In this document: in pieces, positions 1 to 64,000 of the stretch
Layout: each line of letters begins with the position of its first letter
How positions within the stretch are numbered: position 1 is the first letter of the stretch
Origin: Meghimatium bilineatum
Taxonomy: Eukaryota; Mollusca; Gastropoda; Stylommatophora; Philomycidae
Length of the DNA stretch: 64,000 nucleotides
NCBI GenBank assembly: GCA_034231615.1
Contig: CM067316.1
Location: forward strand, 30,681,714 to 30,745,713
Direction: 5' to 3'
Position numbers and translations under genes: made by a program
The notes under the pieces: generated by a model
Databases searched by the model: none
The model's input: only the letters and a program-made list of their open reading frames with translations
What the model was told of the DNA's origin: nothing

Positions 1-508
1 GTAGGGTTGTAGTAATGGCGTGACAACATTTTGTCTACCATGATTCCCAAATAGGTGTTTTAGTAGGCGTAGGAATTTGACTTTTCGTTTTCTTCCTGAG
101 CATACGTTTAGGTGGTTCGGATGGTACGTCGATCTTGTCTGGAATTTTCTCCGCTGTTTCTTCGGTTTTATGTGGTGGTTCGATAGGCACCGTCAGAGTT
201 GGTTAGTTATGTGGTGGTTCTACAGGTACCACGGCTGGTGGTTTGAAGTCTAATAAACCCAGCGGTATGTTTTTGTACTCGTCAAGGCGAGTCAAATACT
301 GTTGTAATGTTTGCTGGTAAGGTCTAGCTTTATCAGCGTTAGAGAAATCAGTTCGATCTAAAACGTCACGCATCTGTAGATCCAGATCACGCATGCTATC
401 CGTTAAACTATCAGGTACGTAGATTTTTTCTATAAAGTTTCTAGTACTCGCGGATCGATCAGCAACATTTTCTTGGCCATTATACACCCAAGAGACTACC
501 CAACACAC
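1..508 (-). pseudogene. Polinton/adintovirus-like accessory protein remnant, runs off left edge
   Basis: A minus-strand frame runs from 508 to a TAA at 203-205, and the same frame stays open beyond it to the window edge. The stop sits between two near-identical short stretches (VPVEPPH before it, VPIEPPH after it), so it probably interrupts one protein. A leucine- and aspartate-rich segment (with DLDLQMRDVLDRTD) is followed by a proline-rich part and a lysine/arginine-rich end. This resembles the small uncharacterised protein that follows the basic accessory protein in animal Polintons and adintoviruses, as I remember the family. The expected start is the ATG at 480-478, which overlaps the stop of the upstream gene, but that ATG is in another frame, so a frameshift lies at about 440-480. 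Function is unknown. The copy is broken. Confidence 0.55.
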
Positions 509-802
509 TCAGGACAGGTTTCAGTAAAGCACCTATGAAACCACCTTGTTGAAGAATATGATTCGTCTTTTCACTGTGGTCTTTTTGTGAGTGAGTTGTC
601 TGAGATTAGTCTTGTGCCGTTGCAGTCGGGTCTTCTGATGCTTGGTTAGTCGAACATGACCTTTTAATATATTGTGGGAACATTCACACAGAGTGTGTAT
701 GAGATCCGGTGATGCCGCTTTTATTATACTCTTCATGGCAGCTGTTTTTGCCCGACACAGGACTTTTAACATTGGACCGTGGCGTCTCAAAGCGTCAGTC
801 AT
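480..802 (-). pseudogene. Polinton/adintovirus-like small basic protein, frameshifted
   Basis: The 89-codon minus frame starts at 802 and contains HGPMLKVL, SPDLIHTLCECSHNILKG and an H-Q-K-T-R-L basic stretch. These are hallmarks of the short basic protein encoded beside the packaging ATPase in Polinton-like viruses. The expected hydrophobic glycine/leucine-rich tail is present but in a neighbouring frame (about 550-480), so one frameshift separates the basic part from the membrane-like tail. The TAA of the shifted frame (482-480) overlaps the ATG of the next gene, a compact virus-like arrangement. The role of the family is not firmly known; association with virion or membrane is only an inference. 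This copy is inactive. Confidence 0.6.
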
Positions 803-804
803 TT

Positions 805-1408
805 TTATTTTGGTACGTATACTTCTTGGTTTTCTCCAGGAAATATATGACTCCGCAATCTCAAATGATCAGGTGCTGCCTGTCTGAGATCTATCAACAA
901 ATAACCATGCGGGGACGCTGTTGCATCTTTAAAACTATGTTGCACATAACTGTTCTGACCGGGGTACATTTGCTTGGCCAAATGTATAATCTGCGAGCCG
1001 TCACGTGGGTTCTTCAAAAGCACAATATAGTGAGAGTTGAGGCTAATGGTTCGGTGTTATTTGCTTTTACCAAACAAATTCTGCACAATATACAACATCA
1101 GACTCCGATGATGACTTTCTTTAGTGAATAATTTACTAACGCGAACATATGTTTCATTCATCAATAACCAACAGTCTTGGTTTATCACCATTCCATTCCT
1201 CCACGTCTGGTAGTCCTTCAATAAATTTAACACCAGGCATTGTCTCATACGCAGCCTGCCACGCACCATAAAACCAGATAATTTCCTCTGGTATCGGAGC
1301 CTCCATTTCATGCACATATTTTAAGAAATTTTGCACAAAAACAGTTTTTCCGCACCAAGTCGGACCTGCAATCATAGCTGTAAAAGGATGTTTCCACCTC
1401 GTATCCAT
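805..1408 (-). pseudogene. Polinton-type DNA packaging ATPase (HerA/FtsK fold), degenerate
   Basis: The most likely start is the ATG at 1408, just before WKHPFTAMIAGP. A Walker A motif (GPTWCGKT) lies near 1375-1350 and a Walker B (LLVIDE) at about 1175-1157. The rest of the protein continues in a different frame from about 1160 (LFTKESHHR, YIVQNLFGK), so one base was lost or gained directly after Walker B. A TAA at 1057-1059 then interrupts the frame, which resumes as HRTISLNSHY and KNPRD and ends with LRLRSHIFPGE at 805. These are the landmarks of the Polinton/adintovirus genome-packaging ATPase, which pumps DNA into capsids. Total length, about 200 codons, fits the family. The two lesions make this a fossil. 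Capsid, protease, integrase and polymerase B genes are not in the window. Confidence 0.75.
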
Positions 1409-2225
1409 TTCTGTTAATAACCATTTTTGTCGTATGTTACATATATTTATAAAACACACACACACACAGCGCACCATAGCCATAATTTCCAACACAAATT
1501 TAAGTGGAAAACACTACCCACCCAGCATACACACACATATATACTACCCACCCCTTTTCCAGTTGTCTGGATCGGGAACCTCGCCGCTCCCCCGCCCGCC
1601 CCGCCGATATCAGGACTGCGCCCCGCTCCAGGCACACACACCGCGCGGGTTCATCCAGTTTCGACCAGTTTCTACTGTTTCGATTGCCACCATATTGGAT
1701 GTGCGAGCACACTCAGCACATTCGATTGCACACTCAGCACATTCATGGCACACTCGGCACACTCAGCACATCCACGTATCGTTCCATCCCTGATACACTA
1801 CTATCGTTGTTTTGTAGTAAGATGAACCATAATTGTTCAGTCAATTTTCAACAGAATGTATTCCAGCACTGTCAATCTTTTATAGGCATTTAATAATATG
1901 GTCAGAGTGTTTTATGTTCAGTACGTTTCTCGGAATTACAGAAAAATGTAATTTTGACCTTCACGTCGTTCATGACCTCACGAATAATGAAGTGAGTACA
2001 ACTCATGTAACCTCAAGAAGTTAATTAATAGGTGGACACAGTCGATAGGTTGAATGATATCCACTATGGAAATATATTTTTAAAAAGTGACTTCAAAAAC
2101 ATTGCGTTTCACTTTTGGAACAATATATAAATAGAATGAAAGCTTTCATTCGTGTCTTGCCACGGCCCAAATGTTGAGTGTCGATACTGTTACCTAACAG
2201 GATTGCCGTAAAAGACGAGGATCAA
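1409..2225. other. Intergenic stretch upstream of the Polinton ATPase; no gene seen
   Basis: A short (CA)n run at 1454-1466 is followed by a GC-richer segment (about 1560-1660), a short tandem repeat and then AT-rich DNA up to the LTR. Overlapping open frames here on both strands are histidine/threonine- or cysteine-rich translations of simple repeats and have no family resemblance. Confidence 0.5.
1703..1772. repeat. Short degenerate tandem repeat (GCACACTCAGCACATT-like)
   Basis: Imperfect 8-16 bp units built on GCACACTC and AGCACATTC are repeated about five times. Simple minisatellite, no coding content. Confidence 0.6.
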
Positions 2226-2674
2226 TGGTAAGAGGCTATGCCCCTAGCGTTACGCAACTTAAAACTCTTGCCAATTCTATTGTCTGGTTGTTGCGAGTAT
2301 CCACGACTTCAGACGGACTCTGTGTGAGTTTGTAGACACTCGTCTTATCCTAGTCCAAACATCCCATTGTCCTTCCTGAGGTATGGTATAGTAGCGTCAT
2401 GTCTGCCTCCCGTGTCCGAGTGCGTAAGATGCAGACTCGTGATAAATAATATTGCCTTTAGCTAAAGCGTACTAGCTTGTCTCAGACTTTCTGTCTGACA
2501 TGTGCACGAACAACTCGTCTGCAATTTAAAGTATTTGTACCAAAATTTACACAATAGCAAAACATTCAATGTGTTGCATTTCCCCCGTCCATCTCTTGCT
2601 ATCTGTGAAGGGTTCTCACTTCTTACTGTGAAACCCCCTGCCTGTGAAGGGTTCCGCAACCAGATACTATCACA
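2226..2674 (-). repeat. 3' LTR of the gag-RRM retroelement
   Basis: This 449-bp block is repeated in the same orientation at 5412-5860 with about nine substitutions, roughly 2% divergence. Read on the minus strand it begins TGTGATA and ends TTACCA, the usual TG..CA LTR termini. A purine tract lies directly upstream on the minus strand (2686-2675), which identifies this copy as the 3' LTR. The two outer flanks do not show an obvious 4-6 bp target duplication. Confidence 0.85.
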
Positions 2675-2686
2675 TCTCGCCCCCTT
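2675..2686 (-). promoter_or_regulatory. Polypurine tract (plus-strand primer) next to 3' LTR
   Basis: On the minus strand the sequence AAGGGGGCGAGA directly abuts the TGTGATA start of the 3' LTR. It is the expected position and composition of an LTR-retrotransposon polypurine tract. Confidence 0.7.
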
Positions 2687-2837
2687 GTCACAAAAAAACT
2701 TTATGCGGCTTTGTGTCGTGGAGAATCTAAGTCTATACTTAATTCTGCTGAGGCGGAAGGCCAAGCATAAATTTTTCCGGATATAATAAGTGAAAACAGT
2801 GATCCCTCCAACCATTCTGTCTTCTATCAATCTATAG

Positions 2838-3329
2838 CTATGTATCAACTATGTACATCCAATGGGACGTTATATACAAACTACCTAAAAACCACGTCCG
2901 CCATCTTCCCGGATAGTTCTCTACTGCGTCTGTCTCGTACTCTAACAGGGCTCGGGCGAGTACTTCACTCTCGCGTCTGGTAGTCTGTAGTTGACTACGT
3001 ACATCATATAATTCTTTCCGCAAGTCTGCAGATTCCTCGTTCAGGGTTCTCAACTGTGACTGAAGTGTCGCCGTTATGACTTCCACAGGTCGCTGTGAGT
3101 CCTGTTTCCTCTGGGGCTTGTGGCGTTCTTCAACCTGCCTTCTTAGTGTGTGCAGATCTCTTGATAAATCGCTGTCCAATTTCTCTGTTTTTGTCCCGTC
3201 CCGTTCCACTGCTGCGATTACTCGGTTACGGTTGTCACCCTGGTTAGGTGGCTTATGGTTGGCCATTTCATCGTTTCTTGGTCGGGCTGGGGTGATAGAC
3301 ACACCTTTGGTTCGTCTTATGTGGTCCGC
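2838..3329 (-). CDS. Coiled-coil C-terminal part of the RRM protein of the LTR element
   Basis: The frame is the same as that of the RRM segment upstream, from which it is separated only by the TAG at 3330-3332. Directly after the stop it reads a basic stretch and then GVSITPARPR, which fits the fourth strand of an RRM, so the stop cuts a single domain. An asparagine-rich linker (KPPNQGDNRN) and a long charged region with heptad leucines follow (TLQSQLRTLNEESADLRKEL, then RSQLQTTRRESEVLARALL). That region is a strong coiled-coil candidate of about 60 residues, suggesting oligomerisation. An ATG near 3267 would allow independent translation. No enzyme motif is visible. Confidence 0.6.
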   Translation of the reverse strand, partial: ADHIRRTKGVSITPARPRNDEMANHKPPNQGDNRNRVIAAVERDGTKTEKLDSDLSRDLHTLRRQVEERHKPQRKQDSQRPVEVITATLQSQLRTLNEESADLRKELYDVRSQLQTTRRESEVLARALLEYETDAVENYPGRWRTWFLGSLYITSHWMYIVDT

Positions 3330-3739
3330 CTACTGAAGACATTTTTCTCTGTCCTTCGAGTTTTTAAACTCAAGGAAGGCGAACGGACGACGTTTGCCTT
3401 CTTTATTTACAGATAGAAACACCTCTTTGATTTCTCCGAACCAGCGGAAGTAGTTGGCTATTTCAAAACGCACATTGCTGTTTATTTTGTCAATAAACAA
3501 TCTCCCCCCGTTGTACGCTCCTGGTGCCAACATCGGTACAATTCTGTTTCCCGTTACTGCTCTATCTATGCGCCTGCGACTGACTACAAAGAGCGTGCCT
3601 GGTGCGCTCCTAATCTGTCTTTTTCGCTCGTTCCTCACTACTACCCCTATTCTTCCAACTGCTCTGTCTCTATTAAAGGCGACCTTGCCTTGGGGTCCGC
3701 TCCGGTAGGTCCCTATCTCCGAGCGGGACGTCCGTTTCC
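3330..3739 (-). CDS. RRM-domain segment in the -1 frame after gag
   Basis: The frame is open from within the gag end (GGG AAA CGG at the slippery site) down to TAG 3330-3332. It carries an RNA recognition motif. RNP2-like LFIDKI lies at 3500-3483, helix 1 and strand 2 cover FEIANYFRWFGEIKEVFLSV, and RNP1-like RPFAFLEF lies at 3389-3366 with proline where glycine is usual. A basic N-terminal part (VVRNERKRQIR) precedes it. The RRM is a single-stranded nucleic-acid binding fold, so genomic RNA binding or chaperoning is a reasonable inference. No standard start codon is needed if ribosomes arrive by -1 frameshifting from gag; an internal start cannot be excluded. The TAG inside the second helix of the domain probably damages it. 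Confidence 0.7.
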
Positions 3740-3740
3740 C
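3697..3740 (-). promoter_or_regulatory. Predicted -1 programmed ribosomal frameshift signal
   Basis: On the minus strand the heptamer GGGAAAC (3740-3734) lies in the gag zero frame as G GGA AAC, the classical X XXY YYZ arrangement used by several retroviruses at gag-pro. A 7-nt spacer follows. The arm CCGCTC (3726-3721) can then pair with GAGCGG (3702-3697), with extra GG/CC pairs inside and GT/AC pairs outside across single-base bulges. Slipping by -1 leads straight into the RRM frame; the gag stop lies only 19 nt after the heptamer. Confidence 0.7.
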
Positions 3741-4504
3741 GACGTCCAGGCCGTTGGGTGTCTTGTCTCCTCGTGACGTCTTGTTTCTAGCTGAGCGTCT
3801 TGTCTACGCTCCTGTATCCTGCCACTTTCTCCGAACTCTGTTTCATCTAACCTCTCGGTTCTGTGTTCTCGTGAGTCGGTACCCAACCTGAATTCGATCC
3901 ATTTATTAGTGCGCTCCTTCGTCTGTGCTAAACGAAGAGCATCGTCTAGCGTGCTGGGATCGGTTTCAATGAGGTGACGTTTAATCGCTCCTGGCAGCAA
4001 TCCTTCTACAAAATAGTGCAGGAGTATTCTCCCTACACCTCCTTCCTTCATTTCCTGGGGGAAAGCTTCTTCTACCAGACGTAACAGTCTGTCTCCGAAA
4101 GCTTCCACTGTTTCAGCCACGTTTTGTCTAACCTTTGTTAGCATTACCAGCGCATATTCGGATCCAGAGAGTCCACCATATCTCCGTTCTAATCCCGATT
4201 GGAAGTCCTTCCAGGATTCTGCGGGTACTCTCTCTATCGTGAGCCTAATCGTCTCCGCTACTATACCGTTGCTAGCTTGCAGAGCTAACAATTTCTTGTT
4301 ATAGTCGCTGTCTCTTGTCAACAACGCGCAATTTTTTATTTCTGCTATCCAGCTCTTGAAATGCTCTTCGTTCCCTGAGAACGGTGTAATAACGGTAGCC
4401 GAGGCTTGCCATCTCAAGGCTTGTATTAATTCGCGCTGCTCAGACTTCTCTACTTCTTCATTGTTGGCTACTGGGGCTAAGGCCTCCGTCGCCTTTTGTT
4501 CCAT
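3713..4504 (-). CDS. Gag-like capsid protein of LTR retroelement
   Basis: This 263-codon frame with an ATG at 4504 encodes a Ty3/gypsy-type gag. The N-terminal part leads into ITPFSGNEEHFKSWIAEIKN, where the F.G......W pattern is typical of the retrotransposon gag domain. The middle contains ESWKDFQSGLERRYGGL and ALVMLTKVRQNVAETVEAF, the capsid C-terminal-like helices, and LDDALRLAQTKERTNKW marks the end of the domain. The C-terminus is arginine/glutamate-rich and lacks a CCHC zinc knuckle, so the downstream RRM may supply the RNA-binding function. The frame has no internal stops and is probably intact. Gag would form cytoplasmic virus-like particles. Confidence 0.8.
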   Translation of the reverse strand: MEQKATEALAPVANNEEVEKSEQRELIQALRWQASATVITPFSGNEEHFKSWIAEIKNCALLTRDSDYNKKLLALQASNGIVAETIRLTIERVPAESWKDFQSGLERRYGGLSGSEYALVMLTKVRQNVAETVEAFGDRLLRLVEEAFPQEMKEGGVGRILLHYFVEGLLPGAIKRHLIETDPSTLDDALRLAQTKERTNKWIEFRLGTDSREHRTERLDETEFGESGRIQERRQDAQLETRRHEETRHPTAWTSGNGRPARR

Positions 4505-5411
4505 TTTCTCCCAACACTTCTTTTATGAGTTTCTTGTTACTAACTCCGTAACGTCCTCTCAACTCTACTATTATCTCTGGATAGCCTTAATCCGCTTAAC
4601 TGCTAATCTATGTGTGAACAAACAATCCTACTTGAGTTATATTACCAAGTTGACATATATATAAAATGCATGAAACAAATATGTCAAGTATCTAATTTTT
4701 TCACTCTGTGAATATAACATTCATAAATTCAATATCTCCTCTGTGGATCTAACATTAATAAATTCAATATCTCCTCTGTGGAAGGAACATTTATAATTTC
4801 GATATTTCCTTTGTGGAATAAACATTTATAAATTCAGTATCTAATTAATGTTAACTTTAACTATTTATGTTAAACACCAAAACAAATGTTCATTTCTCTC
4901 AGTCGTTCTGGTCCAGTCGGAGAATTTATAAATTTAGCTATAGTCTCCACGGAGTAATAGATTGTTCGTAAATTAGATAGCAATTGTTCACTTCTCTCTG
5001 TTCTGTGATAATTAGTTAGTATGACATACTCACATCAATGTCCGTCTGTTGTTCCTTGAAATTATACTAAACTGAATTGATTCATTAACCGCACAGGTAA
5101 CTGAAATTCGCGACAGCTCGTGTCGCAACTTGAAACTAAATTTAACACACACCAATTTTCTCTTTGAAACTTCTGCGTTTCAGTATAATTGGCCTTCGTG
5201 ATAATCAAATATAGGGTAGTACTCCGCGATGGCCCAGACGATCCGTAGTCAGATGGTGAGGTCCTAAACTCCACCCTTCTTCTTACTCCCCACCTATCAT
5301 CTTCTCTTCTCGGTCCGCACTTCTGCTGCTTCTGACTCCGCCTCTACATTATGACCTGTCAAACTCCTGTACGCGTTTATTAAACCATGCGTAACGTTAG
5401 ATGTTCCTCTC
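4505..5411 (-). other. 5' leader of the gag-RRM LTR element
   Basis: About 0.9 kb between the 5' LTR and the gag start, without a convincing reading frame. It contains a 35-bp tandem repeat. The sequence right after the LTR (GAGAGGAACATC on the minus strand) does not match a familiar tRNA 3' end. Confidence 0.6.
4704..4841. repeat. Four 33-35 bp tandem repeats in the LTR-element leader
   Basis: Units of the form CTGTGGATCTAACATTAATA followed by AATTCAATATCTCCT are repeated four times with moderate divergence. They lie inside the untranslated leader of the element, where repeats may act in packaging or transcription (inference). Confidence 0.75.
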
Positions 5412-5860
5412 TGGTAAGAGGCTAAGCCCCTAGCGTTACGCAACTTAATACTCTTGCCAATTCTATTGTCTGGTTGTTGCGAGTATCCACGACTTCAGAC
5501 AGACTCTGTGTGAGTTTGTAGACACTCGTCTTATCCTAGTCCAAACATCCCATTGTCCTTCCTGAGGTATGGTATAGTAGCGTCATGTCTGCCTCCCGTG
5601 TCCGAGTGCGTAAGATGCAGACTCGTGATAAATAATATTGCCTTTAGATAAAGCGTACTAGCTTGTCTCAGACTTTCTGTCTGACATGTGCGCGAACAAC
5701 TCGTCTGCAATTTAAAGTATTTGTACCAGAATTTAGACAAGAGCAAAACATTCAATGTGTTGCATTTCCCCCGTCCATCTCTTGCTATCTGTGAAGGGTT
5801 CTCACTTCTTACTGTGAAACCCCCTGCCTGTGAAGGGTTCCGCAACCAGATAATATCACA
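5412..5860 (-). repeat. 5' LTR of the gag-RRM retroelement
   Basis: Partner of the LTR at 2226-2674, same length and orientation. On the minus strand it begins TGTGATAT and ends CTCTTACCA. It contains two copies of a GAACCCTTCACAG-like motif near its start on the minus strand. Confidence 0.85.
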
Positions 5861-5864
5861 TCTG

Positions 5865-6195
5865 TAGTCTGATCACGGGTTTGTAACTTTCTACACATTC
5901 AGTAATGGTGGCTGTTTTATAACTCTCAAATGCATTCAGTAGAAGTCGCTGGTTTGTAACTCTTTATACATCCAATAGTTATGGATGTTTTGTAATTCTC
6001 TATACATTCAGTTGTGTAGTTGTTTCGTAGCTCTCTATAAAGTCAATAGAGATGTGTGTTATGTAACTCTCTATACATTCAGTAGAGGTGGCTGTTTTGC
6101 AACGCAATATATTCAGTAGCGGTGGATATTTTGTAACTCTATACATTCAGTAGTGGTGAATGTTTATAACTATCTATAAATTCAATTGCAAAGTA
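5865..6195. repeat. Degenerate 35-40 bp minisatellite, left part
   Basis: About eight units built on TTTGTAACTCTCTATACATTCAGTAGTGGTGGATG vary in length and sequence. The array is interrupted at 6196-6690 by a LINE tail and continues to 7240. Confidence 0.8.
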
Positions 6196-6690
6196 CTTTC
6201 AATGACATGAGGAAAATAAATTAAAATCTAAATAAATTACAAACAAGCTAAAATTAGAATCATAAAAAGGTTCATCTATTCTATATTAATGTATGGGTCA
6301 GAAACATGAACAATGAACAAACAATAAGAAATCAATGTATGCCTTTAAGATGTGGATATATAAAAGAATATGGAGAACATAATATAAAGAGAAGAAAGCA
6401 AGTAAACCGTTTCTAACACTGAATATGAAGAAAGGATTATTAAAGGAAATAAAGATCAAGCAAATAAATATTTTTTTCTACATTAAAAGATATTTTTAAA
6501 AGACTTGAGAGTAAAGTCAAAGGGAGACGAACAAGAGGTAGGCAGAGATACAAGAAAGGAGAGAAAAATCACAAGATGGACAGGTTACAATCTAGAAGAG
6601 TGCACCACAAAACAAGAGACAGGGAACATTGAAGGTCTGTTTCAGCCAACCATCGTTGCGGAGACGAAACTTGATGATGATAATGATACA
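6196..6690 (+). pseudogene. LINE 3' end fragment (RTE/CR1-like RT C-terminus) inside minisatellite
   Basis: Broken plus-strand frames contain a C-terminal RT signature (an INVWVRNMNNEQ match to the YGSETW region, then MWIYKRIWR-like and RGRQRYK). A WRS..AN.RCG.ET ending and a GATGATGATAATGAT tail at about 6670-6690 follow. The same ending and tail recur at 15440-15495, so this is a family-specific 3' end. Heavily 5'-truncated, as usual for LINEs, and inactive. Confidence 0.6.
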
Positions 6691-7240
6691 TTGAGTAGTG
6701 GTAGATGTTTTGAAACGCTTTATATATTCTGTAGTGGTATATATTGAGTGGCTTTCTATACATTATGTGGTCTATGTAACTGTATATATTCAGTGATGGT
6801 AGATGTTTTGTAACGCTATCTACATTCAGTGATGGTAGTTGTTTTTAATTCTATACTCTAGTTGTGGTAGATGCTTTGCAACTTTTAAAATTTCAGTTGT
6901 TGCAGATGTTTTCTAGCTCCAGGGAGCTACAATTGAGAGCTAGAAAACAATCACCACCACTGAATGTATAGAGAGTTGCAAAACTTCCACCACTAGCTAG
7001 AATACATCAGTGGTATTAGATGTTTTTCACATCTCTATAAATTCAGTGGGGGTAGAGGTTTTTTTTAAATTCTAAACACTAGTTTTGGTAGATGCTTTGC
7101 AACTCCCTATACAATCAGTTGTTGTAGACGTTTTGTAGCTACCTATATATTTAGCAGTAGTAGATGTTTTTTCAACTCTCTATACAGTCAGTGGCGGTAG
7201 ATGTTTTAAAATTCTCTATACATTCAGTAATGGGGATCCA
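6691..7240. repeat. Degenerate 35-40 bp minisatellite, right part, with inverted block
   Basis: Continuation of the 5865 array (units with GGTAGATGTTTTGTAAC and CTATACATTCAGT). At about 6945-6990 the unit appears in reverse complement (CCACCACTGAATGTATAGAG), preceded by a 12-bp inverted pair GTTTTCTAGCTC and GAGCTAGAAAAC around 6909-6950. Confidence 0.75.
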
Positions 7241-7456
7241 CACTGAAGCGAGATTCTTACCGCGGAGATGGGGTAACATTCAGCTAACAGAGACTGAAAT
7301 CTAGGACTGGCCAGGCCCTCTAAAATCGAACAAGACTACAGTCTGCGAAAGCAAGTACAGATGCTGAAGACGGAGGCAACCAGCCTAGAAGTAACCACAA
7401 CAATCAGGATGCTAAGCACAAACCCACGCATATTGAATATTTTTATATCTCATGTA
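7241..7456. other. Unassigned stretch between minisatellite and SINE
   Basis: Purine-rich on the plus strand, no open frame of note. It may be part of an unrecognised LINE end. Confidence 0.4.
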
Positions 7457-7457
7457 T

Positions 7458-7670
7458 GGGTGTGTCGCATGGCCGAGAGGTTAAAACGCTAGTCTCACAC
7501 TAGTGAGGTCTAGAGTTCGATCCCCCGGTAAGGACTGGGTTTTTTCTGGCGTGAGTTTTAAATAAAAAATTCACCCTGTACATGACGTGGTGACAGCAAG
7601 AGCATGCGGCTTTTATCACACAGCTGTTCAATCCTCCCTGCAACACATGAACTGGTAAAATGCAGTATTG
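7458..7670 (+). mobile_element. tRNA-headed SINE, copy 1
   Basis: An RNA polymerase III A box (TGGCCGAGAGG, 7470-7480) and B box (AGTTCGATCCC, 7514-7524) lie 34 bp apart, as in tRNA-derived SINEs. A tRNA-unrelated body ends in a conserved part (CATGCGGCTTTTATC, then CCTCCCTGCAACACATG and TGCAGTA) shared with copies at 23733-23944 and 28500-28590. Not a functional tRNA gene: the head lacks proper acceptor pairing. The TSD is unclear. Confidence 0.75.
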
Positions 7671-7789
7671 ACAATTTTTTTAAATTTATTTTATTTCATG
7701 TGTGTTATCTCCATAATGACCGTGTCTATCTCCAGCAACAGGAAGTTCTCAATTGTCACGAGAAGCCAGGAGACACGAGAATATGACAA

Positions 7790-10204
7790 CTGATAAAAAA
7801 CAAGAACATTAAAAGTAATGCACTGTGATGCTGAAGGTGCCAATAACAAAAAAGTAGAGCTTGTAAAAATCTTGAATAAAGAGCAAGTAAATGTATGTTG
7901 CTTGCAAGAAACCCATCGCAACGAAGATTTAGCTTTCAAAAAAAAGCTCAAGTCTGTCGATCAAACCGAAAAGACAGACGAAAAAGAATAATACCAGTGC
8001 ACGGCAGTTAAAAACATATAGGGAGAGAGCGGAATATCAGAAGCTCCACATCATAACAGAAAGTACAGAATTACACCTCCTTAACTATTATTTTTCGAAT
8101 GACTTCCCGTTAGCACTAGATACAATCTCAGTGCAAGGAAAAATGTATAAAACAAATATATTAAAGAAAGCAGCACTCTCTATATGGGGAATTATACGAA
8201 GACAAACTGAACACTACATAGTGTACTAGCCGGAGACCTACCTACCAAACGCCATCAATAAGGTAGTCAATGAATTGTATAGATATATATTACAGGCTGC
8301 TTGTAAAACTATCCCTAGAGGAGCCCGTAAATACCATAGATCTTATTGGGGTAGTGAACTAGAAATGCTGAAAAAATGTAGTTGAAAAATATTGACAATA
8401 GTCAGAGAGACAAGACCATGTCAAGAGCACTGCAATAAATATCAACAACCTAACGCCAATTTTCTGAGAACGAAGGTACAAACCAGGCAGCGCAGATGGA
8501 AATAGAAAACAGAATCACTGGACCTTGAGAGGGATGCAGGAAATAGTGAAAGCTGATACAACATTTAAATGAGGAGAGAAATCAAAAGGTCACATTACAG
8601 AAATATGAAAACATCGTCATAGGAAAACAGCTGACTACTTTGTATACTCATTTGCTGAAGACAACAACATCAAAATTAGCTCAGAGAAGAAACAGGAGAT
8701 TCGTAAGAAGTGAGAAAACATTGAACAAGATGAAACCATATTTGAAGTCATGGAGACACCGATTAAGCTCAGAGAACTGGTGCATGTGGTGTGTAAACTG
8801 AAAATGAAGACGTCACCAGGTGCTCATGGAGGGCCCAATGAAATGTTTACATATCAGAATTGCAGCAGAAACATAGCTGCTGCAGTTCATCCATATATGT
8901 CGGACTACAGGAAAAATTGCACAAACCTGCAGAAATGCAATCCGCAAATCAGGGGAAGGACTGCATGTAGGGTCTGGACCGGACGTTCCGCCTACAGTCA
9001 ATAGATGTTGATGTGCATTCATCACCTCTCACATCGAGATGCAACTTATGCTCAACTATCTCCATAGCAACACCTTCACGCTGGTAGCCCTGTTTTCACA
9101 AAGTTTGCTATGGGGGTGACCGAATACCTGGCGGGATACCCGGGTCCCTCCTTCTTTTTCTTATCTTCTTGCACACCACTGTTCTTGTCAAATTCCGATG
9201 ACATCACCAAGGATCATGAAACGGTGATGAATCTATCCTACTTGAAGCGTACCTACCTAAATGTTATGAGTGTATGTCCTTGTTCCCCACTCATGGGTTA
9301 TATGTTTGACTTGCTTCAGTGCCTTGCTTTTGTCTCCTGTAAAACGGCCCCATGGATGATGAAGAGATGCGAGCCAGCGGACATTGCACCTTTGCACTCC
9401 TGTACAAATCTGACATACGTGTGATGAGCTGGTAGGCCGGTAAATGGTTTGCCCCTGGCAAGACGTGACGATCATGGATCACTCCTACACTGGAACGCCT
9501 CTCTTCGGGGACCAGAAATGCATTCATAAAACCCCCATACAAAACCATCATCCCCAAATCAGAAAATGACAGCACCAGTCTCCAACTAAACCAATCAGTC
9601 TCACAAGCTGGTTATGCAAAACTATTGAGCGTATTATTAACCACAGGCTGCAGTTGTACATTAAGAATGAGAGAAAAAACCTTCTTGTATTACAGCAGGC
9701 AGGCTACGTGCAATGCAACTCTACAAGAAGATCAAGCAGCCAACCTTTCTTAAGAAATAGAGCATGCATTTCAAGATAAGAAACTGGTCCTAGCGCATTG
9801 GAAAGACTCTGATAAAAGCTTTTGACAAGATTTGGAAAGGAGGACTTCTAAAGAAATTGAGAAATTGTGGAGTGAATGGTAGGATCTATAAATGAAAACA
9901 AAACATATCTACATAAACGAATATAACTAGATGGCTGCACAAGCAAGAAAGTCCTACTATTCTACGTCATTCTACCACAGGGAGTGGTATTATACCCCGA
10001 CGTAGTTTCTTGTCTGCCTCAAGGGTGTGGTTGCTGAGCTACCACTGGGTATAAAAGTGGCAATGTTTGCTGATGACTTGGTAATATGGTGCACAGAATA
10101 ACATGCAACAGTGACTACCAAATAGGTACAGAGAGCTATGGATGCCTTAACCACATGGGCAAACAGATGGTGTGTCAACATCAACATAGATAAGTACAAG
10201 TACT
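7790..10204 (+). pseudogene. Degenerate LINE (endonuclease plus reverse transcriptase) with an internal insertion
   Basis: The N-terminal end of an apurinic-type endonuclease is visible near 7810-7960, including VNVCCLQETH with the catalytic glutamate. A linker (8260-8700) and the RT start (LRELVHVVCKLKMKTSPGAH, from 8767) follow. From about 8960 to 9535 the sequence no longer resembles RT. RT resumes near 9540-9650 (LTSWLCKTIERIINHRL in the + frame) and reaches the palm motif MFADDL at 10063-10080. A related RT fragment lies at 61685-62420. Dozens of stops and shifts make it inactive. At about 10205 it joins the tail of a different LINE family. Confidence 0.65.
8960..9535. other. Foreign insertion inside the LINE RT region
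   Basis: Between RT motif remnants at 8750-8950 and 9540-9650 lie about 570 bp with no RT similarity and a more GC-rich composition. Frames here (for example 9110-9424) are not recognisable proteins. Boundaries are approximate and no target duplication was identified. Confidence 0.4.
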
Positions 10205-10745
10205 TTTTCATACAAATTGTCTCAGAAAAGTTATGAACATCAGATGGCATGACAAGATTCCAGATACCACTGTCCTTGATAGAGCTGGTATCCCAAGTAT
10301 TGACACGATCCTGGTGCGGACACAGATTCATTGGGCAGGTCATTTGGTGCGTATGCCAGACCATCGTCTGCCAAAGATACTTCTCTATGGTGAGCTAGAA
10401 AAGGGTATACGATCTCAAGGTGGCCAAAGGAAGCGCTACAAGGACTCGTTGAAGGACCCACTGAAAGCCTTTGAAATAGACAACGATACATGGGAAGAAC
10501 TTGCATAAAATAGATCTACATGGCGTTCTAAAATAAAAAAGAGCGCATCAACTTGTGAAAAGAAGAGAAATACAGCAGCTCAACAGCGGAGAGCAGCTAG
10601 AAAGTCACGGATAGACCAAGATCCGTCTACAGTCGTTATTCCATGTCCAAACTGTCCAAGGACATTTACATCTCGAATAGGGCTCATTAGCCATCTACGA
10701 ACTCATAATCAAGGACATAACTAAAATTGAATTTTCAAAAGTGGA
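10205..10745 (+). pseudogene. C-terminal part of a zinc-finger-tailed LINE, copy 1
   Basis: The plus frame contains WHDKIPDTTVLDRAG, AGHLVRMPDHRLPK and GGQRKRYKDSLK, typical of the C-terminal domain of this LINE family. It ends in a C2H2 finger (C-x2-C-x12-H-x3-H, about 10644-10706) and HN before the stop. It is about 90% alike to 29960-30480. Its 3' untranslated end (GAATTTTCAAAAGTGGATG) also matches 30478 and 42079. Here the 3' UTR stops at AACAAAT and a Penelope fragment follows. Confidence 0.75.
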
Positions 10746-11087
10746 TGTAACAAATAAACAAAACACAGAATATAATCATACAAATGACAATACAAAGGAC
10801 AAAGTCGACGTTTCGGTCAATAGGCCTTTTTCAAGATACGCACATAACATACAAACATAAAAATACCACAACTAGAAATGAATGCGTGTCAGAGTGAAAT
10901 ATGGTAGTTAGATACCGGAAGGATACGAACAGGAAGTACACAAAGACGATTATACAGGTGGAACGAGAGGAACAAAACGATGACGTAAATGGCGGCACAA
11001 AATGAATAAAAACAACAAAGACCAATCCGACCGAGAACTAAGCGAAAGAGTGGTCGGAATTGAGTCCATCCAACCTTTTGGATGGAC
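10746..11087 (-). mobile_element. 5'-truncated Penelope-like element fragment
   Basis: The sequence corresponds to the minus-strand 3' UTR of the Penelope copies at 19000-19310 and 21310-21620, up to the last codons of the protein at about 11064. It contains the hammerhead-like core (CGAAACGTCGAC on the minus strand, near 10818-10805). The truncated end carries a perfect 8-bp inverted pair, GTCCATCC (11064-11071) and GGATGGAC (11080-11087). Confidence 0.75.
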
Positions 11088-11644
11088 TAGCAGTACCACC
11101 TTCTAAAGATAATTTTAAGTAAATTAGAAAATGTTGTTAAGGGCGTATCTCAAATATCCCTGGTACCTTTCACTCGGGAGTGAGAGATGAATAAATATTA
11201 TCAATAGCAACTTTCAACGATCATATTCATAGACCATTAACCTTAAACCATAAATCTGAAGCAAATTATGTATGAGAAACATATAATACTAATAGAAACC
11301 CTGTTCTGAAGAAAGGTTTGATCCACACACCTTGATGGTGAGTGATTAAATCCCTCACGTATTTGCGCTATCATTGGGGTAAGTTTTACTTAATGGATTT
11401 GCTTCATAAAATCCCCAACATATCTAACCAATCGATTTCTGCAACAGGTATTACAGAAACGGAAACAGTCTCAATACTAAACATCATAACCAAAGCTAGT
11501 TTCCTTGAACAAAGAGATATCCATGAGATTGGATATTAAAATATTAAAACTATGTATTAAGCAGTAAAACGGTACACATTTGTAAAGAAATGGAGAATTA
11601 CAATCTAGACATATCTAATTGATATGTTACTGCATTTATATAAC
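11088..11644. other. AT-rich stretch, no feature recognised
   Basis: The first 20 bases (TAGCAGTACCACCTTCT) recur at 21715-21735 beside another Penelope copy. The remainder has no recognisable coding or repeat signal; a 65-codon frame at 11342-11539 has no family resemblance. Confidence 0.45.
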
Positions 11645-12185
11645 AGGCAAATGCAGCAACATTCCAACTGTCACCACTACTTCTTCATCCCAAGATCTAG
11701 ATGGCAGTTAAAAGACAAATGATTTACAGTATATTCCTACCAACACTGTGTTTCCAGTGCCAAATCTAGTCTCTCTCATCTTCACATTACAGAAAGATAG
11801 TGACATGAGTGATGAAATGATTGAGGAAAGCTGCAGTGTGTCACCAGGTTTGATAGATTACGAAAAAAAGATATCAGAGAAAGAATAAGTATAACACCTT
11901 TCATAGAATATATAGAAAGGAAGCAGATCAAGTGGTTTGACCACATTATGAGAATGCATTGCGACAAGTTTCCCGTATAGGCATATAACCAAAAGAGATC
12001 AAAGTACAAAGACCGAGGAAGACCACGAAAAAGATGGATAGAAAACGTCAGTGACATTTGAACAAGCACGGTCATAGCATACCGAGGCGACACATCTGAC
12101 CTTGGAACATAAGCTCAAGCTTCAAAATTACGTTTAAAGGCAAGAGTAGATAGCACACCACCTGGGGAAAGACAATATACAATAT
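11645..12185 (+). pseudogene. LINE C-terminal fragment, family seen again at 25769
   Basis: Broken plus frames contain FIEYIERKQIKWFDHIMRMH, then a KDRGRPRKRWIENVSD match and a 3' part ending GGGGAAAGACAATA. About 540 bp are shared with 25769-26310 at roughly 80% identity by eye. This is the usual RT C-terminus of RTE/CR1-like LINEs. Inactive. Confidence 0.65.
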
Positions 12186-12199
12186 ATAATCTAGACATT

Positions 12200-12725
12200 A
12201 TTATAATTATTGATTATAGATGGGCAGTTGCAGACATGAAATACCTTCAAACAGAACAGACACACTTAATGCTCTCCAGTAGGTATGATGACTAATTTTC
12301 AGAAGGCGTCGCTGTGTTAATGACAACCAAAGCTGCAAATTCTTTTATCAGTTGGAAATCAATCAACAAGAAATTAATTTCAGCTAGCTACCATACACGA
12401 TTCTTTGAGCTGTCAATTGTTTAAGGTTATGCACCAACTGACGATGTCCTTGATGATACGGATGATAGCTTTAATAAAATACTTCTAAGCTCGATCGACA
12501 AGATTCCAAAGCATGATATCGCAATTATTTATGTTGAATGTCAAGGATGAATTCAATGTCAAAGTAGGAATAAACAATGATTGAATGCACAGACATCTTA
12601 GTATTCATTGAATATGAGATATGAATTGAAATGGTGGAAGATTAATAGAGCTGTGTGAAATGTTCAACCATGCTATAGCAAACACCATCCTTCCATATAA
12701 GGCTGTCCACATAATAACATGAAAT
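12200..12725 (+). pseudogene. LINE endonuclease relic, first half
   Basis: Plus-strand remnants read GVAVLMTTKAANSFISWKSI (near 12308), YAPTDDVLDDTDDSF and a D-rich core, matching the exonuclease-endonuclease-phosphatase domain of craniofacial-development-protein-2-like LINEs. The domain breaks off at 12725, where a retroposon is inserted, and resumes at 14073. Frameshifts and stops are frequent. Inactive. Confidence 0.65.
12714..12725. repeat. Target-site duplication, left copy
   Basis: ATAACATGAAAT is repeated exactly at 14061-14072, bounding the retroposon at 12726-14060. Confidence 0.8.
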
Positions 12726-14060
12726 GGGGTGCAAAGGGAACGCATTGCTCTCGGCGGACCCAGGGTTAGCAGATAACCAAGATCCCAAATGTACCTCCTC
12801 GCGGTGCACCCTGGAAACAGAAATACAGCAGATCGAGCTGATTCTGGCCAAATATTTGGGGATCGTGTCCGAGAATATGGAGGTATCAGATGGAAAGAGA
12901 TTTTAATGCATAAAAGACAGACAATATCTCCGACACCACCAGCAACCCCACATACAGCGACACTGTCAACATACAGTGAAGTTAGTTAGTCCAGTCTGAA
13001 CATTGGAGGGGCGGCCAATGAAAAAAGCATGAAAAGGTGGATGCATGGTGAAAGACACAGATTTCATACTGAGTACAATGGAAAAAAATGAAATGGCAGA
13101 ACAGCGCTAGAGGGCAGCGCAAACTGCAAATAGATAGTGGAAACGATTACGGAAATGGGAACTACACGCTCTGTTAGCTCGTGACGAGCTTCTAGTTATT
13201 TGATTTCCTTATAGGCAGAGACACATACCCAATAATGGGCGTCTAGCAAAGCAAAAAGACCTGGCCTAACTTTAATGTCGAGTCTCCCCATACCGGAAAC
13301 ATGCTCGCAAAGAGAAAGAGTGCCGTAACCGATATGCTCAGGCAAGAAAGGGACAAAGATGGTAGTCCTGGCCCAAATCTACTATCAAGCTTTCCTATAC
13401 CGGAAATACACTTGCAGAGAGAAAGGGTTCCGTACCCGATGGGCTCAGGCACAAAAAAGACGACGAGTTTAGCCCTGGCCCAACTCTACTATCAGATTTT
13501 CTATACCGGAAATACACTTGCAGAGAGAAAGGGTTCAGTACCTGATTGGCTCAGGAACTATTGGGACAAGGTCGCTCAGCTCGAGAACGCATTGCTCTCA
13601 AACGCGTGATGTGATACTCGAACTTGGGCAAGGGGTTCACGATGTCGGTGAATGACACCTCGGCTAAGAGGGCGAAAGAGCCAGGGTCCAACTCTTCTGT
13701 TGAGTTCTTCCTCTTAAGGAACCAGGCTTACAGATGAGAAACGGTTCAGTACCCGATGGGCACAGGCACAGTACATCCAATTACACGAGGCAAGTTCATA
13801 GACAGTGGAACACCTCGTGCGAGACAGAAGTGAGAAAAAATCGTCTGGGCGACGAGTCACCACACACATGCGTGCATGGCGACAGATAGGGAGGCTGTCA
13901 CAGGCTAGGGTAGCACACTCGAATTGTCAAGGCATGCCGAAATCGGATGTGCTAGACCTACAAGGCGCATAATGGTGGCACAACGTAATCACACTCCCGG
14001 CGGAAATCACACGGATATTAGCACGGGCTGGTTACAATGGAGCGAACGAAAGAAAAAAAA
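12726..14060 (+). mobile_element. Non-coding poly(A) retroposon of 1,335 bp with internal tandem repeats
   Basis: The insert is bounded by perfect 12-bp duplications and ends with AGAAAAAAAA directly before the right duplication, the signature of LINE-mediated retroposition. The host endonuclease frame resumes immediately after the right duplication (NSPDRGTEN). The insert is GC-richer than its surroundings and has no convincing reading frame. It carries a 106-107 bp tandem repeat (13258-13560) and a 14-bp motif (GAACGCATTGCTCT) near its start that recurs after the array at 13590. No polymerase III boxes were recognised at its start. Its origin, whether SINE-like composite or processed non-coding RNA, is unknown. 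Confidence 0.75.
13258..13560. repeat. 106-107 bp tandem repeat inside the retroposon
   Basis: Units begin ATACCGGAAA at 13290, 13397 and 13503 and share GAGAAAG, GGCTCAGGCA and CCTGGCCCAA.CT. A partial unit precedes at 13258 and the last unit is incomplete. Confidence 0.8.
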
Positions 14061-14072
14061 ATAACATGAAAT
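14061..14072. repeat. Target-site duplication, right copy
   Basis: Exact repeat of 12714-12725, following the A-run that ends the retroposon. Confidence 0.8.
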
Positions 14073-14470
14073 TCTCCTGATCGTGGAACCGAAAACATAT
14101 GTATTACTTCTGTATTAGTAACACATTTTGCATATCAGTAGTCGATGTAAGAGCATATCGTGGTGCAGATATTACCAGTGAAAATGTTCTCTGTATTGTC
14201 AAATTAAAGACAACACTGAAAAAATGCCAGCACATACAAAAAAAACCGGAAAATAGATTACAGAGCCTACCTACACGTGACTTACACGCAGAATATAATG
14301 TCAATATACATAATCATTTCGAAGCTTTATTCAAAATGAACGTCAACGTTAACAATAAAATACCAGTTAAATTTGACATCAATTGGGAACAATTCAGAAC
14401 AATGGTGAAAGAAACAGCAATAACAACTGCAGAATACTCTCAGAGGCGAAAGAAAAAGTGGACCTAACCT
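14073..14470 (+). pseudogene. LINE endonuclease relic, second half and linker
   Basis: The plus frame at 14099-14467 contains VVDVRAYRGADITSENVLCI, the C-terminal endonuclease block (where histidine normally follows SD, here SE), then a charged linker and RRKKKW. It continues the domain interrupted at 12725. The catalytic end appears mutated. Inactive. Confidence 0.65.
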
Positions 14471-15204
14471 TAACACCGACCATATATGTGATCTTATATC
14501 TATTATAGCAGGACATGAAAACCCTTGAGGGGGTAAAGTTAAATTAAGCACTCTTGAATTAAATTAAATAGGTAAAACAGGCACGTTTGATTGTTACAAT
14601 AATCTGGATAGTATCAATGCCACAATCATGGGCGGCAGAAATGGCAAGAACAAACATAGAAACGAATAAAGAAAGATAATATGATAAACTGACGCAAAAA
14701 CAATGACAGGAAATGTTGAGCAGATCATTGCAGTAACCGCTGATACGATCGTTACAAGACGTAACTGTGACATCATCTCTCATTCAAACAGATTATTGAA
14801 ACGAAAAACGGATAAGAAATATATTGGAAACGGTGATCATAAAAAAAGAAGGAGAAAAGAAGGAGAAAATTAGATTTCCATTGCTGGTGACAAAACATTA
14901 CTTTCTACTCTCTTCTGTGTCATTCAGCTTCAGGTTAATAATCTTTTCTGTGTGTTGTGTATAGTGTTGTTTCTGCATGCGAAAGGTCAGAAGATCTAAC
15001 CAGTTGCCAGTCAAACCAACCACATGCAACAATAAACACCTGGTAGATGACATATGTAGTGAGTCTTTCCTATTTTGAAAGTCTGTCAGAAAATAATCTA
15101 TACAATTATGTATGTATCTTCTGTGAGAAGGAAGATATGTATTAAAACATTGCACACGTTTAGATATGGGCTCTTCTTGATACACAAAAGTCAAGCAAGA
15201 TCCC
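14471..15204. other. No feature recognised
   Basis: Possibly more decayed LINE sequence; open frames on the minus strand (to 104 codons) are low-complexity or unrelated to known families. Confidence 0.4.
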
Positions 15205-15345
15205 ACGAACATCCGGTTAAATGGTCAAAAATTTGAAGAAGTTACCACCTTCAAATATCTCGTGTCCCAAATACCAAGTGATGGCAACTCGGAAAATGAG
15301 ATTAAGCCAAGACTCGAAATGGCGATGTTGGTTGGTAAGGTTGAT
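15205..15345 (+). pseudogene. Reverse transcriptase fragment (NGQKFEEVTTFKYL block)
   Basis: A plus frame shows the post-palm RT block RLNGQKFEEVTTFKYL followed by DGNSENEIKPRLEMAM, equivalent to 21855-21985 in another copy. It breaks off in a short GTTGGTTGGTAAG duplication. Confidence 0.65.
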
Positions 15346-15399
15346 GGTGGTTGATGGCGATGTTGGTTGGTAAGAAATGGCCATGGTAAGGTTGATTAT

Positions 15400-15495
15400 G
15401 ATTTAGAAAGCCATTACAACAGAAAGACAGGGGATAAGTGGAGATCAGTTGCAACCAATCTTCGTTGCGGAAACGGCACTTGATGATGATGATTT
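15400..15495 (+). repeat. LINE 3' terminus with GATGATGAT tail
   Basis: WRSVATNLRCGNGT followed by a stop and TGATGATGATGAT, the same terminus as at 6630-6690. Confidence 0.6.
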
Positions 15496-15639
15496 AGAAA
15501 GTAAGATCAGTATTTCAGTAAGATTCAATGTATCATATCGTAACTGCTAAGCATACTTTTATATACATAACGTTGGTGCTATAAGTGTATTTCACTTATT
15601 AGCTAGTTTCCATAATGCTGGTTTCTAAACACAATAGCA

Positions 15640-15865
15640 AACAGGAAATTACACCTGTTTGGTCATATACAGAGACGCAACTGTTTATGCAAACAAATAA
15701 TGGAGAGCAGAGCACTTGGGACGAGGAGGAAGGGCAGACCAAGAAGACAATGGATTGACGATATTAAATATAGCATGAATACGTCGTTGGGAGACACGTT
15801 CACAAGTTCATTGGGAAAACAACGTTCTGGAGAGAATACGTTACATGACATTAGGTAGTTTGTCG
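15640..15865 (+). pseudogene. LINE C-terminal fragment (GRPRRQWIDDI)
   Basis: The plus strand reads LFGHIQRR, then GRPRRQWIDDIKYSMNTSLG, the RT C-terminal domain of RTE/CR1-like LINEs. It is short and 5'-truncated. Confidence 0.6.
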
Positions 15866-16199
15866 TTCGATTATTATCATGGCACTCCGGAAAAGTCCAT
15901 AGCTGCTCCGGTGTCATATTCAGTATGTCCAACAGCATGTGATAACTAAATGTTCCGGTTCTGTGTTGGTTAATAAATTAATTTTTTTAATCCTATAGAC
16001 GTAAAAACTATCTGGTTTGAAAATTTGTTTCACAGTATTTCTGTTCTTCCTGAATTCTACTTGTTCTTCTGTCAAAATTTATTCGACATTTGATTTAATT
16101 TATTGAGTATAATATATTCGGCTTAATATTTTTTGGATGTGAAATGTAATTGTTCTATAACCGTTAGTATGCAATCACTTCGATACTTGCTCGAGGGAC

Positions 16200-16580
16200 T
16201 TAACACTTACAGGTTATCCATGAGTGATAACAGAATTAGTTTAGTTAGTTTTGGTGGTTTTTTTTCATTTCGTGCTGCAGGCACTAATAGGGCAGAAGTT
16301 TTGATTCTCTATTTGCTGAGGTCCGCTGCCGGCAGTTTTAGTTCTTGTATAGTCTTACAACTTATTACTTCCCCTACAAAGTATGGTGTGTTTTTTTAGG
16401 GTTGTTTAAGTCTTCCTAGTTTTCTTTTGCACTCATGTGTCCACGTAAAGGCTTGTTGGTTTATTCTGTTTTCATCTAGTCTTAAAACGTGACCCAAGTA
16501 GTTCCATCTGCGTTTTCGTATGATGTTTGACATATATTCTTGGTGTTCTCAGTTTTTAAAATCAATATTTGTGACGATTA
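16200..16580 (-). pseudogene. LINE C-terminal fragment, minus strand
   Basis: The minus strand reads EYMSNIIRKRRWNYLGHVLR followed by a basic stretch. This is similar in pattern to the LINE copies at 30540-31400 and 43300-47035 (IRQRRWTYIGHVLRM). Inactive. Confidence 0.55.
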
Positions 16581-16589
16581 GGCCTAAGA

Positions 16590-17896
16590 CTATTGGATTG
16601 TGCCAATAAATAACTTACTCTTGCAAATACATTATTCCTACACAAGCTTTCCGGAAGAAAAATGTGGCATCCTCCAAAAGCAGACATACATAATCAAATT
16701 TATTTCATTCTTACACCCAAAAAATTCCAAGTCCAGCATAAACAATGCACAAACAAGAACTTTTCCAGGAGCAGACATCGGTAGCGACCATGACATGGTT
16801 CTATTGACGATTAAAATAAAACTTTAAATGAATCATACGCAAAACAAATGCACACGGTTAAGATTTAACCTAGAAAAACTGAATGATCCAGAAATAGCAG
16901 ACATATTTGAGGCAACAGTTGGAGGAAAATTTGCAGCTCTAAACCTTGTAAATGAAGAGGTTAACTCTCTCACAGAAGTCATGTAAGAAACTATTAGAAT
17001 CAGCAACAGAAACACTAGGGACAAGAAGAATAAAACGCAAACCTTGGGTAACTGATGACATCCTAAAATTGTGCGACGAACGGAGGAAAATGAAAAATAT
17101 CAAGAAAGAGACCCCTGAGACGGCAGGACAATATAGCAAAATAAACAAAAAAATCAGATGGAAAATGAAACAAGCACAAGAGGTGTGGCTAGCAGAATAA
17201 TGTGAAGCCATCAAGGAAGGTGTCAAACGCGGAAACAGTAAGGTAGCATACGACACTCTAAGAAAGATAACACAGCCAAAAAGACCAAAGATATCTACAA
17301 TACACGACAAACACGGAAAGATACTCAATGAAACAACAGATATAGTAAAAAGATGGACAGAGCATTGCAAGGAGCTGTATAACTGCAAATGTAATCCTGA
17401 CTACAGAATTCTAAAACTAAGCAACAGAGAAATAGGAAATGCAGAACTTCTAGTAGATGAAATAAGTAGATGAAATAAAAGAGGCAATACGAACATTGGA
17501 AGGAGGGAAGTCACCTGGTGTAGACAACATCCCAGCAGAACTCCTGAAATACGGGGGCATTAATGTGGTAAATATTATGACAAAAATATGCCAGAATATA
17601 TGAAGCACAAAACAATGGCACACTGATTGGACACAATCACTAATAAAACCAATTCCCAAGAAAGGAAATTTGAAAGTGTGTACGAATTACAGAACCACTA
17701 GCCTTATAACGCACCCCTGTAAAGTGATGCTCAAAATACTATTTAACAGAATAAAACATAAGTCCGAAGAAATACTTGTAGAAGAACAAGCGGGCTTCAG
17801 AGCACTGTTGAACAAATTTTTAACATTCAAACAATGTTTGAAAAATATATTCAGCACCAACGTGATCTATATCACAATTCCATTGACTATACAAAG
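16590..17896 (+). pseudogene. LINE (endonuclease C-terminus, linker, RT fingers), first segment
   Basis: Plus frames give the endonuclease end FPGADIGSDHDMVLL (near 16770), a basic linker (16952-17200), and the RT start GGKSPGVDNIPAELLKYGG (near 17503). IPKKGNLKVCTNYRTTSLIT, EEQAGF and LYHNSIDYTK follow. The element is cut at 17896 by a palindromic insertion and continues at 18571 and again at 21742. The pattern fits an RTE/CR1-like LINE. Several shifts and stops are present. Confidence 0.7.
17884..17896. repeat. Target-site duplication of the palindromic insertion, left copy
   Basis: TGACTATACAAAG matches TGACTTTACAAAG at 18571-18583 with one mismatch, and both encode the same RT residues (DYTK, DFTK). 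Confidence 0.7.
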
Positions 17897-18570
17897 TAAA
17901 TTTTAAGTAGGAAGCCAGAGGACAATTTTTTTTTAATTCTTGAGACTAACGGGAATTGAACCAGTCCGTTCTACGGCACCAAATCGCCTAGCAACAATTG
18001 CACACGCGTTTTTCAGTACTTGACTAACCGCATCTCCAAAAAAAGATGCGATTTCATCAAGCCATTCAAATCGTGCACACAAAGTCACCCGAACGGACCA
18101 ATCGAGACAAGGACTATTACAACAACAACAAACATCTCGTACAGGTATTGAAATATCCTCCGTAACAACAAACACATAACATAATATCCTTATTAGTTAT
18201 ACAAGGGCCGATAGGTCTTCCTGTAAACATGGATAAAACAATTATTTGAAGCAAAATTGTATTGTCTATATATGTTATCCATGTTTACAGGAAGACCTAT
18301 CGGCCCTTGTATAACTAATACGGATATTTTGTTATGTGTTTGTTGTTAAGGAGGATATTTCAATACCTGTACGGGATGTTTGTTGTTGTTGTAATAGTCC
18401 TTGTCTCGATTGGTCCGTTCGGGTGACTTTGTGTGCACGATTTGAATGGCTTGATGAAATCGCATCTTTTTTTGGATATGCGGTTTGTCAAGTACTGAAA
18501 AACGCGTGTGCAATTGTTGCTAGGCGATTTGGTGCCGTAGAACGGACTGGTTCAATTCCCGTTAGTCTCA
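17897..18570. mobile_element. Palindromic foldback insertion with 297-bp arms
   Basis: Arms at 17941-18237 and 18275-18570 are near-perfect reverse complements separated by a 37-bp spacer. A 44-bp single-copy segment with a T9 run (17897-17940) precedes the left arm. Each arm ends with a polymerase III B-box-like GGTTCAATTCCC (plus strand at 18549-18560). Coding frames across the arms (80 and 106 codons) are the same sequence read twice and match no known protein. The insertion interrupts a LINE RT exactly between duplicated target copies. It could be a head-to-head SINE dimer or a MITE-like foldback. Confidence 0.8.
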
Positions 18571-18924
18571 TGACTTTACAAAGGCCTTTGACCGTTTTTG
18601 GCATGAAGGTCTGTGGCACATACAGAAGCAATTTAATTTTGACACCACAATCATAGACATTATTGAAGAGCTGTATTAAAGTGCAAATAGTGCTGTCTTT
18701 TCAAACAATACAATTGGGGAGTTCTTCAAAACAATTGTAGGAGTCGACAAGGATGCATAATTTCTCAAGTCCATTTCAACATATGTTTAGAGCATATCAT
18801 ACAAGAGACATTGCATGATTACAACACGTCTATATCGATCGGAGGTCGCCCTATTTGCAACTTGCGTTTCGAAGATGATATTTATTTTATAGCTGGGTCA
18901 GAACAATCATTGCAAGAGTTAACA
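18571..18924 (+). pseudogene. LINE reverse transcriptase, second segment (palm)
   Basis: RT resumes with DFTKAFDRFWHEGLW (near 18572) and continues to the palm motif, here RFEDDI (18865-18879) instead of FADD, then AGSEQSLQELT up to 18922. The motif change and several stops make the enzyme inactive. The segment ends at the target copy CAAGAGTTAACA. Confidence 0.7.
18913..18924. repeat. Target-site duplication of the Penelope dimer, left copy
   Basis: CAAGAGTTAACA occurs exactly again at 21742-21753, where the LINE RT frame resumes. Confidence 0.75.
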
Positions 18925-19060
18925 TAATACTCACGTAGAAGACAGGTAATGAAGTCCTACTGAATGACGACTAAAACACTACACACTATCACTAACGGGT
19001 GTAAATATGGTACATACAACAAAACAAAATACAGAATATAATCATACAAATGACAATACA

Positions 19061-19110
19061 CAGGACAAAGTCGACGTTTCGGGCCAATAGGCCTTTTTAA
19101 TGATACGGAC
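19061..19110 (-). promoter_or_regulatory. Hammerhead-ribozyme-like motif in Penelope 3' region, left copy
   Basis: On the minus strand a GGCC-TATT-GGCC hairpin is followed by CGAAACGTC, the stem II and GAAA core of a hammerhead. The upstream CUGAUGA box is degenerate (TTAAAAA). Related motifs occur at 10800-10840 and 21520-21560. Confidence 0.5.
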
Positions 19111-19281
19111 ATAACATACAAACATAAAAAAACCACAAGTAGAAATGAATGCGTATCCGAGTGAAATGTGGTAGTTAGATAGAAACCGGAAGCATTCGAA
19201 CAGGAAGTACACAAAGACGATAATACAGGTGGAACTAGAGGAACAAAACGATGACGTAACAGAGACCAATACGACCGAGAA

Positions 19282-20270
19282 CTAAGCGAAAGAGTGGTCG
19301 GAATTGAGTCCAAATAGCTTGATGGTACCCAACTCGAAAATGAGACGATTTTCTAGGGCGTACCTAGATCTATCATCGCTGGTGCAGGATCTGATGGCAG
19401 TGACCTGAATGTCAAGGACACCACGGTGGCCATCGCCTTTGAAGTGATTAGCCACAGGAGTGGGTGTTCTGTGTTTGATAGCATGCAGGTGGTTACAGAA
19501 GCGGTCGCTCAGTCTAAGGCCAGTCACACCGATATATTGCTTACCACAGCGTTTACAAATGATCACGTAAATAACATTGCGGGATTTACATGTAAAGGCC
19601 TCATCGATGGAGAAACTGACCTTGGGGAATGAGATGGAGAGCATCTGAACCACATAAGGACATGTGTAACAACGACCGCGTGAGCAACGAACGGTACGAA
19701 AATGGTCAGGTGCAGAGGACCAGAGGTGGCTGTGGACCAAGATGTCCTTCAGATTTTTGTCGCTCCTATAGGCCACCAGAGGTAATTTGTGGAAAGCGTC
19801 ACGGGTGTCAGAATCAGACTGGAGAATGGAATACTGTTTAAGTAGAATGCGACGGACAGTCGAGTTATGGGGATGGAAGGTAAGAACCAGTTTAACCCTA
19901 TCAGAGGAGGAGGAAGAACCCTGGGAATTATTCAAGGTATCAAGGCGAGATAGCTGGCGTACACGGAGCCAAGCCAATGAAAGAATGCTGTCAGGGAAGG
20001 AGCGTCTACGAAAGAACTCAATCATCTTAGAGGATTTGTCGAGACAATCGTCGTCATCACTACATAAGCGACGAAGGCGAAGAAGCTGTGAGTAAGGTAG
20101 AGAGTTACGACAGGCGGGAGGATGAGAAGAAGGGATGGGCCATCGTAGGTAGACCAAACTAGATGTTCTAGATGTCCCATGAAAAGACAGGCATAGATAG
20201 GCTCCATCTTAGTGCCCATGGCCACACCACTGATCTGATCGAAAAAATGGCCCATTCCCATCTCTTTTCC
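19282..20270 (-). pseudogene. Penelope-like element protein, left copy (linker plus GIY-YIG endonuclease)
   Basis: Minus frames show an RT remnant (GVAMGTKM, about 20230-20158). The part that would hold the catalytic YIDD motif has been removed, and the linker starts at SHPPACRNSL in a shifted frame. A clean 291-codon frame (20157-19282) holds the C-terminal linker, a cysteine cluster (CSRGRCYTC) and the GIY-YIG nuclease (VIYVIICKRCGKQYIGVTG, then LSDRF), ending FGLNSDHSFA. The GIY-YIG domain of Penelope elements makes the nick for target-primed integration. Without the RT palm this copy cannot retrotranspose by itself. In the conserved GETG the glutamate is valine. Confidence 0.75.
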
Positions 20271-20271
20271 A

Positions 20272-21448
20272 CAGATACATTGATCATGGGATAGGTATTA
20301 CTGACATGACAGAAGCAGAACTGTCTCGTTTCATCAACTTCATCAACAATTTCAACCCCGCTATTAAATTCACATTTACCATTTCCACCACCTCTGCCCA
20401 TTTCCTGGACATCATTGTCACTATTCATCCATACCTCAGCACATCAGTCTACTACAAACCCACTGATGCACATGGCTTTCTGCTCTACACTTCTTCTCAT
20501 CCTCCCGCCTGTCGTAACTCTCTACCTTACTCACGGCTTCTTCGCCTTCGTCGCTTATGTAGTGATGACGACGATTTTCTCGACAAATCCTCTAAGATGA
20601 TTGAGTTCTTTCGTAGACGCTCCTTCCCTGACAGCATTCTTTCATTGGCTTGGCTCCGTGTACGCCAGCTATCTCGCCTTGCTACCTTGAATAATTCCCA
20701 GGGTTCTTCCTCCTCCTCTGATAGGGTTAAACTGGTTCTTACCTTCCATCCCCATAACTCGACTGTCCGTCGCATTCTACTTAAACATTATTCCATTCTC
20801 CAGTCTGATTCTGACACCCGTGACGCTTTCCACAAATTACCTCTGGTGGCCTATAAGCGCGACAAAAATCTGAAGGACATCTTGGTCCCCAGCCACCTCT
20901 GGTACTCTGCACCTGACCAGTTTGGTACCGTTCGTTGCTCACGCGGTCGTTGTTACACATGTCCTTATGTGGTTCAGATGCGCTCCATCTCATTCCCCAA
21001 GGCCAGTTTCTCCATCGATGAGGCCTTTACATGTGAATCCCGTAATGTTATTTACGTGATCATATGTAAACGCTGTGGTAAGCAATATATCGGTGAGACT
21101 GGCATTAGACTGAGCGACCGCTTCTGTAACCACCTGCATACTATCAAACACAGAACACCCACTCCTGTGGCTAATCACTTCAAAGGCGATGGCCACCGTG
21201 GTGTCCTTGACATTCAGGTCACTGCCATCAGATCCTGCACCGGCGATGATCATGCACCAGTACGCCCTAGAAAATCTTCTCATTTTCGAGTTGGGTACCA
21301 TCAAGCTATTTGGACTCAATTCCGACCACTCTTTCGCTTAGTTCTCGGTCGTATTGGTCTTTGTTGTGTCATCGTTTTGTTCCTCTCGTTCCACCTGTAT
21401 TATCGTCTTTGTGTACTTCCTGTTTGTATGCTTCCGGTTTCTATCTAA
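20272..21448 (+). pseudogene. Penelope-like element protein, right copy (RT C-part plus GIY-YIG)
   Basis: The plus copy is 5'-truncated and starts at RYIDHGIGI (20274), so the RT catalytic YIDD has become YIDH. RT thumb (LSRFINFINNF, HFLDIIVTIH), linker, cysteine cluster and GIY-YIG (YIGETG, LSDRFCNHL) follow. A frameshift at about 21250 replaces the normal C-terminus; the true frame ends at FGLNSDHSFA-like codons near 21335. The sequence overlaps the left copy almost perfectly over 1.1 kb. Inactive RT, but the nuclease fold looks intact. Confidence 0.75.
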
Positions 21449-21519
21449 CTACCACATTTCACTCGGATACGCATTCATTTCTACTTGTGGTTTTTTATGT
21501 TTGTATGTTATGTCCGTAT

Positions 21520-21560
21520 CTTGAAAAAGGCTTATTGGTCCGAAACGTCGACTATGTCCT
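21520..21560 (+). promoter_or_regulatory. Hammerhead-ribozyme-like motif in Penelope 3' region, right copy
   Basis: CTTGAAAAAGGC, a 4-nt loop, then GGTCCGAAACGTC. Core and stem II resemble a minimal hammerhead; the CUGAUGA box is imperfect. Confidence 0.5.
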
Positions 21561-21741
21561 GCGTATTATCATTTGTATGATTATATTCTGTGTTTTGTTT
21601 TGTTGTATATACCATATTTACATCCGTTAGTGATAGTGTGTAGTGTTTTAGTCGTCATTCAGTAGGACTTCATTACCTGTCTACTACGTGAGTATTATTT
21701 TCTATTATGTTCTACTAGCAGTACCACCTTCTATTGATTAC

Positions 21742-22045
21742 CAAGAGTTAACAGCAAAGTTGGAAAAAGTTACCAGTAAGTACGGAATGGAAATCAATAC
21801 AGATAAGAGCAAAATCTTGGTTAACAGCAGAGACACAGAAATACAGACTAACATCATGATGAATGGACATAAGTTTGAGGTGGTGAATACCTTCAAATAC
21901 CTCGGATCCAGTATATGCAGCGATGGCAAATGCAAAGCAGAACTAAAAGTAGGGCTGGAGATGGCTTTAGCAACCTTGTCAAGACTAACGGTGATTTGGA
22001 AAAGCAACATAAGTGTTGGAGTGAAAACACTCATTCGCTGACCTT
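21742..22045 (+). pseudogene. LINE reverse transcriptase, third segment (C-terminal)
   Basis: The RT frame resumes with YQELTAKLEKVTSKYGMEIN and continues through KSKILVNS, GHKFEVVNTFKYLGSSIC and LSRLTVIWKSN to about 22040. It directly continues the segment that ends at 18922, showing that the Penelope dimer inserted into this LINE. Confidence 0.75.
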
Positions 22046-22599
22046 TCCGCAGGTGTATAGCGTGCGCACATTCCATGTGCCGATAACACAGTTTTCGGTA
22101 AGTTTAAGAGCTTTGTTCTTTATTCTGTGTGTGATTATAAACATATTTGAACGCATTTCCCCTAATATTTATTAACTTATTTTCTGTTTATGTACAAAGA
22201 TGTCTTGGTACAAATATCTTTTTTATCAAGTTATTTATTTTCCACATTGTTTTGTTTATTTTGATAGTTAGTATTATAGTATTAACTTTAACTTTATATA
22301 GTCGGTTATCGCTGATTTGTTTTGTTACTGCGGCACTCCCTACTTTGTCGGACATCCTCTGACATTTTAGTTATTTATCCAGTATTATGCAGTGATGTCG
22401 GTTTATAATCAATGTTTCTTTTTGTGTTACCCCACAATGTCAATGCTCTCTTGGTGTTCCTCTTGGTATTTGTACCTTATTTTTATTTTCCCATGTCGTG
22501 TTTTCTGGCTTACTGTCAGACGGCATATTCTTCTTAGATATGAGAAGTTTCTTAGGTAGGAATAATATACACTGTATTACACACAAAACTGTCATAGTT
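22046..22599. other. AT-rich stretch, one short dispersed repeat
   Basis: No coding signal. Positions about 22310-22380 (around TCGGACATCCTCTGACATTTT) are about 80% alike to 38590-38652, just outside the large inverted repeat there, so a dispersed repeat end is likely. Confidence 0.5.
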
Positions 22600-22755
22600 C
22601 TAGAGATTCAGTTCATATGGCGTCTATTTTCTTTCCGCTTAAATTTGTGTCTTATGTCATCAAGGGTAGATGAGTTATCTGCAGACGGGTGTTGTTCACT
22701 TAATACAAGGTTATTCCCATGATTTCTTGTGTGTGTGATCAATCTCATGTATGAT

Positions 22756-22796
<41 letters not shown>

Positions 22797-23340
22797 TCCA
22801 TTGTATTTGTCTATGTGACGTGTCCTATATATATCGTTGTCTTCACTGCCACACTGTAAGCTTCGTGGTTCTGTGCAAGCTATCCAGCCTCTTTCAGTAT
22901 CATGTTCAAATCTTCGATATCTTGTGTCCAACGTAGTCTTGGTCTACCTCTTGTTCTATGGCCTGGAACCTTTCCCTCCATGATTAATATTTCTAAAATG
23001 TTGTATCTCTTTGTATGTCCGAAATGTGTTAACATGCTTTTATTTATTTTCTTTTATGGATAGTTTCCAGTCTTCTTCGCAGTGTACTCGCAACGCAAAA
23101 ATAAAATCCAAAAGGCAATGCTTTGTTCAGGGTAGTGACGTTTTCTAATTTTTTGGATAATTCCATGTGTTTGTGTTCGTTTGCTTTGGATTGTTTTTTG
23201 TCCATTATATTCCTATGACCTATCTATAACATTTCATTTTGAATGCCAATATTTTCTTTTCTATTGCCGATGTCATTGCCCACGTCTCACGACTATACGT
23301 TGTTAGTGGAAAATATAGCCTTTATTTTTCTGTGTGCCCC
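22600..23340 (-). pseudogene. LINE C-terminal relic, minus strand, with (TC)n expansion
   Basis: The minus strand carries MEGKVPGHRTRGRPRLRWTQ (near 22985), the GK..G.R.RGRPR..W signature of RTE/CR1-like RT C-termini, followed by a typical VAVKTTIYIGHVT end. A (TC)17-like run lies at 22759-22792. Upstream sequence to 23340 contains scattered remnants. Inactive. Confidence 0.55.
22759..22792. repeat. (TC)n microsatellite
   Basis: Seventeen perfect TC units. Confidence 0.9.
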
Positions 23341-23721
23341 TTGCCATAGATGTTTCATTTGTGATGTATTTATAACACCGGTGTTAATATCTTTGTGATC
23401 TCTGCTGAGCAATCACCTGTGGTGTTAATGTTTGACTCAAATTGAAACGGTGTGTTATGTTTTATATAACATTGAAATTGGGAAATGGTATTTAACAGAA
23501 GGCGTGTCAAAAAAAATTTCAATTTTTGTTTTCTGGTGTATTTGGGAAAACAACATCATGTTAGTATTCTGTTTTCATCTCAGATTGTGTATCTTCTTGT
23601 TACGTCGCAAATTATAGGTAAACTTGCACTTTTCGTAATTGGTTTTTCTGTTAATTATTTTTTTGTTTTGTTTTAGTGTGATGATGGTAACAGTGATATA
23701 ATGAGTCTATTTATGTATAGC
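23341..23721. other. No feature recognised
   Basis: T-rich on the plus strand, short overlapping open frames only. Confidence 0.4.
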
Positions 23722-23732
23722 ATGTAATTACT
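23722..23732. repeat. SINE target-site duplication, left
   Basis: ATGTAATTACT, repeated exactly at 23945-23955. Confidence 0.8.
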
Positions 23733-23944
23733 AGTGGAGCGCATGGCCGTGTGATCAGAACGCATTTCTCAGACCCTTCAGATTCATAGTTGGGACGGGA
23801 TTTTTTCTTTCCGAGGTACAATCAAAATTCTTCCTTTACATGTCGCGGTGTCTGCTATGGCAAAGCGGCCTTTTTTCATAGCCCATAGAAAGCCTCCCTG
23901 TACTCCTTCACAGGAACACATGCAGTAACTAAAGTTTTTTTTAA
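23733..23944 (+). mobile_element. tRNA-headed SINE, copy 2, with perfect 11-bp TSD
   Basis: The 212-bp insert is bounded by ATGTAATTACT on both sides. It has the tRNA-like head (A-box-like TGGCCGTGTG) with a decayed B box, the shared body (ACATGTCGCGGTGTCTGCTA) and the shared 3' domain ending CATGCAGTAACTAAAG plus T8AA. It defines the ends of the family seen also at 7458 and 28500. Confidence 0.85.
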
Positions 23945-24199
23945 ATGTAATTACTATATTGATTTCCTAATTCACGTATATGTTTTGAAGATTACGGGTC
24001 TCTATACTCGGACATGGTACATGGGGAAATAATCCCTCGGACCTAGTAAGTGCACTGTGGCATCTAAAGTTCCACTATTTTGGTTGATTTTCTACCTTTT
24101 ATTATATTCTGTTTCCTAGTTATGTGATTTCTCTCACCTGTTCAAGACGTTGGTAGTTACATGGAAATATTTGTTTTTTCATCTTTAGCTAAAGTCAAT

Positions 24200-24364
24200 A
24201 CATCGGTCATTTCAATGTTGATCTTCATAGTAACATCGGTCATTTCAATGTTGATCTTCATAGTAACATCGGTCATTTCAATGTTGATCTTCATAGTAAC
24301 ATCGGTCATTTCAATGTTGATCTTCATAGTAACATCGGTCATTTCAATGTTGATCTTCATAGTA
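24200..24364. repeat. Five perfect 33-bp tandem repeats
   Basis: The unit starts ACATCGGTCATTTCAATGTT and is repeated head to tail without mismatch at 24200, 24233, 24266, 24299 and 24332. Because 33 is divisible by three, both strands stay open and give periodic peptides; this is not evidence for a gene. Confidence 0.95.
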
Positions 24365-25029
24365 AAGTCCTTACATGTCTATTTATATATTGCCGTAGGT
24401 GCTCTTCTGACAAAAAAAACATCGATGAGTAACATCGATGGCACTGTCATGTCAAAATAGACGTGCAAGAACAGAGAAACAGATCAATGAATATATTTTG
24501 TTAAACTGATATATTAACACAGGCAGGAACAAAGAGCTCTTAATTCAACACAATCGAGATATTTGTACGGTAGTTTATTCAGAAATAGTAATCTGAAGAA
24601 TAAAATCCTACTTATAATCACTCTATATATTTTATAAACCTGATTTTAATTTAAAAAATACTAGTACACATTAAGTACACTTTGAACACACTATGAGTAA
24701 AATAAAAAGAATAGAAAATATTGCACGGATAGGAAAATAAACTAGATGAGTGTTGAAAGGTTGCATGTCAAATACAAATTGAATTTAAATCCATCTTATG
24801 CCTAATCTGATCTTATTTATACCATAGAGTCATGTGGATTGTGTGATCAAAACTAGTCAGAATTGATACCACCAGATGGTTGCATATGTTCATATGATTT
24901 CATATCTGCCTACACAAGGGTAGAGCTTGCATTTTACTTACACACATAGTTTGTTTCTGAGAAAGGGAGCTCATTCTCAAAGCAATGCATCGGTATGGAC
25001 AAACGATGCGGATTAATCTCTCATCAGAC
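24365..25029. other. AT-rich stretch, no feature recognised
   Basis: No reading frame or repeat of note. Confidence 0.4.
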
Positions 25030-25600
25030 ATAAGAACCAAAGAACAAAATTTAAAAAAAGCATAAAGAACAAAACAAGAAATAAAATATCTAATCCATTA
25101 ATAAAGAGCAAGACAAGATATACACGGGCTGGAAATGAAGAACAAAAAAAACTGACTATAAATAAAGAACATATAAATTATTATCTGAAACGTTCTAGTT
25201 AAAAATAATATAATAAGAAATAAACTGTCTAGATATATATAGCAAAACAAGAAATACACTGTATATAAATAAATAACAAAACAAGAAATAAACTGTCTAG
25301 AAATACAGAAAATAAGCACAAGAAATAAACTGTATAGAATAATATAAAAATATTATATACAAAAAGAAATAAACTGTCTAGAAATGGTGAGAAAATAAGA
25401 ACTTGAAATAAAGAATAAAACAAGAAGTAAATTGACTAGTAATAATGAACACAACAACAACAACAAAAACTGTATAAAATTTAAAAAATAAGGGGGAAAA
25501 ACCTATCTAGAAACAAAGAAAATAAGCAGGGGATTGATTCACTGCCTAGAAAGATAAATTAAAAACGAAATAAACTGCTTAGAAATACTGAGCGCAAGAC
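25030..25600. repeat. Degenerate AT-rich minisatellite (AAGAAATAAACTGTCTAGAAAT units)
   Basis: The motif AACAAGAAATAAACTGTCTA recurs about nine times at 30-60 bp intervals. A 90-bp piece of it (about 25280-25371) appears in reverse complement at 27222-27328. Confidence 0.75.
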
Positions 25601-25768
25601 ATATATTGTCACAAACGACGGAAACTGTGAAAAATATGTTGAACACCGAGCCCATTAAACATACAGAAAAAAACATAGGAGTAAAACAAGTAGCAGGAGT
25701 TCAAATATCTCAGTAACATTTTCACAGAAATATGGAAGCCTTGATAGAGAGGTAGAGACGAGACGTCA

Positions 25769-26310
25769 AAATGCAAATGTAGTAACATACCAATTGTCAC
25801 CACTACATCTTCATTCCAAAATCGAGATGAGAATTAATAGACAAATGATTTACAGTATATTCATACCAACACTGTGATACCAGTGTCAAACTTGATCTTT
25901 CTCATCTTCCCATTAAAGAAAAATAGTGACGTGTGAGATGAAATGCTTAAAGAATACTGCAGGAGGCACCAGGCTTGACAGATAACAAAATGAAGACATC
26001 AAAGAAAGACCTTGCACAGAATACATAGAAAGGTAGCATATCAAGTGGTTTGGCCACATTATGAGAATGCATCAGGACAAGTTACCCGAGAAGGCATGAT
26101 TACCAAATAAGATCATGATACAAAGCCAGAGGAAGACCACGGAAAAGACGAATATAAAACGTCAGTGACATCTTGAACAAACACAATTATAACACAGACG
26201 AGGCAACACATATGGCCTTGGAACAAAAGCTCTATGTCCAATCACCCCCTACGCTTAACGGTAAGATTGGATAATAGAGCCACCTGGGGAAAGACATAGA
26301 CTATAGACAA
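25769..26310 (+). pseudogene. LINE C-terminal fragment, second copy of the 11645 family
   Basis: EYIERXHIKWFGHIMRMHQD is followed by LPEKA, RGRPRK and the shared 3' end GGGGAAAGACATAGA. Better preserved than the 11645 copy, but still with stops. Confidence 0.65.
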
Positions 26311-26660
26311 ATATATGTAGCCCTATTCCATGGAAAATGCATCAAAGAGCTGTCCATAAAAAATTATGTGAATGCTGTTTTTTGTCAAATTGTGACACAC
26401 ACCCATGTCAATAACTGACATACATTCAGTGGCATGCTTAGTGACAGGATTTCAGTGATATGATTTTATGTCACTAAATCCCTTCTTCCACTGAAAAGTG
26501 TTTAACAGAAACACAGTGAAAAATACGTTATGTCACACATTTTTAGAAAAAAAATGCATATTCAAACAACGTAATTGGTGCATAAAAACTGCATTGTCAA
26601 AGTTAACGTTTAACAACTGTACAACTGTCCTATTTGCTCAACTTATACGCAGCAAATATA
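26311..26660. other. Unassigned; possible DNA-transposon end
   Basis: CTGTCCATAAAAAATTATGTGAATGC followed by GTCAAATTGTGACACAC recalls the ends of some widespread non-autonomous DNA elements, but no inverted partner or target duplication was found. Confidence 0.3.
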
Positions 26661-27570
26661 TGCGCAATGCAGAAGGAGGTCAACATACTGATACTACACC
26701 TGTAACACCACTAACATACTGAAAACAGTGTCAACACAACGGCACCACAGTGTCAGCACACTGGGAACATATTGACAACACACTTGTAACACCGCTAACA
26801 TACTGGTCACACAGTGTCATCACATAGATACCACATTGTCAACACACTGGGGACACATCGGAAACACACTCATAGCACACTATCAACCCACTGTCTGCAT
26901 ACTGACAGCACACTAATAGCACACAAGCGACACACTTGTAGCACACCGATAACACAATAGTAAGACACTGTCAGCACACTGACAATAAAGTATCAACATA
27001 GAGGCAATTACGGAAACACACATATTACACTCTGGCAATACAATGACAACTCACGTCCAGCTCCGTCAACATGCTGACAACATAGTGTCAAATCCCCAGT
27101 AAAACAGTGGCAATAAATGGATAACACAAATGCATCAAACTGTCAGCATACTAGTAACACATTGTCAACACACTGGTAGCACACTGACAAAATACATGCA
27201 ACTCACACTGATAGCGTTTTTAATTTTTCTATACTTTTTGTATATAATATTTTTATATTATTCTATACAGTTTATTTCTTGTGTTTATTTTCTGTATTTC
27301 TAGACAGTTTATTTCTTGTTTTGTTATTTTTGTTATACTTGGAAACATTCTGATAACAACTGATAACACACGAACAACATACCGACAATACACTGATAAC
27401 ATACTGGCAATACACTGATAACAAGCTGGCAATACACATCAAAGACACTAAAAACACACTGGCAATACCTGTAGCACATTTTTAACACATAGGCAACACT
27501 TGCAACATGTTGCGACAGATCTACAACACATTGGTTACACACCGATAACAAATGGGCGACAATAAACTTT
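26661..27570. repeat. Degenerate CACACTGNNAACACA-type array
   Basis: Dozens of imperfect 15-20 bp units (ACACACTGTCAACACAC, CACTGATAACACA) at about 26661-27200 and 27345-27570. An inverted piece of the 25280 repeat and T-rich DNA lie between the two blocks. Confidence 0.7.
27222..27328. repeat. Reverse-complement copy of the 25280-25371 minisatellite segment
   Basis: CTTTTTGTATATAATATTTT, then ATTCTATACAGTTTATTTCT, is the reverse complement of the earlier array at near identity, placed inside the CACACTG array. Confidence 0.75.
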
Positions 27571-28499
27571 GCTCTTGTCTTATATGTCAACATAGGCGAA
27601 AATAAACTTTGTTATTGTCTATATCATAAAATTCTCAACAGAAAATAGTACGGCAACAATTTCTGCGTTTTTACGTTTGGTTTTTTAGTCCGTTTAACTT
27701 TGGACTTTATATTCTGCAATATCACAGCTTGACATGTGATTATGATTTCATCTGTGATGTTACGATATTTCACAACATTCTATATTGTAGCGTATGACAA
27801 TCGTCGAATTATTTCTGTCCATGTCCTTGACAACTGGATATAACAGCTGTCACCAATTAAGTCTGATCGATCACTTATCGTCATCTATTTATGGATTTTC
27901 GGCAGTAAAATCGCTAGGCTGCTGTAAAAATGTCATTAGAGCTGGGTTCTATCTCCAATTCCGCACAAATAACATTCATTTGAATGAATTGCTGAGTGTT
28001 AAGTTTAAAACGGTCTACAGTAAAACTGATCAAGGGATGCAGTTTCAGAAGTAACGAGATGGGCAAAGTGAATATTTCTATCACAATTTGTATAAGTGTA
28101 TAGTACATAGATAGTTCACACAAGTTGAAAAGCACTGTCGGCTAAAACAAATAATTAATCACTACCATATTGTCTGTTTCAAAAATGGTCTTTAAAATTA
28201 ACTAAGAAGGTATACCTGTTGTAGCGGATGAGTGATCCAAATCGATTTTTCAAACACGTCAGCGGGAAAGAGAAATAGATAACGTGGAGGAGGGGGGTGG
28301 CAACACAAGTAATGACGAAGCATTGTTATGGTTAGAGGCGCTGTGTGATATTTAAATAAATGAACGGTTTGAGGATGTTTATATACACTCATTTTCATGC
28401 AATCGTCAAGCACTGAACGGTTTGAGAATTTTCTTTACATTCATATACTGAACGGTTTCATATACTTGAACAAAGCAGTGTCTTTATATTCAATAGAAA
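27571..28499. other. No confident feature
   Basis: An 86-codon plus frame (27794-28054) has no family resemblance. The sequence TGAACGGTTTGAG is repeated three times between 28360 and 28455. Confidence 0.4.
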
Positions 28500-28590
28500 A
28501 TGCTGAATTGTGCAAGCGGCCTTTATTTCCAAAGCACATAGAAAGCCTCCCTTCACCCCTTCATAGTAAAAAATGCAGTAACTAAAGTTG
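28500..28590 (+). mobile_element. SINE 3' fragment, copy 3
   Basis: GCGGCCTTTATTTCC, CATAGAAAGCCTCCCTTCA and ATGCAGTAACTAAAG match the 3' half of the SINE at 23733-23944. The tRNA-like head is missing. Confidence 0.7.
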
Positions 28591-29104
28591 TTACTGAACT
28601 GTTTGAGAAGTTGTATATAGTTAAATAACATTCATATAATTAAATCTATAACACATGCAATATAGATAGTTGTTAAGAAATAATTTCCCTTATGATCGGT
28701 TAATCGATTTAATAAGCCAAATCGGCCTTCGTGCCAGAAGGGGTTTCTTGTTTATGCAGCAGCATATTTAAAATAATGAAGCATTACATATTTATCTTCA
28801 ATCATCTTACCAGCTTTCCTTTAATGTTGTATACGATTTTCCCATGCCTTTATATTAGATATTATAATCGTAACAGCTAAACTCCTTTTCGCGCCTTCTT
28901 ATCCCAAAGAGGATGGAACAGCAAAGTGATGCGATACACAACATTGTCATATTTACTCATTAATCATGCATACTTCTTTACACTCCAGAGTTGATTAAAT
29001 TTTTATGAGTTTATTCTGGATATCTGTAAAAGAATCGACCATAAAAATGTGGCTAATTATTTTGCTCCCATGTGTCTATGTCAATCTAGATTGTTTTAGC
29101 CCGT
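28591..29104. other. AT-rich stretch, no feature recognised
   Basis: No coding or repeat signal. Confidence 0.4.
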
Positions 29105-29245
29105 CCCAGTTTTAGATTCATTCATTCATTCATTTTCCTTTTGCGCTGAAGTTATCGCATAGGTCAGATCTCTCCAGTTTTGTCTGTTCAAATCTAATCT
29201 GTGCAGTTCTTGAATAGTATTAATATTGGTTGTTTTACTTTCTCT
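29105..29245 (-). pseudogene. LINE 3' terminus with (AATG)n tail, minus strand
   Basis: The minus strand reads TIQELHRLDLNRQNWRDLTY, then AITSAQKE and a stop, followed by an ATGAATGAATGAATG tail (plus strand 29124-29142). It resembles the terminus of the minus-strand LINE at 43300. Confidence 0.55.
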
Positions 29246-29249
29246 AAGT

Positions 29250-30530
29250 ATTGTTCTTCTTGATGGAATGCAAGCTAGAGGTCAGGATGATGGAGAGTTA
29301 TCTGAAACGTTTCCTGTCTCAAATGGAGTAAAACAAGGATGTGTATTAGCACCTACCATATTTAGCATCATGTTCTCTGCTATGTTGGATGATGCTTTCA
29401 GAGATCTAGACCTGGGTGTAAACATCACCTATCGCATAAACAGAAAATTGTTAAACCATCGGCGGCTTCGAGCAAAAACCAAAGTTAAATCAGACACAAT
29501 CAGTGATCTTCTATTTGCTGATGACTGTGCCCTAAATGCCAACTCTGAGGCTGATCTACATTGTATTATAGACAGATTCTCCAAAGCCTGTACCAACTTT
29601 GGGCTTACCATTAACACAGAGAAAACAGAAGTCATGTTACAACCAGCACTTGGCAAAAGCTATCTCGAGCCCTGCATAAAGTAAATGGTGTAGCGCTGAA
29701 ATTTGTGAATAGATTCACACATCTAGGCAGTACGTTATCACAAAATGCCAACGTTGATGATAAGTGTATACAAGGATCGCCAAAGCAATCAGTACTTTCG
29801 GCAGATTGTGCGCACATTTTTTACGTAGAAATGGCATTAACCTACAGACTAAGCTGAAAGTTTACAGAGCAGTGGTACTTCCAGTGCTGCTATACGCTAG
29901 TGAAACATGGACTGTGTATAGACGTCATGTGAAAAAAACTCAATCATTTTCATACAAATTGTCTCAACAAAGTTATGAACATCAATTGGCAAGACAAGAT
30001 TCCAGATACCACTGTCCTTGATAGAGCTGGTATCCCAAGCATTGACACGATCCTAATGCAGACACAGATTCGTTGGGCAGGTCATTTGGTGCGTATGCCA
30101 GACCATATTTGGCGTCTGCCAAAGATACTTCTCTATGGTGAGCTAGAAAAGGGTATATGATCTCAAGGTGGCCAAAGGAAGCGCTACAAGGACTCGATAA
30201 AGAACTCACTGAAAGCCTTTGAAATAGACCACGATACATTGGAAGAACTTTAACAAAATAGTTCTACATGGCGTTCTAAAATAAAAAAAGAGCTCATCAT
30301 CTTGTGAAAAGAAGAGAAATTCAACAGCTCAACAGCGGAGAGCAGCTAGAAAGTCACGGATAGACCAATATCCGTCTACTGTCGTCATTCCATGTCCAAA
30401 CTGTTCAAGGACATTTACAGCTCGAATAGTGCTCATTAGCCATCTACGAACTCATAATCAAGGACATAGCGAAAATTGAATTTTCAAAAGTGGATGTAAC
30501 AAATGGCCATCATCACTTGTGATGGACGAA
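29250..30530 (+). pseudogene. Zinc-finger-tailed LINE, copy 2 (RT palm to 3' UTR)
   Basis: RT starts mid-domain at GMQARGQDDGE and contains NGVKQGCVLAPTIFSIMFSA and the catalytic palm LLFADDCALNA (near 29508), with a complete FADD. The frame breaks at about 29660. It then continues in other frames through LKVYRAVVLPVLLYASETW, the KIPDTTVLDRAG block and a C-terminal finger region in which the second cysteine and other residues are kept. The 3' UTR ends near 30530. The element is 5'-truncated and inactive. It matches the tail at 10205-10745 and the 3' UTR scrap at 42079. Confidence 0.75.
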
Positions 30531-30539
30531 CAACACATT

Positions 30540-31400
30540 GTTCTTCTGAATGGCTCTTTTGGTCTACCACCTGCTCTTTTGCCTGTAGGTATCCATTCAA
30601 GAGATTGGTGGTGTATTCTGTTGGTGTCTGCGCGTAGGACATTCCCGATGTAGGACCAACAGCGTTTTCTGATAACATCTGTGATGCAATATTTATGTGT
30701 CTCTTCTCTGATTTTATCATTCGATTTGAATTCACTCCAATGGGTATTAGTTATCCTACGAAGACATTTGTTCTCGAAACTCAGTAATTTCTTTTCTGAA
30801 GATAAAGAGCTTTTCCAGCTCTCACATCCATGTGATAGCACCGGAATAACGCAGGAATTAAATAAGCGCATTTTCGTGCGTGTCTGATTGACTTTGACTT
30901 CCAGATATTAGACAGTCTGTTAAATGCACTTGATGCTAAGGCAATGCGAGTTGTAATTTCTGGCATCACATCACCGTCGAGTGTTAATTTCCTTCCTAGA
31001 TAAGAGAATTTGTGTACTTTTTCAAGTTGTTGTCCATTCGGTGAATTGGTAGAGTCCATAATTATTGTTTTTGATGAATTAATTTGGAGACCTATTTGTC
31101 CCGCGATTGGTTTTAATCTATCAATTTTTGTTTGTGCATGTTTTCACTCAATAGTGCAAGATCATCGGAAAAATCCAGGTTTTTTAATGTGTTTTATTTA
31201 TCCATTTGATTCATAAATTTGTGTAGGATGTGCTTTTTCTCATTACCTAGTCAATTGCGATATTGAATAGTAATGATGACATAGGGCAGCCTTTTTTTAA
31301 CACCAGTAATCACAGGGAACCATTCTGAATTGCCTTTTTCTGTTCTAACACATTTTTAGTTGGTATAGAATGATTTTTCACATTTATATATTTGTTTTGG
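30540..31400 (-). pseudogene. LINE RT fragment, minus strand, copy 1 of a second family
   Basis: Minus frames from 31400 to 30540 show KKGCPMSSLLFNIAID, then FSYLGRKLTLDG, VIPVLSHGCESWKSSL, ENKCLRRITNT and GGRPKEPFRRTM, the RT palm-to-C-terminus of an L2/RTE-like LINE. It is related to 43300-47035. Multiple frameshifts. It abuts the 3' UTR of the plus-strand LINE at about 30535. Confidence 0.65.
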
Positions 31401-31463
31401 AATCCGTATATTTAAAACATTTCCCAACGGGATGGTCGATGGATACTGTCGATACTGAGGAGC

Positions 31464-32345
31464 TTATCTGAGTTCTAGATACTGAGGGCGAAAACGTCTT
31501 GGTAACGCGTCACCACTCCCTACACGACGTTCCTGTATTCCGGTTCCACCTCCAACTGCCCCAGCAATGTCTCCAGGCTCTCTGCGACGTATGGATCCTT
31601 TCTTTGTCTCTGTTGAACCGGCGTGTGTGTGCTGTTGCATCAACACGCGTCTTACCTCCTCGTAGCCTCTCTCCTCAGTAGAAACCACCAGCTCGAATCT
31701 TTCTCCCCTTTCTATCTTTATGGCTCTCCCGGTATTGTTGACCATTAGTATGGGGAGCCTGCACTATTCGTCTAACTTGGCAACTCTGTCTATCCCCTCT
31801 AATTCTGGCTCATCGTCCACTTTGAAACCCGCAATGGCCGTAGTCCATATCTCCTTCTCCGGGGTGTGGTTTGGACCGACCGTAACTTCGGCAACTATCA
31901 AATTCATCGACTGAGGTTTGCATACAGTTTCTCTGACTGACCGTGCTATGTTATCGATATCTAATTCGTCAACCAAGTCCCAGGATCTCTCCTCCCATTT
32001 CTAGTTGCGGCACGTCTTACCTTACGTTCGCTTTTGTCCTGTATAGAAGGTCTCTGTCGAGTATCAGATTCTGGTGTGACAATTTGACTATCCGGAAGTC
32101 GTGTAGGTACCCCACATCGCTATGTGTATTTCCGCCCGAACCGACCCATCACTCTAGGAGCCATCCGGTTACTGTCTATAAAGGAGCCAATTCCCCGTCA
32201 AAACTTACTGTGGCCCTGATTTCTTGGTATAGTTGGGAGCTCATCAGAGTGACCTCCGCTCCAGTAGGTATCACTATCTGTAGCCGTTCATTAACATCTG
32301 TGGTGTGACAGTTTGTCCCCAACGGAAAATAGTACATTCATTTGA
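31464..32345 (-). pseudogene. Aspartic protease and linker of a gypsy-like LTR element
   Basis: The minus strand carries TGAEVTLMSSQLYQEI (near 32270), the flap side of a retropepsin, with proline in place of the catalytic aspartate (IPTGA instead of DTGA). The second half (GYLHDFRI, NLILDRDLLYR) is in another frame. The pol linker follows: ELDIDNIARSVRETV (31976-31764) and then VNNTGRAIKIERGERFELVV (31745-31464). Reverse transcriptase and integrase are absent; the sequence runs into LINE DNA at about 31400. Clearly degenerate. Confidence 0.6.
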
Positions 32346-34225
32346 TATGATAAACACAGAAGGTCCAACTCTGGCTGCTCTAACATAACACAATAGTTTA
32401 TTTACAAGTCACAATACTACTATGGCAATAACAATAATCTGGCCAGGCATTTCGTGCATTGTAAGTCTTACATCGAAGACTACATATGATGATATTCTAC
32501 TGTATATTCTAAAGACTATCTAGATCTGGCAGCTATCACACTTCGAACTTCCAACAATTTCGGAAACTGCGACTTAGACTTTACCTAGGGAGCCTGACTA
32601 TTTGCTCTATGTCCTAACTCTGGGCTTTGACTTCTGGCAGATCCAAACATTAAGTGTTTCAGTTCACCTCCAAGGGTGATAACAAGTCTCTCCTGCTACG
32701 GGTCTCCAACAAAACTAAGTTCAAGTCTCAAACAACGAGTCTGTTCGGCTCTATGGCACAGCACCGGGTCTCTAAAACCCAACTCCGGACTCTAACCCAC
32801 GTCCCTCTAAATGGCATGCCATTCAGACCTGACTGACTGACTGACCGACTACAGGCCTGACTCAACTAACCCAACTAACTCAACTCTCCTGATCCGCTCA
32901 TCTAACCCCTCTAAGTGAAGTCAGAAACATCATATTTAATGTTGAAAGATATCTCCACTCTCTTTTGAATCAAAACAGCCAATCCGTCTGGCTCTTTCGT
33001 CCAACCAGAAGGTTTCACTAAATCTTGACACAAATCCTTAATTCTCAACCTGTTAATTTCAAAAGGTTATCAATCGGCCATTTGCATTTTAGTCTAGCCG
33101 AGTCTAAATTCTCTAGCGCTACTTCAACAGACAAATACTGGTCATGTCTCTCATTTCGAAACTTCACTGACTCGGATTATCACAACTCACATTATATAGT
33201 CTTCTGCCATTTCCCTAGGATGCCGGTTTTCTTGACACCTATTCGCTTAATCCAACTTCATCTTATCCTACTTATCCAACTAAATAAACTATCCTACTTC
33301 ATCCAAGTGACTATCAACTAAACTTTTTCATTCCGGAATATCCTTCAACAAGGCGACGGCACGACTGTAATAAGGTAATTTCCACCAATTCTCTGGTCAT
33401 CTGTCAATCTCAGCATGACTGACTACGAAACCTGTGCGGGTTTCGTTTCACACCTCACATTATACAGTCGTCTACTATTTCCATAGGATACCGATTTTAT
33501 TTACACCTATTCGCTTATTCTATCTCCTATTTCGTCCAAGTGACTATCAATTTCACTTTTCCATTCAGGAATATCTATCACAGATAAGACGGCAAGACTG
33601 TAATAAATTAATTGCCACCAATTTTCTGGTCATCAATTAGTAAGATCTCTCCCCTTTCTGTATAATGGTTTGTTTACAGGGAACAGTGTGTAGGCACAAT
33701 AGTACATGATAGCCTCCCATCTTTCTTCCTCTCCGCATTATTTTTCCCACTCACGGATTCGTTTGATGTCGACCTCTAACTCTGTGTCACGCCTATCTGC
33801 CTGCCAGAACTGTTCCTCGTGACTGTCCTCTGGAGTCGTTTCGTCTGCCGTCCGTCCTTCTGTCACTTCAAGAGGTCGCGAGGAGAGATCTCATCTCTGT
33901 GACTACCCACGTTCTTCTACTTGGTTTCTTCAAGTTTGTTTCTCTCCCTTCCGATTTTTGTCGATTGATGCCATGGCCTTCTTCTCTCTCACGACTCTCG
34001 TTTCGTCCTTCTTTACCGATTCAATTCTAAGCCCATGGCTGTGATTTTTCCTTCCTTTCTCCGTGTCCTTCCTCCCATGCGTGATCTCTGCCGTCCTTAC
34101 ATCAATTATCTCTATTTTGTTTTAATTTTTCCTCACAGTTTCCTCCACTACAACATCATTTGAGTTGAACAGACGGTGAGCTACACTCAAACAACGCTTG
34201 TCGGTGTCGCCACTTATAGGTGACA
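32306..34225 (-). other. Non-coding block between gag and protease remnants; possible LTR
   Basis: Read on the minus strand the block could start TGTCACCTATAAG and end AACTGTCACA, compatible with an LTR of about 1.9 kb. The plus strand near 32390 has TTTATTTAC typical of a reversed polyadenylation region. No second copy and no target duplication were found, so this stays tentative. Confidence 0.3.
33181..33638. repeat. Diverged tandem duplication of about 230 bp
   Basis: Segment 33181-33410 (CTCACATTATATAGTC, ACACCTATTCGCTTA, CCACCAATTCTCTGGTCATC) is repeated at 33449-33638 with about 80% identity and small deletions. Confidence 0.75.
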
Positions 34226-34442
34226 AAAGAAAAATTGCTACGCCGGTTTCTCCTCCTGTCCCACGGGACCACTACCCATTCGATCTGTTCGAACATCCAC
34301 AACACATTTTTTTTACATCGTAATTTGAATTTTTCTTTCCTAATCTGGCAACAAAACGTTTTCTCGGTCCCCCCGTGGCCTCTTCTTCTCTCTCCTGGCC
34401 ACTACTCCGATCTTACCCACGTTTACTTCTCTACGTTTGGGT

Positions 34443-35000
34443 TCATATACTGGGATCTGCACTGGTAGACCCATATCGCTGAGCGGAACTCCCGCTTCTC
34501 AAATTCCAGGTATTTTTCACGATTTCAGTCCTCTCGCGGTGTCTTAGTCCTCGAGTGCCCTGAACAGGTCCTCCTCCCACTAGCACTCTCTTGTGAGGTG
34601 GCCGACTTTTCCGCAATTGTGGTATCTTCTGTCTCTCACGTTTTCCACGTTCCTCTTTCCTCCGACTCCAATTGTTCCTCCCAAGGGGTCTGCCTTCTCC
34701 CGGCTGATTTGATTGGTCCGCTCTCTCTACCCTATCTGAGTTCCTCTCTTGTGTTTCCAAGCCAATTCTGTACTCTACCCACTTGCTGGAACGCTCCTTC
34801 TTCGAAGCTATTTGAATGACGCCCTCTAGTGTATTGGATTCTACCTCTAACAGGTAACGTATAATCCCCCTGGCTTCAACCCGTTCACAAATAGTGCAGC
34901 AGTTGTCTTCCAACTCCCCTTCTTCAACCTCTTCCGGGAACACCTCTTCATTATGGTACAAACGAACATAGAAGGTATCGCAGAGAAAGGGATTAAGAGA
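34443..35000 (-). pseudogene. Gag C-terminal region with zinc-knuckle remnant, second LTR element
   Basis: A 172-codon minus frame (34961-34443) contains the acidic capsid end FPEEVEEGELEDNCC and IQIASKKERSSKWVEYRIG. The latter matches the gag at 3713-4504 (LAQTKERTNKWIEFRLG), so the two LTR elements are related. In a different frame at about 34610-34570 lies YHNCGKVGHLTREC, a CCHC zinc knuckle in which the first cysteine is tyrosine. 5' part missing (starts near 35000). Inactive. Confidence 0.65.
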
Positions 35001-35706
35001 ATGGAAGAAGTATGAAGAAAGGTACAGTCAGAGTGCGTAGTGGCGAGCCGGTGAGAGCCTCGAAAAATGGCAGATATATGCCACATTTGGAGGGAGCGCA
35101 GAGAAGACACTACAATAACGGAGGGAAGCACAATTTGAATGTTTCAATAATCAGATATCGTAGTATTAGGAGATTATGTACAAAGGTACGACCTCACTAA
35201 TATTAAGACAGACTCTCCACAGGTCCAGAGCACATCATAGCGAGGCTCAATCATGATAGCGAGGCTCAAAATCTTATCTTAATGCATCGAGGAGGAAATT
35301 AATATATATAAACATAAATGGATTCACTCCTGCAATAGATTTTGGCAATAGTACTAAAGTAAAACACAAGGTCTTGATTCTTGATTAGAAACTAGCTTCA
35401 CGGCACGTGGGGCATTCCCATAGGTGATCGTCCTCTGTTCCGGCAACCATCCCAGTGTATGTAGACTCCAGTCCCAGTCAGGTGTTAATTACGTGATCTT
35501 CGGGGCCTTCCAGATAAATGATTTTCCTGAGCATTTAAAAAAATTACAACACATACAACAGTATTGGTTTATCTTATATTGTCACAAATACATATAAATA
35601 CAAATGTTTACACATACAGGCATAAGAATAATTGCACTTAATGTCACCACAACTAGTTTAGTTTGTTCCTGCTCGTAAACCACCTGGAACTTGTAAACTG
35701 TTGATA
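35001..35706. other. No confident feature
   Basis: A direct repeat of an 18-bp phrase (ATAGCGAGGCTCAA) lies at 35237-35270. Otherwise no coding or mobile-element signal. Confidence 0.4.
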
Positions 35707-36275
35707 GGTAAATACGAAGTATATAATAAAGGTTACTGAATATAGCCTATCTATCACTATAAATAAATATGAAATAGCAATAAAACAAAAACAAAACCAA
35801 TTTTCAAGTTGTCGGTCCTATTCGGACTTTGTCAAGAAACACAAACCAACACAACACAAGACAACACAACTGTAAAAATACAACAATGCAATGACTTGGA
35901 CAATGGCTTCCCTGCAAAATCCATTGTCAAAGTGGCCATTTTGTCCCTTTTTGAGATTAGTTGCAAAATTAGGTGCTTTCAAGTGCAGACAGTTTTCGGT
36001 TTGGGAAAAATTAATGAATTTGAAATGCAAAGTATCAAGAATAGGGGATGAAATGCAAGAAGAAGAGGGTAGGGCGGGAAATAAAAGGGAAAATATAGAG
36101 AAAGAAATTAGTACCAGGGGGGGGGGACTACATATAGATACAGAGAACATACAAATGTGCAAGGAAGAATAGCATTAGATAACATGTGGAATGTATTTAC
36201 ATAAAAATATATACAAATCAGCATAAATATATATACATACACAAATAACTATATATATATATACACACACACACC

Positions 36276-36415
<140 letters not shown>

Positions 36416-36460
36416 TATATACACACATATATACATATACATATATATATACACACATAC

Positions 36461-36505
<45 letters not shown>

Positions 36506-37406
36506 TATAAAAAATATACATACAAATACAAGTATACTAGGAACAAGTATATATTGAACAAATAATACATATACAGACAAATATTCTAGGGAACACTCAC
36601 ACAAGTATATATCTAACAAAATCAATACATAGATATAAGAAAGATACCCACACAAAATTCATAAGCATGTAAATATATCCGAACAAAAATATGGATTCAC
36701 ACAAGAATATGTGTACATAATGATACAAAATAAGCATCAACATAAAAACTTATACATGTATCCACATAAAACTTTTCTTATATTAAAAAATATAACATAA
36801 ACATTCGCACACATAGATATATATAAATTTATTTCAATACACATTCGTGCACATGAAGATATTCACATGTATTACAACAACACAAGAATATGTACACATA
36901 CAAATGTGTGACCCAAAGTAACTGTATGGATACATAGAACCATGTATTATGGGGTCTTACAACCACACGGTATGAACATTAATCACCGTTTTGTTTAGTT
37001 TACCCATCATTCTTTTGTAACCTCTATTCCTATATTCCATTTATTCTTGTTACCGTTTTTTTATGTGTACGCTCAAAAGCAAATATTTTTATGTTTACTA
37101 GATTTCAGTGTACCTGCTGTATATCTTTGTTGTTTCTATTGATTATATTGTATTCCAATATGCCTATTGTTTATGATTATACTCTATTGTGTAACTTTTT
37201 TTCCTCAATCGATTTATGTACGTAAATGTTTTACAGATTGCTACCTAGACATATATATATATGTATTTGTATATGCATATTATTTTACATGGTTCTATGT
37301 ATCCATACAGTTACTTTGGGTCACACATTTGTATGTGTACATATTCTTGTGTTATAGTAATACATGTGAATATCTTCATGTGCACGAATGTGTATCGGAA
37401 GACATC

Positions 37407-37532
<126 letters not shown>

Positions 37533-37723
37533 TTTATGTTATATGTTTTATGTGAGAAAATGTTTATGCGGATGCACGTATAAGTTTTTATGTTGATGCT
37601 TATTTTGTATCATTATGTACATCTATTCTTCTGTGAACCCATATTTTTGTTCGGATATATTTACATGCTTATGCATTTTGTGTGGGTATCTCTCTTATAT
37701 CTATGTATTGATCTTGTTAGTTT

Positions 37724-37951
37724 GTTTATATATATATATATATATTTGTATATATATTTATATATATATATATTGTATATATGTATATATGTATATGTGT
37801 ATGTATGTATGTATATATATGTATGTATATGTGTATGTTTATGTATATATGTATATATATATATGTATATATATGTATGTATATATGTATGTATATGTGT
37901 ATATATATGTATTATACAAACATATATACATATATATGTTTGTGTGTATCT

Positions 37952-37989
<38 letters not shown>

Positions 37990-38072
37990 TATATATATAT
38001 ATATATATATATATTGGTGTGTGTATATATAGTTGTTTGTGTATAAGTATATATATATATATATATATATGT
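37724..38072. repeat. TA/TG-rich compound microsatellite, right arm
   Basis: Alternating (TA)n, TATG and TGTA runs with few interruptions. It corresponds to the (TA)n region of the left arm but is much longer and more mixed. Confidence 0.85.
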
Positions 38073-38585
38073 ATGTTGATTTGTATATATTTTCATGTAA
38101 ATCCATTCTTCGTGCTATCTAATGTTATTCTTCCTTGCACATGTGTATGTTCTCTGTATCTATTTGTAGTCCCCCCGCCCTCTGGGTACTAATTTCTTTC
38201 TCTATCTTTTTCCTTTTGTTTCCCACCCCTACAATCCTTCTCCTCCCCCATTCTTGATACTTTGCATTTCAATATCATTAATTTTTTCCCAAACCCAATT
38301 CTGTCTGCACTTAAACGCACCTAGTTTTGCACCTAATCTAAAAACCTCGACAAAATGGCCACTTTGACAATGTTTTTTGTTGGGAAGCCATTGTCCAAGT
38401 CTATGCATTGTTGTATTTTTATAGTTGTGTTGTCTTAATTGGTTTTGTTTCTTGACAATGGTGCCAATAAGACCGACACGTTAAAAAAATGTCTTTGTTC
38501 TTTGTTTTATTGCCATTTCCTATTTATTTATATTGATAGTTAGGCTATATTCAGTAACCTTTATTATATACTTCGTATTTACCTC

Positions 38586-38970
38586 TTATTTGTCTGGTTA
38601 CTGTGGAACTTTCCATTTCGTCGGACATCCTCCGATATTTTGGTTATTTATAAACTGTGGATATCTGAATTTAAAAGTTGTGAATAAAAATTAGAATATC
38701 AGAAATAAGAGAATGTAAATCTAATCATAAACATTTCTCCTTATGTGGAAAGTAGCATTGAACAACATTTTCTTATGTAGACCTCTTTCTTAACAAACAT
38801 ATTGTGTGGTAAAATCATGCAGCCTGAAGACGGGATTGCACCGCTCCACGAATGGCAGCTTAATTCTGTGACTGTAGGCATAACATCAGCATGTTTTTTG
38901 TTTCTTGTACTGCCTATGAGATAAGACAATGAAACCAGGACACAAGCGTCGATATATTCATTTTTTTAAT
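38586..38970. other. Unassigned, contains a short dispersed repeat
   Basis: Positions 38590-38652 match 22310-22380. The remainder has no recognised feature. Confidence 0.45.
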
Positions 38971-39158
38971 CTGCAACAACATAATGACATACATACGTAG
39001 GCGTACATGTTTTTTCATCTGCAACAGCATAATGACATACATACGTAGGCGTAAATGTTTTTTCATCTTCAACAACATAATGACATACATACGAAGGCGT
39101 AAATGTTTTTTCATCTGCAACAACATAATGACATACATACGTAGGCTTAAATGTTTTT
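38971..39158. repeat. Four 48-bp tandem repeats
   Basis: Units starting CTGCAACAACATAATGACAT at 38971, 39019, 39067 and 39115 have few mismatches. The hAT element at 39165 is inserted at the end of the last unit. Confidence 0.9.
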
Positions 39159-41626
39159 AATGAGTAGGGCTCGGATTTTTATGACCTAAAAATCCTGAAA
39201 TATAACATGAAAATATGACCTAAAATATGCCGAAATATGACCATAAGGTTTTTCTCATTTATGAACAACAAAAAAACGCAAATTATTATTGTTTGCATGT
39301 TTTACGCATTACATAGTAGTCATAGTACCTACATAGTAGTAATACTTAACAAAGCATGTACAAAAACACTTACCACATTTATTCCTCAGTTTTCATTGTT
39401 TGTACAATTGCAACCGACAACAACATGCATTTTTAGAGTTTCAAATTTGAACGATCGTCGATTGTCACTGAGAATTGTTTTATATTTTGAAAAACTTCGT
39501 TCTACATCACATGATGTCACAGGGGCAAATCTAAATAATATCAGATCATTTGCTGAAAGTTCAGGTTCATCCTCTTGAAATGTTGCATGTTTACCACTAA
39601 GTATGTCTGCAATTTTGCACAATGAGAAATAACCAGAATTTCTATGAAGAACACTTTCTAATTTTACTTTAATCCTGTTGCTTACTTCACCACGTGATCC
39701 ATTTAATTCTGTTTGAATTTGTTTCACAATATCTAATGCATCATAAAGTGCAGTCCCTTCGCTTTCCAGACGTTTTATTGCTTTTGAAATTGCCGAAAAG
39801 TTTGACTTTGTATAAGTCAGATTTTGTGATAGTCTGGTAGAAAATAAGCTTTGCACTGCTTGTATTGATGTTGCGTCGTCTTTGTCTAGGGCATTAAATA
39901 TTTTAATTAGTGTTGAATAGTTGTCACAGTAATACTTTACAGCGTCCAGCCATGTACCCCAACGTGTAAGGATAGGTTGTCGAGGAAGTGGTAGTTGAGG
40001 AGCTTCTTCTTTGAATTTTTGTACTCGAAGAGGAACCTTGATGAATATTTTTTTCCCATTTGAAATAAGCTTGTCCACATCAGGAAAATTACCTCGAACT
40101 TCCTCAGCTACTCGATGCAGTGCATGAGCAAGGCAAGTAATATGGATCAATTTCGGGTAGAGAATTTGAAGTCCTTTAGCAGCCTTTTTCATATAGGGAG
40201 CAGCATCTGTTATTAATAGAAGGATATTATTTCTTTCTATTCCATTTGGCCACAACAGCTTCATGGAATTCTCAAATAGAACAGCTATGGAGGTATGATT
40301 TGTTCTTTCAAGAACTTCACAGTTAAGGACAAATTTTTCTCCTGGTTGATCTCCTTTTAAAGTTCCAACTATAACATTTGCGACAAACCTGCCATCTACA
40401 TCAGTAGTCTTGTCTAAGGAAACCCATATCTTGTTATCTGCAATAGAATTTCTAATTTTATTTAACATGTCCTCATAACATTTGGAGAGATAATTTTTCC
40501 TTAAAGTAGATTCATCTGGGATAGGATGGCTAGTGTATTTCTCCAGAAATTGTCGGAAATATTGATTTTGCAATTTATTTAAAGGGATATTTGATGAAAC
40601 CATCATATGACACAAATCTTTATAAAAACCGGTCTCTGTGTTTCCCGAAGAAGAAGAGGAAGTAGCAGAACATTTTTCAAGTAATAAACTTTGTCTTCCT
40701 TCCATTTTAGAAAGTCTACTTAAACATTTCATATGTTTAGAAGTATTGCAATGTTGTTGCACATTAAACCGTTTTCCAGCTGTAACCTTGACCTCACACA
40801 GTGTACAGTACAATATTTCTCCATCGGTACTAAATACTTTTGAACCAAATTCCTGTACAAATTTACGCAACTTTGCACCATTAGAATTAGACACTTTAGG
40901 CATGGTAAAACAAAGTTATTCCAGTGAATCAACCATAAACAATATAAAATATAACACTATTATTAAGACTATTATATAACTATGAGCTAGAGCACGAGAT
41001 CATGTAGTCACTGTTGCAAATGGAAATTAATAATTGTAAAATACAAATGGGCGCCAAACGGTTTAAATTGAAACTGGAAGTTTTAAGAAATCCAGGAATA
41101 TTCGCTCTTGCCGTTGAAACATTTGAAATTGTTTCCTACAATTTACTTTCGAAACAAAACCCAGAAAATTCTTTTGAAGTATTGAGCTGATGTCACTCCC
41201 TTTTTGATTCTCAGATGCCGACTGACATCAAAGAGTTGACTGATGTCTTCCCTTCCCTACAGTCGCATGAAAGACACACATGCATATTCACTAATATAGC
41301 CACATTCAGAAATATAGCCAATCCTCACAATTTGTCTCTAAACATAGTTTAAGATGTGCTAACATTGATAAGCAAACGGAGTACACCAGAACGTTGAGTA
41401 CACCAGAAAATATGCAAAATATGACCAAAATATGACCTAAATCTCCAATTTCAGGCAAAATATGACCTCATAAAAATGATGGTCAAAATATGCATTTATA
41501 TGACAAATAAAAACAGCTTAAAATTGTTCAGAAATGCTTGAAACATGTAGAAATTAACTTAAAACTGAAAATATGCTTCAGGAAAAAAATAATACATTTC
41601 ATGAAAATCCTAGCCCTTTTAATGAG
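39157..41626 (-). mobile_element. hAT DNA transposon, copy 1 (39165-41618) with TSD TTAATGAG
   Basis: The 8-bp duplication TTAATGAG flanks the element at 39157-39164 and 41619-41626. Terminal inverted repeats start TAGGGCTCGGATTTT on the left and AAGGGCTAGGATTTT on the right (read inward). AT-rich subterminal regions carry many AAAATATGACCT-like words, probable transposase-binding sites. It encodes one full-length transposase on the minus strand. The element is 2,454 bp long and about 98% alike to the copy at 44172-46651, so insertion is recent. Confidence 0.9.
39386..40903 (-). CDS. hAT transposase, complete 505-codon frame
   Basis: The start is ATG at 40903 with a clean frame to 39386. A BED-type zinc finger (C33, C36, H51, H57) gives DNA binding. 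The RNase H-like core shows the hAT landmarks: the first acidic D164 (VSLDKTTD), the second acidic D233 (LITDAAPY), the C257-H260 pair of the all-helical insertion (CLAHALHR), the R314-W315 pair (LTRWGTW) and E468 in DVERSFSKYK. It belongs to the group annotated as CGG-repeat-binding-protein-1-like in animals. The residue after D164 is lysine, while the sister copy has glutamate, so activity may be reduced. Transposase would cut and paste elements with TAGGGC ends. This is the best-preserved enzyme in the window. Confidence 0.85.
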   Translation of the reverse strand: MPKVSNSNGAKLRKFVQEFGSKVFSTDGEILYCTLCEVKVTAGKRFNVQQHCNTSKHMKCLSRLSKMEGRQSLLLEKCSATSSSSSGNTETGFYKDLCHMMVSSNIPLNKLQNQYFRQFLEKYTSHPIPDESTLRKNYLSKCYEDMLNKIRNSIADNKIWVSLDKTTDVDGRFVANVIVGTLKGDQPGEKFVLNCEVLERTNHTSIAVLFENSMKLLWPNGIERNNILLLITDAAPYMKKAAKGLQILYPKLIHITCLAHALHRVAEEVRGNFPDVDKLISNGKKIFIKVPLRVQKFKEEAPQLPLPRQPILTRWGTWLDAVKYYCDNYSTLIKIFNALDKDDATSIQAVQSLFSTRLSQNLTYTKSNFSAISKAIKRLESEGTALYDALDIVKQIQTELNGSRGEVSNRIKVKLESVLHRNSGYFSLCKIADILSGKHATFQEDEPELSANDLILFRFAPVTSCDVERSFSKYKTILSDNRRSFKFETLKMHVVVGCNCTNNEN

Positions 41627-41939
41627 CAACTATTTGTAATTCTTTTTGCTGTCCTTATCGGCTCTTTGGTTACGCATCAGGGGAATAAAGAAATTCCCAC
41701 TTTATAACCTACGAATTTCACTTTTTACATATTTGGTATTACATGCTAGACAGAAATGAGATAGGAGTCTATATTTTCTTCATGATTCTTAACTCATCAC
41801 GGATCAACGTCAAATTTGCTGTCTATTGGGGTTTTTTTTTACAGATTTAGGATAATTGTATTGTGCTGGATCAACAAAAAATTAGTTTTGCTCAATCAGG
41901 TCAGCTTTTTAACTAGCACCACATGATGTTGTTTTTTTA
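41627..41939. other. No feature recognised
   Basis: AT-rich DNA between the hAT element and the pseudogene. Confidence 0.4.
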
Positions 41940-43190
41940 TAGGTGGGTCATTCCACGTTCTTTTTTACCAAAATGAACTCAACGATCTTGTTCGTGATCT
42001 CAATTTGTCGAAGCCCTCAGCATATCTCTTGGCATACAAATTAATAGACAAGAACTTCTTGTCTTACAGTACATTCATCTAATTGAATTTTCAAAAGTGG
42101 ATGTAACAAATGGTCATCAATACGTGTGATGGACGAACAATACAACACACGCATCACTTTTTATCGCAACAGATATGAAGAGTTCCTCCATTTTTTCCTT
42201 TGAAGAGAAGGACTTGGTGTACTGTACAGATATTGTTCACCTTCTTCAGAAGCTTGGAGTGCAACATTATGAACACAGAGATTGAAGACTGTTCATCGAA
42301 AGCTGCAAGAGATCACTAAAATGTGTTCTGCTTCACAATGGCAATCAGTCTGCTTCTGTACCCCTTGCTCACTCGACTACACTGAAGGAGAAATATGAAG
42401 CAGTGAAGTATGTGCTGGATAGTTTCTTATTATCAGCACGAGTGGTATATTTGTGTAGACTTGAAGATGATGAATTTCCTATTGGGACAACAGTCTGGCT
42501 TTATGAAGTACCCCTGCTTTCTGTGCATGTGGGATAGTAGGGACAAGTCTCAACACTATACCAAGAAGGACTGGCCTGCACGATAAGAATTGGTACCGGG
42601 TCCGGATAGAATTGGTAGACGTAAACAAGATAATATTCCCACCGCTGCATATCAAGATTGGCTTGATTAAACAGTTCACCACAGCCCTGGACAAGGATAG
42701 TGGCTGCTTCACTTACTTCTGCCACGCTTTTCCAGGATTAACCATAGAGAGGTTGAAGGGTGGCATTTTTGATGGTCCTCAAGTTCGTCCGCTCATCAGA
42801 GATCCTGCATTTGAAAAATCAATAAACGAATTGTAATTGGAAGCATTGAAGGCGTTTGTTCTGTTTGTGAAGAATTTATTTGTGCAACACCAAAGCCAGT
42901 CACTATGTAGAATTGTCAACAATATGATGACTGCTTTCAAAAACCTTGGATGCAACATAAGCTTACAATTGCATTATTTATTCTTGCATATGGATCGGTT
43001 TCCCGAGAATCTTGGATCAATGAGTGACGAGAAGGGAGAGAGGTTCCATCAAGACATAAAAGAGATGAAAACCAGGTATCAAGGACGTTGGGATGCAGTA
43101 ATGATGGCTGATTACTGCTGGACTCTGAAGAGAGACATCCCTGCTGCTGAGCACTTGAGAAAGTCGAAGAAAATAAGTCCAAAAAGTCGC
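41940..43190 (+). pseudogene. Pseudogene of a repeated invertebrate protein family (DIKEMKTRYQGRW type)
   Basis: Broken plus frames contain NELNDLVRDLNLSKPSAYLL (near 41970), SFEEKDLVYCTDIVHLLQKL and a region matching the histidine/tryptophan core. FPPLHIKIGLIKQF, IFDGPQ and MSDEKGERFHQDIKEMKTRY (to 43080) follow, then WDAVMMADYCWTLKRD. This protein family is abundant and repeat-like in arthropods and other invertebrates; its function is not known to me, and it may be transposon-derived. At 42079 it is interrupted by a LINE 3' UTR scrap, with the family sequence resuming after it. Several stops, e.g. after 42832. Confidence 0.6.
42079..42150 (+). mobile_element. LINE 3' UTR scrap (copy 3 of the zinc-finger-tailed LINE)
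   Basis: AATTGAATTTTCAAAAGTGG, then ATGTAACAAATGGTCATCA, matches 30478-30530 and 10727-10745. It lies inside the pseudogene at a point where its coding similarity is interrupted, so it is an extreme 5'-truncated insertion. Confidence 0.7.
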
Positions 43191-43289
43191 ATTTGCAGGA
43201 GAGGAATAATAAACTTCATACTCTCATATAAATATGCATATATTCGAATTTATTACACACGCGAAAAAACAACAATAACGAAGATATGA

Positions 43290-44163
43290 GCATCTTGTTA
43301 TGTTATGTTATGTTCCTCCAGGGCCATAGGCGGCGCATAGGGCAGAAACCATAGCTTATCATTTCTGTCTTTGTGTTGCCAGGTCTTTCAATTGTTGCGT
43401 GTTGTTTAGGTTCATTGACATGCCTTCTCTATTAATGGTTCTTCGTAGAGTTTCTCTAGGTCTCCCTCTTCTTCTTACTCCAGGTGGCACCCAATATAGT
43501 GACTGCTGGGGAATTCTTAGACTGTTCATTCTGAGAACATGGCCGATGTAAGTCCAACGCCTTTGTCTAATGAAGGAAGATATATAGGTTTGTTTGCTTT
43601 TCTCGCTTATAGTAGTCTTAGATTTAAAGTCACTCCACTTAACATTCAGAATGGTACGTAGGCATTTGTTTTCAAAGGAGTCGAGTCTCTTATCTGTGGG
43701 TTTTGTGGCTTTCCAACTTTCGCACCCATATGATAGAATAGGGATGATGTTGGAGTTAAACAACTTGAGTTTTGTGGTGTTTCTTAGTGTGTTTGACGTC
43801 CAGATGTTGCGTAGTTTATTGAAAGCACTCGCTGCAAGCGCAATACGGTGTAAAATTTCTTTTTATGAGTTCTCTTTATCCAATGCTAGATTGGTGCCTA
43901 AATATGTAAAATTGTTGACTTTTAATAATGGAACATTTTGAATTTATATGTTGTCGTTGGATCTCGTAAAATCTAGTATATGAGTTTTTGATGTGTTGAT
44001 TTTCAACCCTATCTGATTTGAGTAGTGTTGGAGATTGTCAAGCTTAGATTGAGCATCTGTGTGGTTTGCGCTCAAAAAGGCCAGATCATCTGCGTAGTCA
44101 AGATATCCGAGAACGGTATTGTTAATCCATTTTATTCCTGTCAGCTCATTTTCAGTGCTCTTT
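43290..44163 (-). pseudogene. LINE RT C-terminal half, minus strand, split by hAT copy 2
   Basis: Reading down from 44163, RKSTENELTGIKWINN, then LDYADDLAFLSANHTDAQ, has an intact YADD palm. IPILSYGCESWKATKPTDKR, KCLRTILNVKW, RQRRWTYIGHVLRMN and RRRGRPRETLRRT follow. The 3' end carries the C-terminus (ALCAAYGPG) and an (AACAT)n tail (plus strand 43287-43312). The upstream half lies at 46660-47035 beyond the hAT insertion. Frame breaks at about 43780-43940. Confidence 0.7.
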
Positions 44164-46659
44164 CTCATGACTAGGGCTAGGATTTTCATGAAATGTCTAT
44201 TTTTTCCTGAAGCATATTTTCAGTTTTAAGTTAATTTCTACATGTTTCAAGCATTTCTGAACAATTTTAAGCTGTTTTTATTTGTCATATAAATGCATAT
44301 TTTGACCATCATTTTTATGAGGTCATATTTTGCCTGAAATTGGAGATTTAGGTCATATTTTGGTCATATTTTGCATATTTTCTGGTGTACTCAACGTTCT
44401 GGTGTACTCCGTTTGCTTATCAATGTTAGCACATCTTAAACTATGTTTAGAGACAAATTGTGAGGATTGGCTATATTTCTGAATGTGTGTATTAGTGAAT
44501 ATGCATGTGTGTCTTTCATGCGACTGTAGGGAAGGGAAGACATCAGTCAACTCTTTGATGTCAGTCGGCATCTGAGAATCAAAAAGGGAGTGACATCAGC
44601 TCAATACTTCAAAAGAATTTTCTGGGTTTTGTTTCGAAAGTAAATTGTAGGAAACAATTTCAAATGTTTCAACGGCAAGAGCGAATATTCCTGGATTTCT
44701 TAAAACTTCCAGTTTCAATTTAAACCGTTTGGCGCCCATTTGTATTTTACAATTATTAATTTCCATTTGCAACAGTGACTACATGATCTCGTGCTCTAGC
44801 TCATAGTTATATAATAGTCTTAATAATAGTGTTATATTTTATATTGTTTATGGTTGATTCACTGGAATAACTTTGTTTTACCATGCCTAAAGTGTCTAAT
44901 TCTAATGGTGCAAAGTTGCGTAAATTTGTACAGGAATTTGGTTCAAAAGTATTTAGTACCGATGGAGAAATATTGTACTGTACACTGTGTGAGGTCAAGG
45001 TTACAGCTGGAAAACGGTTTAATGTGCAACAACATTGCAATACTTCTAAACATATGAAATGTTTAAGTAGACTTTCTAAAATGGAAGGAAGACAAAGTTT
45101 ATTACTTGAAAAATGTTCTGCTACTTCCTCTTCTTCTTCGGGAAACACAGAGACCGGTTTTTATAAAGATTTGTGTCATATGATGGTTTCATCAAATATC
45201 CCTTTAAATAAATTGCAAAATCAATATTTCCGACAATTTCTGGAGAAATACACTAGCCATCCTATCCCAGATGAATCTACTTTAAGGAAAAATTATCTCT
45301 CCAAATGTTATGAGGACATGTTAAATAAAATTAGAAATTCTATTGCAGATAACAAGATATGGGTTTCCTTAGACGAGACTACTGATGTAGATGGCAGGTT
45401 TGTCGCAAATGTTATAGTTGGAATTTTAAAAGGAGATCAACCAGGAGAAAAATTTGTCCTTAACTGTGAAGTTCTTGAAAGAACAAATCATACCTCCATA
45501 GCTGTTCTATTTGAGAATTCCATGAAGCTGTTGTGGCCAAATGGAATAGAAAGAAATAATATCCTTCTATTAATAACAGATGCTGCTCCCTATATGAAAA
45601 AGGCTGCTAAAGGACTTCAAATTCTCTACCCGAAATTGATCCATATTACTTGCCTTGCTCATGCACTGCATCGAGTAGCTGAGGAAGTTCGAGGTAATTT
45701 TCCTGATGTGGACAAGCTTATTTCAAATGGGAAAAAAATATTCATCAAGGTTCCTCTTCGAGTACAAAAATTCAAAGAAGAAGCTCCTCAACTACCACTT
45801 CCTCGACAACCTATCCTTACACGTTGGGGTACATGGCTGGACGCTGTAAAGTATTACTGTGACAACTATTCAACACTAATTAAAATATTTAATGCCCTAG
45901 ACAAAGACGACGCAACATCAATACAAGCAGTGCAAAGCTTATTTTCTACCAGACTATCACAAAATCTGACTTATACAAAGTCAAACTTTTCGGCAATTTC
46001 AAAAGCAATAAAACGTCTGGAAAGCGAAGGGACTGCACTTTATGATACATTAGATATTGTGAAACAATTTCAAACATAATTAAATGGATCACGTGGTGAA
46101 GTAAGCAACAGGATTAAAGTAAAATTAGAAATAGTTCTTCATAGAAATTCTGGTTATTTCTCATTGTGCAAAATTGCAGACATACTTAGTGGTAAACATG
46201 CAACATTTCAAGAGGATGAACCTGAACTTTCAGCAAATGATCTGACATTATTTAGATTTGCCCCTGTGACATCATGTGATGTAGAACGAAGTTTTTCAAA
46301 ATATAAAACAATTCTCAGTGACAATCGACGATCGTTCAAATTTGAAACTCTAAAAATGCATGTTGTTGTCGGTTGCAATTGTACAAACAATGAAAACTGA
46401 GGAATAAATGTGGTAAGTGTTTTTGTACATGCTTTGTTAAGTATTACTACTATGTAGGTACTATGACTACTATGTAATGCGTAAAACATGCAAACAATAA
46501 TAATTTGCGTTTTTTGTGTGTTCATAAATGAGAAAAACCTTATGGTCATATTTCGGCATATTTAGCATATTTTAGGTCATATTTTGCCTTTTTTAGGTCA
46601 TATTTTCATGTCATATTTCAGGATTTTTAGGTCATAAAAATCCGAGCCCTACTCATGAC
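44164..46659 (+). mobile_element. hAT DNA transposon, copy 2 (44172-46651) with TSD CTCATGAC
   Basis: The 8-bp duplication CTCATGAC lies at 44164-44171 and 46652-46659. Terminal inverted repeats are TAGGGCTAGGATTTT and TAGGGCTCGGATTTT. The element sits inside the LINE RT at 43290-47035, whose codons (AIDWVM, then RKSTENE) continue across the duplication. It is in opposite orientation to copy 1, 2,480 bp long and nearly identical. Confidence 0.9.
44883..46400 (+). pseudogene. hAT transposase with premature stop
   Basis: This is the same protein as copy 1, but a G-to-T change creates TAA at 46077-46079 (codon 399). The remaining C-terminal part, including the E of VERSFSKYK, stays open to 46400. 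The first catalytic motif here is SLDETTD, with glutamate after the aspartate, the form usual in the family, unlike the lysine in copy 1. Other differences are few (T/I at codon 181, A/T at 389). The truncated 398-residue product would lack the last catalytic residue. Confidence 0.85.
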
Positions 46660-47035
46660 CCAATCAATAGCGACGCAGAAAAGTAATTGGGACATGATGC
46701 ATCCCTGTTTAACGCCCGTAACAACGTGGAACCATTCTGACTTCTCAGTGTTTGAACACAGCAATGTGAGTTGGTGTAAAATTCCTTTATAACATTGATT
46801 ATTTTAGTAGGAAAACCGTATTGCTGTAGAATATTCCATAACGTAGGCCGATGAAGACTATCAAATGCTTTTTCAAAGTCAACAAAGTTGATTATGAGCG
46901 GGGATTGAAATTCAAGTGATTCTTCAATGATGATGCGAAGAGAAAATATGTTGTCTGTGCAGGAGCGAGCTGATCTAAAGCCTGCTTGTTCTTCTCTGGG
47001 TAGTTTATCAAAAGACGAGCATCTTACTTAATAGT
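46660..47035 (-). pseudogene. LINE RT N-terminal part, minus strand, upstream of hAT copy 2
   Basis: The minus strand reads NIFSLRIIIEESLEFQSPLI, then INFVDFEKAFDSLHRPTLWN (motif A with FVDFEKAFD) and NGSTLLRALNRDASCPNYF leading into AIDWVM at the insertion point. 5'-truncated at about 47035. Confidence 0.7.
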
Positions 47036-47479
47036 AAATAATAAATACTCTACTGTTACTAAACAGCCACTTAAATAGACAAAGACTGGTTCCATCATCT
47101 CAGTGGTCATGAGGTCATGCAGTACAGACCGCTTAAACAGTTTAGCCTGCAAAACTGCATTACCTTAAATCAGCTAAGGGAGGAACACTAGACCACATAG
47201 ACGGTTATCCACAGAAATATGTATGGGAGCACTGAGGAGCTTTAAAATACAGCAGCATTTATTAAGAGAACCGGAATTATTGTGTAAACATGTTAAACTT
47301 CGGACGAACAGAAGAAGAAGAAGCAGAAGTAATTGTTGTGATTTATTCATTCAAAATCATTCTAATAATTAATTTTCATATATTAAAATTGAATTAAATT
47401 AACATTAATACATAGTTTATTTTTAGTTACTTTTTGATGTATCTTATATTTATTACTTTCTGTCGCACATTAAAATTGG
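47036..47479. other. No feature recognised
   Basis: AT-rich, short GAAGAAGAAGAAG run at 47311. Confidence 0.4.
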
Positions 47480-47765
47480 TAGTGCAGGTAAAAAAACAAT
47501 TTCGTCAATATGTAGAGGAATGCTTAAAATTTTCGTTCATAATCAATGTCCACGATCAAAGGTTACCTTTTTGTCTGTTATGTGAACAATGCTTGACCGA
47601 CGAATCAGTGAAGGAGGCCGTCTTGATGCGCATTTGAAGGCAAAGCATAATGATTATGCCAATTCAGAATTAAATTACTTCCAAACTTTTAAAGGAGAAT
47701 TTTGAAAAAAGAGCTACATTAATGTCCATGTTTTTTGCTCATACTTCTTCGTTCAGCATGTGGTC
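47480..47765 (+). pseudogene. ZBED-like hAT transposase relic, N-terminal zinc finger
   Basis: Plus frames show RQYVEECLKFSFIINVHDQR, LPFCLLCEQCLTDESVK and, one frame over, LDAHLKAKHNDYAN, the C..C..H..H BED-like finger of ZBED5/SCAND3-type domesticated or mobile hAT proteins. The protein is cut at about 47765 by an I-type LINE and continues at 51950. Confidence 0.6.
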
Positions 47766-47768
47766 ATG

Positions 47769-49145
47769 CTATACCGTCAGACCTGTCATCAAGACGAAGT
47801 CCACTGTCTTTTCCAGGACAGAGCGGCTGCCCCATAGCTTTTGCCTCAAGTCTGTATCCTCTGGCCAGGTCTGCTGTCTTTGCTCTTTGTATGTTGGGCA
47901 GTCCTGAAGTATGTGTTCTGGAGTTTGGGTTCCGGATCCACATGGACATTCATCTGTGTATGAGATCCTTAATCGATAAAGGTGACCCAACAGTCTGCAG
48001 TGGCCTGTTCTAAGGCAAAATATTGTGGTCTGTTGATATCTTTGGAGGAGATGTATTGCATCATGTTCGTATTCCCCTTCCATTTCTTTCTTCCACTTTG
48101 CTGAGTATGTGTTGCGGATTATTGTTTTTACTTCTCCGTAAGACAGTTGGTGTCTGTGTTGCTCCATTTCACTTCCTGCCTTTGACAGAGCATCCGCTTT
48201 CTCATTTCCCATTATTCCACATTGTGATGGTATCCACTGGAGGGCAATAACTGTTGATTTTTGGATCTGTCTTAGCTCATGTCTGATGTTGTACAGAAGG
48301 CTTTCGTTTCTGTTGCTCTGGATTGATTCCAGTAGGGATCTGCAATCTGTGAATATGGCTATCTTCTTTGGTCTTGGCAGTCCTGGTTCAGTGAAGGCTT
48401 TCAGTGCTTGATGGAGTGCAACTGCTTCTGCTCTAAAATTAGAGGAGTATTTCCCGGTTGGAAAAGCTTTTGATATTGTCTTCCCATCTTTGAGTCTTAT
48501 AAAGATTTCACCTCCTCCATTCCTTACTGCTTCTACTGCCGATCTATCTCTGTAGACATGTGTCCAATCCTTGGGATTATATTTTATTTCTATCATCTCC
48601 AGTGTCAATGCTTTTAGTTGAGGTGGAGTTTGGTATTCCTTATTAATTATTCCAGGAACCTGTGTTATTGTGGAATCATTCTGGAGACTATTGCCTGGCT
48701 CTTCAAAGTCCGTTAGTGTTTCAATTTCAGTTGGGAGGTTTGTGAGGATTTCTTTATGTTGTTCATGGATATCTTTAGAGATGTGACAGAAGCTGGTTCT
48801 CTTCAACCTGCTTGTGGTTGATCTAGAAATGTGCGCATACATCGGATGGTTTGGCATGCGCTTAATTTTTTCCCTTTGAACAAGCACTCTTTCTTCTCTT
48901 CTGTCATTCAGTAGGCGGATGTTTGCATGTTTTTCCATTGCATGGATTGGAGTGGTTTTCATTCCTCCAGAGATAAGTCGAAGTCCTGCATTTTGTACTT
49001 TAGATAGGCGATTAGTGTTTGTTTTTGATGCTGATGCCCAGGCTGTCATTCCATATTCTACTACAGGCCTGACTGTACCCATGTAGACTTTTCGGAGAAT
49101 ATTTCCATTTGCTCCCCAGCTTGTTCCTGCAAGTTTCTTCATCAA
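47769..49145 (-). pseudogene. I-type LINE: RT C-terminus, RNase H and CCHC-like tail
   Basis: A 458-codon open frame starts within the RT thumb (MKKLAGTSWG, YGMTAWASASK). The RNase H domain shows VYRDRSA where TDGSA is usual (aspartate kept, threonine and glycine lost), SNFRAEAVALHQAL with the glutamate, IFTDCRSLLESI with the next aspartate, and PSQCGIMGNEKAD where glutamine replaces the catalytic-site histidine. The tail CPCGSGTQTPEHILQDCPTY is the family zinc-binding motif. Long and open, but with damaged RNase H residues. Confidence 0.75.
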
Positions 49146-49193
49146 GGATAGCCTCCTGGTTGCTTTTTGCTCGGTGGTTATTAGGTGTGGTTT

Positions 49194-50281
49194 TCAGGTG
49201 AGTCGCTTGTCTAGTGTGACCCCTAGATATGTAGGGTTCTCCACATGTGCTAGCTCACTTCCATTTATTTTAAGATTTGCTTTTTCTTGGTGGTTTGAAA
49301 GTGAGAAGATGGTTGTCACCGTTTTGGAGAGGTTGATCTGGACTCCCCAGTCAGATGCCCATTCACTTAAGGTGTCAAGTGCTGTCTGCATTCTGTTTTT
49401 TTTGCAGTGGATAGGTTTCCTGCCGCACTCCAGGCAGCAAAGTCATCTGCATGAAGAGCCTTTGAAATATGATGTGACAGTTTCTCTCCCATATCATTGA
49501 TGAATACTAGGAAGAGGGTAGGAGAGATCACTCCTCCTTGAGGTACTCCTTGTTGCAGAGTAACACGTTTGCGTAGTTTACCATCTACTTTTACTCTTGC
49601 AGTGCGGTAGCAGAGGAAATCTTTTATCCAGCTAAACATTCTGCCTTCAATTTTGTTTTGGAGAAGCTTGAAGAGGACTCCCTCTTTCCACACCTTATCG
49701 AAGGCCTTACTTAAGTCCATAAAAGTAGCCAGCACTTTTTCCTTTTTTTGGAAAGCATTTTCGATTTCCTGTGCTAGATATGTAAGCTGGTCTTCAGTGC
49801 TTCGATTTTTCCTATAGGCCGACTGTGTCTTGGTGAGCTTTCGGTTTTCTTCTAGGTATTTTATCAGTCTAGAGTTGACCATTCTCTCCATTGTTTTCCC
49901 TATGCAACTCAAGAGGCTGACTGGTCGGTAGCTTGACTTGCTTGTTTTTCCTTTTTGTTTTTTCCCAATTGAGATGATGACAGCTTCACGCCACAAGTCT
50001 GGAATTTTACCAGTTTTCCATGATTGGTTGAAAATGGTAAGGAGCTTGTTTCTGCTGATTGACCCTAGGTTCCTGATCATATCATTGGTTATGCCGTCTT
50101 TTCCTGGGGCCTTTTTGGTTTTTAGTTTTCCTATGGCACCATTTAGTTCTGCGATGGTGAAGGGTGTCTTCATGCAGGGCTCTGGATTTTGATTCTTCAG
50201 TTTTCTTTTAATTTCTTTTTTGTCATACTTTGATACGTGTATGAGAGAGTGTTGTTGTGCTTTCTTCCTTGTAGAAGTCAA
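49194..50281 (-). pseudogene. I-type LINE: reverse transcriptase core
   Basis: A 304-codon frame (50281-49367) covers RT motifs: KLKTKKAPGKDGITNDMIRN, SYRPVSLLSCIGKTMERMVN, ATFMDLSKAFDKVW (motif A, aspartate intact), LQQGVPQGGVISPTLFLVF, and the palm ALHADDFAAW, where HADD replaces the usual YADD/FADD. A frameshift near 49380 passes to the next frame (TALDTLSEWASDWGVQINLS), which ends at a stop near 49194. Inactive or weak. Confidence 0.75.
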
Positions 50282-50583
50282 CTAAAATGTTTGCTGCCAT
50301 TTTCCCTGTCGGGAATTTTCCCTCTTCTTCGATTACAGTCTTGTAGTGTGAATTCTTTGTTTCTTCATTCAGGGTTCTTGCAAGGTTCCATAGTTTACTT
50401 GTGTCTTTTGTCATGTTTAGACTGCTGGTCTTTTCATGCCAGCTCTTTTGTATCTCTGTTCTTTTCTGCTCATTGAACGTGTATTTGATTTCATTGTGTA
50501 ACTTTGTGTTTTCTGCTGTAGGGGTTTGCTCCATTGTATGTCTCGCATCATTCAGCTCGTTATGCAATTTTTCTAGTCGCACT

Positions 50584-51625
50584 CTAATAAGACTTGTATT
50601 CTCTTCGTCTGCCCCTTGTGATTGCCTTCTGTGCGGATTGTAGTATCACTTTGTTTATTTGTGAGATGTTGTGGTTCATGTTGTTAGTGAGGGTGATATT
50701 CTGGCAAAGCTGGTCTGTTTGTTCACTGAAGAGGGTCCAATTTGCTTTTTTGAAGTTCCAGCTTGGGGACATGCTGTGATGTCCTGTACTTCCTGACTTG
50801 GCGATTTGCAGGATGACTGGTACATGGTCACTTCCTCCCAGTTGACTTTATACTGTTCTTGTAATGTGTCTATCTATGTCATCTGTTGCCATGGCAAGGT
50901 CTGGTGAGCTAGTTTTTTTTTCCAGACTCTGGAGTAGAATGTTGGTGTATCATCTGGCTGGTTTATTAGAATTAGTTTATTTTCCATCATCCAGTCCTCA
51001 ATCTCTTCACCCCTTTGATCCATATCCTCGTAGCCCCAGCTTGGTGAATGGCCATTGAAGTCACCCACTATTAGGTGACTCGATTCCTCTATCTTTAGTT
51101 TACAAAGTTCCATTTTGGTGGCAGGAGGGCTGTAGCAGTTTGTTATTGATATTTCTCCACCAGATAGCAACAATTTTACTGTTATATGTTCCAGTTCTCC
51201 TTCTACGGATCTTTTAACTTCTGCTGCTGGTATTGATGTTTTTACTAACGTCAGTATACCTCCTTTGACTCTTTTGAGTCGATCTTGGCGGAATCTTGTT
51301 CATAACCTCGAACAAAGAATCTCTGTGTGTCATGTATGTGCATCTCTTGAATGCATATTATGTCAATCTGGTTATTCCTCAGGAATTCCTGTAGCTCAGG
51401 CTTTTTGTTTCGCACTCCTTCTGCATTCCACTGAGCAACTCTGAGGCATTTGGTTTGGTTTGGTTTTGTTTGGTCAGTAGCACTACTCTGCTTTCCCCTG
51501 ACCTCCAGGTTAGCAGAGGCACCGGTCGCTTGGGTGGGCCCGGCGAGGGGCCCGGCTCCGCTCCTCCCCGGTTTTCGCTGATAGGAGCGACGCCATGATG
51601 ACAGGGTTGATTGTCGCATGACCAC
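50584..51625 (-). pseudogene. I-type LINE: apurinic-type endonuclease, several frame breaks
   Basis: The domain starts LRVAQWNAEGVRNKKPELQE (near 51455), with IDIICIQEMH carrying the catalytic glutamate. It continues in another frame with SITNCYSPPA, HLIVGDFNGHSPSWGYEDM and a third part to 50584. The upstream 50 residues are proline/glycine-rich. At least three frameshifts. Confidence 0.7.
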
Positions 51626-51945
51626 ATTTCTGTAAAAGCGTGTGTGCCCTAATTTATCCCAGTATCTGCGCCATCGCTGGCTAACACACTCTATGCCAGC
51701 AGCTTGAGCTTATAGCGGCTCATACTCGCTTGAAGCTGCCCGTCACTGGACACATGGGGTATTTCAGTGGGGATATCAGCACCGACTGATATCCCGCCCC
51801 GTCCTGGTGGGCAGTAATACCGGTTTGGTCCGCGGCTGCATAATTGCAGCAAGCACTCCATATATAGACATATATGGAGTGCCCTCCACCATCCGCCACC
51901 TGTGGATGCGCCTGGTAGAGGTCGGTAGCCCCCCCCCCCCAGGTG
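51626..51945 (-). promoter_or_regulatory. 5' UTR of the I-type LINE with two perfect hairpins
   Basis: GCACTCCATATA (51853-51864) pairs with TATATGGAGTGC (51871-51882), a 12-bp stem with a 6-nt loop. GGGATATCAG (51770-51779) pairs with CTGATATCCC (51786-51795), a 10-bp stem with a 6-nt loop. Such 5' UTRs act as internal promoters in this LINE group (established for I-like elements); hairpin roles are inferred. Confidence 0.65.
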
Positions 51946-53620
51946 CTTATACTGCAACTGTCAATCGTACTCTTCAGGCTAGTTATTACATTTCTTTACT
52001 CATTGCTAAATCTTGGAAAAATCATAATATAGGAGATAATGAAATCAAGCCAGCGTTTCTTAAAAAATTTCTGAAAAAGATCATACAGATGTGAAAGCTA
52101 TGCCACTCAGTAACAATACTGTTAGCAGAAGAATAGATTAAATGAGGGAAGATATTGAATACAACTTGTTGGAAAGCTGAAAACAAGAAAATTCGCAGTT
52201 AAATGAATCCACTTTTAGAGACAATGAATCCGTACTGATAACTAACGTAAGATATATTAATAAAAATGATTTTGTTTAAGAAATGTTTTAATAAGCTAAA
52301 ATATTACTTAGATGTCAATAATATAACAATAAAAAATATAACATGTTGTGCTGCATATGGTGCTCCTAATATGATGGGCAAGATAAATGGATGCTTTAAA
52401 TTGATGAAAGATGAGAAAAACCAAAAATGCTTCTTGCACATTTTGTTATTCATAGGGAAAACTTGATAGCTACAAATATTTCAGCTGTTCTTCGTGAAGT
52501 ATTCTAATCAGTTATAAAATGTGTCCATAATATTAAAGCTTATTATATAATATTAAAATTTAATGATTTACTTACTGTTTTTGTTCTTAATGATTTCCTA
52601 GTTATTTCTTTCTTCTTGTTCTTCTTCAGCGTTCATTCTCAAACTCCCGCTGGATCTCCTTTGTAGCAAGACCATGGTCCTAATGTCAAATGTGAGCATC
52701 TCTACAAGGTTGTTTGTTTTTTTAAAAAAAAACACAATGCAGACCATGTGAGATTTTTACTTCACGCCGCAGTAAGGTGGCTCCTGATAGGGAACTAATT
52801 GAAAAGATTTATGTAACTATTTGATACTATTGGTGACTTTTTAAGTGAAAAACCTGAGATGAAGCATCTGTTAACGGCTGATGGTAAAGCATTTGTGAGA
52901 TATCTTTGAAAAACTAAATATATTAAATCAACAACTTCAAGGAATAAATAAAACTCTAGTAGATGCAAAAGAGAAGATATTTGGTTTCATTAAATTTATT
53001 GAAATCTGTCAAATGTATATTTGTAATAAAAATTAAGAACAATTTCAAAACTGAAAAAATGCGAAGTGACCGATACCAGCTGTACTTGTTATTGTGGATC
53101 ATCTGAAAATTCTGTCTGCTGATTTAAATCAATGAATAATGAATAAAATAATGAATAAAATAATGAATAAAGAATCAATGAATAAAGAATAAAATAATGA
53201 ATAAAGAATGATTATTTTCTGATTTAAAACATTGATTTTCCAACCTGGATGATGCTACCAATGTTAGTGGATTTGTCTCGATGTTTCAATGCAGTACCAC
53301 GAAGAATTATCAGAAATGCAAAATGATGAGTCAGTGAAAACTTTAATCAATATAAAAGGAGCGATGGCATTGTTTTGTTGAAACAGAAATCAAATATCCA
53401 AATTCAACCAATTTTGCAAGAGAGCTATTGTTACGAACTTTATATTTAGCTGAATGTGGATTTAGTGCCATAAATGATTTGTTACTGAAGACAAGAAATC
53501 GACTGGTATCACAGAATGGCGAGAATTGACGCTAAAGCTGACTCAATTGGGGCCCAATATAAAATCTCTCGACAGCAAGCATCAAGCACTAAAACTTTTC
53601 TACACTCTTCTATAGAAGTG
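51946..53620 (+). pseudogene. ZBED-like hAT transposase relic, core and C-terminus
   Basis: It continues the relic at 47480. TVNRTLQASYYISLLIAKSW and IGDNEIKPAFLKK precede LSNNTVSRRI-like codons. ITCCAAYGAPNMMGKINGCF (near 52330) is the second catalytic region, with tyrosine where aspartate is usual. NKLNILNQQLQG-like and FGFIKFIEICQ segments follow, then the dimerisation end ECGFSAINDLLL (near 53455) and RDLTLKLTQL-like codons. A 125-bp repeat and simple AATAAAGAATG runs interrupt it (52560-52690, 53130-53220). Inactive. Confidence 0.65.
52562..52685. repeat. 125-bp direct repeat, copy 1
   Basis: TTACTTACTGTTTTTGTTCT, then CTCAAACTCCCGCTGGATC, recurs at 53700-53832 with about 90% identity; the two copies flank the hAT C-terminal part. 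Confidence 0.8.
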
Positions 53621-53699
53621 ACCTCACATTGAATGTTAAACAATCTTTCATATGAACTATTTTGTACTTGAGTTTTAGTTGTCTGTTATATGTTTTGAA

Positions 53700-53832
53700 A
53701 ATTTACTTACTGTTTTTGTTCTTAATGATTTCCTAGTTATTTCTTTCTTCTTCTTTTTCTTCTTCTTCAGTGTTCATTCTCAAACTCCCGCTGGATCTCC
53801 GTTGTAGCAGGACCATAGTCCTACTAGATTTC
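53700..53832. repeat. 125-bp direct repeat, copy 2
   Basis: Partner of 52562-52685, with a slightly longer TTCTTC run. Confidence 0.8.
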
Positions 53833-54044
53833 CAGCAGGATGTAGTCCAGAGAATGGAAATGCGTTGTTCTGCCGTGTTATTTGCTCTAAATGCCCGACA
53901 CATTCGTCTTCGGCGAGGTTATTTCTTTCTAAACCCCATGTCTTGTGTCCTGAACAATTTGTAATTAGGCTTCATTTCTTATACAATTCAGTTTTTAAAT
54001 ATATTTTTTTAAATATGTATATGTCACTGGGAGGGGGGAATCAG

Positions 54045-54078
54045 ACTTGGGGCGTGGTACAAAAAAGGTTGGGAAAAA
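54045..54078. repeat. Probable right terminus of the ZBED-like hAT relic
   Basis: GGGGCGTGGTACAAAAAAGG, then TTGGGAAAAACTG. Its reverse complement (CAG..TTCCCAACC..TTTTGTACCACGCCCC) is the well-known terminal sequence of Charlie/ZBED5-type hAT elements. No matching left end was found. Confidence 0.5.
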
Positions 54079-54769
54079 CTGCTCTAAACCCTCCACATCA
54101 CCACCACACCAACTCTGCGTTTAGCAACTGTTCACAAAAACACATATATTTCTGGTTAAATCGAGCGAATTACACACGAAGATGTGTGACTGATTGATCT
54201 AATATGTGTGTACCCCCCCCCCCCAACCTCCCCCCACCCCCAACTGAAGACGTATCTGCGGCCATGTTGAAAAGACAGAACGATATCTGGAGGAGAAAGC
54301 CTGACTCAAAAAATATTTTCATGGTTGCCTTCACAACACATACTTATTGAGTGACGAAGAGAAAGGGGAAACAACAGCAGTACACCATTCAGAAACCAGT
54401 TGCCTTCCCTGATTTTAGCCCCAATTTAAAACAAAGCACACATCAGTTTTCCATACTTACTTCATTCTAATGCTAACAGTGTAAAAATTCTTCTGTTATT
54501 CGCGTCTGTAAAACGAGACTAGCAAGCAAAAATAAAATCCTAGATTTGCATACTCGAGACACCACGAACGAATCTTTTATCTCGATAACGAGGTAGGCGA
54601 TAATCGGCATTTAATGATCGGAAGACAACAGTATTCAGAATGTGTTCAATGCCAAGAGATGTGAGATCTTGGCAGTTTTCTATTTATTTATCTTCATCGT
54701 CTGCATACAATTAGAATGTCAGATTTATCTTGGCTCAATATGCGTTTGTATATTTGCAATTATATTAGT
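54079..54769. other. No confident feature
   Basis: C-rich runs at 54213-54238; otherwise no coding or repeat signal. Confidence 0.4.
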
Positions 54770-55162
54770 GACAGGATGGTCAGTAACTCAACGATTGTGC
54801 GGAAATGTTTGTTAATAACAGAATTGTCAAGTCTCTTGGTGATTTGTGTGACAAACTTAAGTAACATTCTCATGAGAATCTCTCAGAAACTCTTGGTGAG
54901 AGCATTAGTTAACAGCAGGGCCTGTCTTAGGCCATTGCAACCTATGCGGCCGAAGTGGGTCTCGCACTTCATAGGCCCATAAATTCATATTAGAATTTAT
55001 TTTATTATCCTCTTCCCTACTGGGCCCCGCGGAATCCGTTTCGCATTGGGCCGGATTGTTAGGGCCAGCCCTGGTTAACAGAATGATAACTCTGCGATTG
55101 TGTGTGATAAAGTTAGTTAATATGATTGTTAGTGTCTCAGTGATTGTGTGTGACAATCCTAG
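54770..55162. repeat. Degenerate 50-60 bp minisatellite, left part, holding a MITE
   Basis: Units with GTGTGACAAAGTTAGTTAAC, AGAATG and GTCTCTTAGTGATT are repeated. The array is split by the MITE at 54916-55073 and by the Penelope copy at about 55163-56450; it continues at 56545-56670. Confidence 0.65.
54908..55081. mobile_element. hAT-type MITE of 158 bp (54916-55073) with TSD GTTAACAG
   Basis: The 8-bp duplication GTTAACAG lies at 54908-54915 and 55074-55081. The ends are CAGGGCCTGTCTTAGG and, inverted, CAGGGCTGGCCCTAAC. No coding capacity. The CAGGGC.GGCCC type end is common among hAT families. Confidence 0.85.
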
Positions 55163-56181
55163 TTATCACCCCTAAAGAATCTCGCGCCTTGGCACATCTT
55201 CGTCGCCGTGATGATATTGTCATCAAACCAGCAGATAAGGGTGGGGCCGTTGTGGTTTGGCATAAGGACCTTTACCTCCAGGAGGGTCACCAACATCTCT
55301 CCGATCCTTCTTTCTACACTTCACGCACATCTGATACGACTGTAACTAACCAGAAGGTTGTTAACAACACTGTGAAAACCCTTATCCTTAACAACGACCT
55401 TCCTACCACTGCCAAGTCTCTTTGCATCGATCAAAGCTGTTTAGGCAAACCTGTTTTCTATATGCTGCCTAAAATCCATAAGGCATCTAATCCGGGTAGA
55501 CCTATTATCTCTGCTTGCTCTTGTCCCACTGAACGCATCTCCGACTTCCTTGACAGCATTTTTCAGCCGTTAGTCGAACAACTGCCTTCATTCTTGAAAG
55601 ACACTATGCATGCCCTAACCATTTTTTCTACCGTCCAGTTGTCTTCTGATCCTGACACCCGTGACGCTTTCCATGACTTATCTCTGGTGGCTTATATGCG
55701 TGATAGAAATCTGAAGGACATCTTTGTTCATAGCCACCTTAAGTCTTCTGTTCCTGACCATTTTGGCACTGTTCGTTGCTCACGTGTCCGTTGCTTTACA
55801 TGTCCTTACGTAGTTCAGATGCGCTCCATTTCATTTCCCAAGGCCACTTTCTCCATCGATGAGGCCTTTACATGTGAATCCCGTAATGTCATTTACGTGA
55901 TCATATGTAAACGCTGTGGCAAACAGTACATAGGGGAAACCGGCCTACGATTGAGAGATCGCTTTTGTAACCATCTTCATGCCATCAAGCACAGAACATC
56001 CACTCATGTGGCCACACACTTCAACTGCGATGGTCATCATGGTGCGATGGATATTCAGGTCACCGCCATCAGATCTTGCACCACCGATGATAGATCTAGG
56101 TATGCTCTAGAAAATCGTCTCATTTTTGAATTGGGTACACTCAAGCCTTTTGGACTCAATTCCGACCACTATTATGTCTAG
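55163..56181 (+). CDS. Penelope-like protein with in-frame deletion of the RT palm; GIY-YIG retained
   Basis: The open frame starts inside the repeat at 55144 (a GTG, not a credible start); real homology begins near 55172. It encodes the RT N-terminal part (DDIVIKPADKGGAVVVWHKD, PVFYMLPKIHKASNPGRPII, TERISDFLDSIFQP) up to about 55630. It then passes without a break into the C-terminal linker (DPDTRDAFHDLSLVAYMRDR), the cysteine cluster (CSRVRCFTC) and a complete GIY-YIG nuclease (VIYVIICKRCGKQYIGETGL, LRDRF, ending FGLNSDHYYV). The catalytic RT motifs (FxD, the MG block, YIDD) are missing. The remaining 345 codons are all open, which is unusual for a decayed copy. Confidence 0.75.
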
Positions 56182-56450
56182 TACTGGTTGGTGTGGTCTT
56201 TGTCTTTATTCTTTTTGTTCCGTCATTTACTCATCTTTTTGTTCGTTTCGTTTCCACATATATTCACGTTTTATGTACTTTCTGACCTTCCGGCATATCA
56301 TTTCCATATTTCCGTTGGACGTTGTGATAATTTTTCCATTCGTCGTCTTTTGATGTTTTGTTTGTGTCTTGATAAAGACCTTTTGGTTGAAACGTTTAAT
56401 GTGATTTGTGTATTGTCATTTTTATGATTTCTTGTGCGTTCATCATTGCC
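56182..56450 (+). repeat. Penelope 3' UTR with hammerhead-like motif (56365-56400)
   Basis: CTTGATAAAGACC, TTTT, GGTTGAAACGTTT: a stem II hairpin followed by a GAAAC core. The same architecture as at 21520-21560, with compensating stem changes. Confidence 0.55.
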
Positions 56451-56544
56451 CATCATTACCCACTAGTTTTAGAAATAGTCTGTCGTGTCCCATTGAAACA
56501 AAATATAAACCTGTGTTTTACGTAAGTCTAATTATTAACAGGAT

Positions 56545-56850
56545 TGACAGACTCTAAGAGGTCATTGCAGAGAGCATTAGTTAACTTGATGGTTAGTCTC
56601 TTAGTGGTTGTGTGTGACAAAGTTAAGAGGAAGTCGGTCTCTTAGTCATTTGTGTCACAAAGTTAGTTTACAGAATGGTTTATATATATATATATATATA
56701 GGTATGTATATGTCTATATGTGTATGTATTTGTCTATTAACATATATCTATTGTGTGTATAGGTCTATATGTTTTATTGTGTAAATTGTTGTTATGTATA
56801 TACATGTGTTTATATATATATACATATACAATTTGTATTGTTTTTAGTTA
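56545..56850. repeat. Minisatellite right part and TA/TATG microsatellite
   Basis: GTGTGTGACAAAGTTAAGAGG units continue the array of 54770-55162, followed by (TA)n at 56681-56700 and TATG-rich DNA to 56850. Confidence 0.65.
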
Positions 56851-57280
56851 ATCCAATCTCTTTCCCTAATACTGTCAACTACTGCACCCCTTATCATTCA
56901 ACCACAGTTCCCCCCCCCCACTTTCCAATTCTCTACGTTGCACCGTGTTCTGTGTTTGTCCTTGTGTGACCTTCCACACACATACACACTATTTAGTGTG
57001 TTTGTGTGGTTTATGTTTTATTTCTCATCCTTGAAGTGAAGTTTCCTCTTGATCTGATTTACGACATAACTTCTTCAACCTTTGGCATCTCTTTTTCCTT
57101 GATCTATTGCTATTTCTATCTTTTAATAGTGTGTAGGATTTTCTTGCGCACTGTTCTAAACAAAACTGAACGCGCTTCCTCCTAAATGTATTTACTTCCT
57201 TTCCATGTATGGAGATTACTTGATAAAGACATCCCAGTGCATAAATTAGTTTAACAAGTTTGTGTTTTTTCAGTTTGTAT
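56851..57280. other. No feature recognised
   Basis: T/C-rich DNA upstream of the next Penelope copy; possibly its 5' region. Confidence 0.4.
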
Positions 57281-58160
57281 TCGTTTCTTCAGAAAGATCC
57301 CGTTTGAGCTGCAACGTGAAACGGACCTTATTGTGTTTTTGTTATTAATTTTTTCCTTTTTTATTTTACAACCTATACGCCTTCTTTGCCTCTGCCAGGA
57401 CGTTTAAGACTTTCTTCAGCATGCCCATGGTGTCTTCTTCCACCGTCTATTGCCGGAAGATATCATTCTCTCTGCCCTGAGTCGTGTCCTCCCTATCTCC
57501 CGTGCTGATGCCCTATCACGCCCCCCCTCGTCCACCTTCCAAACGCCCCAAACTGATCATCACTTTCCACCCCCAAAACAAGCCAGCCTTTACAATTATC
57601 CTCGTGATTTTTCGATTCTCTCATCTGACCCCCTGACCAAAGCGGCATCACCCCCAACCCCTTGTGGCTTTCCACAGAGACAGAAACCTATGTGAAACCC
57701 TGATGTACTCTCACCTCCGTCCTTCGGGACCTTCCACCGACACCACCCCCTGCCACCGCCCGTGTCTCACGTGCCCGTTTGTCTTCCGTACCTCATCCAT
57801 CCAGTTTCCCAAGTCTATATTCCACATCCACCACTATTTTTCCTGTATCTCCCGCAAAGTCGCGTACCTTATTACTTGCAAACGATGCAACCTGATGTAC
57901 TTCGACGAAACGGAGAATTTTCTAGCCGCTAGATTTGCTGAACACTTGTGGGATACCCGTAGCCATGACTCTTCTCCGGTGGCCCTCAACTTTAACAGTA
58001 ACTCTCACCGAGGTGCACATGACATTCAAATTGCATTCAAGCTTGGTCTCCTGACATTTTGGTGACAGGCAGTGTTTCTCGTTAAAGAACCGACTGATTC
58101 TTAATCTCGGTACTCTTAACGCCCATATCATCAACGACAAGCTCTACTTCCAATAACCTC
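57281..58160 (+). pseudogene. Second Penelope lineage: C-terminal linker and degenerate GIY-YIG
   Basis: Plus frames contain the linker (DPLTKAA, then AFHRDRNLCETLMYSHLRPS in a shifted frame), PCLTCPFVFRTSSIQFPKSI and the nuclease block VAYLITCKRCNLMYFDETEN (57869-57925). In that block YFDETEN replaces the usual YVGETGN, followed by AARFAEHL. The end reads LGTLNAHIINDKLYFQ and stops at 58157. It differs clearly from the Penelope at 55163, so two lineages are present. RT is missing; a hammerhead-like GTGAAACGG word lies at 57318. Confidence 0.7.
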
Positions 58161-60140
58161 CTACCTCCTTTTGTCCACCTGCTCTTCTTCTTTTCTGTTG
58201 CCCCTCCGTTCCTTCTTACTACACTTCCCCTATCCATCTTTCTTCTCGTCCCATACCTATATACCGTTGCACTCCATTGTGGCGATTCGGCCTGGACCTT
58301 CAATAAGGGACTGGGGTTACGGCGACCCAACACTTGTGGTTGGTGTGCTGGTGGGTTGTTATGCCATTGGACCTGGCAAGACGCTGATGGATCCGGTGTG
58401 GGTCTTTTGCCGTTTGGCACGTCGTTTTGTTGGTTCATCTGCATACCTCATAATCATACTCCTTCGCGCTTTCTATTAGTTTATTAACCCAAGCATTCCT
58501 CACCTCTTCTCTTTATGATTCCTCGCCCTACTTTCTCTACTTTCTCTGTTCTCTGCATTTATACCTTTAATCGTACCTTTCTCGTTGCCACTCACAGTGG
58601 CCCGTGAGCGCCCCTTTTAGTGACACTGTCAGTTTGGGCCTACCATTGCTCTAGGATAATTTATGGCTGGTTTTTCTTACTCTTGCTGGGTCGGCCACCC
58701 TTACAGCAGCCTATCATGTGTAGGCTGTATGACTGACCATGGCTTACTCCCTCTCCCTAAACGACCATGGTATGTCTGCAGCGCCAACAGACGTCCTGCT
58801 ACACACGACTAGGATGGCTCGTAGACAGTGGTTCCACCTATGTCTTTCTTTGGAGCCAGCGTGCAGTACGAGCAACGCCTAACACGGGTTGCGACGTACG
58901 GTTGGTCTCATACAGACTTGAACCTCGTTTCATCTGACATTTTTCACCCCACAGTATATGACCCGCACTAAGGGATCGTGTATTTGTCGTTCGAGGTTCT
59001 GTCCGTTGATCGTTGTTCCTTATAGATGAGCTAGTATACAGTGCAAGAAATATCCACATAGGGTTTGCGACGTGCGGCTATCTCATCCTTATATCATCTT
59101 CGGTTTATGCGACCGGTAACATTTCCCAATACCTGGCCTAAACGGTACCTGTCGATGCAATCATGACCTAGGTCCATTTTCCATTATATTTCATCAGGAC
59201 TTCTGCCACACCGACCTCCGATGACACCAACTAGTCACCTACGACAAACGGATACCCTCTTCCCCTTGCGCCATCCTACCATTTTACATGCTTTGGTTGT
59301 AGTTCCGGGCGTGCCTCTTTCCGCCACGGCCTTCATTTCCTGCCTCTTTACTCTCCACTTAAGCTGGTACCCTTTTCTTTGGCACCTTCTTACCACGTCT
59401 CTATATATCAGCATTTTTTATACATTCTTACGGCTCGCATTTCCTGATGGCTACCCCTTCCCCAGCTGTGCTCTGATTCCTTTAGGCCCCTTCCACCTCC
59501 ACATTCCTTCCTTGTGTGATATATCTCCGTTTTGGTCTGGGGCCCACGTCGATGTACCACTTTCATTTCTCTTCCTCGCCTCTTTATTTACCCATTTTTA
59601 TTCTCCTTCCTTCTCTCCGCCTCGGCATCTAATTTTCATATCTTGCTATCTGTTTCTATATACCATTTGTTTCGAGTCATGGATACTGATAACCACCCAC
59701 CCCCACCGCTTATTTTAGCCTCTGCGTTTCTGCCTCACGCTTATGTTCTTATTGGCCGTGCTTTCTATTAACACTCTGTCTTTGATGTTTTTGCCTCCTA
59801 TTAGCCGAGAATGTCTTTGTCGCCTTCGCGTCTCTCAACGGATGGGAACAGGCCGCTGTTTGCTATTTAACCTGTATCTCGGTTTCATACTTCTTTTTTC
59901 ACACCGACTATTTTCTAGATAAGTATTTTAAATTTATTTTATTTTACTTGCATTATATCTAATCTATTTTCACTTTTTAAGTGCACTTTCCCCTCATTAA
60001 TTTCCACTATCTTCCCCTCACATCTTCTTCGCCCCTATCTTTTCTTCCTCCGTCGTCCATTAGCTATTGTTTTTCTCATTTTTTTTCCCTTCCTATCACA
60101 ACCATGTGTGTCTCTACGTAAGATTTGTTTGCTGTGGTCT
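58161..60140. other. Pyrimidine-rich 3' region of the second Penelope copy; no gene accepted
   Basis: The plus strand is strongly C/T-rich, typical of a Penelope 3' UTR. A more balanced stretch at about 58570-59160 may be a separate insertion. The 165-codon frame at 59221-59718 is proline/phenylalanine/serine-rich because of base composition. Confidence 0.5.
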
Positions 60141-60147
60141 TGGATTG

Positions 60148-60180
60148 TCCTGATGAAAGTTTTTTAATTTAAACGTCGTC
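60148..60180 (+). promoter_or_regulatory. Hammerhead-ribozyme-like motif, second Penelope lineage
   Basis: CCTGATGAAAG, TTTTTTAA, TTTAAACGTC: the CUGAUGA box is perfect here, stem II is AU-rich, and the GAAAC core is mutated to TAAAC. Confidence 0.5.
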
Positions 60181-60329
60181 TGTCACTGTGTCTCGCTGTT
60201 AGATTGTTTAATTACTTAATTTGGTAACACTTATACCTATTTTTATTCATTTTGATATGTGCCTTGTGTTACCCCAGCCACCAGTTTCCTGTTTAGAATT
60301 GTTACCCAATACTGGAACTTTTATCCCTT

Positions 60330-61680
60330 GCACAGTTATGGCTGGAGAAGAACATACACACATATGGCTGTAGAAGCCCTTACACACTTATAACTACAGA
60401 CAACCTTTTATACTTATGACTGGAGACAGACTTGCATATTTATGGCTGGAAAAAGACGTTCACACTTATGGCTGGAGACAAACTTATGACTCGACACAGA
60501 TTTCTACATTTATGACCTGAGAGAAATGTGCACTTTTATGACTGGAGATAGACATACTCACTTATTGTTGGATGCAGAATTGAACACTTACAGCTCGGCG
60601 CAAATTTGTCCACTTATTTCAGGAGCCAAACATGTCTACCTGCCTGTGCTGTAGACAAACTTGCCAACTTATTGCTGAAAGCACACTTCTATATTTATGA
60701 CTGGAAACAGACTTACGCCGTTATGGCTGGAGACAGACTTGAACACCTCCGGTAAGAGGCAGACGTGCGTGCACATGTATGACCTGAGATAAACTTTCAA
60801 ACCTATGCCTGGCAACAAACGTACACATTGATAGTTGGAGGCAACCTTACACCCAATTTCTGAAGACAGACTTGCACACATATGGAGGCAACCTTGAAAA
60901 CATTGCTGGAGACATACACGCACATTTATTGTTGAATGCAAGCTTGCACACAAATTACGTGAAACAGACTTGCACACTTATGCCTATATGGAGACTTGCA
61001 CAATTATTGCCGGAGATAGGCTTGCACACTAGAGGCAACCTATCCCAACTACGGCTAGAAACAGAGGCTGGAGGAAGGCTTGCATACTTATTTCTGGAGA
61101 CAGACGTATCCACATATGGTAGGAGGCAACCTTTCACACTTATTGCTAGCGTGAACGCTTATAGCTGGAGAGAGACCTGTACGCTTATTTCTGAAGACAG
61201 ACTTGCACAGCAATGACCTGAGAGATATTTGCACACTTTTGACTGGAGACAGACTTGTACACTTATGGCTGATGGGAGACTTGAACACTTACAGCCCATT
61301 GCCAATTATACTACTTACGACTGAAGTCAAGCTTCATTATGTATGACGTTAACAGACATTCCCATTTATTTCTGGAAGTAGACATTCACATTTATGGCAA
61401 GAGACATACTTGCACAAGTATGGTTGGAGACAACCTTGCACACATATTGCTGGAGATAGATATTTACACTTACTGTTGGAGGCAACCTTGAACAGTTATT
61501 GCTGGAGATAGATTTCCACACTTATTGTTGCAGGCGCCATACACACCCATTGCTGAAGACAAAATTGCACACTTAGGGCTGGATGCAACCTAGCACATTT
61601 ATGTACAGAGACAGACTTGTACACTTATGGCAGGATATATACTTTCTCACTTTGGCAGGAGACAGACTTTCACACCTATA
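60330..61680. repeat. Minisatellite of about 30-40 bp units (TTATGGCTGGAGACAGACTT)
   Basis: About 40 imperfect units of TTATGGCTGGAGACAGACTT plus GCACAC lie head to tail over 1.35 kb, with many variants. Frames on both strands simply read the repeat. Confidence 0.9.
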
Positions 61681-61684
61681 ATGG

Positions 61685-62420
61685 AGAGAGAAAATAAGAA
61701 GTATGATAGCTACAAACTATTAAGCATAACAAGCTGTGTCTGCAAGACAATGGAACGGATTGTCAACAGAAGATTGAAATGGTACATAGAGTCAGAGAAG
61801 TTATTGGTGCCAGAACAAGCTGGATTTAGAGAATGGAACAGCACAGAAGACCAAACAATATTCCCTTTCCAATCATTGAAGTTGCGTTTCAAGAAAAACA
61901 GAAAGCTTTCACGTTATAGATATCTCTCCAAACAGCGTTCGACAATGTCTGGAAAGATGGCTTGATAGCAAAGATACAAATAAACTGACTAAGGGATAGT
62001 ATAGATAAGTGGATATGATTCTTCCTACACAATCGCAAAACAAGAGTCACTATGGAAGATCACAATAGCAAAAACATTATCCAAAATCATGGAATTCCTC
62101 AAAGCTCAGCACTGTCTTCAACACGGTGTGTTGTGCTCATAAATGATCTAATATATGAACTACCACATCGTGTAAGAGTCGCCATTTTTGTTGATGAATT
62201 TGTGATGTGGTGTATGGAAGAGAATCTAAAGATCTCCAACTGGAAAACACAACAGGATGCAGACAATATAGAAGCATGGACAGAGAAATGGATGGTAAAG
62301 ATAAATTCTAAAAAATCTTCAACAACACTCTTCGCGTTCTTAAATAAGTATATAGCAGATGAGATCGAACTTTTAAATGAACATATTCAAACCAAAAAAA
62401 ACATACGGTGTAAGTGAGTA
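61685..62420 (+). pseudogene. LINE RT fragment, same family as 7790-10204
   Basis: LSITSCVCKTMERIVNRRLK, LLVPEQAGF and STEDQT appear first (61715-61850), then a shifted YIDLSKAFDNVWKDGL-like motif A. From 62052 NIIQNHGIPQSSALSSTR and RVAIFVDEFVMWCMEE follow, where FVDE stands in for FADD. Catalytic palm lost; inactive. Confidence 0.7.
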
Positions 62421-62819
62421 CCACACTAAATAAGATATTGACATGAAGGCATTACATTGAGAAAATATACACACGCAAAAAAATAAACTTGTCATCCTGA
62501 AGATATTGACAGGAACATGCTTGGGGTGAGGTGGCAATGAGGCACCTCTGAAGAAGGCATTAGACCAGCGTAGTTAGACGAGTACTAGAATACAGATAAA
62601 CAGCATTGTTAGTGAGCTATGTTAATACGACTAGACCCACGCATCACAGTGAGGTGATCCTCCTACAACGTCTGCTCGACTTGACACCTTGGGATAACTA
62701 CAGGGAGTTGTAGGGAGTACAGATCATAATTCGTGGACGACGATGAAACATTATTAATATTTATGTTCGAAACTGATCCCAGGTCAAGCCTAAAGACTGG
62801 AATTGTCTCAATGAGTTGA
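62421..62819. other. Unassigned, probably decayed LINE sequence
   Basis: No clear frame; the purine-rich composition continues from the fragment before. Confidence 0.4.
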
Positions 62820-64000
62820 AGACCTCCCGGGAAATTTTCTATTAATGTGTGGAGACTTCAATGCTCGAAATATTGCCTGGGGGAACCTAAAGATCAACAC
62901 ACAGGGAAGATCACTATGCATGACCCTGTTACAGCTAATCTCCCTATTAACTGTGCCAGAATGACCAGGTTAGCTACCAAAGAGACAGACTCATATTCAT
63001 TCATTGACCTTGCACTGGTGCTGTGTCATGGTGAAATGGAAAAGTCGTGGCCATCACTGGCTTACTATGGTAGTGACCACCTACCATGCGCGTTCCCAAT
63101 CGCAAAAGGACAATACTGTAGAAATAACAAGAAACAACATGCCTTTAAATATAGGCGCAACCAAGAGTCAATCTTGAGGAGCAAGTTGCGACAACTGGCA
63201 AGGCAAAGAAATACAGTAAGGCCAAACATACGACAACCACCTTGGTGGACTGATAAGATAGATAAGTGGACTTCATGGGCAAAGAAGAAGCAAAGTGTCA
63301 GGAAGTTGCAACATAAGAGACGACAGACACAGGTCACCATGGAAAGCAAAAAATAGATTACCATGAAGAAGACCACTGAAACCTTTAAGCAAAGTGTAAA
63401 GGAAACCAAGAAAGAACGCCGGCATAATTTCGCAGAAGATGTTGTAGCCGACAATGAAATGGACATGGAAAAATACAAATTTTGGAAATTACACAAGGCA
63501 ATGAATCGAAAAACTGACACAAAATTAAATTTGTGTCTGAAGGACAGATATACTAACCACAGATTAGCAGAAGGGCAGCGCTTTCTTCAGCAGATATTTC
63601 CAACAATCAGATAAGAACAAATTTTGATGAATGTAAGACTATAATGGCCACTTTAACAGCATCGCTGGTAACAAACGATACCGCTGATGAGGAACTGATC
63701 TCGTTGAATAATGTAAAAGAGACCATAAAGAAAACATCAAATGGTGCACCAGGACCCGACGGAATACGCTATAGCCTCCTGAAAGATATTGTTGCAGGCG
63801 ACCGACTTAATACAATTGTTGATGATTTCAACGCAAATTGGAAAACTGTACACATACCAGAAGAGTGGTTAGACAGCTACCTTCTCCCCCTGGCAAAGCC
63901 AGGCAAAGACACCTCCGACAGCAAGTGTTATCGTATCATCATCACCTTACAAAATGCCTACGGCAAGGTGCTGAAGAGGATAATCGCCAGAAGACTGGCA
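62820..64000 (+). pseudogene. LINE endonuclease end, linker and RT start; runs off right edge
   Basis: It begins with the endonuclease core (a LLMCGDFNARNIAWGN match at 62835) and SFIDLALVLCHGEME, then YYGSDHLPCAFPIAKGQYCR with the catalytic SDH. A basic linker carries PPWWTDKIDKW, and an amber stop lies at 63354. KYKFWKLHKAMN follows. From about 63685 the RT opens with LNNVKETIKKTSNGAPGPDG, then LPLAKPGKD and the start of the fingers up to the window end. It resembles the fusion-type I/Nimb or R1-like group. A few frame breaks. Confidence 0.65.

Follow-up and report, generated by a model that had tools for sequence, protein, structure and literature searches.

A damaged pol-less Ty3-like element of Meghimatium bilineatum with RRM and coiled coil encoded in the −1 frame behind a capsid-like gag and a candidate frameshift site

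Frameshifting in LTR elements commonly fixes the ratio of Gag to Gag-Pol, and the slippery heptamer G_GGA_AAC is used by the Ty3-derived genes PEG10 and PNMA3. In insect errantiviruses Gag lacks a CCHC box, its C-terminus is basic and the −1 frame downstream leads to Pol, and we know of no RRM in them; the TR-GAG elements of plants are small LTR elements that are devoid of pol and keep a gag of their own. In the passages of PMC5009743 that deal with such sites, pol lies in the −1 frame in 28 of the 51 animal LTR elements surveyed, G_GGA_AAC ranks among the most shift-prone heptamers, spacers of 5-9 nt are given for many studies with other lengths occurring as well, and the Ty3-derived gene Ma3 is credited with about 20% −1 shifting. 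An RRM-like domain in the Gag of Metaviridae is likewise already known, though N-terminal to the capsid, since selected passages of PMC11011659 describe the PNMA-lineage vertebrate Metaviridae as RBD-CA-NC; the same passages state that the sequence behind the shift in Ma3 and Ma5 is poorly conserved and that no domain was found there. Finally, an RRM combined with a coiled coil or a CCHC motif is carried by the ORF1 proteins of LINEs, as described in part of PMC4120745.

The window analysed here, a stretch of 64,000 nucleotides of contig CM067316.1 of the gastropod Meghimatium bilineatum, holds an element (element 1) that may be set against each of these systems and that consists of the following features:

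5860-2226, minus strand: element 1, 3.6 kb, with an LTR pair, gag and a −1 RRM ORF
5412-5860, minus strand: 5′ LTR (TGTGAT...TTACCA), 449 bp, direct repeat of 2226-2674
4504-3713, minus strand: gag ORF from the ORF list, 263 aa, capsid-like (coding to 3716; stop TAG 3715-3713)
3803-3330, minus strand: −1 frame ORF from the ORF list (open to 3333), with the basic linker GRIGVVVRNERKR from 3656 and the RRM
3740-3734, minus strand: G GGA AAC, a slippery heptamer lying in the zero frame of gag (tc-G GGA AAC), read directly
3733-3727, minus strand: 7-nt spacer GGACGTC, read directly
3726-3697, minus strand: 10-bp stem from the minimum free energy fold, with two bulges of 1 nt each and a loop of 8 nt (3726-3717 pairs with 3708-3697)
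3333-3503, minus strand: RRM domain (Pfam RRM_1)
3332-3330, minus strand: in-frame TAG that cuts the RRM at residue 68, in the second helix of the AF2 model
3329-2838, minus strand: continuation of the same frame past the TAG, 163 open codons for the end of the RRM, a basic region and a coiled coil
2675-2686, minus strand: polypurine-tract-like AAGGGGGCGAGA, adjoining the 3′ LTR, read directly
2226-2674, minus strand: 3′ LTR, 449 bp, direct repeat of 5412-5860

With TR-GAG, as we understand the term, element 1 shares a retained gag and the absence of pol between the LTRs, but it differs in carrying an additional RRM-coiled-coil module, and in the manner generally ascribed to insect errantiviruses it has a basic C-terminus in place of a zinc knuckle and a −1 frame downstream. 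The class of the heptamer, its position at the 3′ end of gag, the 7-nt spacer and the downstream stem are all reminiscent of animal gag-pol −1 sites, PEG10 and PNMA3, to the extent that these are treated in the passages cited above; in contrast to gag-pol sites, however, the −1 product is neither protease nor Pol and the stem is within chance. As in the PNMA lineage, a Gag, here putatively of the Ty3 type, and an RRM-like domain occur together in an LTR element, and PNMA is indeed the best Pfam match of this gag (E 0.0018, followed by Retrotrans_gag with E 0.016, both below the curated cut-off). In that lineage, however, going by the same passages of PMC11011659, the domain is N-terminal and an NC follows the capsid, whereas the RRM of element 1 comes after the capsid, lies in the −1 frame, is joined to a coiled coil and has no CCHC motif beside it. 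The combination of RRM and coiled coil in what would be an RNA-binding protein of a retroelement recalls LINE ORF1, so far as the part of PMC4120745 referred to describes it, but the LTRs, the polypurine-like tract and the capsid-type gag are unlike a LINE, and the L1 ORF1 (transposase 22) model is absent from the Pfam matches of element 1. In the open-licence literature, as covered by titles, the starts of abstracts and selected passages, no LTR element with an RRM following its capsid was found, and the mentions of an RRM checked in two of these papers were references to a LINE. A preliminary description of the locus had called the arrangement unfamiliar among LTR elements, which stands for the position behind the capsid but not for the presence of an RRM-like domain in the Gag of Metaviridae, the published N-terminal one (PMC11011659, in the passages cited) being a precedent.

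The LTRs of element 1 have TG...CA ends and differ at 9 of 449 positions when compared as direct repeats. A target-site duplication was not seen by eye, the flanks CTACAGA and TTGATCC being mismatched, nor was a tRNA primer binding site recognised by eye. Furthermore, the shared 449-bp stretch holds no AATAAA poly(A) signal and one AATAAA is found immediately past the 5′ copy, which is why the 3′ LTR may be truncated. On the minus strand between the LTRs no pol-sized ORF is present among ORFs of at least 100 aa, and Pfam gives no pol match for any of the three main ones; since no PR-RT-RH-IN pol was found in this way, the element is termed Ty3-like and pol-less rather than a full member of the Metaviridae. 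A tandem repeat of about 35 nt (4704-4842, minus strand) lies in the leader, downstream of the 5′ LTR and ahead of gag, and a minisatellite-like array with units of about 36 nt adjoins the 5′ LTR at 5872-6186.

The gag product is helical in an AF2 model made from the single sequence (mean pLDDT 42.5), and a search against solved structures returned a single match with E 0.94. No relatives of it were found at E up to 1e-3 among 5.8 billion proteins (1484 word-sharing candidates), nor in the viral contigs or genome contigs searched, and no CCHC knuckle was seen at the place where a relative described below (element 2) has a CCHC-like one. The −1 ORF matches RRM_1 (E 1.3e-7) with 31.8 bits, the cut-off being 20.7, and within this match we take LFIDKI to be RNP2-like and RRPFAFLEF to be RNP1-like. 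Against solved structures the ORF likewise finds RRM proteins, the best being Nop15 with E 1.1e-4. When the TAG is read through, the AF2 model of the product (single sequence, mean pLDDT 60) has the strand and helix order of an RRM, with strands at residues 11-13, 34-42 and 48-55, helices at 19-29 and 59-76 and, after these, a strand of two residues; the coiled-coil region is represented by a long helix at residues 148-206. A Foldseek search with the RRM model gave the RRM of Nop15 as the best match (probability 1.00, E 1.6e-3), and the best 50 matches are largely RRM proteins, none of them with E below 0.001. The Pfam RRM_1 match becomes four residues longer upon read-through and scores 33.4 bits, but this score is uninformative, since a shorter piece without read-through scores 33.9. 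Relatives of the RRM-coiled-coil part were found neither at E up to 1e-3 among 5.8 billion proteins (1803 word-sharing candidates) nor in the viral contigs searched. Because the TAG cuts the RRM, the present copy is unable to make the whole domain by frameshifting alone and would need read-through as well.

The only relative of element 1 found is a decayed copy elsewhere in the window:

~34958-33741, minus strand: element 2 (limits approximate), from tblastn (2e-8), alignment and shuffle tests, with a capsid C-terminus and no heptamer
34621-34583, minus strand: CCHC-like knuckle of element 2
from 34417, minus strand: linker GKIGVVARREKK of element 2
33923, minus strand: QVEER in the coiled-coil region of element 2

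Element 2 is broken by stops and changes of frame, and its knuckle (zf-CCHC, E 0.0021, below the Pfam cut-off) sits within some 78 nt of sequence for which element 1 has no counterpart in the alignment. The gag tail and linker of element 1 (3800-3560) resemble element 2 to a degree reached by none of 300 shuffles. The coiled coil, compared as protein, was equalled by none of 2000 shuffles in the longer frame of element 2, the other frames giving 26 and 575 of 2000. Compared as DNA, the whole coiled-coil region was equalled by 7 of 500 shuffles, its core, which was chosen post hoc, by none of 500, and the RRM and coiled coil together by 9 of 300; none of 83 other pieces of the window scored as high as the coiled-coil region. 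Three single ORFs of element 2 tried against the coiled coil were negative, with 917, 543 and 166 of 1000 shuffles as good. From GRIGVV/GKIGVV to QVEER the spacing is 519 and 494 nt in the two elements and the order is the same, and since linker and coiled coil are common to both, we can conclude that the layout predates the copy seen as element 1. The RRM is undetectable in element 2 (347 of 2000 shuffles as good, and 179 of 300 as DNA). A stretch with the motif FSFVTYK, considered as its RRM, was dropped on these same counts, for the want of a Pfam RRM match in its 81-aa ORF and because the motif stands at a different distance from the flanking anchors. The −1 frame and a frame of element 2 match across the overlap and the RRM in blastp with E 7.9e-4, which is weak because composition was uncorrected.

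Past the coiled-coil region of element 2 (33741-32330, minus strand) there is a polypurine-like AGAAAGGGGAGAGA, and behind it about 1.3 kb that resembles an LTR and contains two degenerate direct repeats (110 nt at 82% and 78 nt at 83%) as well as an AATAAA, and since these trail the coiled-coil region, element 2 may be pol-less too. They also lie between it and a decayed stretch at about 32.3 kb (32337-31467, minus strand), which by eye resembles a Ty3-type protease and the start of an RT (VIPTGAEVTLMSSQLY..., ...TRYQDVFAL). Pfam gave no protease or RT match for the scanned pieces of this stretch, and it is possibly another element or a parent element, although element 2 might also continue into it.

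Other mobile sequences share the window. Two ORFs for hAT (DUF659) transposases, at 39386-40915 on the minus and 44871-46079 on the plus strand, lie about 4 kb apart and are nearly identical by eye. For the transposase of the former (39389-40903) the best match among the best 120 of 670 is a Cryptotermes secundus (termite) protein with 74% identity, the other named ones there being mostly from aphids with one from a cockroach, and among the matches listed one is 99% identical across half the length of the ORF; hAT elements can move between species. An ORF at 1154-1513 (minus strand) resembles by eye the viral-type packaging ATPase of Polinton/Maverick elements, with more short ORFs towards base 60, and the ORFs at 19282-20208 (minus), 20234-21448 (plus) and 55144-56181 (plus), the first two almost back to back, have GIY-YIG-like ends by eye as in Penelope-like elements.

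The reading that we favour, and to which we would give about an even chance, is that element 1 is a damaged pol-less Ty3-like copy whose progenitor placed a basic-RRM-coiled-coil tail on some of its Gag by −1 frameshifting and did so without a CCHC motif. The progenitor gag would have encoded a capsid-type protein lacking the CCHC motif, with most ribosomes ending at the gag stop and a minority slipping one base back at G_GGA_AAC to make a Gag-linker-RRM-coiled-coil protein. This minor form would co-assemble with Gag and might bind the RNA of the element through its RRM and basic regions, so that the tail would partly take over the role of the zinc knuckle, and of the Pol fusion of a full element, with RT and integrase presumably supplied in trans by another element. 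Frameshifting in the progenitor would be in keeping with the textbook position and spacing of the site and with how frequent −1 layouts are among animal LTR elements, the shifting of Ma3 included. What had been described as a classical −1 signal linking gag to an RRM does have its heptamer, GGGAAAC, in the gag zero frame ahead of the gag TAG, and the 7-nt spacer and bulged stem reported with it, given as 8-10 bp, are found as well, the stem having ten pairs and two bulges; the −1 frame, again as described, leads to an RRM and not to a protease or RT, no Pfam pol match being present. Heptamer, frame and usual spacing thus hold, but the stem is ordinary and the heptamer is unconserved in the relative. 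In folds made without pseudoknots the stability is no better than that of shuffled sequence (z −0.72 to +0.06 over five segments, with 46 of 200 shuffles of 3733-3690 equally stable or better). A search of Rfam with 3500-3900 gave a single match, whose 13.3 bits fall short of the gathering score of 53.5, and codon-position composition along 3983-3324 failed to separate the frames near the heptamer. The heptamer position in element 2 reads GAGAAGC, and of the ten pairs of the stem six are kept there and four broken, with no compensatory changes. The poor conservation and lack of a found domain behind the shift of Ma3 and Ma5, as reported in the passages of PMC11011659, were also counted against a frameshift in element 1, as were the TAG that breaks the RRM of this copy and the failure to detect an RRM in element 2.

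The chief alternative, which we regard as possible though somewhat unlikely, holds that Gag, linker, RRM and coiled coil once formed a single continuous frame, that an indel in the overlap of a broken copy put the latter part into −1 and that the heptamer is coincidental. This notion is in agreement with the TAG in the RRM, by which the copy is already broken, and with the −1 frame over 3803-3681 being open in 46% of shuffles; openness there carries no information for that reason, and no selection would be needed to account for it. The overlap itself is 91 nt long, a length seen in 22% of shuffles. Its only heptamer of the form X XXY YYZ (Y being A or T and Z not G) is GGGAAAC, and in 20,000 codon shuffles of gag any such heptamer was present in 4.1% and one from a list of efficient heptamers in 3.3%, which means that a single frame requires a listed heptamer to have arisen by chance at textbook spacing. 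On the other hand, among the 319 ORFs of the window (stop to stop, at least 60 aa, gag's own included) such heptamers are found in the last 91 nt of 27, which favours coincidence, and listed ones in 19, and the window has 3 copies of GGGAAAC on one strand and 7 on the other, against about 2.3 expected per strand. The comparison with element 2 likewise goes the way of a single frame, with the gag frame scoring above the −1 frame over 3751-3681 (z +0.93 and −1.05, the +1 frame having +0.40) and again past the gag stop over 3715-3681 (z +1.19 and −1.03), yet all of these differences are non-significant. As a control the gag frame in the capsid gives z 4.18, but in the block 3679-3564 the −1 frame, which would be expected to come out best there, reaches just +0.50, and the test is weak outside the capsid for that reason. 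Judged by element 2, itself broken, the comparison would thus lean against the −1 frame as the coding frame across the overlap. Furthermore, with only 9 of 449 LTR positions different, few hits after insertion are to be expected, which tells against this alternative.

We consider it improbable that the RRM and coiled coil were instead made as a separate protein from the ATG at 3533 by leaky scanning, reinitiation or from a spliced RNA. This is the sole in-frame ATG of the −1 ORF and it lies directly before the RRM, as such a start would require, but its context TTGTACCGATGTTG looks poor compared with that of gag, GGGAGAAAATGGAA, by the usual rules. In addition, the 48 codons upstream of it (3677-3534) are open, as is the case in just 2.2% of shuffles, and are in part common to element 2, and the openness of this stretch makes it probable that the RRM protein extends upstream of the ATG towards gag. 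That element 1 is a dead chimaera, in which sequence with an RRM came to lie behind a piece of gag by capture and never gave rise to a product, seems equally hard to credit. The TAG in the RRM, the target-site duplication not seen, the want of a poly(A) signal in the stretch common to both LTRs, the lack of gag or RRM-coiled-coil relatives in the search of 5.8 billion proteins, within the sensitivity of that search, and the RRM undetectable in element 2 would all suit it, but the far-diverged element 2 has the linker and coiled coil as well, with their order unchanged and the distance between them much alike, so that the layout has been propagated, and the 163-codon coiled-coil frame (3329-2838) is open in only 0.02% of shuffles.

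Returning to the frameshift reading, the parts, a capsid gag, a −1 layout, an RRM and a coiled coil, are each known and it is their arrangement that was not found elsewhere, on the basis of one damaged copy and one partial relative. The wider proposal, that a lineage of pol-less LTR elements kept the −1 signal of gag and swapped Pol for an RNA-packaging RRM-coiled-coil tail on a fixed minority of Gag, replacing the CCHC nucleocapsid, is one that we hold to be doubtful. If it is true, frameshifting would be a device separated from Pol that doses an RNA-binding subunit in a particle borrowing its enzymes, and the RRM would substitute for the zinc knuckle of the nucleocapsid. Seen beside the RRM-like domain that vertebrate Metaviridae have N-terminal to the capsid, it would furthermore suggest that Ty3 Gag was combined with an RRM on more than one occasion. 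Should there be no frameshifting, a capsid and an RRM-coiled coil in a pol-less element would still constitute a testable model of RNA packaging.
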